Of a stretch of DNA of 64,000 nucleotides, positions 1 to 64,000 are shown in pieces. The translations under genes were made by a program, and so were the position numbers. Numbering within the stretch: position 1 is the stretch's first letter; each line of letters starts with the position of its first letter. Source of the DNA: Zasmidium citrigriseum (lineage: Eukaryota; Ascomycota; Dothideomycetes; Mycosphaerellales; Mycosphaerellaceae); assembly GCA_002786025.1 (NCBI GenBank), contig NHNW01000049.1, positions 124,001 to 188,000 of the forward strand, in the 5' to 3' direction. The notes beneath the pieces are model-generated. The model had not been told where the DNA came from, did not search any database, and saw only the letters and a list, made by a program, of their open reading frames with translations.

Positions 1-66
1 CTCTCACATAAAAACGTCGACCCCACGCATACTACAAATCTACCAACCAACCAAAACTAGAAAACA

Positions 67-1179
67 ATGGACTTCGACTTTACAGACAGCTTCGCCTCAT
101 CTTCTTATACTTTTCTCGCCGCCATTTTCGAAGAGCTTCGATCGAAAGCCAATGCCGAGGACTTGAACCTCCAAGGCCGGTCGGCCATCGCTTGGGCCTT
201 AATCAGATGCTTCCGGTTGCTTTTCGTCCCTGCCTGGGTACTTTCCATGGTATTCGTAAGTCGTCTCACACAGCTGTATGTCAGAACAGGGGTCTCATGT
301 GTTTCGCAGTTGCTCCATATCGCTGCTCTTGTGATCAATCGCAAGGCTGTTGAGACACGACAGAGGGCATTGAGTGGAAGAGATCTTGTTTTCGTCGATG
401 AGAAGGAAGTTTTCGATGAGGAGACGATACAAGCGTGCAATGTCAGAGAGGCGAACGGCTGGTTTCACGTCGATCATCTCACGACTACCCGGGTCTCGCA
501 ATGTCTTCAACGATTCGTTCGAGGAACAACGCTCAGCTTCCTCTACTACAGCCTTCTCTTCGGACTGCTAATGGCTTTCGACTCGGCGCTGAACCTACGA
601 AAGGTCTATCTTCGACTGCCGGCCTTCATCGTTTGCTCCCTGCTCGTGGCTCCAGTGCACATGTTCTGGACGCACACCTTGATTACAGAACGACTGCCGG
701 ATAGGATGTTCTCTGGCACCCATCTGCGATCGACATTCAAGATACACTCGTTTCGGCCTCTTCTCCTGCCGTCGCTCCTATATTCGTCATCTCAGGTGCT
801 CGTTCTCATTACCCCTTACATCATGGTCATGATCCTCCCGGAATTCAATATCTGGGACGGCGTATCGATGTTGCTTTCGATCATCCTCTTGCCGACAGCT
901 ACGGCGCTAGTATACGTGTTTGCACTTGTCCCGGCGATGGTCTTGTTGATCCGTACGGAGGCTTTCCTGATCCGTGGCCACGAACTCACAGATTCGGGGA
1001 TCGACGGGTATCTGGCCCTTCCTGTACACGAAAAGACCTTCGACGACCTTAATCCCGGGCTATATTTGACCCAGGTCGTAAGGTCCCTCGATTTCACGAT
1101 ATTGCAACGATGTTTAACTTGGTCTTTGGTTTTCATTGCGGCATTCGTGGCAAACATATTCGTACTGGAGCAGTTCTGA
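67..1179 (+). CDS. Multi-pass membrane protein, function unknown
   Basis: The protein is 370 residues if read without splicing. I see about five to six hydrophobic segments (around residues 50-65, 155-175, 195-210, 240-265, 275-305 and 350-368), so it is an integral membrane protein with charged loops. The ATG at 67 follows an A-rich leader (AAAACA just upstream), a good fungal start context. A GTAAGT at 256 and a CAG ending at 309 bound a 54-bp stretch that is a multiple of three and has no stop. If it is an intron, the product is 352 residues and the first membrane helix becomes continuous, which I favour. I do not recognise a domain. Similar fungal membrane proteins exist, but no function can be inferred. 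It converges on the HET gene at 1372-3129, about 190 bp away. Confidence 0.72.
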   Translation: MDFDFTDSFASSSYTFLAAIFEELRSKANAEDLNLQGRSAIAWALIRCFRLLFVPAWVLSMVFVSRLTQLYVRTGVSCVSQLLHIAALVINRKAVETRQRALSGRDLVFVDEKEVFDEETIQACNVREANGWFHVDHLTTTRVSQCLQRFVRGTTLSFLYYSLLFGLLMAFDSALNLRKVYLRLPAFIVCSLLVAPVHMFWTHTLITERLPDRMFSGTHLRSTFKIHSFRPLLLPSLLYSSSQVLVLITPYIMVMILPEFNIWDGVSMLLSIILLPTATALVYVFALVPAMVLLIRTEAFLIRGHELTDSGIDGYLALPVHEKTFDDLNPGLYLTQVVRSLDFTILQRCLTWSLVFIAAFVANIFVLEQF

Positions 1180-1371
1180 AAGGCGATGGTAGAGGCGAGG
1201 TCCCGAGACACAACGAGGTTGATGATGATTCCCCGAAGCCAAAAGCAAATGCAAGCTCGTAGTCCATCGTCAGAGAAAGGAGGTGATCGTAAGAAGCAGT
1301 TTGACAATTCTTCGTTCATCTCTTTATCCATTCTCATTTGGCACACATGGTATCATAATCACGTATCATCA

Positions 1372-3129
1372 TCATCGAATCCTAATGTCCGAAGCTTCAA
1401 TCTCCCTCTTCCTCACAAGATCCATCAACGAACCCAGCAAAATATCCGACGTCTTTCCATCTGCTTCTCTCACCATCGCATGGCCCAACAAAGTATACAT
1501 GTCATCCTCTCTCCGCAACGTAAACACTTCATCCGCCCCCAAGAAAATCCAAATCTCATCACCTTCCTTCGCTTCTCGAACGGTCGAGACTTTCCGTCCG
1601 AAGTCCGTTATGAAAGTTGAGAAGAGTTTCGTTTCGTCGTGTGCGACCAAAGCATTTAGTCTGTCGACAAAGATTCCTCTGGCTTGAAGGATGCCGTTTG
1701 GGAAGAAGAAGACGACAGGGCTGCTCGATTGTGAGGCTCGTGTGCCGGCTGCTCCTCCGCCGTAGCTGTGGCGGGCCATGGGGTACTGGATCTGCCGAAG
1801 GTATTGTCTGTAAGTTGAGTCTGAATCTTCTTTTCCGGACCAGTCTGGAACCCATGATGGTGTCTGATCGGTAGGGGCACCGCCGTTGCGATCTTGACAT
1901 GCCATTGCCAGGACATCGAGTCGCTGTTCTTTCTGGATAATCGAACGTGTAGCTTCCGTCAGCACTGTGCTCAATGGCGCTGAGTAGTCTACTCGGATCT
2001 TGTGTGAACGGTCCGCTAGGCTTAAGAAGGCGTATACTCTATCCCGTGGATTCGAGACTTTGCAGTTGCGAGATTGTCTCATCAGTGTCGAAAGTGGGAC
2101 AGGTTCTTCGTGTTCCTGGCCGTCTCGCTCTGCCTTGGCTGCGAAGTAGTCGTTCACCCTGCTCCAATACGGTGCTAGGTCGACGAGACGTTGGCTGTGT
2201 CTTCGAAGATACTGCCGTTGGTCCTTAGCAACATTCGGATCCTTGACCGGAGTTTCATCGTCGTCGGCGCGGCCGAAGCAACCACAAATCTTAGACTTCA
2301 ACTTGGTCTTGGGTCTGCCCTGCCCTTCTTGATGCTTGAGCATGTTGAGTGTCAAGGTGCAGAACTTGACATGTGCGTCCCGATGACGTTCGTAAAGCTC
2401 CAGCAACTCCTGACAGTCTTCTCTTGTTGCCGACAATCCGCCAAACAAGAACGAGACATCTGTCGAAAGCATGAACTCCGAAAAGCCCCAGGCCCGCTCC
2501 CACCATGGGCTGGTGATGATGCTGTGTATGTTCTCCCAGGCAAGGAGTTGGTTCTTGACAACGCTGTCGCCTTCTGAAACGACGGGGTAGTCCTGGCGTG
2601 GCTGTGATATCGAAGAGTAGCTCATTGCGACTCTACCCGATGATATGCTGCTTGGTCGAGGTGAGCTAAGTTGCTGGCAGTGCCATTCATTCCAGGCATC
2701 CCAATTCTTGTAACCAAACTTGACATCTCGGCCCAGTGGAAGCCAGACCAGGACTTGCTCTGCATTGCGGTAAATGTCTCCCATCAAAGGGACTTGATGA
2801 CTCTTCTCGTCTTCATCTCGTTGATTGATGCATATCTGATCGGCCCAGAGAAGGACGTCGGCATGATCAGGATAAGCTGACTTGAAGAATGTCGTTGCAT
2901 CGTCCAGAGCCCTTGACAAATTTGCTGTGACGTTCAATGTCTTGCCATCGATTTGAATACTTCGTTTGTTCTTGTGGTCGCCCCAGGTGTATGAAAGCGC
3001 AAAGTACTGCGCCAGATCGACAGGCGCGTGGAGTAGCGAGTAACGTGGTTTGTCTGCCACGAGTTCGATCCGAAGAAGTCTAATCCGTCGTTCGCTCTCG
3101 TCCAACGGCTCTCGTTGAAGAGTCGCCAT
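1372..3129 (-). CDS. HET-domain (heterokaryon incompatibility-like) protein
   Basis: The single-exon protein has 585 residues. The first true ATG is at 3129; the open frame extends three codons further only through a TTG. The N-terminal third carries the HET signature: an ALSYTWGD motif near residue 47, then WADQICINQ near residue 98, followed by a region ending in AEQVLVWL. HET domains act in non-self recognition and programmed cell death in filamentous ascomycetes and are related to TIR-like folds. The C-terminal half (about 330-585) is less conserved, with a DRVYAFLSLADRS stretch typical of HET proteins. No membrane segment or signal peptide is seen. The last roughly 190 coding bases are G-rich on the coding strand after a C-rich block (see findings). 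Family assignment is firm; the specific role is unknown. Confidence 0.9.
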   Translation of the reverse strand: MATLQREPLDESERRIRLLRIELVADKPRYSLLHAPVDLAQYFALSYTWGDHKNKRSIQIDGKTLNVTANLSRALDDATTFFKSAYPDHADVLLWADQICINQRDEDEKSHQVPLMGDIYRNAEQVLVWLPLGRDVKFGYKNWDAWNEWHCQQLSSPRPSSISSGRVAMSYSSISQPRQDYPVVSEGDSVVKNQLLAWENIHSIITSPWWERAWGFSEFMLSTDVSFLFGGLSATREDCQELLELYERHRDAHVKFCTLTLNMLKHQEGQGRPKTKLKSKICGCFGRADDDETPVKDPNVAKDQRQYLRRHSQRLVDLAPYWSRVNDYFAAKAERDGQEHEEPVPLSTLMRQSRNCKVSNPRDRVYAFLSLADRSHKIRVDYSAPLSTVLTEATRSIIQKEQRLDVLAMACQDRNGGAPTDQTPSWVPDWSGKEDSDSTYRQYLRQIQYPMARHSYGGGAAGTRASQSSSPVVFFFPNGILQARGIFVDRLNALVAHDETKLFSTFITDFGRKVSTVREAKEGDEIWIFLGADEVFTLRREDDMYTLLGHAMVREADGKTSDILLGSLMDLVRKREIEASDIRIR

Positions 3130-3549
3130 GACTGTCAACTTCGTTCGACTTAGAACATACTGAGCGGTGCGAGAGAGGACGCCCTGAATATTCTGAACAT
3201 TCGTGGCAACGACCTGATAAGGCGTTTGCCATACCGAGTTTCAGGATCTAGACCCTCCACACTTCTCCGCAGTGTGAGATGGACTATGCAAGCCACAGTC
3301 ACAAGCATTGGCCAAAGCTCATTTAAGCTTTGACTATTGATTCGATGTGAATGAACCCCTCAAACTTTTGTATGCATCTATACAAGGTTGTGCGTGCACA
3401 TGATCAGGAATGAGCCGAGATTGTTTCGACTTCATCTCATGCACCGAGGTCGTGGCACTGTCGAATCTGAAGGCGGTCGGATGATAGAGACGTTCCTCGC
3501 AAAGGGCGATGACTGTGAACATGCTGCAACTTCTCACCTCGCGAAGTTA
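3130..3549. other. Intergenic region, no gene seen
   Basis: 420 bp between the HET gene start and the oxidoreductase stop, both on the minus strand. It should hold the HET promoter and the oxidoreductase 3' end. Only short antisense frames without coding features are present. Confidence 0.6.
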
Positions 3550-4575
3550 TCATGAAATCTGGGGTCCAATATTCAAGACAATTGGCACACCGTCGTTCAG
3601 ACCCGTCGAGATCTGGGCAATTTGATGCCAGTCTGAAAGCTGGTGTTCTTCGATCCGAGCGCATGTAGGTATCCGGTAGTGGTTTTGTCGCAACAGTCGT
3701 TCAAGGTGGGCTGCCAAAAACCCGATGCTCTGTCCTGATAATGTGTCTTCCGGGGACTGAGAAAAAGCGCTGGGTCCTGCTGAAGATGGCCGAGATGCCA
3801 ACGCCGTCGTACTGGGAATCTCTACAATCTTTGGGTTGAAGTGAGATATCAGGTCTGGGAATTCCCGGCGACGTCCTCCCAGTCGTCCAAAAGCGTCGGC
3901 AATACAATGCAATGCCGTCCTGCCGTCCTCTTCAAGAGCACTTTGCAAGTGATCCAATAGATCATCCGCCGCATGATCGATGGCGTACTTCGCTCCAAGC
4001 TGAATCTGCTCAATTCCATACGCAACGAGTGTTTCTTCGTCAATTGTATGCTCGAGGGAGCCGATAGTAGTCAAGATGAAGATATTTGGTCGTGCCGCGT
4101 GGAGTATCTGTAGCAGAGCACTACCCGATGGCGTCGTACCACCCAACAGCAATATGTTGCGATCATCTGCATCGCTGTCGCTGGCATCAAATAAATGCTC
4201 GGGTGTGACTCCAAGTATGGCGCAGGCGGAGGCCGTGGCACGTAAAAAGCACGCCGCAAGCCATGCTGCTTGTCCGAAAGACAGTGCCGTGGGTTTCTTA
4301 ACAACCGCTGTCCTGTCCACCGCCAGTAGCTGTGCTGGTCCGTCCCCCGCGAACAGGTTCGTTGGCTTGACGAAGAAGATGACCTCCTCGCCCACAATCA
4401 AATTGTCGCCCGGATCATAGACAGGCTTGACAAGACCCGCGCCAGCGTATAGTCCCGGAGAAGGAAAGTCACCTGCTGATGTTGTTGGGCCAAGTGTGAC
4501 ATTTTGGACTGCCAAAGCCCGAGGTTGCACAAGCACTTGTTCACGGCTTGCTGGAAGTTCAGTAGACTCCGACAT
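3550..4575 (-). CDS. MDR-superfamily oxidoreductase (GroES-like / trans-enoyl-reductase-like)
   Basis: 341 residues with no intron and ATG at 4575. The N-terminal part (about 1-110) matches the GroES-like half of medium-chain dehydrogenase/reductases: a 'GAGLVKPVYDPGDNLIVGEEV' type region and an AVVKKPTALSFGQAAWLA stretch corresponding to the family's 'IPDxLSFEEAA' segment. A glycine-rich GGTTPSG near residues 150-156 is the expected nucleotide-binding loop, followed by GAKYAIDH, the equivalent of the usual 'GAdavfDY'. I see no structural-zinc cysteine cluster, which fits the zinc-free ToxD/LovC-type reductases found beside fungal PKS and NRPS genes. Substrate is unknown. It lies upstream of the arylsulfotransferase-like gene and the ABC/NRPS pair, so it may belong to the cluster, but this is inference. 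Regulation is not visible. Confidence 0.8.
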   Translation of the reverse strand: MSESTELPASREQVLVQPRALAVQNVTLGPTTSAGDFPSPGLYAGAGLVKPVYDPGDNLIVGEEVIFFVKPTNLFAGDGPAQLLAVDRTAVVKKPTALSFGQAAWLAACFLRATASACAILGVTPEHLFDASDSDADDRNILLLGGTTPSGSALLQILHAARPNIFILTTIGSLEHTIDEETLVAYGIEQIQLGAKYAIDHAADDLLDHLQSALEEDGRTALHCIADAFGRLGGRRREFPDLISHFNPKIVEIPSTTALASRPSSAGPSAFSQSPEDTLSGQSIGFLAAHLERLLRQNHYRIPTCARIEEHQLSDWHQIAQISTGLNDGVPIVLNIGPQIS

Positions 4576-5092
4576 GGTGTTTTGCTGTTGTGAACACGCT
4601 TGGTTGTGATCATGACCGAGTCAATGCAAGCCAAGGAATTACATCCAGTCAGGGTGGCCAACGGGTACCTCTCGCCGTAGTGTTGTGCCAAATTGCCGAA
4701 TTGGATCCTAAGAGAGTGAACACACGAGGCATGCCACTGCACGAGGAGCTGGCGGTGACGTCGTAGCGGCCTCAATCGAATTATTTGTGGAACGCTTGGA
4801 CACTAGAGATCTTGACCTGCAGCGATTGGCGTCGCCCTTCCTGCTTCGGTGCAGTTCGGAGGCTGTAGGCAAAGTGCCGGTGGATGTAGCATGGGCAGTG
4901 ACTTGAATGCAATGAGCTTCATAATCAGAGTTGAGGACTCCGACTGCGTCTGGTCTCTGACCTTGGCTCTCAACACATGTAGTTCTTCGACACCCAGGAC
5001 GCAAATTTCCTCAAGTTGTCGTCAAAAGACGTTGCGAGCCATCGAATTTGCCAGAGTCCTGTACGAGCTGAGTTGTCGGAGCCAACAGTCAC
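4576..5092. other. Intergenic region, no gene seen
   Basis: 517 bp between two minus-strand genes: promoter of the oxidoreductase and 3' flank of the arylsulfotransferase-like gene. Overlapping short frames on both strands lack start context, signal peptide or family resemblance. Confidence 0.55.
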
Positions 5093-6967
5093 TCAAGGCT
5101 GCCTCGTCCCCGCACGCTTCGTGCGCTTGGCAAAACATGTGCGTGCCATTGCACACATCGCAATGAAAAGGAACAGGGCAAACAGAGATATAGACCACGG
5201 CATTTCAGTCGGATGCGTCATTGGAAGATTTGGCAGGTCTCGAAGAGGTCCTTGGCTGCTCTTCCAATGGTCTGGCCTGGTGACCTCAAAGGTATCGGAT
5301 CTTGCAAGTACCTTCCTGTTCGAATCCAAAGCTTCAGCGAAGACTCGCTCTTGGAAGCCACCGCTGTGCAAAGTCGTCTCGAATCCAGTTCGTCGGACCT
5401 CACCCTGTAGTACCCTCCGCATTGATTCTTGTTCGAGGGAGTAGAATCTCCAAGAGACTACCTCGGTGGCACCGTTCCAGGAGACATAGTAGACAGTCGT
5501 CGCCTTCGCTGGAGTACTGCCGTAAGCAAAAGCTTTTAGCGCTGGTTGATCGTCGGGATGACCAGTGAACTCGAATTTGTACGATCGATACGTAACAAAA
5601 CGTTCGCTCTGAAATCGTGCCTCCATGAGAAGTCGACCATCAGGGGCGTGCTCGGACATGTACGAGTTGTCACTCCATCCCACGAAAAGATTGCCGTTTG
5701 GAAGATGTTGAAAGTTGCCCCGAAGCCGTGAGAGTTGATGATCGGGTCGAGATATTCGTTGCAGAACTCGAGCTGCCATGGTATTCTTGTCAAGCTCAAC
5801 AATCAGAGCGGAGGAGCACTGAGAAGTCTCGTCCACCATGTCGGATGCGTTGTCGAGGAAGGAGACCACCTCGGTGCTGTCACTATGGCGGACCCACTGA
5901 GCGTCGTGTTGTCTTGAAAAGTTGAAGCCATCCAAAGTGAAGGACGATTTCCTGCCACCCAGACGCCACAAGATCTTGCCTGTGCTGCCCGAAATTTTGT
6001 AGATGCAGTCAGTAAATCTAGAGCTGACGAGGTAGTCGCCATCTGAATTCTTGTTGATCGAGTTGCCGTGGCTGCTGATATGTCAGTCTCCCGAGCGGAT
6101 CGCCACTTGGTGCCAACTCACAACCAGTTCCAGCTCAGTGGGTACGGATTCTCGAGACGCTCAACCTTCACACTGCTCTCAGAAACGGCGACATGCTTCG
6201 ATGCCCACCATTCAAATTTCGTCTCTCCAGACTTTACGTCCATCTCTCGAAACCCAGTATCGAGGATCCATCCTTTGCTGACTCCGTTGATCCCCAGCTC
6301 CGAGACTTCGACATACTCAGATCTGTCCATGAAATGGAGTGCACTATGACCATTGTCGATCACGTTTAATTCGTGCATGTTGAAGTCAGGGGTCTCCTCG
6401 GGGCCGGTGATATTATTGACCATTTGGTACGAGCTGTTGAGCAGGACGCCATGACGAATTGGCCCATGTGTGTAGGCGCAGAAGACGGCTGACAATGCAT
6501 TTTTGCCTTCATTGCGGTATACTCGAAAATCGCAGGTATTGTTATTTCCGAACATACAAGCGCCACTCCAAACCAGCTCCTACTTCCCAGTAAGCAGTTA
6601 GCATTGGAGAGACAAGGTGCTAATATACCCCTGAAGAGTCGTAAATGGCAGGACCGGTCTGGCATGGCTGATAGTATTTCGAAGGGAAGTACTCCTGAGC
6701 AAGCTTGGCGTACGGCGCAACGAACCAGTAGCCCGGAGCCAGACTCTTGGAGTCGTAGACGTCGACCTTGAAGCGAGGGGCCTTGATGTCTGGACGCTGG
6801 AGTCGCTTTCGATGAGCAAGACGGCTTTACCCAGGGCAACGACAACAACATACCGTGACAAAGTTGGTCAAGTCAGAGTCGTCTCCGATGCCAAGCTCAA
6901 AGTCGCCATAGGCGAACGGACTGCTCAGAAGCAGCAGCAAGCCTCCCAGCGTCAGGCACGGGAACAT
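5093..6967 (-). CDS. Arylsulfotransferase (ASST)-family protein, secreted/anchored, 4 exons
   Basis: Exons on the minus strand: 6967-6854, 6805-6629, 6579-6122 and 6071-5093, giving 575 residues. Introns are 48, 49 and 50 bp with donors GTATGT, GTATAT and GTGAGT; exon phases agree across all joins. The ATG at 6967 is chosen because it gives a clean signal peptide (MFPCLTLGGLLLLLSS...) and lies inside a longer open frame. Family hallmarks in order: RPDIKAP and PGYWFVAPYA (about 40-65), GPAIYDSSGELVWSG, HELNVIDNGHSAL, PLSWNWFHGNSI, ILWRLGG and FSRQHDAQWV. These are typical of fungal Arylsulfotrans_2 proteins with a beta-propeller fold. A hydrophobic helix near residues 548-565 followed by basic residues suggests a C-terminal membrane anchor. 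Family members may move sulfate between phenols, but the fungal substrate is unknown. An alternative acceptor 3 bp upstream (NAGNAG) at exon 4 would add one Ser. Confidence 0.85.
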
Positions 6968-7538
6968 CGTCCAGCAAAGCTCCCATCGGCATCGACTTGG
7001 CGAGCTTGTTGCAAAGAGCTTGTATTCCAAGCATAAGAGTCGTTCAAAGCACCGCATTCGTCATGCTGTCCGCCCTACTCCCAAACGCGAGTGGCTTCCG
7101 AGACTACTGCAAGCGATACCACCGGGCTGCAACGAAGGATTGCTTGATGCATGTTGGCATTGTTGGATCTTCCATCGTGGCGTGCAATACAGTATCGTTT
7201 TGTAAATATTAGGCCGAGATCGCTTGGCCATTGAAGCCGGCCACGTGGGTTGAAGTATCCCACGCTTGCAATGCAGCTTTGTAGACGGCGCCAGCTGAAG
7301 TACACCTCTGAGCTGATGTGTAAGCGGAATCGAGAAGCGAGAGTCGCAGGTTGGTGAGATCGATGATTGATTGACAAGCATGTCATGGGCGAAGCAAGAA
7401 CATCTTTGTCAAGTCGTGTTGTCATGTCCTGCTCTCCCATCAATTCGCGGTAAGTCATGCAAGGCTATGTCGGCGAAACGTTGCTCGCTCTGGCGGACGT
7501 TGTGCAGAGAGACAATCGTTGCCAAGACTGCCGTGGCC
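6968..7538. other. Intergenic region, ASST-like promoter side
   Basis: 571 bp between the arylsulfotransferase-like start and the ABC transporter stop, both minus strand. It should contain the promoter of the former and the 3' end of the latter. No convincing gene or RNA was seen. Confidence 0.55.
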
Positions 7539-10500
7539 TCAAGCAAAGTCCTTCTCAATGATCCCACTTTGATCACACAATCGTCGGAACAAGCCATTGT
7601 CCTGCCAAAGCTGCTTTGGAGAATCCAGCTCAGCAATCTGTCCAGCATCCAAAACGCAGATGCGGTCGAACGAGATCACTGTCTTGAGCCTATGCGCGAT
7701 ACACATTAACGTCCGTCCAGTAAAAGCCTCAGCAATGGTCTGTTGGATCTTTTCGTCTGTCTCCAGATCAATCGCGGTGGTAGCTTCGTCGAAGATTGTG
7801 ATCTGAGTGTGACGGACGAGCGCTCGGGCAAGAACGAGGAGCTGGCGCTGGCCGAAGCTGAGATTCTTGCCATCTTCTTGGACGATCGAGGCAAGACTCA
7901 GCCTGTCCTGTTGCCTGGTGCCATGGCTCTGGTCTTCAAGATGAACTCGCTGCATTGCAAGCAGGAGCTCTGCATCCGTGTGCTCGTCAAAGGGGTCTAG
8001 ATTTGACCGGATCGTTCCTCGAAACAGCTTTGGATCCTGCGTGACCACGGTGATTCGAGACCTCAGATCGGCAAGTACGATCTGGGATATGTCGACTCCA
8101 TCGACGAAGATCTTGCCGGAGCTGAGGTTCACCAAGCGCAGTAGAGCCGTGAGTATGGTCGATTTCCCTGCACCAGTCCGGCCCACGATGCCGATCCGCT
8201 CTCCCGGTCGAATGTGAAGATTGAAATCGCGAAGAGCCTCTGGTAGACCTTCGCGGTACCGAAGACAAGCTTTGTCGAATACAATATCTCCCCTTGCGGG
8301 CCACGAGGCAGGGATTTCCATGCGGCCGCTCTCGTCTGACTCCTCTTTGACCAGGCGAGTGCCATAGTGTTGAAGCCGTTCAACGGAGACCATATCTCTA
8401 TCGACATCCGTCAGATATCGTATGGTGAACTGCAGCATCTGAGCAACGGAGACGATCCAGGCAACGACGATGCCAATGACGCTCGGGTCGACGCTTGAGC
8501 TGGATCTGACTGCCAGCAGACCAGCCGCGATGACAAGGATCAGTCCGATTCCGTCCAACCGAATAGCGAGCCAGCGCTGATAGGAGAATGACAGGATGCA
8601 GGCGCTGTTCATGTCGTCAATGGACCCATGGATTGAATCGATAAAGCGACCTTGGACTCCGTAAGACTTGATGGTGGACACACCAGTAATCGCTTCCCCA
8701 AATTGAGCGAAGACTTTGCTTCTCAGAGTGCTTTCATGGAACTTCATCTCCCGAGCCGAGGACCTGTAATACGCTGTATACGACAGGTAAGCTGCAATAA
8801 CTGGCAGGATGGCGAAAATGAACAGCCGGTAGTACGACACGATCAGTATGAAGACAGCGACCGTTGACCCTGTCGTCATCAGGAGGAGGCGTATAGAATC
8901 GGCCAACGTATTGTCGAGAGTGTCGGCATCTTTCGAGAAGCGGTTGATAAGCCTGCCAATTGGCGTAGTGTCGAAGAACGACATTGGAGAATGGACGACG
9001 GAGGCCAGGGCTTTCTCCAACACATTGAACGAAGCCCGAGTGGCGAGATAGGTGATGCTCTTGCAAAAGAAGAACATCAAGGCGGCCTGTATGATGCCGA
9101 GAGTTGCATATATCCCCAGGTAGTGACTGTCTGGCAAATCGAATGCACGTGAGGTCCAGAATGAGAGCCAAATGCTCCCGCCAATGATGCTGCTTTGAAG
9201 CAAGGCCAAAAGACCCAGCACAAGCACGGCAGACAGTTGCGTTCCCGTTGATGCGAGATAATATGCATAGACTGTGAGCGGTACACCGCCACGAGTAGGG
9301 CGCTCCTCGATTTGCATTAGCGATGAAGGTACTTTCGCGACGGAGGATGTTATGGTTGCATCGCTTGGACCGGCCTGCGAACTCGAAGGCTTCTTCTCTG
9401 TAGGACCAAACGAAAGCTGTCGTCGGAGAGTGCGCCTTGTGCTCTGGTCCGGAATCTCAACGGAGGCGATTCGACCATTCTCAAGACGAATGATCCTGTC
9501 GCAAGCTGGCAAGATCTGGATCTGGTGTGTTGCTATAATCCTGCATTTGCCGCGGAGTAACCCCAGGATAGCCTTGGTGAAGATGTGATGCCCAACATGT
9601 GCGTCCACCGCAGAGAGCGGGTCATCCATCAAGAGCACTCCAGCTCCAGAGTAGATTGCTCGAGCGATGTTGATTCGCTGCTTCTGGCCTCCAGATAGAG
9701 TGACTCCACGTTCGCCGACCTCTGTCAAGTCGCCTCCAGCAAGGCCATCTAGGTCTGCCTTTAGGGCACAGGCTTCAATGACTTGATTGTACAGATCATC
9801 ATCGAAGGGCTTTGGAATCAGCTGATCGTCGATACTGATAGTCGTCACTCGGTACTCACCTGCCCGAAAGTGATGTTGTCTCGGATTGAACTATTCTGGA
9901 TCCACGCTCCCTCTGCGCAGTAGGCCTTTCTAGCTCCATAGATCACTTCGCCAGCTGTCTTGCGCATGTGACCTGCGAGAGCCGCCAAGAATGAACTCTT
10001 GCCGGCTGCCACATCGCCAACGACGGCAACCAGCTCATTGTGTTTGAGCGTAAGTGATAGATCCTTCAATTCGAACAATCCGGCGCCGTCTGCTGCCAAG
10101 GAGTCCATCTTCTGTAAAGGGCTAGTGAATTGCTGGCTCTCCAAGCTTGAGGATCGTTCAAACGGGATTCGTGTCACTCGACTCCCCTGAGCTTTGAGAT
10201 CTTCGGCTTCTTTGCTTGGAGTAGATGTGCTCTGCGGGCCACTTTCCCAGGAGAATGACGCATTGGCAATCACGAGTGCATGGCCGGATTCTGGATCGAA
10301 TAGTGTAGGTTCGTCGGCTTCTTCTGCCAGTAAGAAGTGTTCGATTCGCGAGATTGAGATAGACGCATCCAAGAGCTGGCCGGTACCTGAAAGAAGCACA
10401 CCCAGAGGTTGTCGGAGCGAGTTGAGAAGCCCAATAGATGAGAATATCCGTGCTGGTGTCACTTCGTCTGCCAAGTAGGAGTACAGTGCAAATGAGGGTG

Positions 10501-11769
10501 CAGCTGCAAAGATAGGAATTGCCATACTCGCCGACATGACAGTGTTTCGTAGATCGATGAGATTTCGGACAGTCCGGACCTCTTGTTTGCGAAGATTTCG
10601 ATGGCGTTCGACAAAGGCAGTCTCCCATCCGAAGATCTTGATAAACTTCATCCCTTGAAGTAACTCTTGTGCCAAGGTGGCCCTCGAATCAGTGATCCTG
10701 GTGATTTTTGAACGTTGAGCAAGAGCAAGCTTCATCGCCCGAGTGACCAGAGGTGTCGCGATGGCAAGGACCATGAATCCGCAAAAGGCTCCATAGGAAA
10801 GATTGAAGTAGAGCAACATTAAGCTCAGTAGGATTGATATTGGAGCAGTCCATACTGGATGCAGAGTAGAGCATGCTTGGTCAATTCTCGCAGTGTCCGT
10901 AGACATGAGATTGGTGATCGTGCCGTCCGATGTGGCAGCCTTTGCGCGCGGGGAGAGTTTCATCGACTTTTGAAGAATCAGAGCCGCCAGGGCCGATCTA
11001 GCCTGTGCGCCCACCAGCATACTGTAATGGAGTGAGTGATTAGTGCAGAGACTTTGGAGGAGTTGCATTGATGCGATGGCCAACACAATGGCGACGCCCC
11101 TTGACAGAGGCTGCTTTTCCGTCTCATTATAGACACTCGTTGCGAATGCAATGAGATAGCGAAGTGCAAATGGTGTCAGAGCGTGGATGAAAGTCGACAG
11201 GAGTTGCGCTAGTCCACCAGCAAGCAGCTCAGCCTTGAATACTTCAGGTAATGTAGCTCGCAATGGATGACGAGACGCTCCAGCGGCATGTCTGGCGAGT
11301 GCCACATTCACTCTCCTGGAGAGCGTCTCGGAGCTTCTGCTTCGTGGTATGATCCAAATATCATCGAGCTCGATGGGTCTTTGGTGGCCTAGTCTGATAT
11401 CTATGTAAGCTCAGGATGCTCCTAATGTTAAAATGCATCTGTCGACATCCGTTGGGCCAGCAAAGGTACTCACCGGAGCAATGGAGTAACCCAAGCAAAG
11501 AACAACCAGCTCAACGCATTAGAGTCTTGTTTTGGCCAGACAGTTCTCCGGTCTCTCTCGCCCAGCCCGCCATTGTGGCCGATTGACGCTCTCTTTGAGC
11601 CCTTTGAGCGTGTGGCATCCAGTCGTGAAGATCCTGATCCAGTGGACTGTCTGGGTGTGAGGCCTGGGCGCCTTTGCATCACGGTGCAATCCAAGACGTT
11701 GAGTTGGTAGACCAGATGGCCTGATAAGGCATCTCCCACAGAACGAGCGTCCAGTCCATCACCGGTCAT
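7539..11769 (-). CDS. ABCC (MRP)-type full ABC transporter, 3 exons
   Basis: Exons 11769-11474, 11393-9860 and 9809-7539 give 1,366 residues; introns are 80 and 50 bp, both with GTGAGT donors. Acceptors were chosen by frame and family: joining yields WVTPLLRLGHQRPIEL at the first junction and NITFGQPFDDDLYNQV at the second, both matching ABCC consensus. Architecture is TMD1-NBD1-TMD2-NBD2 without an extra N-terminal TMD0. NBD1 has a Walker A variant GDVAAGKS (about 558), LSGGQ (about 648) and LLMDD. NBD2 has GRTGAGKST (about 1157), LSFGQ (about 1261) and TIFDEAT with the catalytic Glu. NBD1 carries Asp in the Glu position, as usual for asymmetric ABCC pumps. It is transcribed divergently from the NRPS across 655 bp, so it is the likely product exporter or self-resistance pump. 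Membrane location (plasma or vacuole) cannot be told. Confidence 0.92.
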
Positions 11770-12424
11770 CCTCTTTTAGAGCACGTGATATTCGAGATCC
11801 AAAGAGCAGCTGGCCAACGACCTTTCGAGGGGCTCTTGGAAACAGCCCTCGTCGAAAAGACCTGAAATGGGCGACATCTCGGAAACGGCCCCGTGGCGGT
11901 CCCATCTCGTGGGCGGCGGCCATCCTTCCACTGCAGCGCGCATGCATAGCGGCAGGAACCAACACGCTGCAGGCCTTGAGGCTGGTGATGATCGCGGAGG
12001 TGTGGGTGAGGAGTGAGCGTGGTGAACGTGAGGTCCGATTTCGCTCCTTTCAAATATTTGATTAAGAAAAACGGCTAGCCCTATATTTGGCTTGGCGTAT
12101 AATCAAGCACGAAGCTTAACGCGACGCCATGCGAGACGATGCCAGCAACAACAACATCATCGAAATCCTTCGCAGCTCCTCCACCACCTGCTGCTGCCCA
12201 CGTGTGGTGAGGCGAATGTCCGATTGCAAGAGTGATGCGGCTCTTAGCAAACAGGAATCGCGTACCTTGCCGAGCATCTCCACGACAAGAACAGTCAGCA
12301 TGCCATCGACAATGTCTTCCAACACCGGAACGCGTCTGAGGGACCGTGAAAGGCAGCAGAAGCCTGGCCATTCACCCTTCTGGGAGCCAGGCTGAGTACC
12401 TACTTCTCTATTCGCGCTTTCACG
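11770..12424. promoter_or_regulatory. Shared divergent promoter region, ABC transporter / NRPS
   Basis: 655 bp separate the two start codons. AT-rich patches sit near 12050-12070 and TATA-like words near 12081-12103 (CTATATTTGG, GTATAATC), plausible core promoter sites for the plus-strand NRPS. An upstream ATG at 12129 opens an 88-codon frame ending at 12395, 29 bp before the NRPS ATG; if transcription starts upstream of it, it would be an upstream ORF. No known factor site can be assigned with confidence. Confidence 0.55.
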
Positions 12425-14340
12425 ATGAGCGACCTCTCCAAGCAAGATCTGCTCCAGATCTGGACTTGGAACGCCACTGTGCCGGAGGCGATAGATGACT
12501 GCGTTCACAATGTTTTCTCTCGAACTGCCAAGAAATTTCCGAGCTCTCCGGCAGTCTGCTCATGGGATGGCGACTGGACCTTTGCCCAACTGGATGACAT
12601 CTCAAGCCAGCTAGCTCGCTATTTACTGGCATCAGGACTACATATCAACGAGGGAGAGGGACCTGCTGCGGTTCCTTTACTGTTCGAGAAATCGAAATGG
12701 ACTCTTCTTGCAATGCTAGCATGTTTCAAAGCAGGAGCAGCGGTCGTGGCACTGGATGTCAACCTTCCACTGGAACGATTGAAGTCAATGTTGCAACAGG
12801 TGAAATCGCCTGTAATGTTGACATCAAAAGCACAAAGTACCAATGGCTCTGTGCTGATGGGAAACGCGCAGGATATGAGGATCGTGCCCGTTCATGAAGA
12901 GATGCTCAAGGACCTCGAGCCGCAATCAGCGGCGTGTCAGTTGCCTGCGGTGCGCCCTTCTCAAAAGCTGTATGTGGTCTTCACAAGCGGATCAACGGGA
13001 CAACCGAAAGGAGCTGTCATAACACATTCGAACTTCTGTTCCGCAATAGTGCATCAGCATGTCGCGCTTGGCATCAGCCACCATACTCGACTTTACGACT
13101 ACTCTTCTTACGCCTTTGACGTCTCTTACGACTCACTACACGTCCTGGTCGCGGGCGGCTGTGTCTGCATCCCTTCAGAGGACGAGCGCCTGATGGACGT
13201 GTCGGGATCGATCAATCGACTTCGAGCGAACTATCTTCGATTGACACCAACTACGTCCAGACTGTTGGATGCAAGGACTGTGCCGTGTGCTGAGACGGTG
13301 AGCTTTATCGGAGAGCCTCTAAAAGCAGCAGACGTAGGTCAATGGCATGCACGGAAAGTACTGAACACATATGGACCGGCAGAGACTACCATCACGAGTA
13401 CCGCTTCCCACCTCAATACCGAGAGTGTTGATGAGCCGGATATTGGGACAGGTCTCGGTCTTGTTACTTGGATTGTGGATCCCGAAAGCAACAAGCTGAC
13501 GCCGGTTGGCGAAGTTGGTGAACTCTTGCTCGAAGGCCCGCTTGTTGGTGACGGCTACCTAGACGATTCCGCGAAGAATGCTGCCTCTTTTCTTCGGGAT
13601 CCGCCATGGTTGCTTGCTGGTGCTGACGCCCACAGCCTATCTGGACGACCTGGACAACTGTATCGGACCGGAGATCTGGTGCGATACACGGGAGACGCTG
13701 GAAAACTTGCGTTCGTAGGGCGCAAAGATAACCAGGTCAAGATACACAGCCAGAGAGTCGAGCTCGGCGACATCGAAAGCAACGTAGCACGGATCTTCGA
13801 GGATGCTAAGCCTCATGTCGTCGCAGAGATGGCCATACGGTCGAACAAGCGTGAGAATGACCTCGTGGCTTTCATCAGCAGTGGCACCGTTGCTTTCAAG
13901 GATCTCGCTGCCCTGGTGCAGGGCGTTGATTTGGATCAAGCGTTGGCAGAGCGTGTGCCGCAATACATGATACCTCGAGCTCTGGTGCCTCTCGAGGCTA
14001 TGCCAATCACGCCGACGGGGAAGACAGATCGGAGGAAGCTTCGCGACATGGCAGCAGCCATGGTTGAGGAAGAGTCAACGACATCTGCAGTCTCTGGTCG
14101 AACACATGAGTCTTTGACTGAATTCGAACACTCTCTACAGCAACTTTGGGCAGACATTCTTGACATAAAGAAGCCCAGCATTAGAAAGCAAGACAGCTTT
14201 CTCCGACTTGGGGGCGATTCACTCAAGGCCATCAAATTGTCAGCCTTGGCACGCTCTCGTGGGCTGAGCCTTGCGGTGCCGGAGATTTTGAAGCAGCCCG
14301 TCTTATCTTTGCAGGCGCAAACAATGGCGCAAATAGCTGC
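12425..14340 (+). other. NRPS module 1 (A1-T1), loading module
   Basis: A1 spans about residues 1-570, with VVFTSGSTGQPKG (A3 core) near 181 and PTGKTDRRKL (A10). The carrier core LGGDS has Ser599. By-eye alignment to the GrsA pocket gives the ten-residue code D-V-D-T-S-I-T-I-T-K. Asp at the first position indicates an alpha-amino acid. The amino acid itself is not assigned. Confidence 0.8.
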
Positions 14341-17300
14341 AAGTCCCGATAATCAGGAAATTGAGCCGTTCAGCCTGCTGCCGGCCGACGCCATCAGGGA
14401 TGATTTCAGGACGCAGGCAGCAATGCTTTGTGGAGTTGAGCCAGAGAAGATCGAGGATGTGTACCCTTGTACACCCATGCAAGCAGGACTGCTCGCCCTC
14501 TCGAGCAAGCAGGCAGGCGACTATGTGGCACATGCGAAGCTACGATTACAGCCCGCAATCGATGCCAACCAATTCAAATCAGCGTGGGGGAAGGTCGTTC
14601 ACGCAAACCCCATTCTGCGTACCCGCATTGTTGATCTGTCTGGAGTGTTGGCTCAGGTAGTCGTTGACGAAACTGTCCAATGGCAGGAAGACGCGACTTT
14701 CAGAAGAGACATCATGGGCCTTGGTACGCCTCTCCTTCAGGTCGCTTTGGCTTGCGGCCCACAAGATGAATCCTGGACCTTTGCTTTTACGATGCATCAT
14801 GCCTTGTACGACGGATGGTCCATGAACGCCTTGCTCGGGCGTGTGGCAGAGACGTACATAGGATCCGTCACCCGCCCACTTTTGCCTTTCCGACACCTCA
14901 TCAATCACATCGTACGTGTGGACAGCGCAGAAGCGCAAGAGTACTGGAATTCGCAATTTGAGGGCCTTGACTCGCCGCAATGGCCGCAATTGCCATCAAA
15001 GGGCTATCAGCCTCGATCAGACAGAAATCTTCAGCACTCAATGCCTGATCTTGCATGGCCGTTAGGAGACATCACTCCAAACAGCATCATCAGGGCCGCT
15101 TGGGCTTTGCTTGTTGCAACTTACACGGGCAACAGCGATGCCACCTTTGGAGCGGTGTTACTCGGCCGACAGGCACCTGTTGCTGGCATCGACGCTATCA
15201 TGGGCCCTACGATATCGACTGTGCCGATTCGAGTGAAAGTATCGCCTCCCGAGTTGCTCCGTGCGCTTTTGTCTCGCATTCAGGAGCAGGCCACTGAGAT
15301 GATACCATTTGAGCAGACTGGGCTTCTCGAGATCCAGAAGACTTCTCCAGATGCTTGTCAATTCCAGTCGCTTCTCATAGTGCAGCCAGAGGTCAATGCC
15401 GAGGATGACTTGCGATCCACTAATCAAGTCTTTGCCGGCTCAATTCGGAAAGATGTTGTCGAGGGTCTGGCTGGATTCTCGACATATGCTTTGACCATCC
15501 AGTGCAATCTGAGCGCAAAGACCAGAGGCCTGGATATCGACGTCTCTTTTGACTCTGCGGTAGTCAGCGAGGCAAAGGCGCGGAGAGTAATATCGACTTT
15601 CGACACTATACTCAGGCACATATGCTCCCAAGGCGCTTCAGAGCTCCCGACAGCACAGATCAAACGAATGAGTATCCATGATCGGGAAGATGTGGCCGAG
15701 TGGAATGCAATCCCACCACGTCACGCAGAAGAAGACATCATGGATGCAATTCTGCGAAACATCGATCACGCACCATCTTCTCCAGCAGTGTGTACCTGGG
15801 ATGGCGAGATGACTTATCGAGAGCTAGACGAGCTTACGGCCATCGTTTCCCAAGCTCTCCAGTCTGCAGGAGTAAGCCAAGGTCACACAGTGCCCCTGAT
15901 CTTCGAGAAGAGCATGTGGATGACCGTCGCAGAACTCGCTGTCGTCCGCATTGGAGCGGCGTGTCTAAATCTTGATCCCGGCCTACCACTGGAAAGGCTT
16001 CGATACATGGTCGACCAGGTTGACCCAGCGATCATCCTTTCATCGAAGTCAATGGGATCCATGGCCCGTCAGCTTGTCGATGTGCCGATAATGACCTTGT
16101 CCAGAGAAGAAGTTTCCGGCCTCCCAGAAGTTCATTCTCCTCTGACACCAACCCTTGTGGACCCTGAGACTCCAGTATACATCCAATTCACATCTGGGAC
16201 AACGTCCGCTCCGAAAGGCACAGTCATCACACGCAGCAACATTTTAAGTGCGTTTGCAGCTCAACGAGATGCCTTTGGACTGGACAGCACCGCGAGGGTC
16301 TACGATCACAGCTCATATGGCTTTGACATCCACTGGCTGAACATGTTCTACACACTCGGCTGCGGAGGTTGTCTTTGTGTGCCTTCCGCTGAGGATCGTT
16401 TGGACGATGTATCAGGCAGCATCCTTCGCCTCAAGGCCAATTGGGCACTTTTGATACCCAACGTCGCTCGATTCCTTGACGAAGCAACTCTGCGTTCTAT
16501 GCACAGACTATTCCTCGGTGCTGAGTCTGCTTCTCTGGACCAAATGAAACGGCTCAGTCAGTTCGTCGAAACCACCATGGCTTATGGTCCGTCCGAAACT
16601 ACCATAGCTGCAACTATTGCCAAACGGTTTGCAGATGGCATGACTCCAAGGAACATCGGTCGAGGGGTCGGTGTGACAACGTGGATCGTTGATCCAAACG
16701 GTGAACATCTGAGTCCAATCGGTGCGGTAGGCGAGCTCTGGCTACAAGGACCACAAGTTGCCTGCGGCTATCTTCACAACCCGGGGAAGACTGCTGAAGT
16801 CTTCTTCTCGGATGTGCCTTGGCTGACTGATCTACCAAAGGAGTGCCAGGGACATGGCCGACTCTACTCCACTGGTGATCTCGTGCACTACAACGATGAC
16901 GGAGACATCATCTTCATCGGCCGCAAAGACACACAGGCCAAGGTGAGGGGCCAAAGAGTTGAGCTGGACGAAGTTGAGTACCACTTGCGCTCCTCAACAC
17001 CTTTGAGCAACAACGAACAAGTTGAAGTTGTTGCTGAAGTGTTCACGCCGGTCGATGGCGAGTCTTCAATCCTGGCTGCATTCATTGCAATGCCCGACGG
17101 ACTGAGAGAAGCCATGTGGGAGGCTTTGGCATCGGTTGACAGTTTGCTCGCTGGAGTTGCTCCCAAATCGATGATCCCGTCGGCCTACATTCCACTGGAA
17201 CGAATGCCAATATCGACAACTGGGAAGACCGATCGTCGAAAGCTGCGTGAGCTTGGCTCGTCCATAAGCATTGAAGAGCTTGGCGCCTTGCATCCAGCAC

Positions 17301-20300
17301 GGTCCAAGCAGAGAACACTGCCCTCGACAGAGATGGAAGTCACCCTGCAACAGCTTTTCGCCGAGATCCTGCAAGTCGATGCTGCGACTATTGGTGCCGA
17401 TGACAACTTCTTTACGATCGGTGTCGACTCGATCGTTGCCATGCGCATTGTTGGTGCCGCTCGCCAGCGAGGATTGAGGATGAGTGTCAGTGACATTTTC
17501 ACAAACCCAAGGCTGAGCGATCTTGCTCGGAAGGTGCAGATTTCTAATGATGATGTTCCCCAACAAGATCCTGAAGCTTTCTCGCTGCTGTCCAGTAGCC
17601 TGGACCCAGTACTGGCCCGCGAAAAGGCTGCTATGCTGTGCGGAGTTGAAGCAAGGTGGGTGAACGACATCTATCCCGCAACCGCATTGCAGGAAGGACT
17701 AGTCGCAATGACAGTAAAGCATGCCGGTGACTACGCTCTGCGGTTGGTCCTGGATCTCCACCACGATATCGACGTACCACGCCTCCGATCAGCTTGGCAA
17801 CGTGTGCACGCAAGGCTCTCTATCTTGCGAACAAGAATTGTCGGGCTCGATATGCCCGGCCTTCATATTGCCCAAGCTGTCATCGATGAGCCGATGCCTT
17901 GGTCTGAGTACGGCAGTTTGAACGATTGTATGCACCAAGAACGTCCCATGGGCCTGAATCAACGGCTCTGCTACTTCTCGATCGCTTCCGACACCAAACG
18001 GGGAAAGAGGTTCCTTGTGGTCTTGCTCCACCACGCTTTGTACGATGGCTGGTCTATGAACCTCATACAGGAAGAAGTCGTCAAAGAATACCTAGGCCAG
18101 CCAGTACAGACTTTCGCATCTATGGCTCGCTTCGTTGGCCATACTAATGGTCTTCAAGGTCAGCCTGAGTTCTGGAGAAGCCGTCTGGAGGGCGCAGAGA
18201 CCTTGCCATTTCCCGCATTGCCTTCGATACCCTACCAGCCGCGAGCAGATGGCAGATTTGAGCATGACATCTCAGTCGACTGGTCAAAGGTCTCTGTCAC
18301 GCCTTCGAACGCAATACGTGCCGCATGGGCCATTCTGCTTAGCCGATACTGCGACACCGACGATGTGGTATTCGGTGCTACTGTCTCCGGTCGACAGGCT
18401 GCTGTAGCCGGAATCGACAATATCGCTGGCCCCACTCTGGCAACCGTACCAGTGCGTGTCACACTAGACCGGGATTTGGGTATCGACGAACTACTGCACA
18501 ATGTCCAGATGGACGCTTTATCGACGATTCCATACGAACAGTTCGGCATTCAGAACATCCGAAAGTTGAGTGACGATGCGGAGCCTGCGTGCTCTTTTCA
18601 GACGATCGTGGTCATTCAGCCAAAGTCTGCGCGGGAAGGAACTCCATTCGACATCTTCGGGAAGGCGGTGGATGGTGAAGATGTAGGTACTTTCAGTACT
18701 TACGCCATCATGCTCGAGTGCGAGCTCAATTCCAGCGGAGTGCTCGTTCGCCTCTTGTTCGACTCGCAAGTAGTCACTGCGAAGCAGACTCGGCGCCTGG
18801 CTCTACAGCTCGATCGTATTCTCGGCCAGCTGTGCACCAAAGCAAAGCAAGCGATTCAAGTTGGAGACGTCGATTCTCTCACAGACGAGGAGCTGTCTGA
18901 AATCGGGGCTTGGAATGAAATCCTGCCCGAGTCTGATGACCGGTTGATGCACGAAGTGATAGACCTCGTCTGCCAAGCCCAGCCTGATGCGCCGGCTATC
19001 GCCGCTTGGAATGGTGGTCTTTCCTACGGCGAACTGTCGACCTTGTCAAACGGACTTGCGTCTCGCCTAATTCGACATGGACTCCAACCAGGCCAAGTCG
19101 TGCCTTTGTGCTTCGAGAAGTCCCTCTTCATGCCCGTGGCTGCTCTTGCAGTTTGGAAAGCCGGTGAAGCTTGCGTAGCTTTGGATGTCACCCAGCCTGC
19201 TGCACGCCTGCGGACCATTGTCGGGCAGCTTAACGCCCCAATGATCCTGTGCTCTCCGGAGCAGAAGTCACTGGCCATGACACTGGGCGATGTACAAGTA
19301 CTGGCCGTCGACCAAATTCTACTGGATGCACTCAAGGGCTCACCCGCAGGACTAGCGCTGCCGTCCATCCCTGCCACTAACCCTCTCTACCTAGCTTTTA
19401 CCTCCGGCTCGACTGGTGTGCCGAAAGGTGCCATCATATCTCATGCTAACGCTGTCAGTAGTTGCAAACATCAATTGGAGCCCCTTGGCTTCCATCCTGG
19501 TGCAAGGGTATACGACTTTGCCTCGTAAGTAGTTATAGTCTTTACCTGCAACGTTTAACTAACACTGAACTAGCTATGCCTTCGATGTTGCCTGGGGCAA
19601 TCTCTACCGCACGTTCTGTGCCGGAGCTTGTCTCTGCATACCCTCAGAACCTGATCGGAGAAGCAAGATCGCTGGATCTTTCACAGCCTTAAACGCAAAC
19701 CAGGCCTCTTTCACTCCAACCATGGCAAGGCTGTTCGCGCCATCCGATTTACCGTCACTGCAGACTCTGAGATTTGGAGGAGAAAAGCTGGAAGAAGCTG
19801 ACCTTGCTCGCTGGCGAGGCAGTGTGAAGACGCTCAACGTGTACGGTCCTGCGGAATGCACACCAATCAGCACCATCGCTTTTACAGACTCCCCTCCAGG
19901 CTCAAGCGCAGGAATCGGTCAGGGCTTCGGCGTCTGCACGTGGATCGTTGACACTAAAGATCATACCAAGCTCGTTCCAATCGGCGGCATTGGCGAGCTG
20001 TGGCTGGAAGGACCACTGGTCGGCCAGGGATATACTGATCCAGAACAAACATCCAAGGCATTCCGCAAACAAGCTCCTTGGATACCACAAAGCAAGCTAT
20101 CCTGGAATCGCCAATACGGACCTTTCTACAAGACAGGCGATATCTGCAAGTACAACGCCGATGGAAGCTTACTGTTCATTGGTCGCAAGGACTCCCAGGT
20201 CAAGATAAGAGGTATGCGCGTGGAACTGGGTGATGTTGAGCATCTCATCAGGCGACATCTTCCAGTCGGCAAGGATATCCAGGTGGCCGCAGAGGTGCTC

Positions 20301-23300
20301 ATTCCAAAGGACGCGAATAGCTCTTGCCTGGTTGCGTTCCTCTCAAGCCCGGAGATCGAGGTCCCTAAAGGTGTCGAAGGTGACAGCATGAAGATTGTCG
20401 TCAGTCACATCGACTCTGAGCTTTCCCAGAATGCCCCATCTTCTATGCTACCCACCGCATATATCCACCTGGACGCCATCCCGAAAAATGCGAGTGGCAA
20501 GGTCAACCGGCGCCAGCTACGAGAGATTGGCTCCGCTATGTCTCTAGAGGAGCTTGCAGCCTTGCATCCCTCACGAACTGAACGATATCCACCCCAGAAC
20601 CCTCGAGAATCTCAGATCAGAGATCTGTACGCTTCAGTCCTGGGCATTGATCCAAGTGCCATTGGACGAGATGACAGTTTCATGCGGATCGGCGGCGACA
20701 GTATTGCTGCTATGCGTCTCAGTGCTGCAGCGAATGGAAGTACTCCGCCACTGAACATCTCAGTTGCGGACGTTTTCAGCCATCCACGAGTCAAGGATCT
20801 TGCCGCCGTCGCGGAAGAGATCGCGGATGAGTCGAAGGTGCTACCGATCGAGCCATTCTCGCTGTTATCGGCCAAGCATGATGCTGCGGCAGTTCGTCAA
20901 GAGGCTGCTGCTTCATGTCCTGGAATCTCCACCGAGCAAGTTCAAGACGTCTATCCATTGACTCCGCTGCAAGCTGGACTGATGGCGCTCACGACTAAAC
21001 AACCAGGGGACTATGTGGCACACTTTCGACTGGAGCTGCATCAAGATGTTGATGAGACTCGCTTTCAAAAGGCCTGGAAGGCCGTTGCCGAGACCTCTAT
21101 TCTGCGCACACGTATTGTCGACCTGCCATCGTGCGGTGGTTTGATGCAAGTTGTCATCGACAAAGCCATTGACTTAGAGGTTGCTGAGGGGCTCAATGCA
21201 ATCGAAGCTGCATGGTCTGGCCAGACGATCGGTCTTGGAACACCTCTGGTCAGGGCAGCTCTCGATTCACAAGGCGACAAAAGAATCTTCTGTCTAACCA
21301 TGCACCACGCAGTCTACGATGGATGGTCGCTCTCATTGCTGCTCAAAGCCATTGAGAAGGCGTACCTTAGTGTTTCATCGTCACTAACGCCATTCAACCT
21401 CTTCATCAAGCACTTGTCAGAAACGAGCACTGCGGATTCTGAGAAGTATTGGCAAGAGCAGTTCGAAGGAGCGGAAGCCATCCAATTCCCGAACATCTCT
21501 TCGGCTGGACCAGATTACGTTCCCAAGTCAGACCAACGAAGGACAGTCTCTGTGCACAATCTGACCTGGCCCAAAGCGAATGAGTTCACCATTGCTAGCT
21601 TGGTGCGCGCGGCGTGGGCTCTCTTGATCGCACATTACACTGCTGTCGACGAAAGCGTGTTTGGCGCCGTCGTCACTGGCCGGCAGGCACCCGTGGTCGG
21701 TATCGAGGAAATTGCTGGGCCAACACTAGCCACCGTGCCCGTCCGAGTGACTTTCGATCCACAAGGCTGCGAGACCGTCGAGGATGTGATCGCTCGCATC
21801 CACCGCCAAACTGTTGAGATGACGCCTTTCGAACAGCATGGCCTCCACAATATTCGACGACTCGGTTCGTACGCGGAGCAATGCTGCAATTTTCAGTCTT
21901 TGCTGGTCATTCAAGCTGCCAGTGACCAATCTGGAAGCCGCGTCTTTGCGGCCCTTGATGATGTTGATGATGGCCCTGACGCCTTCTCCTCTTATGCCGT
22001 CTTGCTTGACTGCCAAGTACAGTCGAGTGCACTCAGGGTCCGGGCCAGCTTCGACACAAACCTGCTTTCCGAGGAACATCTCGACGGGCTCCTGGATTCG
22101 TTTCAGTCCATTATTCGACAGCTATGCACTGTTGATCTGGCAAAGACCCATGTCCGGGAAGTTGAGGTTGCGAGCAAAGACGATCTCGAGAGAATCAAGC
22201 ATTGGAACGCGATTGTGCCTGAACCGGTCGACCAGTGTGTCCATGACTTGATCTCCAACAGAGCTCAGACTCATCCTGGAAAACAGGCTGTCTGCGCTCA
22301 CGACGGAGTGTTGACCTACTCTGAGCTTGATCATTACGCTACTCTCCTGGCCCATTATCTGGTCAAAACGCACCACGATGGGAAGCCTACCGATACTCCT
22401 GCGGTTTTGCCTATCCTAAGCGAGAAGAGCATGTGGGTGCCGGTGTGCATGCTGGCGGTTGCAAAGGCTGGCCTTGCGTTCGTGACTCTCGACGCCAACC
22501 AGCCCCGAGCACGCTTGACCACTATCATTCAACAGGTCGGCCCGAGGGTGCTGCTCACTACTCCTCCAAGCACAGCCCTGGCACGCTCACTCGAGAAGTA
22601 TGTGTTCGAATTGAGCATCGAAAGCTTGGACTGCCTGTCCGAGGAGCTAGAAGGACCACTTCCGATCGTCTCACCATCCGCCCTGCTCTACATTGTATTC
22701 ACCAGTGGAAGTACAGGGACGCCAAAAGGGGCTTGCATTTCGCACAGCAACTTCGCAAGCGCAATCAACCATCAGCAACAGGCGCTCGGCTTCAACTCAG
22801 ACTCCCGCGTCTATCAATGGGCATCGTATGCCTTTGATGTGTCAGTCTCTGACTGTTTGCATACTCTCTCTGCCGGTGGGACGCTGTGTATACCTTCTGA
22901 GGAGAATCGACTGCACAATGTTGCCAGATCCGTTCGCGAGCTCGAAGCGAACTACATCCACATGACCCCGACAACGTCTCGCCTCATAGACGACGTGCCG
23001 CAGCTGAAGACCATTCATTTCAGTGGCGAGCCGCTGACACGAAACGACCTTGTGAAGTGGAATAATGGACGTCGCTCCGTTCTTCAGTCCTATGGGCCAG
23101 CCGAATGCTCAGTCACTGCCACCATTGCTCGCTTCGGGTCCCCCAACGATCCCAATGCAAAGGGCGAGCCGAGTATTGGGGGAGCCATCGGCGGTGTCAC
23201 GTGGGTCGTGAACCCATCCACAGGACAGTTGGCTGCCATTGGAGCAATCGGCGAGCTATTCATTGAGGGTCCGCTGGTAGGGCAGGGCTACTTGAACGAC

Positions 23301-26300
23301 CCCGACAAGACCAACGCTGCATTCATTGAGGATCCTTCTTGGCTCCTCAAGGCTGGCTGTAGAGGCTTAGTATATCGGACAGGGGACTTGGTCTGTTTGC
23401 AACCGGACGGAAGTCTTCGCTTCGTCGGCCGCCGAGATGCTCAAGTGAAGATTAGGGGGCAAAGACTCGAACTTGGCGAGGTCGAGCATCACGTCCATCG
23501 CTGCTTGAACACGACTTCAGAAGAAGTCCAGGTGGCTGCTGAAGTGGTGGACCGAGGAGGCTCCCAAACGCTTATAGCATTCATTGGCATGCCGCGAAAC
23601 CAATCAGCCGTAACCCTTCAAGATTTGCAGCGGCTGGGAAACGACTTGACCAGTGGCATTGAGGAACGTCTGGCAAAGGATGTTCCGCTATACATGGTTC
23701 CGGCTGACTTCATTTCCCTCACTGACATTCCGATGACAGCTACTGGAAAAACCGACAGGCGACGTTTGCGCGAGATCGCTGCCGAGACTAAGAGTAGCGC
23801 CGCTGCTTTGCCAGAGTCCGAGTCAAAGCAAAGGCCAACCACCGAGGCTGCGAAGGCGATCGCAGAGATCTGGTCTCAGGTCTTGAACTTGTCCGTTGAC
23901 TCAATCTCTGCAGATGATCTCTTCATCCGCCTAGGAGGAGATTCGATCTCGGCCATGCAAGTAGTCTCTAGGGCCAGGCAACGAGGAATGACCTTGACAG
24001 TCACAGACGTGCTGCAGGGCCAGACAGTCGCAAAGGTGGCTGCCAGGTGCAAGATGGCCACGAGAAAAGTGCAGGTAAGTGAAAGAGTGAATGAAGACAG
24101 TGCTGACATCTTTCCTTTGTCACCGATACAGCGTCTCTTCTTCGAGACAAACCCAGAAGGTCCGAATCAGTTCAACCAGAGCTTCCTGCTCAAACTCAAC
24201 CGGCCTATTCTGGGTAGCACGCTTGCTCGAGCATTGGATGTTCTGGTCGCACGACATCCGATGCTTCGAGCCCGCTTTCGTCGGGACGACCAAGGAGACT
24301 GGCAGCAGTATGTTGAAGCACTTGGCTACAGTATGTCGCTCTACGCTTTTGAGGAACACGCTACGACCGAAGCCAATGCCGTACGTTCTGTCTGTCAAAA
24401 TCGCCAGGAGACGCTCGACATTCAGAAGGGGCCTGTCTTTGCTGTGGACCTATTCAACATCGCCCATGAGCCACAGGCTGTGCTATTCACTGCCCACCAT
24501 CTGGTCATTGATCTCTACTCTTGGCGTATCATCTTCCACGACCTAGAAGAGTTGATTGTGAAGGGGTCACTCGGCCAGCCCAAACCCGTGTCTTTTGCTA
24601 CTTGGGTGAGAGCGCAGATCCAGGAGGCACAGGTCCGTCAGCTAGAAAACGATCTGCCAAGTGCTCCGGAGTCATCGGTGACCCAGTTCTGGAAGATCCA
24701 TCCAGCGGATAACACACGGGGTACATCCGAAACATTCAATTACCGCCTCAGTCCTGACGCTACTGCACTCTTGACGCAAAGCTCTTCTAATGCCATTTGG
24801 ACCGAGACAATGGATGTCGTTTTGGGTATTCTGGTGCATTCTTTTCAGCAGATCTTTCCGGACCACCGCGAGCCTTCGATCTTCCTTGAAGGCCATGGTA
24901 GGGAGCCGCTCGAAGAGAACGACCTCGACATCTCGGAGACTGTTGGATGGTTTACCACAATATACCCAATCCAGGTCGTCGCCAGCGCTGAAAGTGATGT
25001 GCAGCACACTATACGAGACGTCAAAGATGCTCGCAAAAACATCCCAGGCAAGGGCCGTCCCTACTTTGCATCGCGCTTTCGCAGCTCTGAGATCAAGGAG
25101 CGCTCCAAGAACCACAGCCGGGCTGAGATTCTGTTCAATTTTGCTGGATCGTTCCAACAACTCGAAAGCCAAGATAGCCTCTTCTGCCAAGAAGACCGCT
25201 CCAAAATGTTCAGCGAAAGTCTCCACGTTGATCCAAGCGCGCGTCGGTTCGCCTTGATGGAGGTAAACTGCTGGATCGATAAAGGCGAGTTCGAGATTTC
25301 CTTCACCTTGAATAAGTCTCTCAAGCATCAAGATCGCCTCCACCAGTGGATGCAGTCGTCTGTGAGATCTCTACAACACGACATCTCACCCCTCTGTAAG
25401 AGCGATGGCCTCTTTTCCTTGGCCGACTTTCCTCTGCTCTCAATTTCGTATGCTGGGCTCGATCGACTATCTCAGTCCTTGGCTGATGCTGGCATCCGGC
25501 CGAAGGACGTCGCGGACATCTATCCTTCATCCGCGCTGCAGGAGGGGATCCTTCTGAGCATCGAGAAGAAAGCTGCAAGTTACACCAATCGACTGATCTG
25601 GCGATGTACACCGAGCTGCCCAGTCGAAAGAATCGACGTTCAGCAGCTACGCAACGCATGGCGAGAGACGGTCCGAAGACATACGATACTGTCTACTATC
25701 TTTACGGCCCACCCCGAAAGTGGCCGTTTCCTGCAAGTCGTTTTGCGTGACGTACAGTCCAACACTCAGGTTTTGGAAGCTGGTGAAGAAGCCCCTGAAC
25801 AGCTATTGAAGAGACTGGACCTTGAGGAGCCCTCTGCACACCGAACACAGCATACCCTTGTTGTTTGCACGAACCTCAATGGAAATGTTGCTTGCAGGCT
25901 GGATGTCAGCCATGCACTCATCGACGCTTTTTCGATCTCAGTCTTGAAAGACGATCTCATTGCAGCCTACAACCACCACTCCCAGCCGCCAGCGGTGCCA
26001 TTCTCCGGCTTCATTGCTCATCTCCAACACAAAAGCCAGGACGAACGACTGATATACTGGAAGGACCGTCTAGTAGACACGCCTGTCTGCGAACTCCCAA
26101 GGACTGCTACTAGCATTCCGTCTCTCTCCCACCTGCACGGCTCTCTTACAGTTGACTTCACTCGGACGGCAGAAATCCACGCCTTCTGCATGGATAGACA
26201 GATCACAAGATCTGCATTTGCTCAAGTTGCTTGGGCATTTGTGTTATCTCACTTCACTAGCATGGACCGGGTCTGCTTCGGGAATCTGGCCTCTGGCAGA

Positions 26301-29300
26301 GATACCCCCATCGATGGCATTGATACATTGGTGGGCCCGCTCATCAGTATGCTCGTCGCTGATATTGATCTGTCCTTTCCATTGCCGGAAGTCCTCCGCA
26401 GAGCACATAAACAATCGATAGAAGCTCTGACAAATCAGCACTGCTCGCTGGCGGAAGTACTGCATGGGGTTCGGCCTGGGACAACAAGGCTATTCAACAC
26501 TTGCATCACGGTGCGCATGGATGAAGAGAATTACCACGCTTCCAAGTCAGGAATTGTCCTGGAGACTGTTGAATGGCAGGATCCTCAAGAGTACGACCTC
26601 GTTCTCGGCGTCGGACTTAATGGCTCCGCCACAAGCTTCTCGGTGTCATATCGAAAAGACGCTTTGAATGATGAGAGCGCCAGCTTGCTGTTACGGAAGC
26701 TCGAAGCAGCGATTGAGCTTTTGCTTGACTCCGATCTGGTGTCTGAAAAGCCTGCTCAACACTTAGCTGATGCTGGACTCATCAGTCAGAGTGAGCTGAC
26801 GCAGATCTGGTCTCGCAACAAGAATCTGCCGGAGCCAGTCATGGATGCCTCAGTACACAGCCTAATTCAACAGACCGCGATCAACCATTCGAGCAAAGTA
26901 GCCGTCGAGGCTCACGATGGTCGACTGACCTATGGCGAACTTGACACTCTCTCCAGTCGATTGGCTTCTAGAATGGCTCAAGGCCATGGACTCCAAGGAA
27001 TGGTTGTTCCACTCTTGTTCGAGAAGTCCATGTGGGTTCCGGTAGCATTGCTGGCCATCTGGAAGACAGGAGCTGCCACTCTTGCATTGGATCCCCGCAT
27101 TCCGTTGGACAGGTTGAGATCAATGGTGGATCAGGTGAATGCTCCCTTCATTCTCTGCTCGCCAAGCAACCGTGGGATGGCGGATGACCTGATGCCTGAT
27201 GCCACCATTCTGGAACTTGACGCAGCCTTCGCTGAGCAGCTGCCGAACAAACGGTCGCACCTCCCGAGGACAAATCCTTCCAATCTGCTCTACGTTGTGT
27301 TTACGTCGGGATCAACGGGCACACCTAAGGGAGCAATGGTAACTCATTCCAACTTCTGCTCGGCCATCAAATATCAACAGGAATCTTTACGTTTCAAATC
27401 AAGCTCGCGGGTAAGAGGAGCGCATTCAATTGATGAAGAATTTACTAATCCACGTTACAGGTCTATCACTGGGTATCTTGCGCGTTCGACGTATTCTACT
27501 CCGACATCATCCATACATTGAGGGCGGGCGGTAAGTAAGTATATTCCCTTTGAGGCTTAAACTGATGATGGGTACAGGCACACTTTGCATACCAAGCGAG
27601 GACCAGCGGTTGAATGACATCGCTGGATCAATGCGAGCGTTCAGGGTCAACTATGCACATTTGACACCAACAGTGTCAAGATTACTCAAGCCAGATGACG
27701 TCCCTGAAATGGAGACACTCCAGTTCAGCGGCGAGCCTCTCACAAGCGAAGACGTGACTCGATGGAAGTCGAAGGGCTTCCTGCTCAATACGTATGGTCC
27801 TGCTGAGGCGACTGTCACAAGCACGATCGCTAGCGTCGAGGGCTTTTCAACGCAAGACCAGCCGCACATTGGAAAGCCTTACGGAGGCCTTGCATGGGTC
27901 GTTCACCAAGCCTTTCCCAATCGTTTGATGAGCGTCGGTGAGGTAGGCGAACTTCTTCTCGAGGGCCCTCTCGTTGGCGCTGGCTACTATGGCGACGAGA
28001 CCAAATCCTCTACCGCATTTGTTGAAGATCCAGAATGGCTAGTCCGAGGAGCTCCTGGATACGAAGGTCGGCAAGGAAGACTCTACCACACTGGAGACTT
28101 GGTGTCACAGCAGCCGGATGGAACACTTCAATACGTGGGACGCAAGGATCAACAAATTAAAATACACTCACAACGTGTTGAACTGGGAGACATCGAGCAT
28201 CATGTCCAAGAATATCTTCAATCGGCGTCGGATAGGAATATCAGAGTCGTCGTGGATGCTGTGACTCTGTCAAAGGGGTCTGAACCTATCTTGGTTGTCT
28301 TCTTACACATTGAGCAGAGTGAAGAAAACCTGGACGATCACGTTCTCGAAATCACTCGAAATCTGTCTGCCAGGCTTGCCTATGTCTTACCTCCATACTC
28401 GATTCCCGCTCACTACATAGGGTTGAGAGATCTGCCTCAGACAAGCACCGGAAAGCTCGACCGCCGAAGACTCCGCGAGATCGTTACTTCATTCCTGGAA
28501 AAGCGCAGTAATTTGCGTTCTACGAGTCTGCCTACTCGAGGGACGCAGTCCGAAGAACAGATGCGACAGCTATGGGCCAAAGTACTGCCAGCCCTTGATT
28601 CCAGCCAAATTTGTCTTGAGGACAGCTTCCTTAGCATTGGCGGAGACTCGTTGGGGGCTATGAAGCTTGTTGGTGCTGCACGAGAAGCTGGGTTGAAGCT
28701 ATCAGTGGCCGAGATCTTCAAGTACCCAAGATTAAGCGATATGGCGAGGGCCGTCTGTCCAGCGGAGGACGAAGATGCCACGATTGTTCCGTTCTCCTTG
28801 CTCGACCACAACATACATGGTCATACCAACGGAGACGGCGGCCCACACATTCAACAACTGGTCGCGAGAACCTGTGGACTAGACGATGCTTCTCAGGTAG
28901 AAGATGTCTTCCCTTGCACCCCGCTACAACAGGGCCTTCTGGCTTTGACTACGAAACGACCAGGTGATTACGTTGCAAGCATGGTTTTCGACCTACGAGC
29001 CGAAGTGGACATCAGACAATTACAGCAGGCGTGGGAGAAGACCATGCTGCACGTACCGATTCTCAGGACCTCTATCCTCAGTATACCAGATCATGGAATG
29101 GTGCAAGCAGTATTGAGCACTCCACCACACTGGGCCTATCATGAAAGCCTTGAAGCATACCTGAACGACGAGCAACAGGCTCAAATGGGATTTGGAGGTC
29201 TGCTGTGTCGTGTTGCTCTTATTCAAGGCAATGGCAAGGCGCACAAGTTCGTGCTGACCATCCACCACTCGGTCTACGACGGCTGGTGTATTCCGATGAT

Positions 29301-32300
29301 CATAAATACGTTGGAGCGAGCGTACAATAGCCGACCTCTGCCGGCAGTCCGGCCATTCCAGGCATTCGTAAAGCACCTGCAGTCGATGGTCCGGCAGACG
29401 ACTGACGAATACTGGAAGACACAGTTCACTGACCTCGAGGCGGGTGCCTTCCCTTGCTTACCTTCGCCGGGGTATACTCCACGATCCGATGAAAGGGTGC
29501 ACGCGACCTTTGAGCACTGGATGCCTCCTCCTGGATTCACGGCTTCGAATACCATCCGGACAGCCCTTGCAGTGCTGATCTCTCATCACACGAATACTTC
29601 AGAGGCATTGTATGGCGTCGTCACTTCCGGAAGACAGGCAGACATTCCAGGGATCGATCGAATCGCTGGCCCAACAATCTCAACAATACCTGTCCGAGCT
29701 TCAGTTGTAGACAACGAGACTGTTCATGACATGCTTCGCAGTATTCAAGACCAGGCTACTGGGATGACTCCATTTGAGCACGCCGGACTTCAGAGTATCC
29801 GCAAAGTTAGCGAGACTGCTGCACGAGGCTGTGACTTTCAAACATTGCTCGTGGTTCAGCCCAAAGACGAGACACCATCATTCAGTTCCATCTTCGAGCA
29901 CGACAGTAAAACCATGCTGCTCGGTGAGGCTGACACTTTCTCGACTTACGCCATCCTGCTGCATTGTGAGCCGACACCGAAGGGAACATTGGACATCCAA
30001 GTCAGTTTCGACTCCCATGTTGTGTCGAGGTCCTACATCCAACGCCTGGTGAGGCAACTCGAAACTATCTTGCGACAGATCAGTTCGTCAAAGCCGAGCA
30101 CAAGATTAGAAGACATACAAGTTGCGAGTGAGCAAGACCTGCACGACATACGCAGCTGGATCGAGAAAGTACCACCGCCAGTCACTGAACATGCCGTACA
30201 CGAGCTGTTTCAACGAACAGCCAAACGCTTCCCAGATGCACCGGCCCTCTGTGCGCACGATGGCAGCCTCAGCTATCGGGAGTTGGATGAGCTGTCTACG
30301 GATCTTGCTCATTACCTTGGCAGCCTCGGCGTGGGTCCAGAGGTCATCGTTCCGATACTCTTTGAAAAGAGCGTTCACGTCCCTGTGGCAGCCTTGGGTG
30401 TCATGAAGGCTGGCGGCGCCTCTGTGTTGCTCGATTCCAGCCTTCCTCTGGAACGCTTGAGGTCGATTCTTCGCCAGGTGCAGCCTCTCAAAGTCATGCT
30501 CACGTCACTTTCGCAGCAAAAGATCGCCAAGACGTTGAATCACTCCACGGTTCTGGTTGTCAACCGGCAGAGTCTGCGAAAGCTACGAGACGAAGTCCAC
30601 CGCCAGCAGAGGCTACCTCAAGTCGACCCGAATAATCTACTATACCTCGTTTTCACCAGCGGCAGCACCGGGGTGAGTAAAGAGTTTTTTGATCATGAGA
30701 CTCGCCTAATTTCTTTCACAGGTACCCAAGGGTGCGATGATAACACATGCAAACTTTGCATCTGCGATTCACTACCAGCAAAATACTCTTGGATTCCATC
30801 ATGGATCGAGAGTCTATGACTTCGTGGCATACTCGTTTGATGTCGCCTGGAGCAATCTTCTTCACACACTAACCGCTGGTGGTAGGTATCTCTTATGGTC
30901 TTGTCATTGACATTGCTGAGTTCATCGAACAGGCTGCCTATGCGTTCCTAGCGATGAAGATCGCATGTCGGATATTGTTGGCTCGATGCATCGACTTGAT
31001 GTCAACTACGCTCATCTCACACCAACTGTTGCTAGACTCATCGACCCAGAAGGTCTCAAGGGTCTTCAGGTCCTTCAGTTCAGCGGAGAGCGACTTACGG
31101 GGAGTGATGTCGCTCGATGGAATGTGCCACTGATCATCAACACATATGGGTATGTACCGGCCATTATGAGTAAACTCGACTGCTAACTTTACTAGGCCGG
31201 CGGAAGCAAGCGTCACAAGCACCGTGGCTGTTGTAAGAGCATCGTATAGTCCGAAGAGCTCTTCGGTTACCAATGGATTTGCGGCAGTCAATGGCCATTC
31301 AAACGGCGTCAACCATTCCGAGATGACCCAAGACAAGAGCCCAAGCATCGGGCATCCAGTAGGCGGTGTTGCGTGGGTTGTCCAACCGGACAATCCTCGA
31401 CAGTTGGCTGCTGTCGGTGCTATTGGAGAGCTGTGGATTGAAGGTCCGCTAGTAGGAAGGGGCTATTTCGAAGATGAGACGAAGACTGATGAATCTTTTG
31501 TGGACAACTTACCTTGGCTCGAGGAGACGGCCTTTCCCAATCATAGCCGACAAAGGGCTTACCGAACAGGCGACCTTGTCCGCTACGAAGCTGATGGCAG
31601 CCTTGCGTTCCTCGGCCGCAAGGAAACAGATCAAATAAAGGTCCGCGGACAGAGGATACAATTAGCTGATGTTGAAGCCAACATTCGAAGGTGCTTGCCT
31701 GGCGACAGCGAGCTAAAGATTGCTGTGGAGGCGGTCGCTCTCAAGGATCAGACTGATGCGGTCTTGCTGTGCTTTCTCGGAACTGGTGAACATGGTCAGA
31801 CTGCGCTTACTGGCAGCATTGCACAAACGGTCTCTGTGGTCGACGAGAAACTAAGGCAGTTGCTTCCAGCATACATGTGTCCATCAGGCTGGATTCCGTT
31901 GCCAGCTATCCCAATGACTGGAACCGGCAAGACTGACCATCGCACGCTGCAGGCTCTAGGATCCTCATTCGCTCTTCAAGAGATCCAGAAGCATTATCAA
32001 GTACATGCGAAACAACGGCAGCCGGCCACGGAAGAGGAACACACGCTTCAACATCTGTTTGCCAAGACACTCGGAATGGACCCGGAGTCTATTGGCGCGG
32101 ACGATAACTTCCTTCAAATTGGCGGAGATAGCATCGCAGCTATGCGACTTGTGGCCTTCGCACGCGAGCAGTACGAGTTTACCGTGAGCGTCGCCGACAT
32201 CTTCAAGAGCCCGGTTCTGAGTGACTTGGCGAAGACGCTGAAAATCTCAAGTACTCCCGACGAAGATGTGAAACCATTCTCCATGGTCTTTGCAGGATCT

Positions 32301-35300
32301 GGACTCACCAATAAAGAGATGCCATCGCTCGAGGAGCTTCGATCTCAGGCAGCCGCAATGTGTGAAGTCGAGTTCGATCACATCGAAGACATCTACCCAA
32401 CGACTGCACTTCAGGCCGCACTCCTTGCTATGACAGCCAAGACTTCCCACCAAGACTACACAAGAAGAAGAGTACTTCAACTTGACAAAGACATCGACCT
32501 TGATCGTTTTCGTCAGGCTTGGGACACTGTCGTCGAGAAGACTCCTATCCTGAGAACACGCCTCGTCGACTTACCCATTCTTGGTGTCCAGCAAGTCGTA
32601 GTTCGACACTCTCTTGATTGGCGCACAGCGGAGAATCTGCACGAATACCTCGAACAAGCTGACAGTCTTTCAATGGGCCTGGGACGACCTTTATGCCGTC
32701 TGGCCATCGTCGATTGCAGAGAACGTGGTTCTGTCAATGGGATTCAGCCTTGCTTTGTACTGACAATGCATCACAGTCTGTACGATGCTTGGACAATGTC
32801 TCTGATCGACAACCTGGTGGAGAAGACCTATCGTGGGGACCGACTTGCGCAGCTTCTCCCTTTCGAGAACTTTGTCCGGGCCGTAGTATCTGTCAACCGC
32901 GAGCGAGAGAACGAATACTGGGAAGATCAGCTGCGAGACGTCCAAGCTACTCGCTATCCAGCGCTCCCTAGTCCATCATACCATCCCCGGGCTGACCGAA
33001 ATCTTGAGCACCAGATCACAAACCTCAAATGGCCTCAAATTAGTGTTACGCCCTCCACGATCATCAGAGCCGCATGGGCGATCTTACTAGCAAGGGCAAC
33101 AAGCTCCCACGATGTGGTCTTCGGCGTTGTATCATCGGGCCGGCAGGCAAATGTGCCAGGGATTCAGGACATCGCCGGACCTACCATCGCTACTGTTCCA
33201 GTCAGAGCCATCGTCGACTTTGAGAACGCCACCGTTGCTCAACTTCTTCGGAGGATGCAAGATCAGTCCACGACGTCTATTGAGTTTGAGCATGTCGGAC
33301 TTCACAATATACGAAGGCTTAGCGAGGACGCCAGAAGAGCGTGCGGTTTCCAATCACTCCTTGTGGTCCAAGGGCAAGAGGAGGGATCCAAAGGCAATAG
33401 TCTATATGTCTCGCAAGATGAAGCCAACGATCTGGACGAGAGCCTTGGCACCTTCAGCACGTATGCCGTCATGTTGGAGGTCACGCTGGGCGATGACGCT
33501 GTGGGTGTCAATCTGATGTACGACTCAAATGTCATTCCGAGCACTCTGGCCAAGAGGCTGACTTCGCAATTTGACCTGGTACTCCGCCAAGTTTGTGAAC
33601 AGAGTGAGGCGAAGCTTTCATCGATCCAAAGTGTTGGCCGCGAAGACATTGAGAGGATTTGGACCTGGAATTCCGTCGTTCCGGAAAGCATTGAGAGGTG
33701 TATACCTGAGCTCTTCTCCGAAGCCGCCCTGAGCCAACCGAAGGAGATAGCAGTGGATGCCTGGGACGGATCGCTGACGTACGAAGAACTCGATGAGGTG
33801 TCGACCCATATCGCCTTCACAATCGCGGACACGGCGAATAAGCAAACTTCAGGAGCTGTCATTCCGCTGCTGTTCGAGAAGTCTAAGTACATGCCAGTCG
33901 CGCAGCTAGCTGTTGCCAAAGCTGGACACGGTTCTGTTGTGCTGGACACACGGCTCCCACTCGAACGACTGGCATGGATCGTTGAGAAAGTCAAGGCTCC
34001 TATGATCATCGCATCGAGGTCTCAATCCAAGTTTGCCGACCGCCTCCTGCCTGAGAAGGTCTTCATCCTGGACGAAAACGTCGGAGCGACTTCATCAGAT
34101 CGTCGGCAACGAGGATTGCTTCCAAAACTCAGCCCTTCCACAACTCTATATGTTGTCTTCACTTCTGGTTCCACGGGACAACCAAAGGGCTTCACGATCT
34201 CCCATCGAAACCTTGCCAGCGCACTGCATCACCAGCGGAGCCGTTTGCCTTTTGCAGAAAGCAATAGTAGAGTCTATCAAGGAATATCGTACAGCTTCGA
34301 TGTCTTCTGGTACGAAACGATGCAAGCACTGACATCAGGGTCATGCCTCTGCATCCCCAGAGAGGAGGACTGGCTGTCGAACATGGAGAAGAGCATGAGA
34401 GACTTCAAGATCGACAGTGCCATGCTTACGCCAAGTGTGGCGAGACTCTTGCAGCCTGAGAATCTGCCCGATCTGAGGATGTTAACCCTCGCTGGTGAGG
34501 CTATGGAAACTAGCGATGTGGTCCAGTGGCAACAAATTGAGAGCTTACGCAATGCATATGGACCTGCTGGTAAGTCGAAACTTGATCGCGGGCTTACAAA
34601 AGCTAACATATGTCTAGAATGCTCTGTGTTCGCTACCGTCAATCAAGTCGATACTAAGCGCCCCGGAAAGCCTCACATTGGCACTGCAGCAGGCACCGTC
34701 GCTTGGGTTGTCAGACAAGATGATCCGAACCATCTCGCTTCCATTGGCGAGATTGGAGAACTATATCTAGAAGGACCTCTTGTGGCGGAACACGGCTACC
34801 TGTCAGATCCAGAGAAGACATCCGCAGCGTTCGTTGAGGATCCGACTTGGCTCCTGCGTGGAAGTCCGCATATTCCAGGTCGGCGTGGCAGGCTTTACCG
34901 TACCGGAGATCTCGTGAGATATGTGGACGACGATTCTGGCAATATCGAGTTCCTCGGCCGAGCTGACGACCAGATAAAGGTCAATGGCCAAAGAGTCGAG
35001 CTTGGAGAGGTGGAGCATGCCGTTCAGCGATGTGTGCCAGACGGCATTGACTTGAGATTGGCAGTGGAATACGTCAAGCCAAAGGACTTGGACAACGCTC
35101 AATTGATCGTCTTTGTCGCCTCAGGTGGCCGTGACATTCTGGAGGAACTCGCCGCAACAGTCAACGAACGGGTCAGGTCGATAATACCCTCCCACATGAT
35201 ACCGTCGTTCTTGATCAAGATCACAAGTATGCCCGCTACAGCGACGGGCAAGGTGGACCGCCGGCGGCTGAGAGACATCGGGAATAGCACGAGCAAAGCG

Positions 35301-38300
35301 CAGATGATACCTGTGCAACGACCCGCAGAAGAGTCACGGGCTCCCGACACCGCAAAGGAGAAGGCATTGGCACAAGTCTGGGCTTCGACGCTTGATGTCG
35401 ATTTCGAGAGTGTGCGAGTGAACGATAACTTCCTTCATCTCGGCGACAGTATTGGAGCTATGAGACTCGTAGCCGCGGCAAGAAGATCCGGCCTACAGTT
35501 CACCGTCATGGATGTCTTCCAACATCCCAGCCTCGAGGATCTGGCTGCACTGGCTACGTTCGAAGATGGAGAGCAATCAGAAGACATTTCACCGTTCTCG
35601 TTGCTCAAGGATGACATGGATGTGGCACAAGTTCGCAATACCATTGCTAGCCAGTGTGGTATCGATCCTGGACAAGTGGAAGATGCATTTCCATGCACAA
35701 GTCTCCAAGAGGGACTACTGGCCCTCTCGAGCAAGCGAGCTGGAGACTACATCGCCAATTTCGAATTTCGTCTTCGCGAAGATATCAACCTCCGACGATT
35801 GGAAGACGCCTGGAGTTTGCTCGTCTCCACAACGCCGATCTTGCGAACCAGAATCGTGGAGCTTCCGGGTCATTCTCTTGTACAGGCCATCATTAATGAG
35901 GAAGCCCAACTTTCCGACCTGCCTCAGCTCCAAGTCAGGCTGGACATGGGGACCGCTTTGGTCCACGCAGCAATCTCAAGAGGTCTATTCCGTCTCACAA
36001 TTCACCATGCTCTATACGATGGCTGGTCTCTGCCTATGCTCTACGAAAGGCTCGCAAAGCTTTACGAAGATCCTAATCGGCAGAATCTAAGTATCACGCC
36101 CTATCAAGCTTTCGTGAAGCACATCCTTGTGACTGATACGCAAGAAGCTGAGCACTTCTGGAGAGACACATTCAATGGCCTGGACTCAACTCCGTTCCCT
36201 GCTCTACCCACATCAACTCATCAACCCCAAGCTACTCAACGTGTTAGGCACAAGATCGAAGGTCTCAATTGGCCCAGAGAGAGGAACGTGACACCATCAA
36301 CGATCATCAGATCAGCCCTAGCCTTACTCATTGGAAGCTACACCGGTCAGAGCGAGGCTTTGCTTGGTCTTGTTGTGTCTGGCCGTCAAGCTCCGATTAA
36401 GGGTATTGACACTATCCTTGGCCCTACGATCGCCACAGTGCCTACTCGAATCTCGTTCAGCGATGATGAGTCAGTAGCTGACTTCCTGGAGCGTACGCAG
36501 TCCAAGTCTCTTGCCATGAGCAAATACGAGCAGATCGGCGTGTCTAGGATACGCCGCATCAATGCTGAATGCGAGCGAGCTTGCAGCTTCCAGACGCTGC
36601 TGATTGTACAACCGGCAGACAGAGGTGGCAATGAGCCCAGTATTCTATTTCAAGAGAAGGGCATGAGCCTGGAAACCCCCGATGAGAACGACGCCGAAGA
36701 GTCCGAGCCCGATGCGTTCAGCACTCATGCGGTCGTTATTCACTGCAAGCTTGCCACTGACGGCATTGACTTACAGATCGGATACGATCCTCTGGTAGTC
36801 TCAAGAGATGAGGTTCGACGGCAAGCTCAGCAGTTTGAACACTTGCTCCGCCAAATATGCTCGCATCTCAGCGGCAACCAGATGATCAAGGTGCGTGACA
36901 TTGAAACAGCATGTCCACTTGATACGGACGACATCTGGCGCTGGAATGCGACATCTCCAAGCTCTATCGAGAGATGTATTCATAACATCTTCCATGAAGT
37001 CGCCAATGCTCGGCCTGATGCCCCTGCTATCTGCTCCTGGGATGGTGAGCTATCATATCGGCAGTTGGACGAGTACTCGACCCGTTTGGCGCATGTACTG
37101 GCCACAAAAGGAGTCCATGACACTATGGTACCTCTGTGCTTCGACAAGAGCATGTGGACTCCTGTAGCGGCCTTGGCCGTTATGAAGGCAGGAGCTGCGA
37201 GCGTCGCCTTGGATCCCTCAGCCCAGCCTGCTGAAAGGCTGAAGACAATCGTCAAGCAAGTCTCGCCAAAGATTCTTCTCAGCTCGAGAAGTCGGTTCTC
37301 TCTGGCTGAGAGTCTGTCAAGTGCCTCGGTCCTTGTCGTCGACCACGAGAGCATCGAGAGTCTTCCAACCTCCACCCGAAGTCTTCCGCAAGTTCAGCCT
37401 TCCTCCAAACTTTACGTGGTCTTCACCAGCGGTACAACAGGAACGCCCAAAGGAGCTATTGTATCTCATCGGAACTTCGCCAGCGCTGTGCACTACCAAC
37501 AAGCAGCTCTTCGGCTTCACTCGAAATCAAGAGTTTTCGACTATGTGTCGTATGCATTTGACGTCTCCTGGTCCAATCTCCTCCAAACGCTGTGTGCAGG
37601 CGCCTGTCTGTGCATTCCCAGTCCAGAGGGCCGAATGGCAGATATTGCAGGCAGCATTCGCCTTCTAGGTGTCAACTATCTGCACATCACACCAACGGTC
37701 TCACGTCTCCTGGCGAATGATCTTCCCTACCTGGAGACTGTGGCGTTCATTGGTGAACCTGTCAAGGCAAGCGACGTTGCTCAGTGGCATAACCACGCTA
37801 CCGTACTGAACACCTATGGGCCGGCGGAATGTACGCCAGTAACCACCGTCACTATGCTCGACACAGCAAGTACTGCATCGCCTTCCATTGGCAAAGCTGT
37901 CGGATCGGTCTCTTGGGTTGTCAATCCGACTCAGCCTGATCGGCTGGTCGGAGTCGGACAGATTGGCGAGCTGTGGATCGAAGGCCCCATCGTTGGTGAA
38001 GGCTATGTCAATGACCACGATAAAACAAACGCCGCCTTTGTTGACGATCCCGCGTGGCTATTGCAAGGGAACCCTCCCAGCACTCCCGGCCGCCGTGGCC
38101 GTCTGTACAAGACTGGAGATCTCGTCAAGTACGCTTCAGACGGCTCCCTCGTCTTCATCGGGCGCAAAGATGCTCAGGTCAAGATTAGAAGCCAGCGTGT
38201 TGAGCTTGAAGATGTGGAGCATCACGTCCGTATACAGATGAGTCGGAACGATATCCAACTTGCAGCTCAAGTCATTCATCCCGAGAGGACTGAAGACGAG

Positions 38301-40100
38301 ATCCTTGTGGTCTTTGCCGCCATTACTGGGCTTGAAGGCGAGGCTCTCAGAGAAGCCCTTGGGACTGCAACATCCGACATTCATTCGCGGCTGACAGGCA
38401 TTGTGCCGAACTATATGATGCCATCAGCGTACATCTCCGTTGAGAGGTTACCCATGACGGCTTCTGGAAAGCTAGATCGACGCCAACTGCAACAGATAGG
38501 GCAATCGATGACCCGACAACAGCTCGAAGACTTCCGTCCAAGAGTCACAGAGCAGCGAGCGCCACAGACTGCCGCTGAAATACAAATGCAACGGCTATGG
38601 GCACGAATCCTGAAGACTAATACAAGCAGAATCAGTGCCAATAGCAACTTCTTCGAGCTCGGAGGTGATTCAATTGGTGCCATGCGGCTTGCGAGTGCTG
38701 CCCGAGAGACCGGAATAGCCTTCACCGTGGCGGAGCTCTTCGCAGCGCCTCGTCTGAGCCAACTAGCAGGCCGCGTGAAGACTTTGATCATGGAGTATCA
38801 GGACCCAGAGCCTTTCTCGACTCTACCTCCAGACACCGACCGCACCAGGTTCCTTGCAGAAGACATCATACCTGAGATCCGAGAGCGTCACGATTCAATT
38901 GAGGATGTCACTCCAGTCAATAGCTTTCAAGAATGGTGCATCAATGCTGCACTTGACAAACCACTTGGGCGATGCTACCACTGGTGGGTTGATTTCCCTG
39001 CCGGAACCGATGTCTCGAAACTTTCCAGGAGCTGTGCTCGACTTTGGGAACATCTGGACATCCTGAGATCGGTCTTTGTCTCGGCAAGAGGTCAATACTG
39101 GCGAGTCGTCTGCAAAGGCCTTCAGCCCCATGTCTGGACCCAAGAATGCGGCGAAGATCTCGCAAGTGCGGCCATGAGGTCTTACAAGGACGACTGTAAG
39201 ACCAGACTTCACCTTGGATCATCTTGGACAACATTCATGATCCACAACTCGTCGACTGGAGTAGTCCGTCTCACTATCAGGATCTCGCATGCTCAGTACG
39301 ACGGACTTAGCATGTCACATCTGCTGTCTGCGTTACTTGCTTTCCACGAAGGCCGCGACCCGCCACGTCAACCCACATTCTCAGGCTTCATCAAACACTG
39401 TCAAGACAGAAGCGAGGCTTCTCGTCAATACTGGAGACAGTTCTTGCACGGCTCACGAATGACGAGAATCAAGGCCATGACCTCGGTCTTACCAAACACA
39501 CCCGGGGCCCCCGTCGTGTTCAAACGAAAAGTTGCACTACCGAAGAGTGCAGGCTCTTTCACACCAGCCACTGCACTCACAGCCGCTTTCGCCATTGCAC
39601 TTAGACAAATCACTCAGCAAATCGACGTCACCTTCGCCCTACTCATCTCCGGCCGTTCAAGCCTCCCAGCCGGTCTCGAAAACATCATTGGGCCCTGTCT
39701 GAACCACGTACCCATCCGGATCACAGAGCATGATGGAGACGACGTCCAAGATATCATGCGTGCAGTCTACAACCAGAGAATTGACAGCCTGCCATACGAG
39801 ACCTACAGCTTCAGCGATGTCCGCAAGAATTGTGTCGATTGGCCTGAAGGGGAAAGAGACAGTGGCTTCTTTGTCCATTTCCAGGATTACGAGGAGGACA
39901 TGGATGGCAAGAAGGACGCTGGGATGAAATTCACGGCGGTTGAAAGGGAAGAGACGATCGAGAATGATCAGATTGCTGTCTTGGCGGGACCGGTTGGTGA
40001 TGAGTTGGAAGTTCAGATTAGTGCCAGTCCGAAGTTTCACAGAGAGGAGAGTGTTGGAAGATTGTTCGAGATTTTGATTGAGAGGCTGGAGAGCAGTTGA
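12425..40100 (+). CDS. Giant nonribosomal peptide synthetase, 8 modules, 8 exons
   Basis: Exons: 12425-19524, 19574-27410, 27461-27530, 27578-30672, 30722-30881, 30933-31149, 31196-34569 and 34618-40100. The seven introns are 46-51 bp. The exon total is 27,336 nt, exactly 9,112 codons, so the protein has 9,111 residues (about 1 MDa). Every join restores an adenylation-domain motif. Domain order: A1-T1-C1-A2-T2-C2-A3-T3-C3-A4-T4-E-C4-A5-T5-C5-A6-T6-C6-A7-T7-C7-A8-T8-CT. Phosphopantetheine serines: about 599, 1669, 2743, 3824, 5360, 6472, 7562 and 8636. There is no N-terminal C domain, so module 1 is a loading module. There is no methyltransferase, thioesterase or reductase domain. The final SHAQYDG condensation-like domain is the fungal CT type, often used for macrocyclisation. 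The predicted product is an octapeptide with a D-configured residue 4. It does not match a synthetase I can name. Confidence 0.95.
14380..17530 (+). other. NRPS module 2 (C1-A2-T2)
   Basis: C1 has HHALYDG at about residue 791. A2 has the variant FTSGTTSAPKG core and GFDIHWLN in the pocket region; its by-eye code is D-I-L-N-F-G-A-I-A-K, the most divergent of the eight. The carrier core is IGVDS (Ser1669), with Val replacing the second Gly. Confidence 0.8.
17560..20810 (+). other. NRPS module 3 (C2-A3-T3)
   Basis: C2 has HHALYDG at about 1869. A3 is interrupted by intron 1 (19525-19573, GTAAGT...TAG) in the codon before YAFDVAW. By-eye code: D-V-G-T-R-G-V-P-I-K; the Arg in position 5 is unusual among the eight. 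Carrier core IGGDS, Ser2743. Confidence 0.8.
20860..25400 (+). other. NRPS module 4 (C3-A4-T4-E), epimerising
   Basis: C3 has HHAVYDG at about 2944. By-eye A4 code: D-V-S-T-H-S-S-V-T-K. Carrier Ser3824. After it, FPLSPIQRLFFE, AHHLVIDLYSWRI (about 4007-4019), EGHGREP and SETVGWFTTIYP identify an epimerisation domain at about 3875-4310. It is the only E domain in the enzyme, so residue 4 of the peptide should be presented as the D-form. Confidence 0.85.
25440..28750 (+). other. NRPS module 5 (C4-A5-T5)
   Basis: C4 directly follows the E domain and has a divergent active-site motif, SHALIDA (His4480), consistent with a DCL-type condensation domain. A5 contains introns 2 and 3 (27411-27460, 27531-27577). 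By-eye code: D-V-S-T-Q-S-T-V-T-K. Carrier core IGGDS, Ser5360. Confidence 0.8.
28840..32240 (+). other. NRPS module 6 (C5-A6-T6)
   Basis: C5 has HHSVYDG at about 5565. A6 holds introns 4, 5 and 6 (30673-30721, 30882-30932, 31150-31195). Its by-eye code equals that of A5. Between the YGPAE motif and the following GGVAWVV there is an Asn/Ser/Gly/His-rich insert absent from the other A domains. Carrier core IGGDS, Ser6472. Confidence 0.8.
32330..35560 (+). other. NRPS module 7 (C6-A7-T7)
   Basis: C6 has HHSLYDA at about 6685, with Ala for the last Gly. A7 has an in-frame 48-bp intron (34570-34617) within YGPAECS. By-eye code: D-V-Y-S-T-A-A-V-F-K. The carrier core reads FLHLGDSI (Ser7562), one Gly shorter than the usual LGGDS. 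Confidence 0.78.
35620..38790 (+). other. NRPS module 8 (C7-A8-T8)
   Basis: C7 has HHALYDG at about 7747. A8 is intron-free, with FTSGTTGTPKG core; by-eye code D-V-S-T-A-I-T-P-V-K. Carrier core LGGDS, Ser8636. Confidence 0.8.
38860..40100 (+). other. NRPS terminal condensation-like (CT) release domain
   Basis: The last about 410 residues form a condensation-like domain with SHAQYDG (His8842) and no downstream A, T or TE domain. In fungal synthetases such CT domains release the chain, commonly by macrocyclisation. Linear or diketopiperazine release cannot be excluded from sequence. Confidence 0.75.
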
Positions 40101-40326
40101 GAATCTGGAACCTGGCGTCCAATGGGTGGCGGTCGATAGAGATTGATATTGTTGGCGTGAAAAAGCTCTGTCTTCACTTCATTCCAGGGGCTAAGCTTTC
40201 TTCATGTGATTGCCAAGACGGCTAAGCCCGCCGCTTTTGGCAGCCTCACTTGGGCTGTCTTTCCCGTTTCCATACACTTTCCGAGAAACAACGACTTCTC
40301 GTCGTCACTTCTTCACTCAGACTGAA

Positions 40327-41253
40327 ATGGCACTGCCCTCTACAGTTGCCTCGGCCACTTATCGCAAAAATCACCACCACACCGCATTCCTACCCAATGG
40401 CCTCTCGCCATCAAGACGTGCGTCGCCGCTCAACATGCGACGTCTCTCTCGAACACAATCTATAGCATCACTCAAGTCCACCAAGACCCTCGCCCTACGA
40501 CGAACGAAATCCTTCTTCAAGCCCCTCCGCCGCCGCCGTGACGCCATCACACCTACGACCCCTCCTCCCCCCCGAGTCTGCCGCCTCCTCCTCCTACCGC
40601 CAGAGCTCCGCAATGAAATTTACACACTCGCCCTCCAAGCCTCAACTCCAGAAAACCGAATCGAACTCCGCACCCTCACCCTCCCACCCCTCCTCCGCAC
40701 ATGCCGCAAAATCCTCCTCGAAGGAACCTCGATTTTCTTCGCCTGCAACTACTTCACTTGGACAATCGTCTTCACGCGCTGGAAAGAAGTTGAACCGATC
40801 ACAACATTCCCTGTTCGAAAGGTCGCACCTCTGTTTCCCTCGACGACAAAGATCGGTCCGATCCTCGATATGACCTTGGAAATGTGGATGCCGTGGGTGT
40901 TCCTGCATGGTGTCAATAACTGGTGTGATCCACATCGCCTAGAAATCGCACAAGTCAAGAAGCCCGTGCAGGGTGAGTGGTGGATTCCGAGCGTGGAGAA
41001 TCTACCTATGCATGTGGCTGCGACGCTTGAGGGTTGGAACCCGCCAGGTGATCCGTCCTTTGAGGAGGTTCTGAGGGGCGTTGTGTGGCCGGTGTGGAGT
41101 TACTTTAAAGTCCTGTATGCGTTTGGGGTAGAGTCGAAGACGATGAGGGAGGGTAGGTGGAGGAAAGTCAAGAGGAGAGTCTTGGATTGGTTGGATCAGG
41201 TGTTGATCGGGGACCGGTTGAGCGAGGATTCTTCGAGCCTGTCCTCGTTGTGA
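40327..41253 (+). CDS. F-box-like domain protein
   Basis: 308 residues from the first in-frame ATG at 40327 (context TGAAATGG); the longer open frame from 40210 begins with TTG only. The N-terminal about 75 residues are basic and Ser/Arg-rich, ending in a proline run. Then LLLLPPELRNEIYTLAL (about 88-104) gives the degenerate fungal F-box-like motif, followed by LLRTCRKILLEGTSIFFACNYF, the usual 'R.C+.i..E....ly..N.F' pattern. Such proteins are frequent and lineage-expanded in ascomycetes; some serve SCF ubiquitin ligases, most are uncharacterised. It starts 226 bp after the NRPS stop on the same strand. Codons in the first half are C-rich and in the last third G-rich. It resembles the four genes at 58.8-63.9 kb only in the motif. 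Confidence 0.8.
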   Translation: MALPSTVASATYRKNHHHTAFLPNGLSPSRRASPLNMRRLSRTQSIASLKSTKTLALRRTKSFFKPLRRRRDAITPTTPPPPRVCRLLLLPPELRNEIYTLALQASTPENRIELRTLTLPPLLRTCRKILLEGTSIFFACNYFTWTIVFTRWKEVEPITTFPVRKVAPLFPSTTKIGPILDMTLEMWMPWVFLHGVNNWCDPHRLEIAQVKKPVQGEWWIPSVENLPMHVAATLEGWNPPGDPSFEEVLRGVVWPVWSYFKVLYAFGVESKTMREGRWRKVKRRVLDWLDQVLIGDRLSEDSSSLSSL

Positions 41254-41565
41254 ATGTGATAGGGTCTGGTGCTGAAAACATTCCAAGAATCTGATACACA
41301 AAATCTAAGACCCTCAGAAAATCCATGTTCACGGGCTCACAGTAAGCTCGGTTGAGGAGAGAACATCAGAGTCTGAAGATCGACTTTCCAAGACAGATGG
41401 AAAGCAAATCTGCCACCGATGCGGTAATCAATGAGTCGTGGCCGCAAGTTGACGCTATCCACACCCTCCGCTAGTACAGACATTGACTTGGTGCTGCGAT
41501 TTTCGGATTGCAAGAAAATCTCATGTTGAGACGAGAGATTCTTTGCTTAGACATCCCCATTGAGA
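41254..41565. other. Convergent intergenic region
   Basis: 312 bp between two convergent stop codons; presumably both 3' untranslated regions. No gene or structured element recognised. Confidence 0.55.
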
Positions 41566-43746
41566 TCAATCTCGGAAGAAGTAATCGTAGTAGGTGGGGG
41601 TATTGCATCTTGGCCTTTCAGGCTCTGGTTCCAAACAATGCACATACTTCAGCGTGACCGATCCGACCCTATTTGCGACTGGGAAAGTCTCCAGTCTCCT
41701 CAGGGTTTCTTCGGAATAGGTGTATTCCCCATTCTCGCTCTTGCTACCCATGTCTTGACCTTCGATCGCCAGAAAGTCACCAAGACTCAAGCAAAAGCTC
41801 AGTTCTGCCGCGAAGCTGTCACACTCGCGGGTGCGGCGACAGCAGCACGTATCGTCGTAGCGCAGCCGTATCTCATTGCTCCTCAATGGGAGGACCGAGA
41901 GCGCCTGTCCAACAAGGTCGAACTTTTGCGGTGCGAGTTTCGAAGGCCGGAGGATCAGGGCGACATGTTCATCGTGCCAGCTAGGTATCAGCAGGTCGCC
42001 TTCGTTTGCGCATATCGTTGCCGCTCCGATCAGCCTGCCTCTGTGGTAAAGACGTCTGCAAGGATGAGGCATATCAAGAAGTTGGGTTATTCGGCCCTCT
42101 CCCCTCGGCTGGTCGAAGAAGCCTAGGTGTTCGAGCTCGGATTGAAGTTTCAAGTCTTTGCCGTACGAAGTGAGCACGATACACTCCACTAGAGCATTGC
42201 CATGCACGTCTGAATATAAAGTTGAACTATACATGACATCTCTCAGCGCACAAGACGCGTGCCGATCCGTGCCAGATCCAATCTCGTGTTGCCTTCTCAC
42301 AAGATCTTGCATCTCGGGCGTGATTCCGGTGACGCCCAGAGCGTACATCAGTCTACGGAAAACACCCGTGCGGTCATGCTCTGACCTTGCACGCACTTCC
42401 AGAGCCAGCTCGAGAGTCGGCTTATCGTAGTCGGGCTGGATTGGCTCCATGACCGCAGCAGACGAGTCCACCAGTCTGAGCAGGCCGTACACACGGTCCA
42501 GGGGATTAGTACACTCCCACGATTCATACTTTTCGACAAGCCCTCCGAGATCGAGCGCTTCTCCAGCGCCAAGAACGATCATCATGGTCAAGCCCCTCCC
42601 TAATTCTCTGTCTCGTCGCAAGTAGTAGTCGGAAGGCGAAGGAGACTCGGGAAGTAGCCGCCGTACTTCATACGGACAGTTCAATCGGCCGGCTTGGTGG
42701 CGAAACAAGCTGTAGACGCAATCGATTGCACCTCGAGGTACAGTAGCGCTACCGCACATGAAATACACTTGTCCACAGCCTGTAGTTGCCGCGAAGATCT
42801 CTTGGATAATCCACAGTCGTGACCAGTAAGACCTTTCGCCGAAGGCGTGGAAGGCCGCAACCACTGAAGCAAGGTCTGTATCGCCTATCCCCAGCAGAAA
42901 CTTGTCCCAGTTCGAATCTTGATCTATCGGCGGGCTCCAGCATCGATCCTGAGCCTGGCATGTCCGCGCGACGGCGTGCAGTGCATTCGTGATAGCGAAT
43001 AGCCTGTCACTAAAATCGCCAGCAGGGCCCAATCCAGCAAGCATATGTGATGCTTTCTGATAGATTTCGAACATCACTGCAACCTGCCTGCTTTTCTCAG
43101 TCGTGTCTGCTTGCTTGATGCACATCGAGTCGATCCAGATATAGGAATCCGAAGCGCGATGGATAGCCTGCAGTAGAACATATTTGCAATTCTTTGCTAC
43201 CATAATCAACGTATCGTTGACGGTTACTCGGGTTAGCTCCAGGTCCTTAGTGTCCCGAATCCCGTCTCTCATGCGGATGAGTTCAGCACGCTGAGCCGCA
43301 ATCTGCCTGTGGATCTTCGAGATGTCCGGTTTTCGCACTTCGCGGCTTAGCGTGAGCATGGGCTTTCGCCGAACGGCTCCATGGTCTCTGAACTCTCGAT
43401 TAAATAGCGCATAGAGCTCCATGTGAGCCACGTTTCTTAAAGAACCCGTTTCATCAAGCCAAGCGCAGAATGCATGGTGGGCTGCTTTAGTCACCGTGGA
43501 CGGCTTCAAATATGGTTCCAGGCGGCGGATGAGCTCGCTCTGCTCGGCCTCTGCCTTCAGCAGCCCAGGCAATCGAGAAGTCTCATTAGAATTTCCCCAT
43601 TCATACGAGATGGCGGAATACGGAGGAGCGCTTTCCAGATCCCACACCGAGATGTCGAAAGCAAGCACATGTTCCTCAGTCTTGGGTCGAGGCTTGAGTA
43701 ATCTGATCTGCCTCGAGGCATCGTCCAGTGGTGGGTAGGCTGACAT
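41566..43746 (-). CDS. HET-domain protein, second copy
   Basis: 726 residues, single exon, ATG at 43746. HET-domain motifs: a YSAISYEWGN stretch near residues 43-52, then YIWIDSMCIKQADTTEKSRQVAVM and YQKASHMLAGLG around 213-247. Between these lies a long insertion (about 60-200) with basic and helical character, common in large HET proteins. The middle has LWIIQEIFAA and CTNPLDRVYGLLRLVDSS, both standard downstream HET-family blocks. The C-terminal third contains a CCC run and is unassigned. A role in non-self recognition is inferred from family only. It is not a close duplicate of the HET gene at 1372-3129: lengths and inter-motif regions differ. Confidence 0.88.
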   Translation of the reverse strand: MSAYPPLDDASRQIRLLKPRPKTEEHVLAFDISVWDLESAPPYSAISYEWGNSNETSRLPGLLKAEAEQSELIRRLEPYLKPSTVTKAAHHAFCAWLDETGSLRNVAHMELYALFNREFRDHGAVRRKPMLTLSREVRKPDISKIHRQIAAQRAELIRMRDGIRDTKDLELTRVTVNDTLIMVAKNCKYVLLQAIHRASDSYIWIDSMCIKQADTTEKSRQVAVMFEIYQKASHMLAGLGPAGDFSDRLFAITNALHAVARTCQAQDRCWSPPIDQDSNWDKFLLGIGDTDLASVVAAFHAFGERSYWSRLWIIQEIFAATTGCGQVYFMCGSATVPRGAIDCVYSLFRHQAGRLNCPYEVRRLLPESPSPSDYYLRRDRELGRGLTMMIVLGAGEALDLGGLVEKYESWECTNPLDRVYGLLRLVDSSAAVMEPIQPDYDKPTLELALEVRARSEHDRTGVFRRLMYALGVTGITPEMQDLVRRQHEIGSGTDRHASCALRDVMYSSTLYSDVHGNALVECIVLTSYGKDLKLQSELEHLGFFDQPRGEGRITQLLDMPHPCRRLYHRGRLIGAATICANEGDLLIPSWHDEHVALILRPSKLAPQKFDLVGQALSVLPLRSNEIRLRYDDTCCCRRTRECDSFAAELSFCLSLGDFLAIEGQDMGSKSENGEYTYSEETLRRLETFPVANRVGSVTLKYVHCLEPEPERPRCNTPTYYDYFFRD

Positions 43747-44511
43747 GCTGGTAGAAAAGACTGGTGATGCTTCTAGTCGTTGTGGAAGCTATTCGTGTCT
43801 TGATGACGGTCGAAGACACGGGAATATTGAAATCAGGAGGCGATGCTCCAAGCACCATGTCGTGTAACCTCTCAGCCACAACGGCGAGAGCGAGGCGTTG
43901 AGACGGATAGGTGCAGCGTGGAACCAAAGAGCTGGCCGCGAAGTCCATGCTCTTCTTTTACGCCTCGTTGTGGGCCAACATAGTCGGTTGCGCAAGAGTA
44001 ATCCATCGCGTGAAAGAAGCGAGCAGCAGTGCCTTAGGCGCTTCCGGTCAGATGGCAAACGGGCGCATCGACCGGTGTCCCGTCTCGAATGCTTGGACCG
44101 ACATTCGAAATGATCGACAGGTCTTCCAGGGCCAGAAAGTAGACATGCTTGCTTGCAGAGGCTGGATGGCGATGTAAGTGCACAGACCCCATTGAAAGGC
44201 CGGCTTCAGATGAAAACATACTCTCATTCCAATAACCCTCTACATACTCGACTGGACGCCAGGCACAACACAGCCGACTCCACGATGTGAAAGGGGGGTA
44301 TATCCATCCAAAAAGCCAAGTCTGCACGCCGAAGAGTCCCAACTCCTCCACCTCCCGGCAAAGTTGCCCCCATCATGCATCCGCAACGTGTACAAATGGA
44401 AAAGAATAAAATCGTCTAAAGCCGCGCCATTGGCGGCTCACTGATCCAGTACACCTCCCTCCTCAGATCCGCGACAGTCCTGCGCTCTTTGATGATCTTG
44501 ACCGGGCAGTC
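43747..44511. other. Intergenic region, no gene seen
   Basis: 765 bp between the HET start and the coiled-coil protein stop. Short frames on both strands overlap one another and show no signal peptide, domain or credible splice structure. Confidence 0.5.
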
Positions 44512-46593
44512 CTACTGCGCCGGTGGTTGATCGTTGTTGGTCTTGTTGCCAAAGACTCCTCCCGCGCCGCCGAGACCCTTGTTCATCCAGCCGTACCAGG
44601 ATCCACGGTTGGCGGCGTTCTTGGAGGCGTTCTCGTCTTTGGCCTCCTGGACCAAACGAAGAGGGCGCGGCTTTGAACCCATCATGATGGCGCCGCTGGG
44701 CTTATCTTTATCGCCGCTGCTGGTGGTGCTGCGAGGTGGTGATGATGGATTGGATCTCTCGGATGCGAGGCCACTCTCTGTCGCGCTGTCGACGTGTTCA
44801 ATGCCGCCGGCTGTGCTCGAGATGACGCTGTTCCTCTGGCTGCTGCCAATTTTGCTGTCACGTTGCTCATTGTCTTTGTCCACGTTGGTCTCTGAGATGG
44901 TAGGTACGTTCGATCCAGAAGAGGGTGCCCGCATGTTACCACCGAAGAACGAGTTACGCCCAGTTGGTGACGTCAAGCCGGGACTTAATGGACCCATCGA
45001 TTGTTGCGGCCCGCGATACATATTTGTGACCACGCTGGCAGCGGGCCATTCGGAGTTTGCACGTCGATGGCCTCCCACACGAGTAGAAGCAGACCTTCCA
45101 ATGGGTACCCGGGGCGCGGTCTGCGGATCCTCATGCTTCGATGGCTCATTCGACATCGAGGCTCGAGGTTGTGCCTCAAGTTGATCTGGGTTGATCGTTT
45201 GCGACGTTGGTCGTGCTTTGGGCTTGCCTCCCATAACGCTCTTCGCTCGTTGCAGAAGGCTCGGTTGTTCATCCTTCTCTGGCGGCGGGGGCGGCAGGTC
45301 CTTGTCTTTGTCGGCCTCATATCTTCGACTTGCGGCGCCCGGGCCTGCCATTAGGTCAGGCGTCTTGTCCAAGATCTGTTCGAACTGCTCATGTTGTAGA
45401 AGGCGCGAGATGATATTGTTAATATAAAGCGTCAAGGCCCTGTTTTGGTCTTTCAAGCTGTTAGCTTCAGCCTGCAGGCGCTTGTGCTCTTCTCCACCCT
45501 CTTCATCACCATGAGACTCAAGCTCGTCGGCCAAAGTAGTTCCTCCGCTGCGACCTTCTGGGGCATCTGGTTCGCGGGATGGTGGCCGGGAGTTATTGTT
45601 CGAAGGCGGCCTCAAGAAGTTGCTGAAGTCGCCATTGAGCGTTTTCTCGCTGAGCAGAAGTTGGAACGACTCGTTCTCCTCCATCAAGCGAGCATTCTGC
45701 ATCTTGGTCTCGTATAGTTGATTCTGCAGTTGTTGCATGTGGCCACCGCCCATGTTCTCAACCTCGACAAGTTTGATCTGAGCTTCTGCCAGTTCGAGTC
45801 GGAGTGACTCTATAACTTTATCTTTCTGCATCAACAGCTTCGAATTATGCCGTGAGCTGGAGTCGCTCCTTTGCACTGAAGATGGCGCGAATTGCCTGTC
45901 GGACACGTCCGGGTTCGGCGAGGGATTGCTACTACGCCCGTGACTTGACTGCCGTGAAAGGTTCGGTCTTCGTTCATCGTCCAGTCCAGCACGCATCTCT
46001 CGTTGAGCCAGAGTCTCCTTCATGCGCTGCATAGTCTGTTGCATTTCTTCCTCACGCGCAGCGACTTCCTCCTTTTCTTTCATAGCAGCTGCTCGTTCTG
46101 ATTCGTAGATCTGTTCCATTTCGCGACGTGCTCTCAAGCTCTCTTTCTTATCATTCTCTAAGTCTTCAATCTGTTCGGTGTGCTCGTGGACCCTCTCCTC
46201 TAGCAGGCCTTGCTCCTTGACCGCTTCGTCCAACTTCACCTGCAGTACTGCTGCATGTTTCTGCGACTCTTCGCAAGCCTGTTCGGCCTGCTGCAACTTC
46301 TGCTGCAGCTCCTCCATCTTCGCTTGCATTTCGGCTTTGGCGTCCTCTTCGGCAGGGTCAGGAGTCTGCGTCTGCTTCCTGGCAGCAGCAGCACGCGCAG
46401 AGACAGGTGCGCCGTTGCGGACAGATCGAGTGCGATTGACGCCGTTGGACGTTGTGGAGGCCGTTCCGGAGGCCTGTGATGATGCGGTCATTCTGGACGG
46501 GCTGCGCGAGGCAGGGCCGGTGGCTGTCGAGGAGGATGGGGTGCCGCGCCCAGCGCCGGCGGGCTTCTTGTTGTTGGGGGTGCCTGTAGACAT
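44512..46593 (-). CDS. Conserved-type coiled-coil protein, function unknown
   Basis: 693 residues, single exon, ATG at 46593. Residues 1-85 are low complexity (Ser/Thr/Gly/Ala). A long heptad-rich, Glu/Lys/Gln-rich coiled coil runs about 88-205, with further coiled segments at about 255-325 and 368-410. A hydrophobic conserved-looking block LTLYINNIISRLLQHEQFEQILDKTPDL (given here only as a landmark: positions about 390-417, key residues Tyr, Ile, Leu, His) ends the coiled region. The C-terminal part is Ser/Pro-rich and disordered, ending in a GSWYGWMNKGLGG motif. The layout suggests a cytoskeletal, polarity or vesicle-tether adaptor, but I do not recognise the family. It shares a 687-bp divergent region with the prp2-type gene. 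Confidence 0.82.
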   Translation of the reverse strand: MSTGTPNNKKPAGAGRGTPSSSTATGPASRSPSRMTASSQASGTASTTSNGVNRTRSVRNGAPVSARAAAARKQTQTPDPAEEDAKAEMQAKMEELQQKLQQAEQACEESQKHAAVLQVKLDEAVKEQGLLEERVHEHTEQIEDLENDKKESLRARREMEQIYESERAAAMKEKEEVAAREEEMQQTMQRMKETLAQREMRAGLDDERRPNLSRQSSHGRSSNPSPNPDVSDRQFAPSSVQRSDSSSRHNSKLLMQKDKVIESLRLELAEAQIKLVEVENMGGGHMQQLQNQLYETKMQNARLMEENESFQLLLSEKTLNGDFSNFLRPPSNNNSRPPSREPDAPEGRSGGTTLADELESHGDEEGGEEHKRLQAEANSLKDQNRALTLYINNIISRLLQHEQFEQILDKTPDLMAGPGAASRRYEADKDKDLPPPPPEKDEQPSLLQRAKSVMGGKPKARPTSQTINPDQLEAQPRASMSNEPSKHEDPQTAPRVPIGRSASTRVGGHRRANSEWPAASVVTNMYRGPQQSMGPLSPGLTSPTGRNSFFGGNMRAPSSGSNVPTISETNVDKDNEQRDSKIGSSQRNSVISSTAGGIEHVDSATESGLASERSNPSSPPRSTTSSGDKDKPSGAIMMGSKPRPLRLVQEAKDENASKNAANRGSWYGWMNKGLGGAGGVFGNKTNNDQPPAQ

Positions 46594-47280
46594 GCTCGAT
46601 CGAATGCGCCGTACCGCGCGCCAGCGTTGGAAGGAGAGCGAGTCTTATCGTGACATATGCAGGTGCGGTTATGGCGATCCGCCGAGAATAGAAGCCCCGG
46701 CGGCGGTGCAGGTTGGCAAGGCAAGCAGCGCACGCGAGCGGTGACGCTGACACGGCAGTGGCGATGGCAATGAGCAGGAGCGAGCAGCGACTCAGTAGGT
46801 GTATAATTGTGTGTGTGTATGGTAAAAGGAGGCGGATTGTCAACAAAGAGGAGGGTGTTGCAGTGGCAGATTGCAGATTGGCGACGTCGACTCGAGGGCA
46901 GCATGTGCCTTGCGCTTGAGGCCATCTCCCGGACCCACCGAGGAATCGTGCTGCCCCTGTTTTCGTTCAATGCGTCGCTGTTTCACTGGGCTGGAGCCTG
47001 GATGCAACACAAAACACTCGCTGCATTACCTGTTCGATCACCGATTGCTTCTCTAACTTGAATATTTCCGCAGTAGATAATCGATTGCCTGACGTCGCCA
47101 GTTGTTGCTTCCGTCACATGCTGTGGCTGAAACACCGCAATTTAGAGTTGCGGCTTGCCGACTGCCGATCCGCCGGGGTACAGCACGTGACACAGCTTTT
47201 GCTTCACCCACCTTTTCGGATAGTCGTAGGTCGTTGCTCATAGCATACGCAGGCTGCCATAGCCTCACAAATCACTCGCC
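46594..47280. promoter_or_regulatory. Divergent promoter region, coiled-coil gene / prp2-like
   Basis: 687 bp between divergent start codons. It contains a short TG run near 46808-46820. No definite core element identified; the assignment rests on gene orientation. Confidence 0.5.
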
Positions 47281-50200
47281 ATGGATCTCCGGACGTACGT
47301 CTCCGACCACTTGATCAAGCTGGTCGGAGGCAGCGAGGACATGATGGTCGACTTCGTGCTCCAAACCGCGAAATCAGCAAAGTCGCCTGGAGCTCTGTTG
47401 GACAAGCTGTCTGGCATGCTAGACTCTGGAGACGTGGACTTGAAACGATTCAGCGATGACCTATATTCCCGAGTCACCAAGCCCTCGTCGAATGGAACAT
47501 CGCTACCGAAGCGCGACAAGCCCAAAGAAAGCAAGAAAAAGTATGCGTTGGTGGAGATGGAAGTTGAGGATGAGGCCCCACCTCCGAGAGAAGAGCGAAA
47601 GAAGGATCGTGATGGTGAAAGAAAGTCGAAGCATCGATCAGATCGGGAGAGACGGCGGTCGAGAAGTCGAGAACGGCCAAGCAAGAAGTTGAGGCGAAGA
47701 GACGACGGCGATTTTGACGATCGATGGGGCGACGGCGACGAGGAAGAAGGTGAAGACTTTCCCTCACCTCCAGCCAAACGAACGAGATTCGACGATGGAT
47801 CTCGGTCCCCGCGTCGAGAGGGTCCAGAGCGAGAGGAAGAAGATGAGGAAGAGCGAGATCGAAGAGAACGTAAGGCGTTCGAGGAGCGGCTGAAGAACAA
47901 GGATGCTGGTTCTACAAAGAAGATCGTGGAGGATCGCTCCTCACACAGAGAGGCAGCCGATGCTGAGCGGAGGGCACAGGCTGGCAAGCTGTCTGCAGAA
48001 GAGATGAAAGCGTTGAGGTTACGATCAAGACAAGACTACTTGAAGAAACGATCTGCTCAAGAGCTGGCTCTTCTGAGGAGACAGGTCGCAGACGAAGCAG
48101 AGGAGGAGCGCAACAATCCAAATTTGACGCAGTCAGAGAAAGATGAATTTGCTCGCAACCGAGAGGCTCTGCGCCTGGCAGAGGAACGAGAAGGAATCGA
48201 CGACCATTATGATGGATATGCGATGCCAGAAGACTACATCACAGAGAAGGGCAAAATGGACACGAAGCGGAAACAGGACGCTTTGTACAGTCGATACGTG
48301 GATCGAGACGAGCAGGGTCGGGAACGATACGTGACCGAGCATGAGGAATGGGAGCGAGAGCAGCTGGCCAAGACCAAGGCGCAGATCATTGTTGCAGACC
48401 GCGTGAATGAGGGAGACTACGAATATGTGTTTGATGAAGAGCAACAACTCAAATGGGTCACAGATGCAACGATGCAAGGCGGCATGAGCAAGATGCAGAG
48501 CCAAGAAGAACGGCTGATGGCCCAACAACTCATTGCTGCAGAACGAAAAGCGAAGACGATCGAAGAGAAGCGGAAGACCTTGCCAGTCTACCAATATCGA
48601 CAAACATTCCTGGACGCCGTGGCCGAATACCAAATCCTCATCATCGTTGGTGAGACCGGTAGTGGAAAGACCACTCAGCTACCGCAATACCTGTACGAGG
48701 CAGGCTATTGCGAGAAGGGCATGAAAGTTGGCTGCACACAGCCACGTCGTGTCGCTGCCATGAGTGTCGCAGCTCGTGTAGCTGAAGAAATTGGCGTCAA
48801 AGTGGGCAATGAAGTCGGCTACGCCATTCGTTTCGAAGATGCCACCTCGGACAAAACCAAATTGAAGTACATGACGGATGGTATGTTACTTCGTGAGTTC
48901 TTGACTGAGCCCGATCTTGGCGGATACAGCTGTCTCATGATCGACGAGGCTCACGAGAGAACGCTACACACCGATATCCTGTTCGGTCTTGTGAAGGACA
49001 TCGCACGTGGAAGGCCAGACTTGAAGCTATTGATCTCCTCAGCTACTCTCGATGCGCAGAAGTTCAGTGAGTTCTTCGACGACGCCCCGATTTTGAACAT
49101 TCCCGGACGAACGTACGACGTCGAGATGAACTACTCACTCCAGCCTGAGGCAAACTATCTCTCGGCAGCGATAACAACAGTCTTCCAGATTCATTTGTCT
49201 CAGCCGATGCCGGGAGATATTTTGGTATTCTTGACTGGTCAAGACGAGATCGAGCAAGCAGAGCAGTCGTTGCAAGAAACTGCAAGAAAGCTAGGATCTG
49301 CGGCGCCAGAGTTGATGATATGTCCCATCTACGCCAACTTGCCCACTGATCTCCAGCAGAAGATCTTCGACCCCACGCCACCAAAAGTACGGAAGGTCGT
49401 TCTGGCAACGAATATTGCAGAGACTAGTTTGACTATCGACAACATTGTCTATGTCATCGATCCTGGGTACGTGAAGGAGAACAGATATACACCTGTCACC
49501 AACATGGAATCTCTTGTCGCAGTTCCCATATCTCGAGCTTCCGCAAACCAGAGAGCCGGCCGAGCTGGACGTACAGGACCCGGCAAGTGCTTCAGGTTGT
49601 ACACCAAGTGGGCGTATTACAACGATCTTCCAGAGAGCACCACTCCGGAAATCCAGCGAACAAACCTCATGAGCATCGTCCTCCTCCTAAAGTCCCTCGG
49701 CATCAACGACCTGATCAAGTTCGACTTCATGGACCCCCCCAGCCCAGACATGCTCATCCGGTCCCTCGAACAACTCTACGCCCTCGGCGCCCTCAACGAC
49801 AAAGGCGAACTGACCAAAATCGGTCGTCAAATGGCCGAATTCCCCACGGATCCCATGCTCGCCAAAGCCGTCCTAGCCGCCGACAAAGAAGGCTGCGTCG
49901 AAGAAGTCCTCTCCATCATCGCCATGCTCGGCGAAGCCAGCGCCCTCTTCTACCGCCCCAAAGACAAGAAACTCCAAGCCGACGCCGCCCGCGCCCGCTT
50001 CACAGTGAAAGAAGGGGGCGACCACCTCACCTACCTCAACATCTGGAACCAATGGGTCGACAGCGACTTCTCCTACGTCTGGGCGCGCGAAAATTTCCTC
50101 CAGCAACGCTCCCTCACCCGCGCCCGCGATGTCCGCGACCAACTCGCCAAACTCTGCGACCGCGTCGAAGTCACGCTCTCGACCTGCGGCGCGGCCAACA

Positions 50201-50514
50201 TCCCGCCCATCCAACGCGCCATCACGGCGGGCTTCTTCCCCAACGCCGCGCGCCTCCAGCGTAGCGGGGACTCGTACCGGACTGTCAAGAATAATATGAC
50301 GGTGCATATTCATCCTAGCTCGGTGTTGATGGATGTCAGGCCCAAGTGGGTTATCTTTTATGAGTTGGTGTTGACGAGTAAGGAGTTTATGAGGAGCGTT
50401 ATGCCGCTTAAGCCGGAGTGGTTGACCGAGTGTGCGCCGCATTATTATAAGAGTGGGGAGGTCGAGGCGCTTGGGGTTGATAGGGCGATGCCGAAGATTA
50501 GGGGGGCGAAGTAG
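47281..50514 (+). CDS. prp2: DEAH-box pre-mRNA-splicing ATPase, Prp2/DHX16 type
   Basis: 1,077 residues, single exon. The N-terminus (1-70) resembles the DHX16 N-terminal domain, followed by a long Arg/Glu/Ser-rich segment (about 75-220) and helical linker. Helicase motifs: I GETGSGKT (about 457), Ia TQPRRVAA, II DEAH (555-558), III SAT (587), IV FLTGQDEIE, V TNIAETSLTI, VI QRAGRAGR (about 757). These are followed by the winged-helix, ratchet and OB regions and a C-terminal MPLKPEWL block. Prp2 activates the B-act spliceosome before the first step of splicing, in the nucleus. Length and motif spacing fit Prp2/Cdc28 rather than Prp16, Prp22 or Prp43. Third-position usage changes abruptly near 50,250 from C-ending to G/T-ending codons while the frame stays intact (see findings). 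Confidence 0.93.
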   Translation: MDLRTYVSDHLIKLVGGSEDMMVDFVLQTAKSAKSPGALLDKLSGMLDSGDVDLKRFSDDLYSRVTKPSSNGTSLPKRDKPKESKKKYALVEMEVEDEAPPPREERKKDRDGERKSKHRSDRERRRSRSRERPSKKLRRRDDGDFDDRWGDGDEEEGEDFPSPPAKRTRFDDGSRSPRREGPEREEEDEEERDRRERKAFEERLKNKDAGSTKKIVEDRSSHREAADAERRAQAGKLSAEEMKALRLRSRQDYLKKRSAQELALLRRQVADEAEEERNNPNLTQSEKDEFARNREALRLAEEREGIDDHYDGYAMPEDYITEKGKMDTKRKQDALYSRYVDRDEQGRERYVTEHEEWEREQLAKTKAQIIVADRVNEGDYEYVFDEEQQLKWVTDATMQGGMSKMQSQEERLMAQQLIAAERKAKTIEEKRKTLPVYQYRQTFLDAVAEYQILIIVGETGSGKTTQLPQYLYEAGYCEKGMKVGCTQPRRVAAMSVAARVAEEIGVKVGNEVGYAIRFEDATSDKTKLKYMTDGMLLREFLTEPDLGGYSCLMIDEAHERTLHTDILFGLVKDIARGRPDLKLLISSATLDAQKFSEFFDDAPILNIPGRTYDVEMNYSLQPEANYLSAAITTVFQIHLSQPMPGDILVFLTGQDEIEQAEQSLQETARKLGSAAPELMICPIYANLPTDLQQKIFDPTPPKVRKVVLATNIAETSLTIDNIVYVIDPGYVKENRYTPVTNMESLVAVPISRASANQRAGRAGRTGPGKCFRLYTKWAYYNDLPESTTPEIQRTNLMSIVLLLKSLGINDLIKFDFMDPPSPDMLIRSLEQLYALGALNDKGELTKIGRQMAEFPTDPMLAKAVLAADKEGCVEEVLSIIAMLGEASALFYRPKDKKLQADAARARFTVKEGGDHLTYLNIWNQWVDSDFSYVWARENFLQQRSLTRARDVRDQLAKLCDRVEVTLSTCGAANIPPIQRAITAGFFPNAARLQRSGDSYRTVKNNMTVHIHPSSVLMDVRPKWVIFYELVLTSKEFMRSVMPLKPEWLTECAPHYYKSGEVEALGVDRAMPKIRGAK

Positions 50515-50881
50515 CGCTAGGGGTGTGAAAGTAGGGACGAGGTATGTGAGAGTGTATCAGATCACATGTCAGTATGTCTGCTTCCGTGTCTTTAGATACC
50601 CCACGAAAGTGAAAATGAAGCAGCACATGCTCTGAAACCATGTCAGTCACACCGCGCATCGGATGTTCCTGCCGCCAAGAATCACGCTCACTCGCGCTCC
50701 TGCCGTCAAGAACTTCATTCACTGCTTCCTTCCTTCCAGCAATAAGGTAGTCACAAGCCGCGTCACCTTCCGTCTCCGCCCTCTCCTTTAAATTCTGCAA
50801 ACTCCCGTCTCCTCCGACCAACAACAACCAACAACGACAACCGACAAGCAGCAACCACAACAGACCTCATCAAAGTTCACC
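50515..50881 (+). promoter_or_regulatory. Promoter and CA-rich leader of the secreted Cys-rich gene
   Basis: 367 bp. The last 60 bp before the ATG at 50882 are a C/A-rich, G-poor run (repeated CAACAA words), typical of the 5' leader of well-expressed filamentous-fungal genes. No other element identified. Confidence 0.5.
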
Positions 50882-51534
50882 ATGTTCCTCTTCAACCTCC
50901 TCGCCTCCTTGGCCCTCCTCCTCACCTTCTGCGTCCACATCACCACCGCCGACTTCCTCATCTACGGCCGGCACGAATCGCCAGCTGACCCCGACGCCGA
51001 ACCCCCCTACCTGTTCGAATCCATCACGTTCTTCGAAGGCCCGCCCTCGTGCGACGACGTCTGCGACACCAAAGCGACCTATGCACCGAAAGAAGATGTC
51101 AACAAGGTCGAGGGTGTGAGATGTGTGGGGTGCGATGTAAGTATAAGTAACATCCTCAGGACATATGAATGACGAGTGAATGGAATACTGATCACATACA
51201 GTCTGGCCCCGTCGCGGACTGGGACATCAAGGAGCTGGAGTTCCACCACACGAGTAACGAGACTGTCCACGGTGAGTTGCATTGGACGCTGTACGGTGAG
51301 TTTTCCCTTTTCCCCACAACGTCTTTGCGGATTCTGACGAGCAAGACAGGAAGCTCGGGATACTACCTCACGCCCGCGGATGGATCTGAACTGAAGGGAC
51401 AGTGTGAGCGGGTCAGCGATGATGACTTCGACTGTGACTGTGTCCTTATTGAAGGATTCCCGGCTCGTCGTATGCAGGGCGCGAAGCTGTTTTCGTGTTC
51501 GACGGTCTACGTCTACGATGATGTGGATTGGTAA
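50882..51534 (+). CDS. Small secreted cysteine-rich protein, 3 exons
   Basis: Exons 50882-51136, 51202-51295 and 51350-51534 give 177 residues. Introns are 65 and 54 bp with GTAAGT and GTGAGT donors and CAG acceptors; the frame is kept at both joins. A signal peptide is clear: a long Leu/Ala-rich core (MFLFNLLASLALLLTF) with cleavage probably after residue 23 (TTA|DF). The mature protein has eight Cys, in the pairs SCDDVC, RCVGC and DCDC plus two singles, an even number compatible with four disulfides. No domain recognised. Size, secretion and Cys content fit a candidate effector or wall-associated protein, but no function can be stated. A second GTGAGT lies inside exon 2 at 51272 and could give a shorter isoform. 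The gene follows prp2 on the same strand by 367 bp. Confidence 0.8.
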
Positions 51535-51805
51535 CGGGCGAGTCTTCTCCAGCACCAGGTGGCAATGGTACCAGCCCAATGCCCACCAGCGTCCCGGTCT
51601 ATGGATATCCAGCGGAGACGCAGTAAGGGCAGAGTGATGAGTGCTTTCCCTACTTCGGGGATCTGAAAGGAATCAGCAGAGGTTGATACACCTAGAGTCT
51701 TAGATGCTAAATGATATCCTCGAGAGTCTCATATATGTTTCCTCTCATAAAATCTGTCTGTCGTTGACTTGGCTTTCCTTCTCCAAAGACAAAGTCTTTC
51801 ATCCC

Positions 51806-52470
51806 CTACTCCGGCCCCTTAAAACTCTCCGTCAAAGTCGCCATCCCCAGATAATCCAACTTCCCCACATCAACACCCTCCTTCCTCAAAATATCATAAG
51901 CAGTCACCATATGAAAGAAGAAGTTCGGGATGGCGAAGTTCTGCAAAAACTGCAGAGCGGTCTTGAAGTCGATCTCGCGACTCGCCAGTTTGACATGGCA
52001 GGGGGCGTCCTACACGACACACATCAGCAAGAACACACAAGAGAGCAGAGATCTGGGAGAGGGACATACAGCAGCAACAAAAGTCTCCTTCTTCGCCTTC
52101 TTCAACACAGCAAGAGTCTTCTCAATCCGCGCGTAGAGCTCAGGGAACGTCTTCTCGTTGTCTTCCATGGGCGTTTCCTCGCCGCCTCCGATGCGGTTGA
52201 TGATGCCCTTGGAGGTGTTGCTGCAGGTTTGGACTTGGAAGATTAGGCCCTACAAAAATACACAATCAACATCAGCACACATCCTGCTTGGAGAGGGAGT
52301 CCAGGTGGTAGTCGCCGACTTACATACATATCCTCCGCAATCTTGCCCTCCAGCAATTTGGACTTGTCGACATTGTTCTTCTCGCACCAGGCCTCGCCTT
52401 TCTTGAGCACGGCGAGGAGGTTTTCGAGTTCGCGGACGAAGAGCGGGACGCTGAAGTCGTAGAGAGACAT
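51806..52470 (-). CDS. DUF1993-family protein, 3 exons
   Basis: Exons 52470-52324, 52249-52070 and 52009-51806 give 176 residues; introns are 74 and 60 bp with GTAAGT and GTATGT donors and TAG acceptors, all joins in phase 0. The ATG at 52470 begins MSLYDFSVPLFVRELENLLAVL, the typical N-terminus of DUF1993 proteins. Further family landmarks are QTCSNTSKGIINRIGGGE (about 55-72), a LYARIEKT helix and NFAIPNFFFHMVTAYDILR near the C-terminus, followed by the GVDVGKLDYLG end. The family is all-helical, DinB-like and of unknown activity. No signal peptide or membrane helix. Cytoplasmic location is inferred. Confidence 0.87.
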
Positions 52471-53116
52471 GCTTGCTGATGGCGTGATGTGGGGCAAGGA
52501 TCAGATGTCGCAATCCGGGTCAACGGTAGGGTTGTGGGATGTAAGTGAATGAATCTGAACCGAGACCGAAGGAGGACTTTTATATCTTTCTCTGTTGTTC
52601 GCAAATCTTCGGTTTTCTTTTGCTGGTTGTTAGAGGCAACAAGTGTCGTCTCAAGCGGACGCCGGATTGACTTTCTCCTGCCAGACCCACTTGAATTACA
52701 AATCCCACAGCAGAGAGAGCAGCTACGTTCCAACGAGCCCTCTGTATGGAAGGATCACATTCCAAACAAACGAGAGCATTGGCTCCTGCTATGGCACTGT
52801 ACAGAAAGAAGATCGTTTCCTATGCAGGTGTACGATAAGTCATGTGAGTACCCTTCTCCTGTGCAGATTCACCAAGCTTTGATGGATTGGTCATGGTAGT
52901 GCAAAGCGTTCGGCGATACTAGTGTAAGATCCGACGCTTTCGCATCTCAGCTAGGAGGATAGCTGACCTTGCTTAGGAATTGCCGTTGTGATTGGAGAAA
53001 AGGCGGTCAGGAAGAGGTCATCTTTTTATCCACGTATCATCCTTCATAACCTCGTATAAGCCCGCGTCTCTTTACCTGTACATGAGCAGACACACCCCTC
53101 TCTTCCCCTTCCCACA
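52471..53116. other. Intergenic region with an unassigned Cys-containing frame
   Basis: 646 bp between the DUF1993 start and the MFS stop. An open plus-strand frame at 52643-52882 contains four Cys after an upstream TTAG acceptor-like site, but it has no ATG of its own and no supported first exon. I do not call a gene. Confidence 0.4.
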
Positions 53117-54882
53117 TCAAATAATGTACCGATACCCCTTCTGCAACATCCTCGCCGTCGCCAAATCGATCCCCTCCAACTCAGCCGTCTTCTCCAACTT
53201 CTTGATATCCCTTTCCGTCAACGTCGCATCCTCCGTCTCCATGCGTGCAAGCTGTCGGTTCTGGTACTGCAAGTAGAATCTCAAGATGATGCCACAAATG
53301 GCCGCGATGCCGACGAGCCCGATGTTGATGCCCATGGCTTCGCGGTAGTAGGGGTATTGGCTGTCGTTGTAGGTGAAGGGCGTCCAGATGGAGGCTGCGT
53401 TTCCAACGCTGTTGATGAACGCGAGGGCTGCGGCGCGTTTGGCGGGTGGACGGGGGATGGCGTTGGCGATCCAGGCGTAAATCTGGAAGATGCTGTCAGT
53501 GATTTTGTTCACGGCCAAAAGTAGATTCGTGGGGACTCACGGTTCCGTTCATGACGAAGATGAAGTTCAGCAAGAAGAGGCTGAAGTAGCGAGGACCAAA
53601 ACCTTCCGTGAACATAAATAGCAGAGCTCCAACGATGACGATTGGGACGGGATAGATGTAGAACCAGAATCGGTTTCCAACTTTATCAGAAGCAATACCA
53701 TGCGCCAGGGACCAGAAGACAATAAAGACGTACGGCGGGGCCACAAGCAGCAGAGAGACGATGTTGCCATATCCAAGAGATCTCGTCAGAGTAGGAAAGA
53801 AGTTCTGGAAGCCTGCGGCGCCGGTGATACCGTGGTAAGCCAAGGCGAGGATGTACGTCTTGGGTTCCGTAAATGCGGCCTTCAATCCAGTAAGATGGCT
53901 CATCTTTCCGCCGGCATCAAGATCGGCCTCTGAAGCATCCAAAGCCATTCGGCGGTTGGCCACATGTTTCATCTCATCGCTGAGAAGGCTCCAGGTGTGT
54001 GGGAAGTCCGGGAGGACGAAGACGACGATGATGCCGATGAAGACAGTGATCGTTCCCTCGATGATGTACAGCTAGTCGCACAAAGTCAGCACTTTGTAAC
54101 TCACGCCTCAGTTGTGCAAGCGACTTACCCATTCCCACGATGTGATGCCGAGATCCCCATCAAGACCGCTCAAAATGCCAGCGGCGATCAAACTGCCAAA
54201 AGCGCCAGAGATGAGCGATCCAGAATAGAAGATCGACATTCGCAAGTTAAGCTCCTTCTTGGTATACCATTTTGATAAGTAGAAGAGGATGCCGGCAAAG
54301 AAGGGCGCCTCGACCAGACCAAGGATAATTCGACATGCAACGATCTCTCCATAGCTCCTAACCTGGGATGTGAGGGCTGAGACGAGACCCCAAGCGATGA
54401 TAAAGAAACCGAGATACCAGCTCGGCTTGCCGCAGAAATTAAGCATGGCGTTAGAAGGCACTTGCGCCGTGACCTGTACCACATCAGTACCACCATCTCT
54501 CGGGTCAGGCTGGTGGAACACCCACATAACCAACGAACAAGATACTCAACCCAACCTGGTACTGATTTCCAACCAGGTTCAGATCCTCTTCCAGACCCTG
54601 CAACCTCGCAGCCGCATAGTTGTTCCGGTCGATGTAGTTCATCAAGTAGACAAGAACCACCAGCGGCATGATCAATGTATCGATCTTTCTCCTGAGCTTC
54701 TTTGCAAGAATTTGCTCTTCCGGGGTCAACTCGGCCATGTGGAGCGCGTCTTCCTTGGTAATGTCATCGCCTTTGGTGAAGTCATGATCGTGGACTTCCT
54801 TGTGGATCTGGTCGCCCTTTTCGCTGTCGTGTGCTAGAGTGGTCTGGAAACCGCCTGGGAGGCCGGTAGCGAGGGAGCCCAT
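53117..54882 (-). CDS. MFS transporter, anion:cation symporter (Dal5/Tna1-like) family, 4 exons
   Basis: Exons 54882-54526, 54473-54129, 54071-53541 and 53482-53117 give 532 residues. Introns are 52, 57, 58 and all joins are phase 0; donors are GTGGGT, GTAAGT and GTGAGT. The ATG at 54882 starts MGSLATGL. After an acidic/His N-terminal tail (1-65) come about twelve membrane helices. Family motifs: LMNYIDRNNYAAARL near 81-95, FVGYVTAQVPSNAML at the first junction, FYLSKWYTKKELNLRMSIFYSG, GNRFWFYIYP and NGTIYAWIANAIPR at the last junction. This is the ACS family that takes up allantoate, nicotinate, pantothenate and similar organic anions at the plasma membrane. The substrate cannot be chosen from sequence. 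The C-terminal tail is charged and cytosolic. Confidence 0.9.
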
Positions 54883-55536
54883 CTCGGGCAAGCTAGATAG
54901 AGATGAAAATGGGCGAGATAGAGATGAGCACGGAGGAAGAGACGTCGGACTTAGGCTGTTTATGTATCGGCGCGGATCCCATGCCAAGGCTCGCGGAGTG
55001 TGGAGGCGAATTGAGGGGAAGTCGATGAGGTGTGGCTCCCTTTCGCATTGGCTCGTCCGTTAGATCGGCAGTTTGAGATGGAGCACATGGCGTGCACATG
55101 CGCTGATGCAACGGCGGGATGCAGAGGCGGATGCAAACGAGATGGCCGTCAGAGCCCGCCCAGCCTTTTAGGCTCATGTTTTATCCTGGCCTTGGGGATG
55201 ATTACATCTTCCTTCCGGATGGAGCTTAGATCTGGAGAGTGAGACGCCACCGTCGTGATGGAGTTGGGTTCTTCTTTTGAGACAAGAGGTGAGGTGGTGA
55301 GCTTATCGTGCTTGTCAGAGTCTTCAGTATGCTCAAAGCCTGCAGAGCTTCCATCTTGCTCGCTGTTTGAATCTTGATAGAATGGAAGTAGTCATCAAGA
55401 AGAAGCCACGATGAAAGCGAGCAAAGCGAGGTTCCTTCGCTTCCCCCAGCCCCCAGAAAATCCCCGGCCACCCCGCATTTCCACTGTGGGGCCTGCAACT
55501 TCCCGAAGATAAGGCCGACGACACAACACCTTCCGC

Positions 55537-55578
55537 CTCCTTGGCGGCTAAGCCTTGAGCCTCTTCTTCGCCCAAGCG
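55537..55578. repeat. 42-bp imperfect direct repeat, copy 1
   Basis: 37 of 42 bases match copy 2 at 55815-55856, 278 bp away in the same orientation. Weaker similarity continues on both flanks. No transposon ends seen. Confidence 0.7.
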
Positions 55579-55814
55579 CCATGGATGGCATACTCTAGCT
55601 TGAGCGGTGTCTACGGCCCATGGCCACGTACGATTGTACGAATGGCTCGGACACTCCGCGGGCGCGCGTCCTAATTTTACACGCTCTCCCTTCTTTGAGT
55701 GCTTTCTCCATCAAAGCCATGCATTGGAGATATTGGTCTAAGCTGGCTGCAGACGCCCAGGCCCCAGTCCAGTCTCTACTGCAGGTGTCGCCTCGAGACG
55801 AGCATCACAAGGCT

Positions 55815-55856
55815 CTCCTTGGCGGCAAAGCTTTGTGCCTTTTCTTGGCCCAAGCG
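55815..55856. repeat. 42-bp imperfect direct repeat, copy 2
   Basis: Partner of 55537-55578. On the minus strand both copies can be read as related peptides (LGxExAQxxAAKE) but in frames that are not continuous with each other. Confidence 0.7.
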
Positions 55857-56243
55857 ATATCGACGACATCGACAAGATTGAGCCAGAGAACTTCGGACAA
55901 GAAGCAATGCGGGAGCCATTTCTGCATGTCCGGACGTGGAGCATTGGACTATCTTGCAGATCCGATCATCGTCCGAGAAGGGCGGCAAGAGAACACGGCA
56001 TTGGGGATCTTTGAAGGTGTCCTATCTCTTTGCCAACCAGCTATCTGCCGTATGAAATCAGAGCAAAGGAACTAAGAGAAGGTATGAATTGAGCTCCTAT
56101 TCAATGACAGTTCATTGCTGAATTCTATGACCTTGTGCTCAGTTGCAGCACTCCACAGCCTCATGGCATCTCTCCAGGCCGAAATTCTCATGATGGTATC
56201 ACCGTACATCGTTGGTCTCGTCGTGAGATCCGCGCGCTGAGGC

Positions 56244-56576
56244 CTAGCCCTGGCACTTTGGAATGTCCTGACAGATGGGATAGCTACCTGCAAACAAACT
56301 ATCAACTTCGTGCAAACTGGTGGAAAGACGTCTGCATACAAGCATCGACAGCGTTGCACTGCCTCTTCTCAAGGTCCCTCTTGGCTTGGCACTTTGGGAT
56401 GTCCTGGCAAATTGGATAATTGCAGGCATCGACAGCGCTGAGGTCCCAGGTTGTCAGCTATGCTGTGTTCCGTACGCAGGGCGAGGTATCACTCACTTGC
56501 ATTGCCTCTTCTCAAGCTCAACTGGAGAAGCAAAAGCAACGGCCACGACGGCCGAGATGATCAATGTGCGACGCAT
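56244..56576 (-). CDS. Kex2-processed two-repeat secreted cysteine-peptide precursor, 3 exons
   Basis: Exons 56576-56497, 56437-56340 and 56287-56244 give 73 residues. Intron 1 (59 bp) has GTGAGT, a CTGAC branch-like site and CAG; intron 2 (52 bp) has GTATGC and TTTGCAG. A signal peptide (MRRTLIISAVVAVAFAS) is followed by PVELEKR, then repeat 1 (20 residues, QCNAVDAC...), the spacer AKRDLEKR, and repeat 2, which differs only by Asn to Ser at position 9 and ends with one Gly. Each repeat has four Cys in the spacing C-x5-C-x4-C-x5-C and is preceded by a Lys-Arg site for Kex2. Repeats of 60 nt differ in eight codons silently and in one codon by replacement, strong evidence for coding function. 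Precursors of this layout are known as Kex2-processed repeat proteins and include pheromones and ribosomal peptide toxins or signals; this one matches none I know. No UstYa/DUF3328 gene is nearby. Confidence 0.82.
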
Positions 56577-57044
56577 GATTCCGGTAGGATGTGTGGACAA
56601 CAGGAAATTCGAAGTAAAGTGAGGGAGCTTTCTGTCAAGACGGAATCCACGAGCTACTAATACCCAAGGCCCAGAAGTGGAGCCGCTTTCCAGCTGTCTT
56701 AACATCGTACTGATACGGTCGTCCTACCATTCACAGGAACTGCAATGACGATCTCGAATATAGCGAAAGCACGTGGCGAACTTTGGCTTCACTATAGGGT
56801 TGAACCAGAGAGCTGCCGGCGCTATGAAGATCAGGAAGCTTTCAAGGCACCGCAGGATTCAAGAAGGATTGGATATCCACTCTTCGGCAGCAAGGCAGAG
56901 TCTTTGGAGCATTCGCTTGGGCGCGATGCTCGGAGACCGAGCAACAACTTGGGAATGCATCCATCGCAAGCACCTCAATCTGGTAGAACGGTCGACTTCA
57001 ATATTCTCAAACTTTTGAATCTCCACAAATCGAACAACCCTCCT
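56577..57044. promoter_or_regulatory. Upstream region of the repeat-peptide gene
   Basis: 468 bp between the hydrolase stop and the repeat-peptide ATG, both minus strand. It should carry the hydrolase 3' end and the peptide promoter. No specific site identified. Confidence 0.45.
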
Positions 57045-58374
57045 TTAGTAGCCACTCTTGGCCAAGAACTGATGAGCTCGCCTCATGCTCTCAGGAGCGC
57101 TGTAGTGCAAAGTGGTGGCGTGCGAAGTGTTCGGGGGCACTGCAATCGGTCAGTCGAAGCCCTTGAAGATTTCCCATCCGACGAAAGACTTACAGTAGTA
57201 GTCATAGTTAGCCAACGGGAAGAAAGCCTTGCTCTTCGCCGGAATACTATCACTTCCAGTGCCACAAGACTGAGGACCGAGAGCCCTGCTACCCGTAGGG
57301 CCGCAGAAGAAAGCCTGCAAGATCAATCAGCTCGAAGCCCAAAAGAACATCACTCTCGCTCTTACATCTTCCTGTCCAGTCAACGCAAAAACATCCCCAA
57401 TGTACCTATCCGCCCTCTCAAGCCCCGAAAAAGCCGAATAAATCTGTCCAATCGTAATAGTATCCTCATGATCAAAGTCCCAATCCGCAAGAGCCTGGCT
57501 AAAAGCCCCATCATCCCCATAATAAGAATCCCGCTTGCCTTGTCGAGAGCCAAAAGCGAGGTATCCAGGTGGGAAAGAGCCGAACTTCGCTGGATTCTGG
57601 ACTTGAGCCGGTTCCAAGAAGGTCAAGAGCAAGCCGAGTCCAGCTTGAATGAGAGTATCGGTCCATCCGGTCAAAATCATGGCGTCGAAGTCTGCTGGGT
57701 AATGAGTTGCGATTCCGTTGCCGATAACGGAGGCAAGGGAATGGCCGACGAAGATGACCTTTTGGGCTTTTGGGGCGAAGGAGAGTTGGCCGGCTCGGAG
57801 CATTTGGATGATTTGGTGGACGATTGCTGTTTGGAGAGGTTGTTGGACTTCTGTGATTGGGTTGGCTTTTTGGGAGTCACCGGCTCCTAGGTTGTCAATG
57901 GCCAGGACGGGGTAGCCTTGTTGGGTTGCGTATTCGACCCAGTCGTATTTGGCCGTGCCGTCTGGGTTGCCTGGGAGGCCGAACCAGTAGCTCTGAGTAG
58001 AAGGCGTGTTAGCTTTCGATATTGATGGAGGAAAGTCTCGTTGCTCATACCATGTTGTAAGGAACGCCATGAAGAAGCAACTGGACCTCACTCGACCTTC
58101 CAGCTGGTGCTTTGGGATTCTTCGCTGGCTGACAGTACTTGGCCGCGATCTGGTAGGTTCCTGAGACTGGGAGCAGTCCCGCCAGTTGTCCCAGGAAGCC
58201 GGCTCCAGAAGAGAGGAAGGACTCAACGCCGGATGGCGACGTCAAGTCGTAGTTAGGAGCAAAAATGACTCCATTGTTCGCAGAAGTCTTCACAGGAATT
58301 GTGTGAGAAGCACATGATGCTGCCCATGCTGGTGCAGCAGATAAAATGGTGACAGCCAACGCCTTCGTCAACAT
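57045..58374 (-). CDS. Secreted alpha/beta hydrolase, 4 exons
   Basis: Exons 58374-58051, 57992-57366, 57314-57194 and 57139-57045 give 388 residues. Introns are 58, 51 and 54 bp (donors GTATGA, GTAAGA, GTAAGT). The signal peptide is MLTKALAVTILSAAPAWAA. The first exon holds EVQLLLHGVPYNM, then SYWFGLPGNPDG (start of exon 2), the strand VLAIDNLGAGDS, and the nucleophile elbow VGHSLAS with Ser193. The last exon supplies PPNTSHATTLHYSAPESM, with His364 the probable catalytic His. The last two exons were not visible as long open frames and were found by following the family pattern. Members of this fungal family are secreted esterase/lipase-like enzymes of unknown substrate. The plus-strand open frame 56745-57890 that overlaps it is a shadow. 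Confidence 0.85.
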
Positions 58375-58788
58375 CTTGGTGTGTGGATGGATTCAAGTGA
58401 GGAGTGAGGTTGAAACGCAGTCGTAGAAAGAGCTTTGAAGCATTCGCACAAATCATCTAAAGTCAATAGAACGCCGCCATGCAACCACAGCATCATTTTG
58501 CACCTCGGCATCCAGGTCAACTCGCCTGCTCTTTGGTCCAGCGCTGCTTAAGCTTGAATCAAGGTTGTCGGCAGGAGGAGGGTCTCCACTTTTCTCAGAA
58601 CTTCCTTTTTGAGAAACGTCATGGCTGCTTTGGGATGGGGCCGAGTTGTCCAACGACATGCCAAGACAATACGTTCTTTGAGACCTTCGAAAAGAACATG
58701 ATGGACGCCGTCGTGATCTGAAAGTCCCAGGATGCACTCTGTGATGATGCATCATCATTCATCAAGGGGAGTCGAAACTCAAACCAGA
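58375..58788. other. Intergenic region, no gene seen
   Basis: 414 bp between the F-box-like stop and the hydrolase ATG. It should contain the hydrolase promoter. Contains a small ATGATG/CATCATCATT-rich patch near 58735-58760. Confidence 0.5.
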
Positions 58789-59748
58789 TCACGACTTCTG
58801 ATCCCTCAGCATCTTCCCTTCCTTCAGAATTGCCTCCGCTTGCCGTTTGAGATTCCGCATCTGGGGACTCCGCAATACATTTTCAATCATCAACAGCTCC
58901 GTGGGTACACACTTCATCAGTATTTTAGCTTCGAGCCACACGTCGACGTGGTCGGCGTTCTTAAGCTCTTCATCGAAGGCTTCGAGATACTTCTCAATAG
59001 CCGGAGTCCCGTTAGGTTTGAGACCCGTGCGCTTCAACAGATTTACAACATCGACTGCTTCTCGATAGCGGTTCGAACAGTCCTTGAGGATGTCGTAGAC
59101 GGGGTTGGACCTCTTCAAGACATGGGTGCGGCCCGGCGTCGAAGAAGTGACCAGCGGCCGCAGCTTGCCCAGGTATCTGAGAAGTTTGTCGACCTTCTTT
59201 TGCCTGTAGCCACCCTGAAGCATGGCGCTAGCGTCTACGGAAAGACTCACGGCCTCTGTCGGGTGGAGTGCTGAAGCGAGGGCTCTCATGATGTGCTTGA
59301 TCTGCTTGGACAGCTGGTCGGCGCGGAAGGGGTGATGAGGCTTGACGACGCTGAATCGAAGAATCACACGTTTGATGGTGTCGAGTCCTGACGGAAGGTC
59401 CTTGAGGATAGTAAAGGCAGATACTACCTCGTCCGCTGGTTGCTGGAAGACGATAGAGGTTCCGATCGTGAGTGAGAGCGCATTTCCTGCGCTTTGGACG
59501 TGGAAGAGGACGTGATTCTTCTTCTTCTCCATCTCTACCATCGCCTCATCATGTATCTCCTTCGATGTCAACAGGATATCAGGGTGTCTAGGTTCTTGCG
59601 CTGAGTGGGCGTCGCGCACGAGCAAGTAATCGTAGATGGCGATGCGCAGTTCCGGCGGCAGGGTGAAGATGTAATTCGGCTTGTGTGAGTTGACTTGTTG
59701 TGGCATCCCCGAGTTCTCATCGGTCGACTTGAAGGTCGCAGAGGCCAT
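58789..59748 (-). CDS. F-box-like paralog 1 of tandem array
   Basis: 319 residues, single exon, ATG at 59748. The motif FTLPPELRIAIYDYLLVRD (about 28-46) is the degenerate F-box-like start, followed by EPRHPDILLTSKEIHDEAMVEM. The remainder is predicted helical and basic, with a Lys/Arg-rich C-terminus. The EPRHPDIL...IH.EAM block is shared with the next gene (61252), showing that the two are paralogs. No leucine-rich repeat or other partner domain can be recognised. A role in SCF ubiquitin ligases is possible but not shown. Confidence 0.82.
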   Translation of the reverse strand: MASATFKSTDENSGMPQQVNSHKPNYIFTLPPELRIAIYDYLLVRDAHSAQEPRHPDILLTSKEIHDEAMVEMEKKKNHVLFHVQSAGNALSLTIGTSIVFQQPADEVVSAFTILKDLPSGLDTIKRVILRFSVVKPHHPFRADQLSKQIKHIMRALASALHPTEAVSLSVDASAMLQGGYRQKKVDKLLRYLGKLRPLVTSSTPGRTHVLKRSNPVYDILKDCSNRYREAVDVVNLLKRTGLKPNGTPAIEKYLEAFDEELKNADHVDVWLEAKILMKCVPTELLMIENVLRSPQMRNLKRQAEAILKEGKMLRDQKS

Positions 59749-60334
59749 TTCGGTGGTACGGTCGGCGACTTGTCGAAGGAGATAGGTTCAAATGATGTCG
59801 CAGAGTGCGTGAGGTTGATCAGCTGAGTAGTGGCGGCTTGGAGGTGAACTGGGATTTCTGTGAACTGTATTCGCTGGGCGATGAGGGTCTTACAACATGT
59901 AGATTATATATGCTCGGAATGGGATGAGTCAAACAGCATAGAGTAATTCTTGAATTTGATTCGCCCGTGGCTGCGAAAATGTGTATCTCGTGAGTGGTTG
60001 ACGCTTTCCAGGGGCTTGGGAAGTTGCGTACCACCGTTACTACTTTCTCGTTGATGACCACTCCCTCGGGCCCTACTACATAAGCTTGGTTGAGTCAATC
60101 ACAACACTGGACATGGTAAAGAAATGCAATCAATAAATGGCCCCCTGATCTAACATCAACTCAATGCAACTACTACGAACAATGCTATATTTACGCGTGA
60201 AGCCGAAGCATTCTCATGATCTAGCCCACTCAATGTAACACCCTCGTCTGATACAGGCCTAACTTCCCTCCTTGCCGTGCCCTTTTCCCAAAACACAGAC
60301 AAGAAGACCAAATGCCAACCTAATATCACTTCAA
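59749..60334. other. Intergenic region, no gene seen
   Basis: 586 bp between tandem paralogs. Overlapping minus-strand frames of 64-80 codons are present but share no motif with the neighbours. Presumed promoter of the 59748 gene and 3' end of the 61252 gene. Confidence 0.5.
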
Positions 60335-61252
60335 TCACATCTCCATACCCTCACTCTTCTCAATCCGCTCCGCTTCTTTCTTAAACCGCCTTACCGGCGC
60401 CCAATCCAAAGCATTCTCAACAGCCTTCAAATACTCCAAATGCACTTTCGTGGTCACCTCGGTGCCGCGCCCAGTACGTGACATTATGGAACGAGCCCTC
60501 TCGACCGCATGCTCCACACTTCGCAGACCGTCCGGCTTGACACCCGGCTTCAAGAGGTCGATCAGATCCTCCGCCTCCTGCTCGAGAGCCCAGAGTTCTC
60601 TGAAGAGATCGCACACGCCCGTCGTCTTGGGATAGAAGTGCGAGGACTTGGCCATGGGGTTGGGATTCGCCATCAAGGGGCGAAGTTCTGAGAGACCGTC
60701 TCGCATGCCGTTGATCGTGGAATCAGCATATCCAACATCCCGCAGAAAGCTGTCGTCGAAGTTGAGTTCCACGTGCTCTTCATCATTGAAAGCCGACGTA
60801 AGAGCCTCCAAAACCTCCCAGGCCTGAAAACGCAGAATCGCAGACCTGCTCGTCTCAACAAACGGAATCTCAACCTTCAAATTAATCCGACGAATCTCAT
60901 CAAGACCACCAGGCAAATCTCGGAAAATGGCGTACGCCGGGATGAAATCGCTGTCCTTCTCGAGGTCAAACGATACGTCGAACCACACGTTAGGTCCGAT
61001 GGTGAGAGTCAGCCGAGCCGTTGTATCGACCAGTGTCCCACGAATGAGGAACTGCACTTCGTCCCAGAGGTTGATCTCGCCCATGGCCTCGGTATGAATG
61101 AAGTTGCAAGTGGAGAGAATCTGCCGATGGCGCGGGTCTTCTGCCGTGGTCCTGTCGTGGATGAGGAGGTCTTGCCAGATCTGAGCGCGGAGCTCCGGGG
61201 GCAGGGCCGTCAAGTGGCAAGGCTCAGCGGAGGTGTCTGTGTGCTTCTCCAT
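60335..61252 (-). CDS. F-box-like paralog 2 of tandem array
   Basis: 305 residues, single exon, ATG at 61252. LTALPPELRAQIWQDLLIHD (about 14-33) is the F-box-like motif; DPRHRQILSTCNFIHTEAMGEI follows and matches paralog 1 closely. A DLPGGLDEIRRI stretch (about 114-125) matches DLPSGLDTIKRV of paralog 1 at a similar place. A 'GVKPDG' / 'GLKPNG' match near residue 235 extends the similarity to the C-terminal third, so the whole proteins are homologous. Function unknown. Confidence 0.82.
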   Translation of the reverse strand: MEKHTDTSAEPCHLTALPPELRAQIWQDLLIHDRTTAEDPRHRQILSTCNFIHTEAMGEINLWDEVQFLIRGTLVDTTARLTLTIGPNVWFDVSFDLEKDSDFIPAYAIFRDLPGGLDEIRRINLKVEIPFVETSRSAILRFQAWEVLEALTSAFNDEEHVELNFDDSFLRDVGYADSTINGMRDGLSELRPLMANPNPMAKSSHFYPKTTGVCDLFRELWALEQEAEDLIDLLKPGVKPDGLRSVEHAVERARSIMSRTGRGTEVTTKVHLEYLKAVENALDWAPVRRFKKEAERIEKSEGMEM

Positions 61253-61676
61253 CTCCTCGGTAGATGGTAAGAGTATGCTGGAGGCTACTCCGATTGCGTG
61301 GACAGTTTGGCTGAGACGGAGATCGATGCGGTGTTGGAGTTCGTGTGAGTGGTAATCGCGGCGGGAGATCGAGGCTGGGAAGCGAGAGAATAAATCTTGA
61401 GGTTCAGCAGAAGATGAGGGCAGGGTGGTATTTATCCCCTAGAAATGCAAGCCTTTCATACACATTCGTTGTCGTATCCGGAAAGGGAAATTCGTGACTT
61501 TTCCTGTCGTCTCTGAAGTTGCTTACCACCTCGGGCACCCGTACCACAGCCTCGTGCCATGGCTCGACCAACGACGTGCAAGGCATTATCACCTCCAACC
61601 AGAAAATATAGCTCCAACTCCAAAATCTCCAGAACATGATCCGCCAAGAGTGGTAGTCTGGCAATTGTCGCCTCCA
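61253..61676. other. Intergenic region, no gene seen
   Basis: 424 bp between tandem paralogs; presumed promoter of the 61252 gene. No gene supported. Confidence 0.5.
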
Positions 61677-62558
61677 TCAGATCCATCCTGCCTCACGCCC
61701 CCGGCGTCGATGCTCCTCCAACGCCTCCGCGCAAAGCATCATGTCGTCAAATCTCTCCCGCAACATGAGGCGCCTCAGATTTGTAGTTCCCATACAGACT
61801 CGCTCATCCGTCCATTCGCGATGATACTCCAGATTGTACATTTGGCCACAGATCTTATCAACGGATGCTGTAACTGCCTCCCGTCGGGTATCGTCCGTGA
61901 TCGAGTTGGCATAGTCCCTCACGTCGAAGATGGTCTTGAACCACTGAAGCAGAACTTTGTCCGTGGACGTCATGCCAACTTCAGAGGGATTTTGCGCTTG
62001 GCGGTGCACTTGGAAATCCGTCTTCGTCTTGTGGTGTTTGAACGTGATCTCTTTCTCCGGACAGAGGTCGGCCAGCGGTTGAAGGGCAGAGCAAATCACA
62101 GGGATCTCCTTCTTCCAGAGCGAGACATTGACAGTCTTAAGATGCGTTGCGGAAATCAGTGCAGCCAGCGCAGAGCACTGGAAGCGAACCTCGTGCGAGT
62201 CGAGATCTTCAGCGATAATAACGGCTCTCAGGCGACGGAACTTCGCAAGGCAGGGTGTGGACAAGAGCTCCAGTGTCGAACCAAGACTTCTCCGTGCAGT
62301 GAGCCAATTCGACTCGCTGTACCGGCCAGGGACTTTGAGCGTCTGCAGGGAAATGCCGCGTGGGCAGGCGATGGTGATCTCGATTTGATTCTCTCCATAA
62401 AGCACATCTTCCGCCTCTTTCCTCACGAGCTTGCATGTCCTCAGGATTGCGGTCTGTGGGCCGCGACATGGTTCGGCCCAAGTATCGACGACGAGGAGTT
62501 CTCTGTACACGAGGACGCGGAGTTCGGGAGGCAATTTCATGAACTGGGTGAAAGACAT
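61677..62558 (-). CDS. F-box-like paralog 3 of tandem array
   Basis: 293 residues from the ATG at 62558 (MSFTQFMKLPPELRVL). The open frame continues upstream to 62648 only via a TTG codon, so the shorter start is preferred. The F-box-like motif lies at about 6-24, then ILRTCKLVRKEAEDVLYGENQI. The KEAEDVLYGEN block is identical in paralog 4, and QPLADLCP / TFKHHKT near 190-210 correspond to QPLIDLKS / TFKDADT there. A WFKTIFDVRDYANSI segment matches WFKTIIELEKVSCSI in paralog 4. The two form a closer pair than with paralogs 1 and 2. Confidence 0.8.
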   Translation of the reverse strand: MSFTQFMKLPPELRVLVYRELLVVDTWAEPCRGPQTAILRTCKLVRKEAEDVLYGENQIEITIACPRGISLQTLKVPGRYSESNWLTARRSLGSTLELLSTPCLAKFRRLRAVIIAEDLDSHEVRFQCSALAALISATHLKTVNVSLWKKEIPVICSALQPLADLCPEKEITFKHHKTKTDFQVHRQAQNPSEVGMTSTDKVLLQWFKTIFDVRDYANSITDDTRREAVTASVDKICGQMYNLEYHREWTDERVCMGTTNLRRLMLRERFDDMMLCAEALEEHRRRGREAGWI

Positions 62559-62888
62559 GTTGTGGACAAGCGATTGATTTCCGTCCAGGTTCAAGGATCG
62601 TAGAAAACAGCAAAGCAGTGAGTGGAATCTTCTGAGGAGGGATCGCAATCAGGGAAAGCGAGAAGAATTTTGAATTGGGTTTCGATTTTGAAAAGTCATG
62701 CGCACATACTCCTTGGTATTTCAGGAGTATGGTGCCCACAGACTTGACCGTAACCCACCGCATGGTTGGATCCGGGCACCGGTTCGGTCGCTTTAGTCGT
62801 GAGGATGGGCCAGTCATATACCCCTGGTAGTCATCCCTTCTCTCGAAGCTGTTGTGGTATTTCGTGTGCAACAAGGCTTCTCATGCGC
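62559..62888. other. Intergenic region, no gene seen
   Basis: 330 bp; presumed promoter of paralog 3 and 3' end of paralog 4. Confidence 0.5.
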
Positions 62889-63869
62889 TTAGTCCTGGCC
62901 CTCTTCTGTGGAGATCGCCTTCTTCTCGTCTGCCAGCACTTTCTTCAGAAGCTCGGTCACTTCGCACACCAGCTCTTCGCCTTTCGCATCGTACAGTGTT
63001 TTATTATCGCAGATCGTGCTCTTGATGACCTTGATCTTCTCTTGGAAAGCAAGCCGTCGCTCGTCGTCTGCTATCGAGCAGGAAACCTTCTCGAGTTCGA
63101 TGATGGTCTTGAACCACTCCGCAAGGGTGTCGTTCGCGCTGCGACTCGGGTGATCGGTAAGAGGCGCCAACGAATCCAGAGACAACACTTCCTTTGTGTC
63201 CGCGTCCTTGAATGTCATGTTGATGCGGGACTTGAGGTCGATCAGGGGTTGCAGCGCATGGTGACCGGCCGCTGATGTGTAGGCGTGTAAGCCACCCATG
63301 AGGTGGACCGTAACATTTCGACATGCGCTCTGTTCGAGAAAGGTGGAGAGGACCGAAGTTTGGAAGCGTGTAGCCTGCAACGGGGACTGAGGATCGAGAA
63401 GGTTGATCAAGACCTTCATGCGACCGAATTTCCCGAGAAGAGCCGTGTACATCTTGAGCGGCACACTCACATCGCGACTGTTCTTCCAGCTGTTCCAAAC
63501 AACGCTTCGCTCTGGCAGGCAAGTGCACAGCGTGTATCGACCATCCGCAGCAATCAAGAGGGCAATGAAGGCCTCATTTTCGCCGTAGAGCACATCCTCG
63601 GCTTCCTTCTTGACCATCTTGTTGGAGCGTAGTATGGCAGTTCTTCCACGTCGTTGGCTCGCGAACACCTGCCGATACACAAGGAGGCGCAGCTCGGGAG
63701 GCAGGTCCATGAACCGATGGAAGGTGGCGTTGCGATCGAGTTTGAGAAGAGCGGCAATATACCTGTCCCTCGGGCGTCCTCGACGACGGACTTTGCTCAC
63801 ATCTCCCATGCGACTCTCCACAAACCCTTGCAATTCTTCCGTCGTACAGGTGTCGTAGCCGTGATACAT
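62889..63869 (-). CDS. F-box-like paralog 4 of tandem array
   Basis: 326 residues, single exon, ATG at 63869. An N-terminal extension of about 50 residues (TTEELQGFVESR..., then a basic RRRGRPRDRY patch) precedes FMDLPPELRLLVYRQVF. The extension is reminiscent of the SAP-like start seen in other fungal proteins, but this is weak. ILRSNKMVKKEAEDVLYGENEA follows, matching paralog 3. The C-terminus is Lys/Glu-rich and helical. If the start were instead MDLPPELR-proximal, the extension would be lost; the ATG at 63869 is the first in frame. The remaining 131 bp to the window edge would be its promoter. Confidence 0.8.
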   Translation of the reverse strand: MYHGYDTCTTEELQGFVESRMGDVSKVRRRGRPRDRYIAALLKLDRNATFHRFMDLPPELRLLVYRQVFASQRRGRTAILRSNKMVKKEAEDVLYGENEAFIALLIAADGRYTLCTCLPERSVVWNSWKNSRDVSVPLKMYTALLGKFGRMKVLINLLDPQSPLQATRFQTSVLSTFLEQSACRNVTVHLMGGLHAYTSAAGHHALQPLIDLKSRINMTFKDADTKEVLSLDSLAPLTDHPSRSANDTLAEWFKTIIELEKVSCSIADDERRLAFQEKIKVIKSTICDNKTLYDAKGEELVCEVTELLKKVLADEKKAISTEEGQD

Positions 63870-64000
63870 CTTGAGTTGTTTTGGCGGCGTAGTCGCGCCG
63901 CGTTTGTCGGAGATCGAGAAGGCAGCCTCGACGACCGACGATGATGGTATGTGAAGAAGGAAGAGGTGGTGCGATGAAGGGAAGTCGAGGTTGCGGCGGA

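Follow-up and report, generated by a model that had tools for sequence, protein, structure and literature searches.

The locus described here raises a plain question: does a short, intron-interrupted span on the reverse strand encode a secreted precursor of two small, cysteine-rich peptides and, if it does, to which kind of fungal peptide would they belong? We studied it within the window, that is, the whole 64-kb stretch of DNA presented above, which lies on contig C93, and searched the genome from which the window comes (44.4 Mb, 148 contigs). The gene is likely, with a probability that we put at about 0.8, to be a secreted two-peptide precursor, a reading drawn from the sequence.

Gene structure and precursor layout

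A sequence-only reading had proposed a gene with two short introns and a 73-residue translation, and our reconstruction agreed with its coordinates, its introns and its translation base for base (Table 1). The 222 nt of joined exons translate to MRRTLIISAVVAVAFASPVELEKRQCNAVDACNYPICQDIPKCQAKRDLEKRQCNAVDACSYPICQDIPKCQG, in which a signal-peptide-like start is followed by EKR, QCNAVDACNYPICQDIPKCQ, the spacer AKRDLEKR, QCNAVDACSYPICQDIPKCQ and a last G. The putative signal peptide, judged by eye only, has a basic start (RR), a hydrophobic core and A-F-A before the cut. The two 20-residue copies are identical at 19 of 20 positions, both with the C-x5-C-x4-C-x5-C spacing that had been claimed for them, and each is preceded by LEKR, for which the codons are also identical. 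The repeat unit may be taken to reach position 21, which is Ala in copy 1 and Gly in copy 2, the C-terminus of the latter being Gly-stop and not a Kex2 site. The Kex2-repeat layout that had been read into this span is well supported by the sequence.

Table 1. Coordinates in the window of the proposed peptide gene and of its parts
Feature	Coordinates	Strand	Description
Whole coding span	56244..56576	-	ATG 56576-56574, TAG 56246-56244; 3 exons; 73 residues once spliced
Exon 1	56497..56576	-	80 nt; signal-peptide-like MRRTLIISAVVAVAFA, pro-segment SPVELEKR, start of repeat 1 QC(N)
Intron 1	56438..56496	-	59 nt; GTGAGT...CTGAC...CAG; splits codon 3 of repeat 1
Exon 2	56340..56437	-	98 nt; remainder of repeat 1, AKRDLEKR spacer, repeat 2 nt 1-22
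Intron 2	56288..56339	-	52 nt; GTATGC...TTGAT...CAG; splits codon 8 of repeat 2
Exon 3	56244..56287	-	44 nt; remainder of repeat 2, Gly, TAG

Silent divergence between the two copies

A recount of the two 60-nt repeats gave the figures reported before, namely 10 base differences in 9 codons, 8 of these codons being silent and one exchanging Asn and Ser. By codon position, 9 of 20 third positions differ as against 1 of 40 first and second positions (Fisher p 9e-5). When 10 random substitutions were simulated, at most one amino-acid change resulted in 0 of 200,000 trials, and in 38 of 500,000 trials when 90% of the substitutions were transitions, odds which need multiplying by a small factor because the reading frame was picked after the fact. 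This silent-biased divergence lends good support to the earlier suggestion that selection has probably acted on the mature peptide. A third member of the repeat, contained in the repeat listing (23 nt at 56245-56267, 65% alike), was taken as chance.

Two scans of the window, the first covering both strands, showed how unusual this pattern is there. Identical 7-residue words at most 500 nt apart, with at least 2 differences in their DNA, were found 5 times (after exclusion of words that contained a stop or were built from fewer than 4 kinds of residue); the 5 overlap and all belong to this gene, whereas 6-residue words gave 13 pairs, several of them outside it. The second scan took 88 ATGs with a hydrophobic start and built 127 spliced or unspliced protein models of at least 40 residues, using a crude hydrophobicity filter and a limited set of donor and acceptor motifs; a repeated 8-residue word was present in 5 of them, all 5 from the ATG of the peptide gene. 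One could suppose that the locus is a product of chance or a pseudogene remnant, a decayed non-coding duplication, and the absence of a homologue in the protein collection (see below) would suit this view. It is nevertheless very improbable, given that the divergence is silent except in one codon and that the frame, the splice sites and the Lys-Arg sites are all intact.

Comparison with an alpha-pheromone-like precursor of the same genome

Searching the genome for C..PGQ.C gave 20 matches against 6 in a reversed control. Eight of the 20 are clustered on the reverse strand of contig C20 (G000:C20:17689-18858, L038-L045), where they share a single long frame that has a hydrophobic start, repeats GYIFRCGVPGQACNKR and EAEA-like spacers, and the remaining 12 are scattered and by eye not precursor-like. 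By its motif, the C20 locus looks like a canonical alpha-pheromone precursor. It also contains degenerate cysteine variants near Kex2 sites, e.g., CGTPGALC, CGVPGATC, CEQPGSAC and CATESC. The pattern WC...GQ.C, which was tried as well, had 8 scattered matches against 4 in the reversed control, none of them precursor-like by eye.

The C20 repeats provide a yardstick for the divergence described above. For the 8 repeats fitting G[FY]IFRCGVPGQACNKR, the 28 pairs differ on average at 0.29 of third positions (maximum 0.5) and at 0.017 of first and second positions (maximum 0.031), the latter figure being low partly by construction, since the pattern admits F/Y at one site only and omits the degenerate variants; the third-position figure is the informative part of the yardstick. 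The values of the peptide gene, 45% for third and 2.5% for first and second positions, fall within these ranges, and at the level of sequence the comparison supports a real, long-preserved peptide gene.

The peptide gene resembles ascomycete alpha-type precursors in being an apparently secreted, multi-copy product with Kex2 sites, cysteines within the peptide and silent divergence of the copies. It differs from them in having four cysteines per peptide where they have two, and in lacking both a PGQ core and EA/XA spacers. Alpha-pheromone types of Dothideomycetes are presented in PMC6339444, where one example carries PGQ, and neither a two-cysteine PGQ-like core nor the PYGxPxG of Pleosporales is found in our peptide. 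As the same source, in the part drawn on here, gives one to 16 copies for alpha-pheromone precursors, two copies are in themselves nothing unusual. A sexual alpha-pheromone, one of the roles previously suggested, is unlikely because contig C20 already carries a canonical-looking precursor and because the peptide has four cysteines and lacks PGQ. A broader possibility within the two-peptide precursor reading is a self-signal, hormonal or mating-related, other than a canonical alpha-pheromone: the architecture and the silent divergence are like those of the genome's own pheromone-like precursor, and purifying selection fits a conserved receptor. Four cysteines, the missing PGQ core and the absence of an XA/XP dipeptide after the cuts leave no pheromone signature, and we regard the self-signal as a possibility of less than even odds.

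Introns inside the repeats

Each intron interrupts one copy at a site where the other is continuous: repeat 2 runs through the site of intron 1, and repeat 1 through that of intron 2. Since the sites differ between the copies, the introns were gained after the duplication or differentially lost. The alignment of the repeats also bears on the boundaries. Removing 59 nt from repeat 1 has a single best fit to repeat 2 (27 of 32, with a runner-up at 26), and this is the GT-AG placement. Intron 2 can be placed in six ways that match repeat 1 equally well (29 of 36), one of them GT-AG and one GC-AG; the repeat alignment does not single out its boundary, a point that counts against the model. The donor of intron 1 is GTGAGT, and its branch-like CTGAC has the A 16 nt before the intron end; intron 2 has the donor GTATGC and TTGAT 14 nt before its end. 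Retention of intron 1 leads to an immediate stop (QCK*), and retention of intron 2 leaves repeat 1 whole.

Introner-like elements are known from Fulvia fulva and Dothistroma septosporum, according to the part of PMC4457414 consulted. No further copies of intron 1 or intron 2 were found across the own genome at E up to 10. Because each intron matched only itself, they could, as far as searched, be older members of such a family but not recent ones.

Homologues, paralogues and genomic setting

In the protein collection, the 73-residue precursor had no candidate with three 5-residue words in common, and a 157-residue query with extra copies gave 0 matches at E 10 or better among 8,000 candidates scored. 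PDB and Pfam returned 0 matches at E up to 10. The collection does include proteins of Mycosphaerellaceae, among them helicases similar to that of the window (47281-50514), whose nearest named entry among the best 120 of 1,940 matches is from Zasmidium cellare (85% across the stretch compared), the next-nearest being from Lecanosticta, Dothistroma and Cercospora. By this measure the fungus is Mycosphaerellaceae-like; a search for 5.8S rRNA gave no match on which an ITS identification could be based. The large silent divergence suggests that the gene is old, and relatives should therefore carry a homologue, the lack of which may reflect an annotation gap or true absence. It is plausible that genome annotation misses the split gene, since no matching protein was found in the collection.

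A degenerate DNA pattern for ICQDIPKC occurred in one stretch of genome_contigs, in the MAG of a cyanobacterium, where translation of some 500 bases on and around the site gave no further copy, and was taken as chance; it occurred 0 times in viral_contigs, both sets being non-fungal and possibly omitting records close to the window's genome. Within the own genome no second locus was found, the leader, the repeat and the whole-locus DNA each matching this locus alone. Such paralogue counts are lower bounds, because few candidates survive the first look, and at the sensitivity used the gene is single-copy as far as searched. In the literature, covered through titles and the starts of abstracts and with subscription papers mostly outside, no paper naming this peptide or a two-copy, four-cysteine Kex2 precursor was found.

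Upstream, the peptide gene is flanked by an alpha/beta hydrolase (57327-58374, reverse strand; Abhydrolase_1 above cut-off), with a signal-peptide-like exon 1 and, on manual reading, a short intron GTATGA...GCTAAC...CTCAG of the same kind as those of the peptide gene. At 58789-63869, on the same strand, four adjacent open frames encode 305-326 residues and all contain LPPELR in the first third; for three of the four the 2EXR family matched weakly, below the cut-off, which suggests a local tandem family. A possible second small secreted protein lies at 50882-51534 on the forward strand, with a hydrophobic start followed by CDDVC and CVGC; an overlapping downstream frame has more cysteines, so that there may be two exons, and no Pfam match was found.

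The taxonomic setting bears on a further possibility within the two-peptide precursor reading, an effector secreted against a plant or another host and supplied as two copies of a small disulfide peptide. Among the named entries in the best 120 of 1,940 matches, the window's helicase is nearest to those of Mycosphaerellaceae, a family with many plant pathogens. Against an effector, the copies are near-invariant and lack the diversification that effectors often show. Kex2-processed repeat effectors are described in the review PMC8528282, in the portion used here. The effector, too, has somewhat less than even odds, and we consider self-signal and host-directed effector about equally likely.

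Proposed processing, fold and activity

From the layout we infer the splicing of the precursor in vivo, its cleavage and trimming, its disulfides, its fold and its function. The signal peptide would direct the precursor into the ER, where the four cysteines of each copy would form two disulfides. In the Golgi, kexin would cleave after each Lys-Arg (EKR, AKR and LEKR), and a carboxypeptidase would remove the basic ends to leave QCNAVDACNYPICQDIPKCQA and QCNAVDACSYPICQDIPKCQG, each about 21 residues long, ending in QA and QG and possibly cyclised at their N-terminal Gln. The average masses calculated for the reduced forms are 2297.61 and 2256.56; two disulfides would take about 4.03 off each value, and pyroglutamate about 17.03. 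Once released, they would serve as extracellular ligands, for the producing fungus, a host or a competitor, and not for membrane lysis; we lean towards this ligand role.

The cysteines at positions 2, 8, 13 and 19 are mirror-symmetric (2+19 = 8+13) around a four-residue turn, NYPI or SYPI. We tentatively propose, short of favouring it, a ladder beta-hairpin with the pairs C2-C19 and C8-C13; with an even spacing of 6 in either arm, the two disulfides would come to lie on the same face of the hairpin. Asp6 would stand opposite Asp15, an unfavourable arrangement that counts against this fold.

A hairpin of this type brings to mind an antimicrobial or a toxin directed at competitors. The familiar antimicrobials of hairpin type are cationic; here that charge is absent, both peptides having a computed pI of 4.21 (reduced, unmodified form), with one Lys and two Asp each. 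The suggested antimicrobial role is unlikely in its cationic, membrane-lytic kind because the peptides are acidic, and we give a beta-hairpin antimicrobial or toxin in general a small chance. What speaks for it is a resemblance to a tachyplesin-like spider peptide, C-x3-C-x4-C-x3-C in the part of PMC11728142 used, which has the same nested symmetric cysteines, four-residue turn and Gln-Cys start, and to gomesin, for which PMC13001179, in the part used, gives two disulfides and an N-terminal pyroglutamate. Our peptides differ from both in having five-residue arms instead of three, in being acidic and fungal and in coming from a Kex2 tandem precursor, and the comparison is an analogy only, which implies no sequence relationship.

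Relation to other Kex2-processed peptides

The closest layout is that of the Kex2-processed repeat proteins (KEPs; Le Marquer 2019, Umemura 2020), with which the gene shares a signal-peptide-like start, near-identical peptides bordered by Lys-Arg and a short spacer. The near-identical copies reach the minimum of 8 residues asked of peptides between Kex2 sites, and the producing genome has a kexin candidate, with one P_proprotein (P-domain) match (E 1.4e-29) in an open frame of 874 residues whose translation is subtilisin-like on manual reading. The repeat size is within the class of 9-24 residues, given in PMC6339444, in the part used, as the commonest in most Dikarya. The differences are the two copies, the four cysteines per copy and the introns within the repeats. 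As far as their consulted parts state, both surveys demand at least 3 repeats (PMC6339444, PMC7329392), so that a two-copy gene would be skipped and stands outside the formal definition; we infer that this gene would work like a KEP all the same. The part of PMC6339444 used mentions cysteines for two-cysteine pheromone-like peptides only, and the text of PMC7329392, apart from its supplementary tables, has no match to 'cystein' or 'cys'.

The Kex2-repeat precursor is also reminiscent of the ustiloxin/phomopsin-type dikaritins, which would make the product a cyclised RiPP. There are 43 UstYa (DUF3328) matches in the genome, several per contig on, e.g., C129, C119, C112 and C76; because genes are matched exon by exon, the number of genes is below 43, and the matches may mark ustiloxin-type RiPP loci elsewhere. 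None of the 43 is on contig C93, and the EDYXI core, given for the dikaritin type in the part of PMC6339444 used, is lacking. In the consulted part of PMC7329392, 22% of Kex2-repeat genes have a DUF3328 gene nearby, at a mean distance of 3.09 genes where present, and with so low a share the missing UstYa is by itself weak evidence. Despite the shared layout and the UstYa-family matches elsewhere, we think a cyclised RiPP of this type highly unlikely.

Significance

The two-peptide precursor is a testable secreted-peptide gene that falls below the threshold of two published surveys and is intron-split within its peptide-coding repeats, and its offset introns present two events of gain or loss within a single duplicated unit. 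It may, although we think this rather doubtful, be the first to be noticed of an overlooked group of fungal ligands of the ladder-hairpin kind, encoded in two copies, split by introns and stabilised by disulfides. Each gene of such a group would be old and single-copy, with its peptide kept under strong purifying selection and with introns that arose independently in the two copies, and repeat-based surveys would be unable to find it. If expressed, the gene would define exactly which peptide of about 21 residues to synthesise, and with which predicted disulfide pattern, and would suggest a search rule, built on splicing, two copies and silent divergence, by which more fungal signals or effectors could be found.
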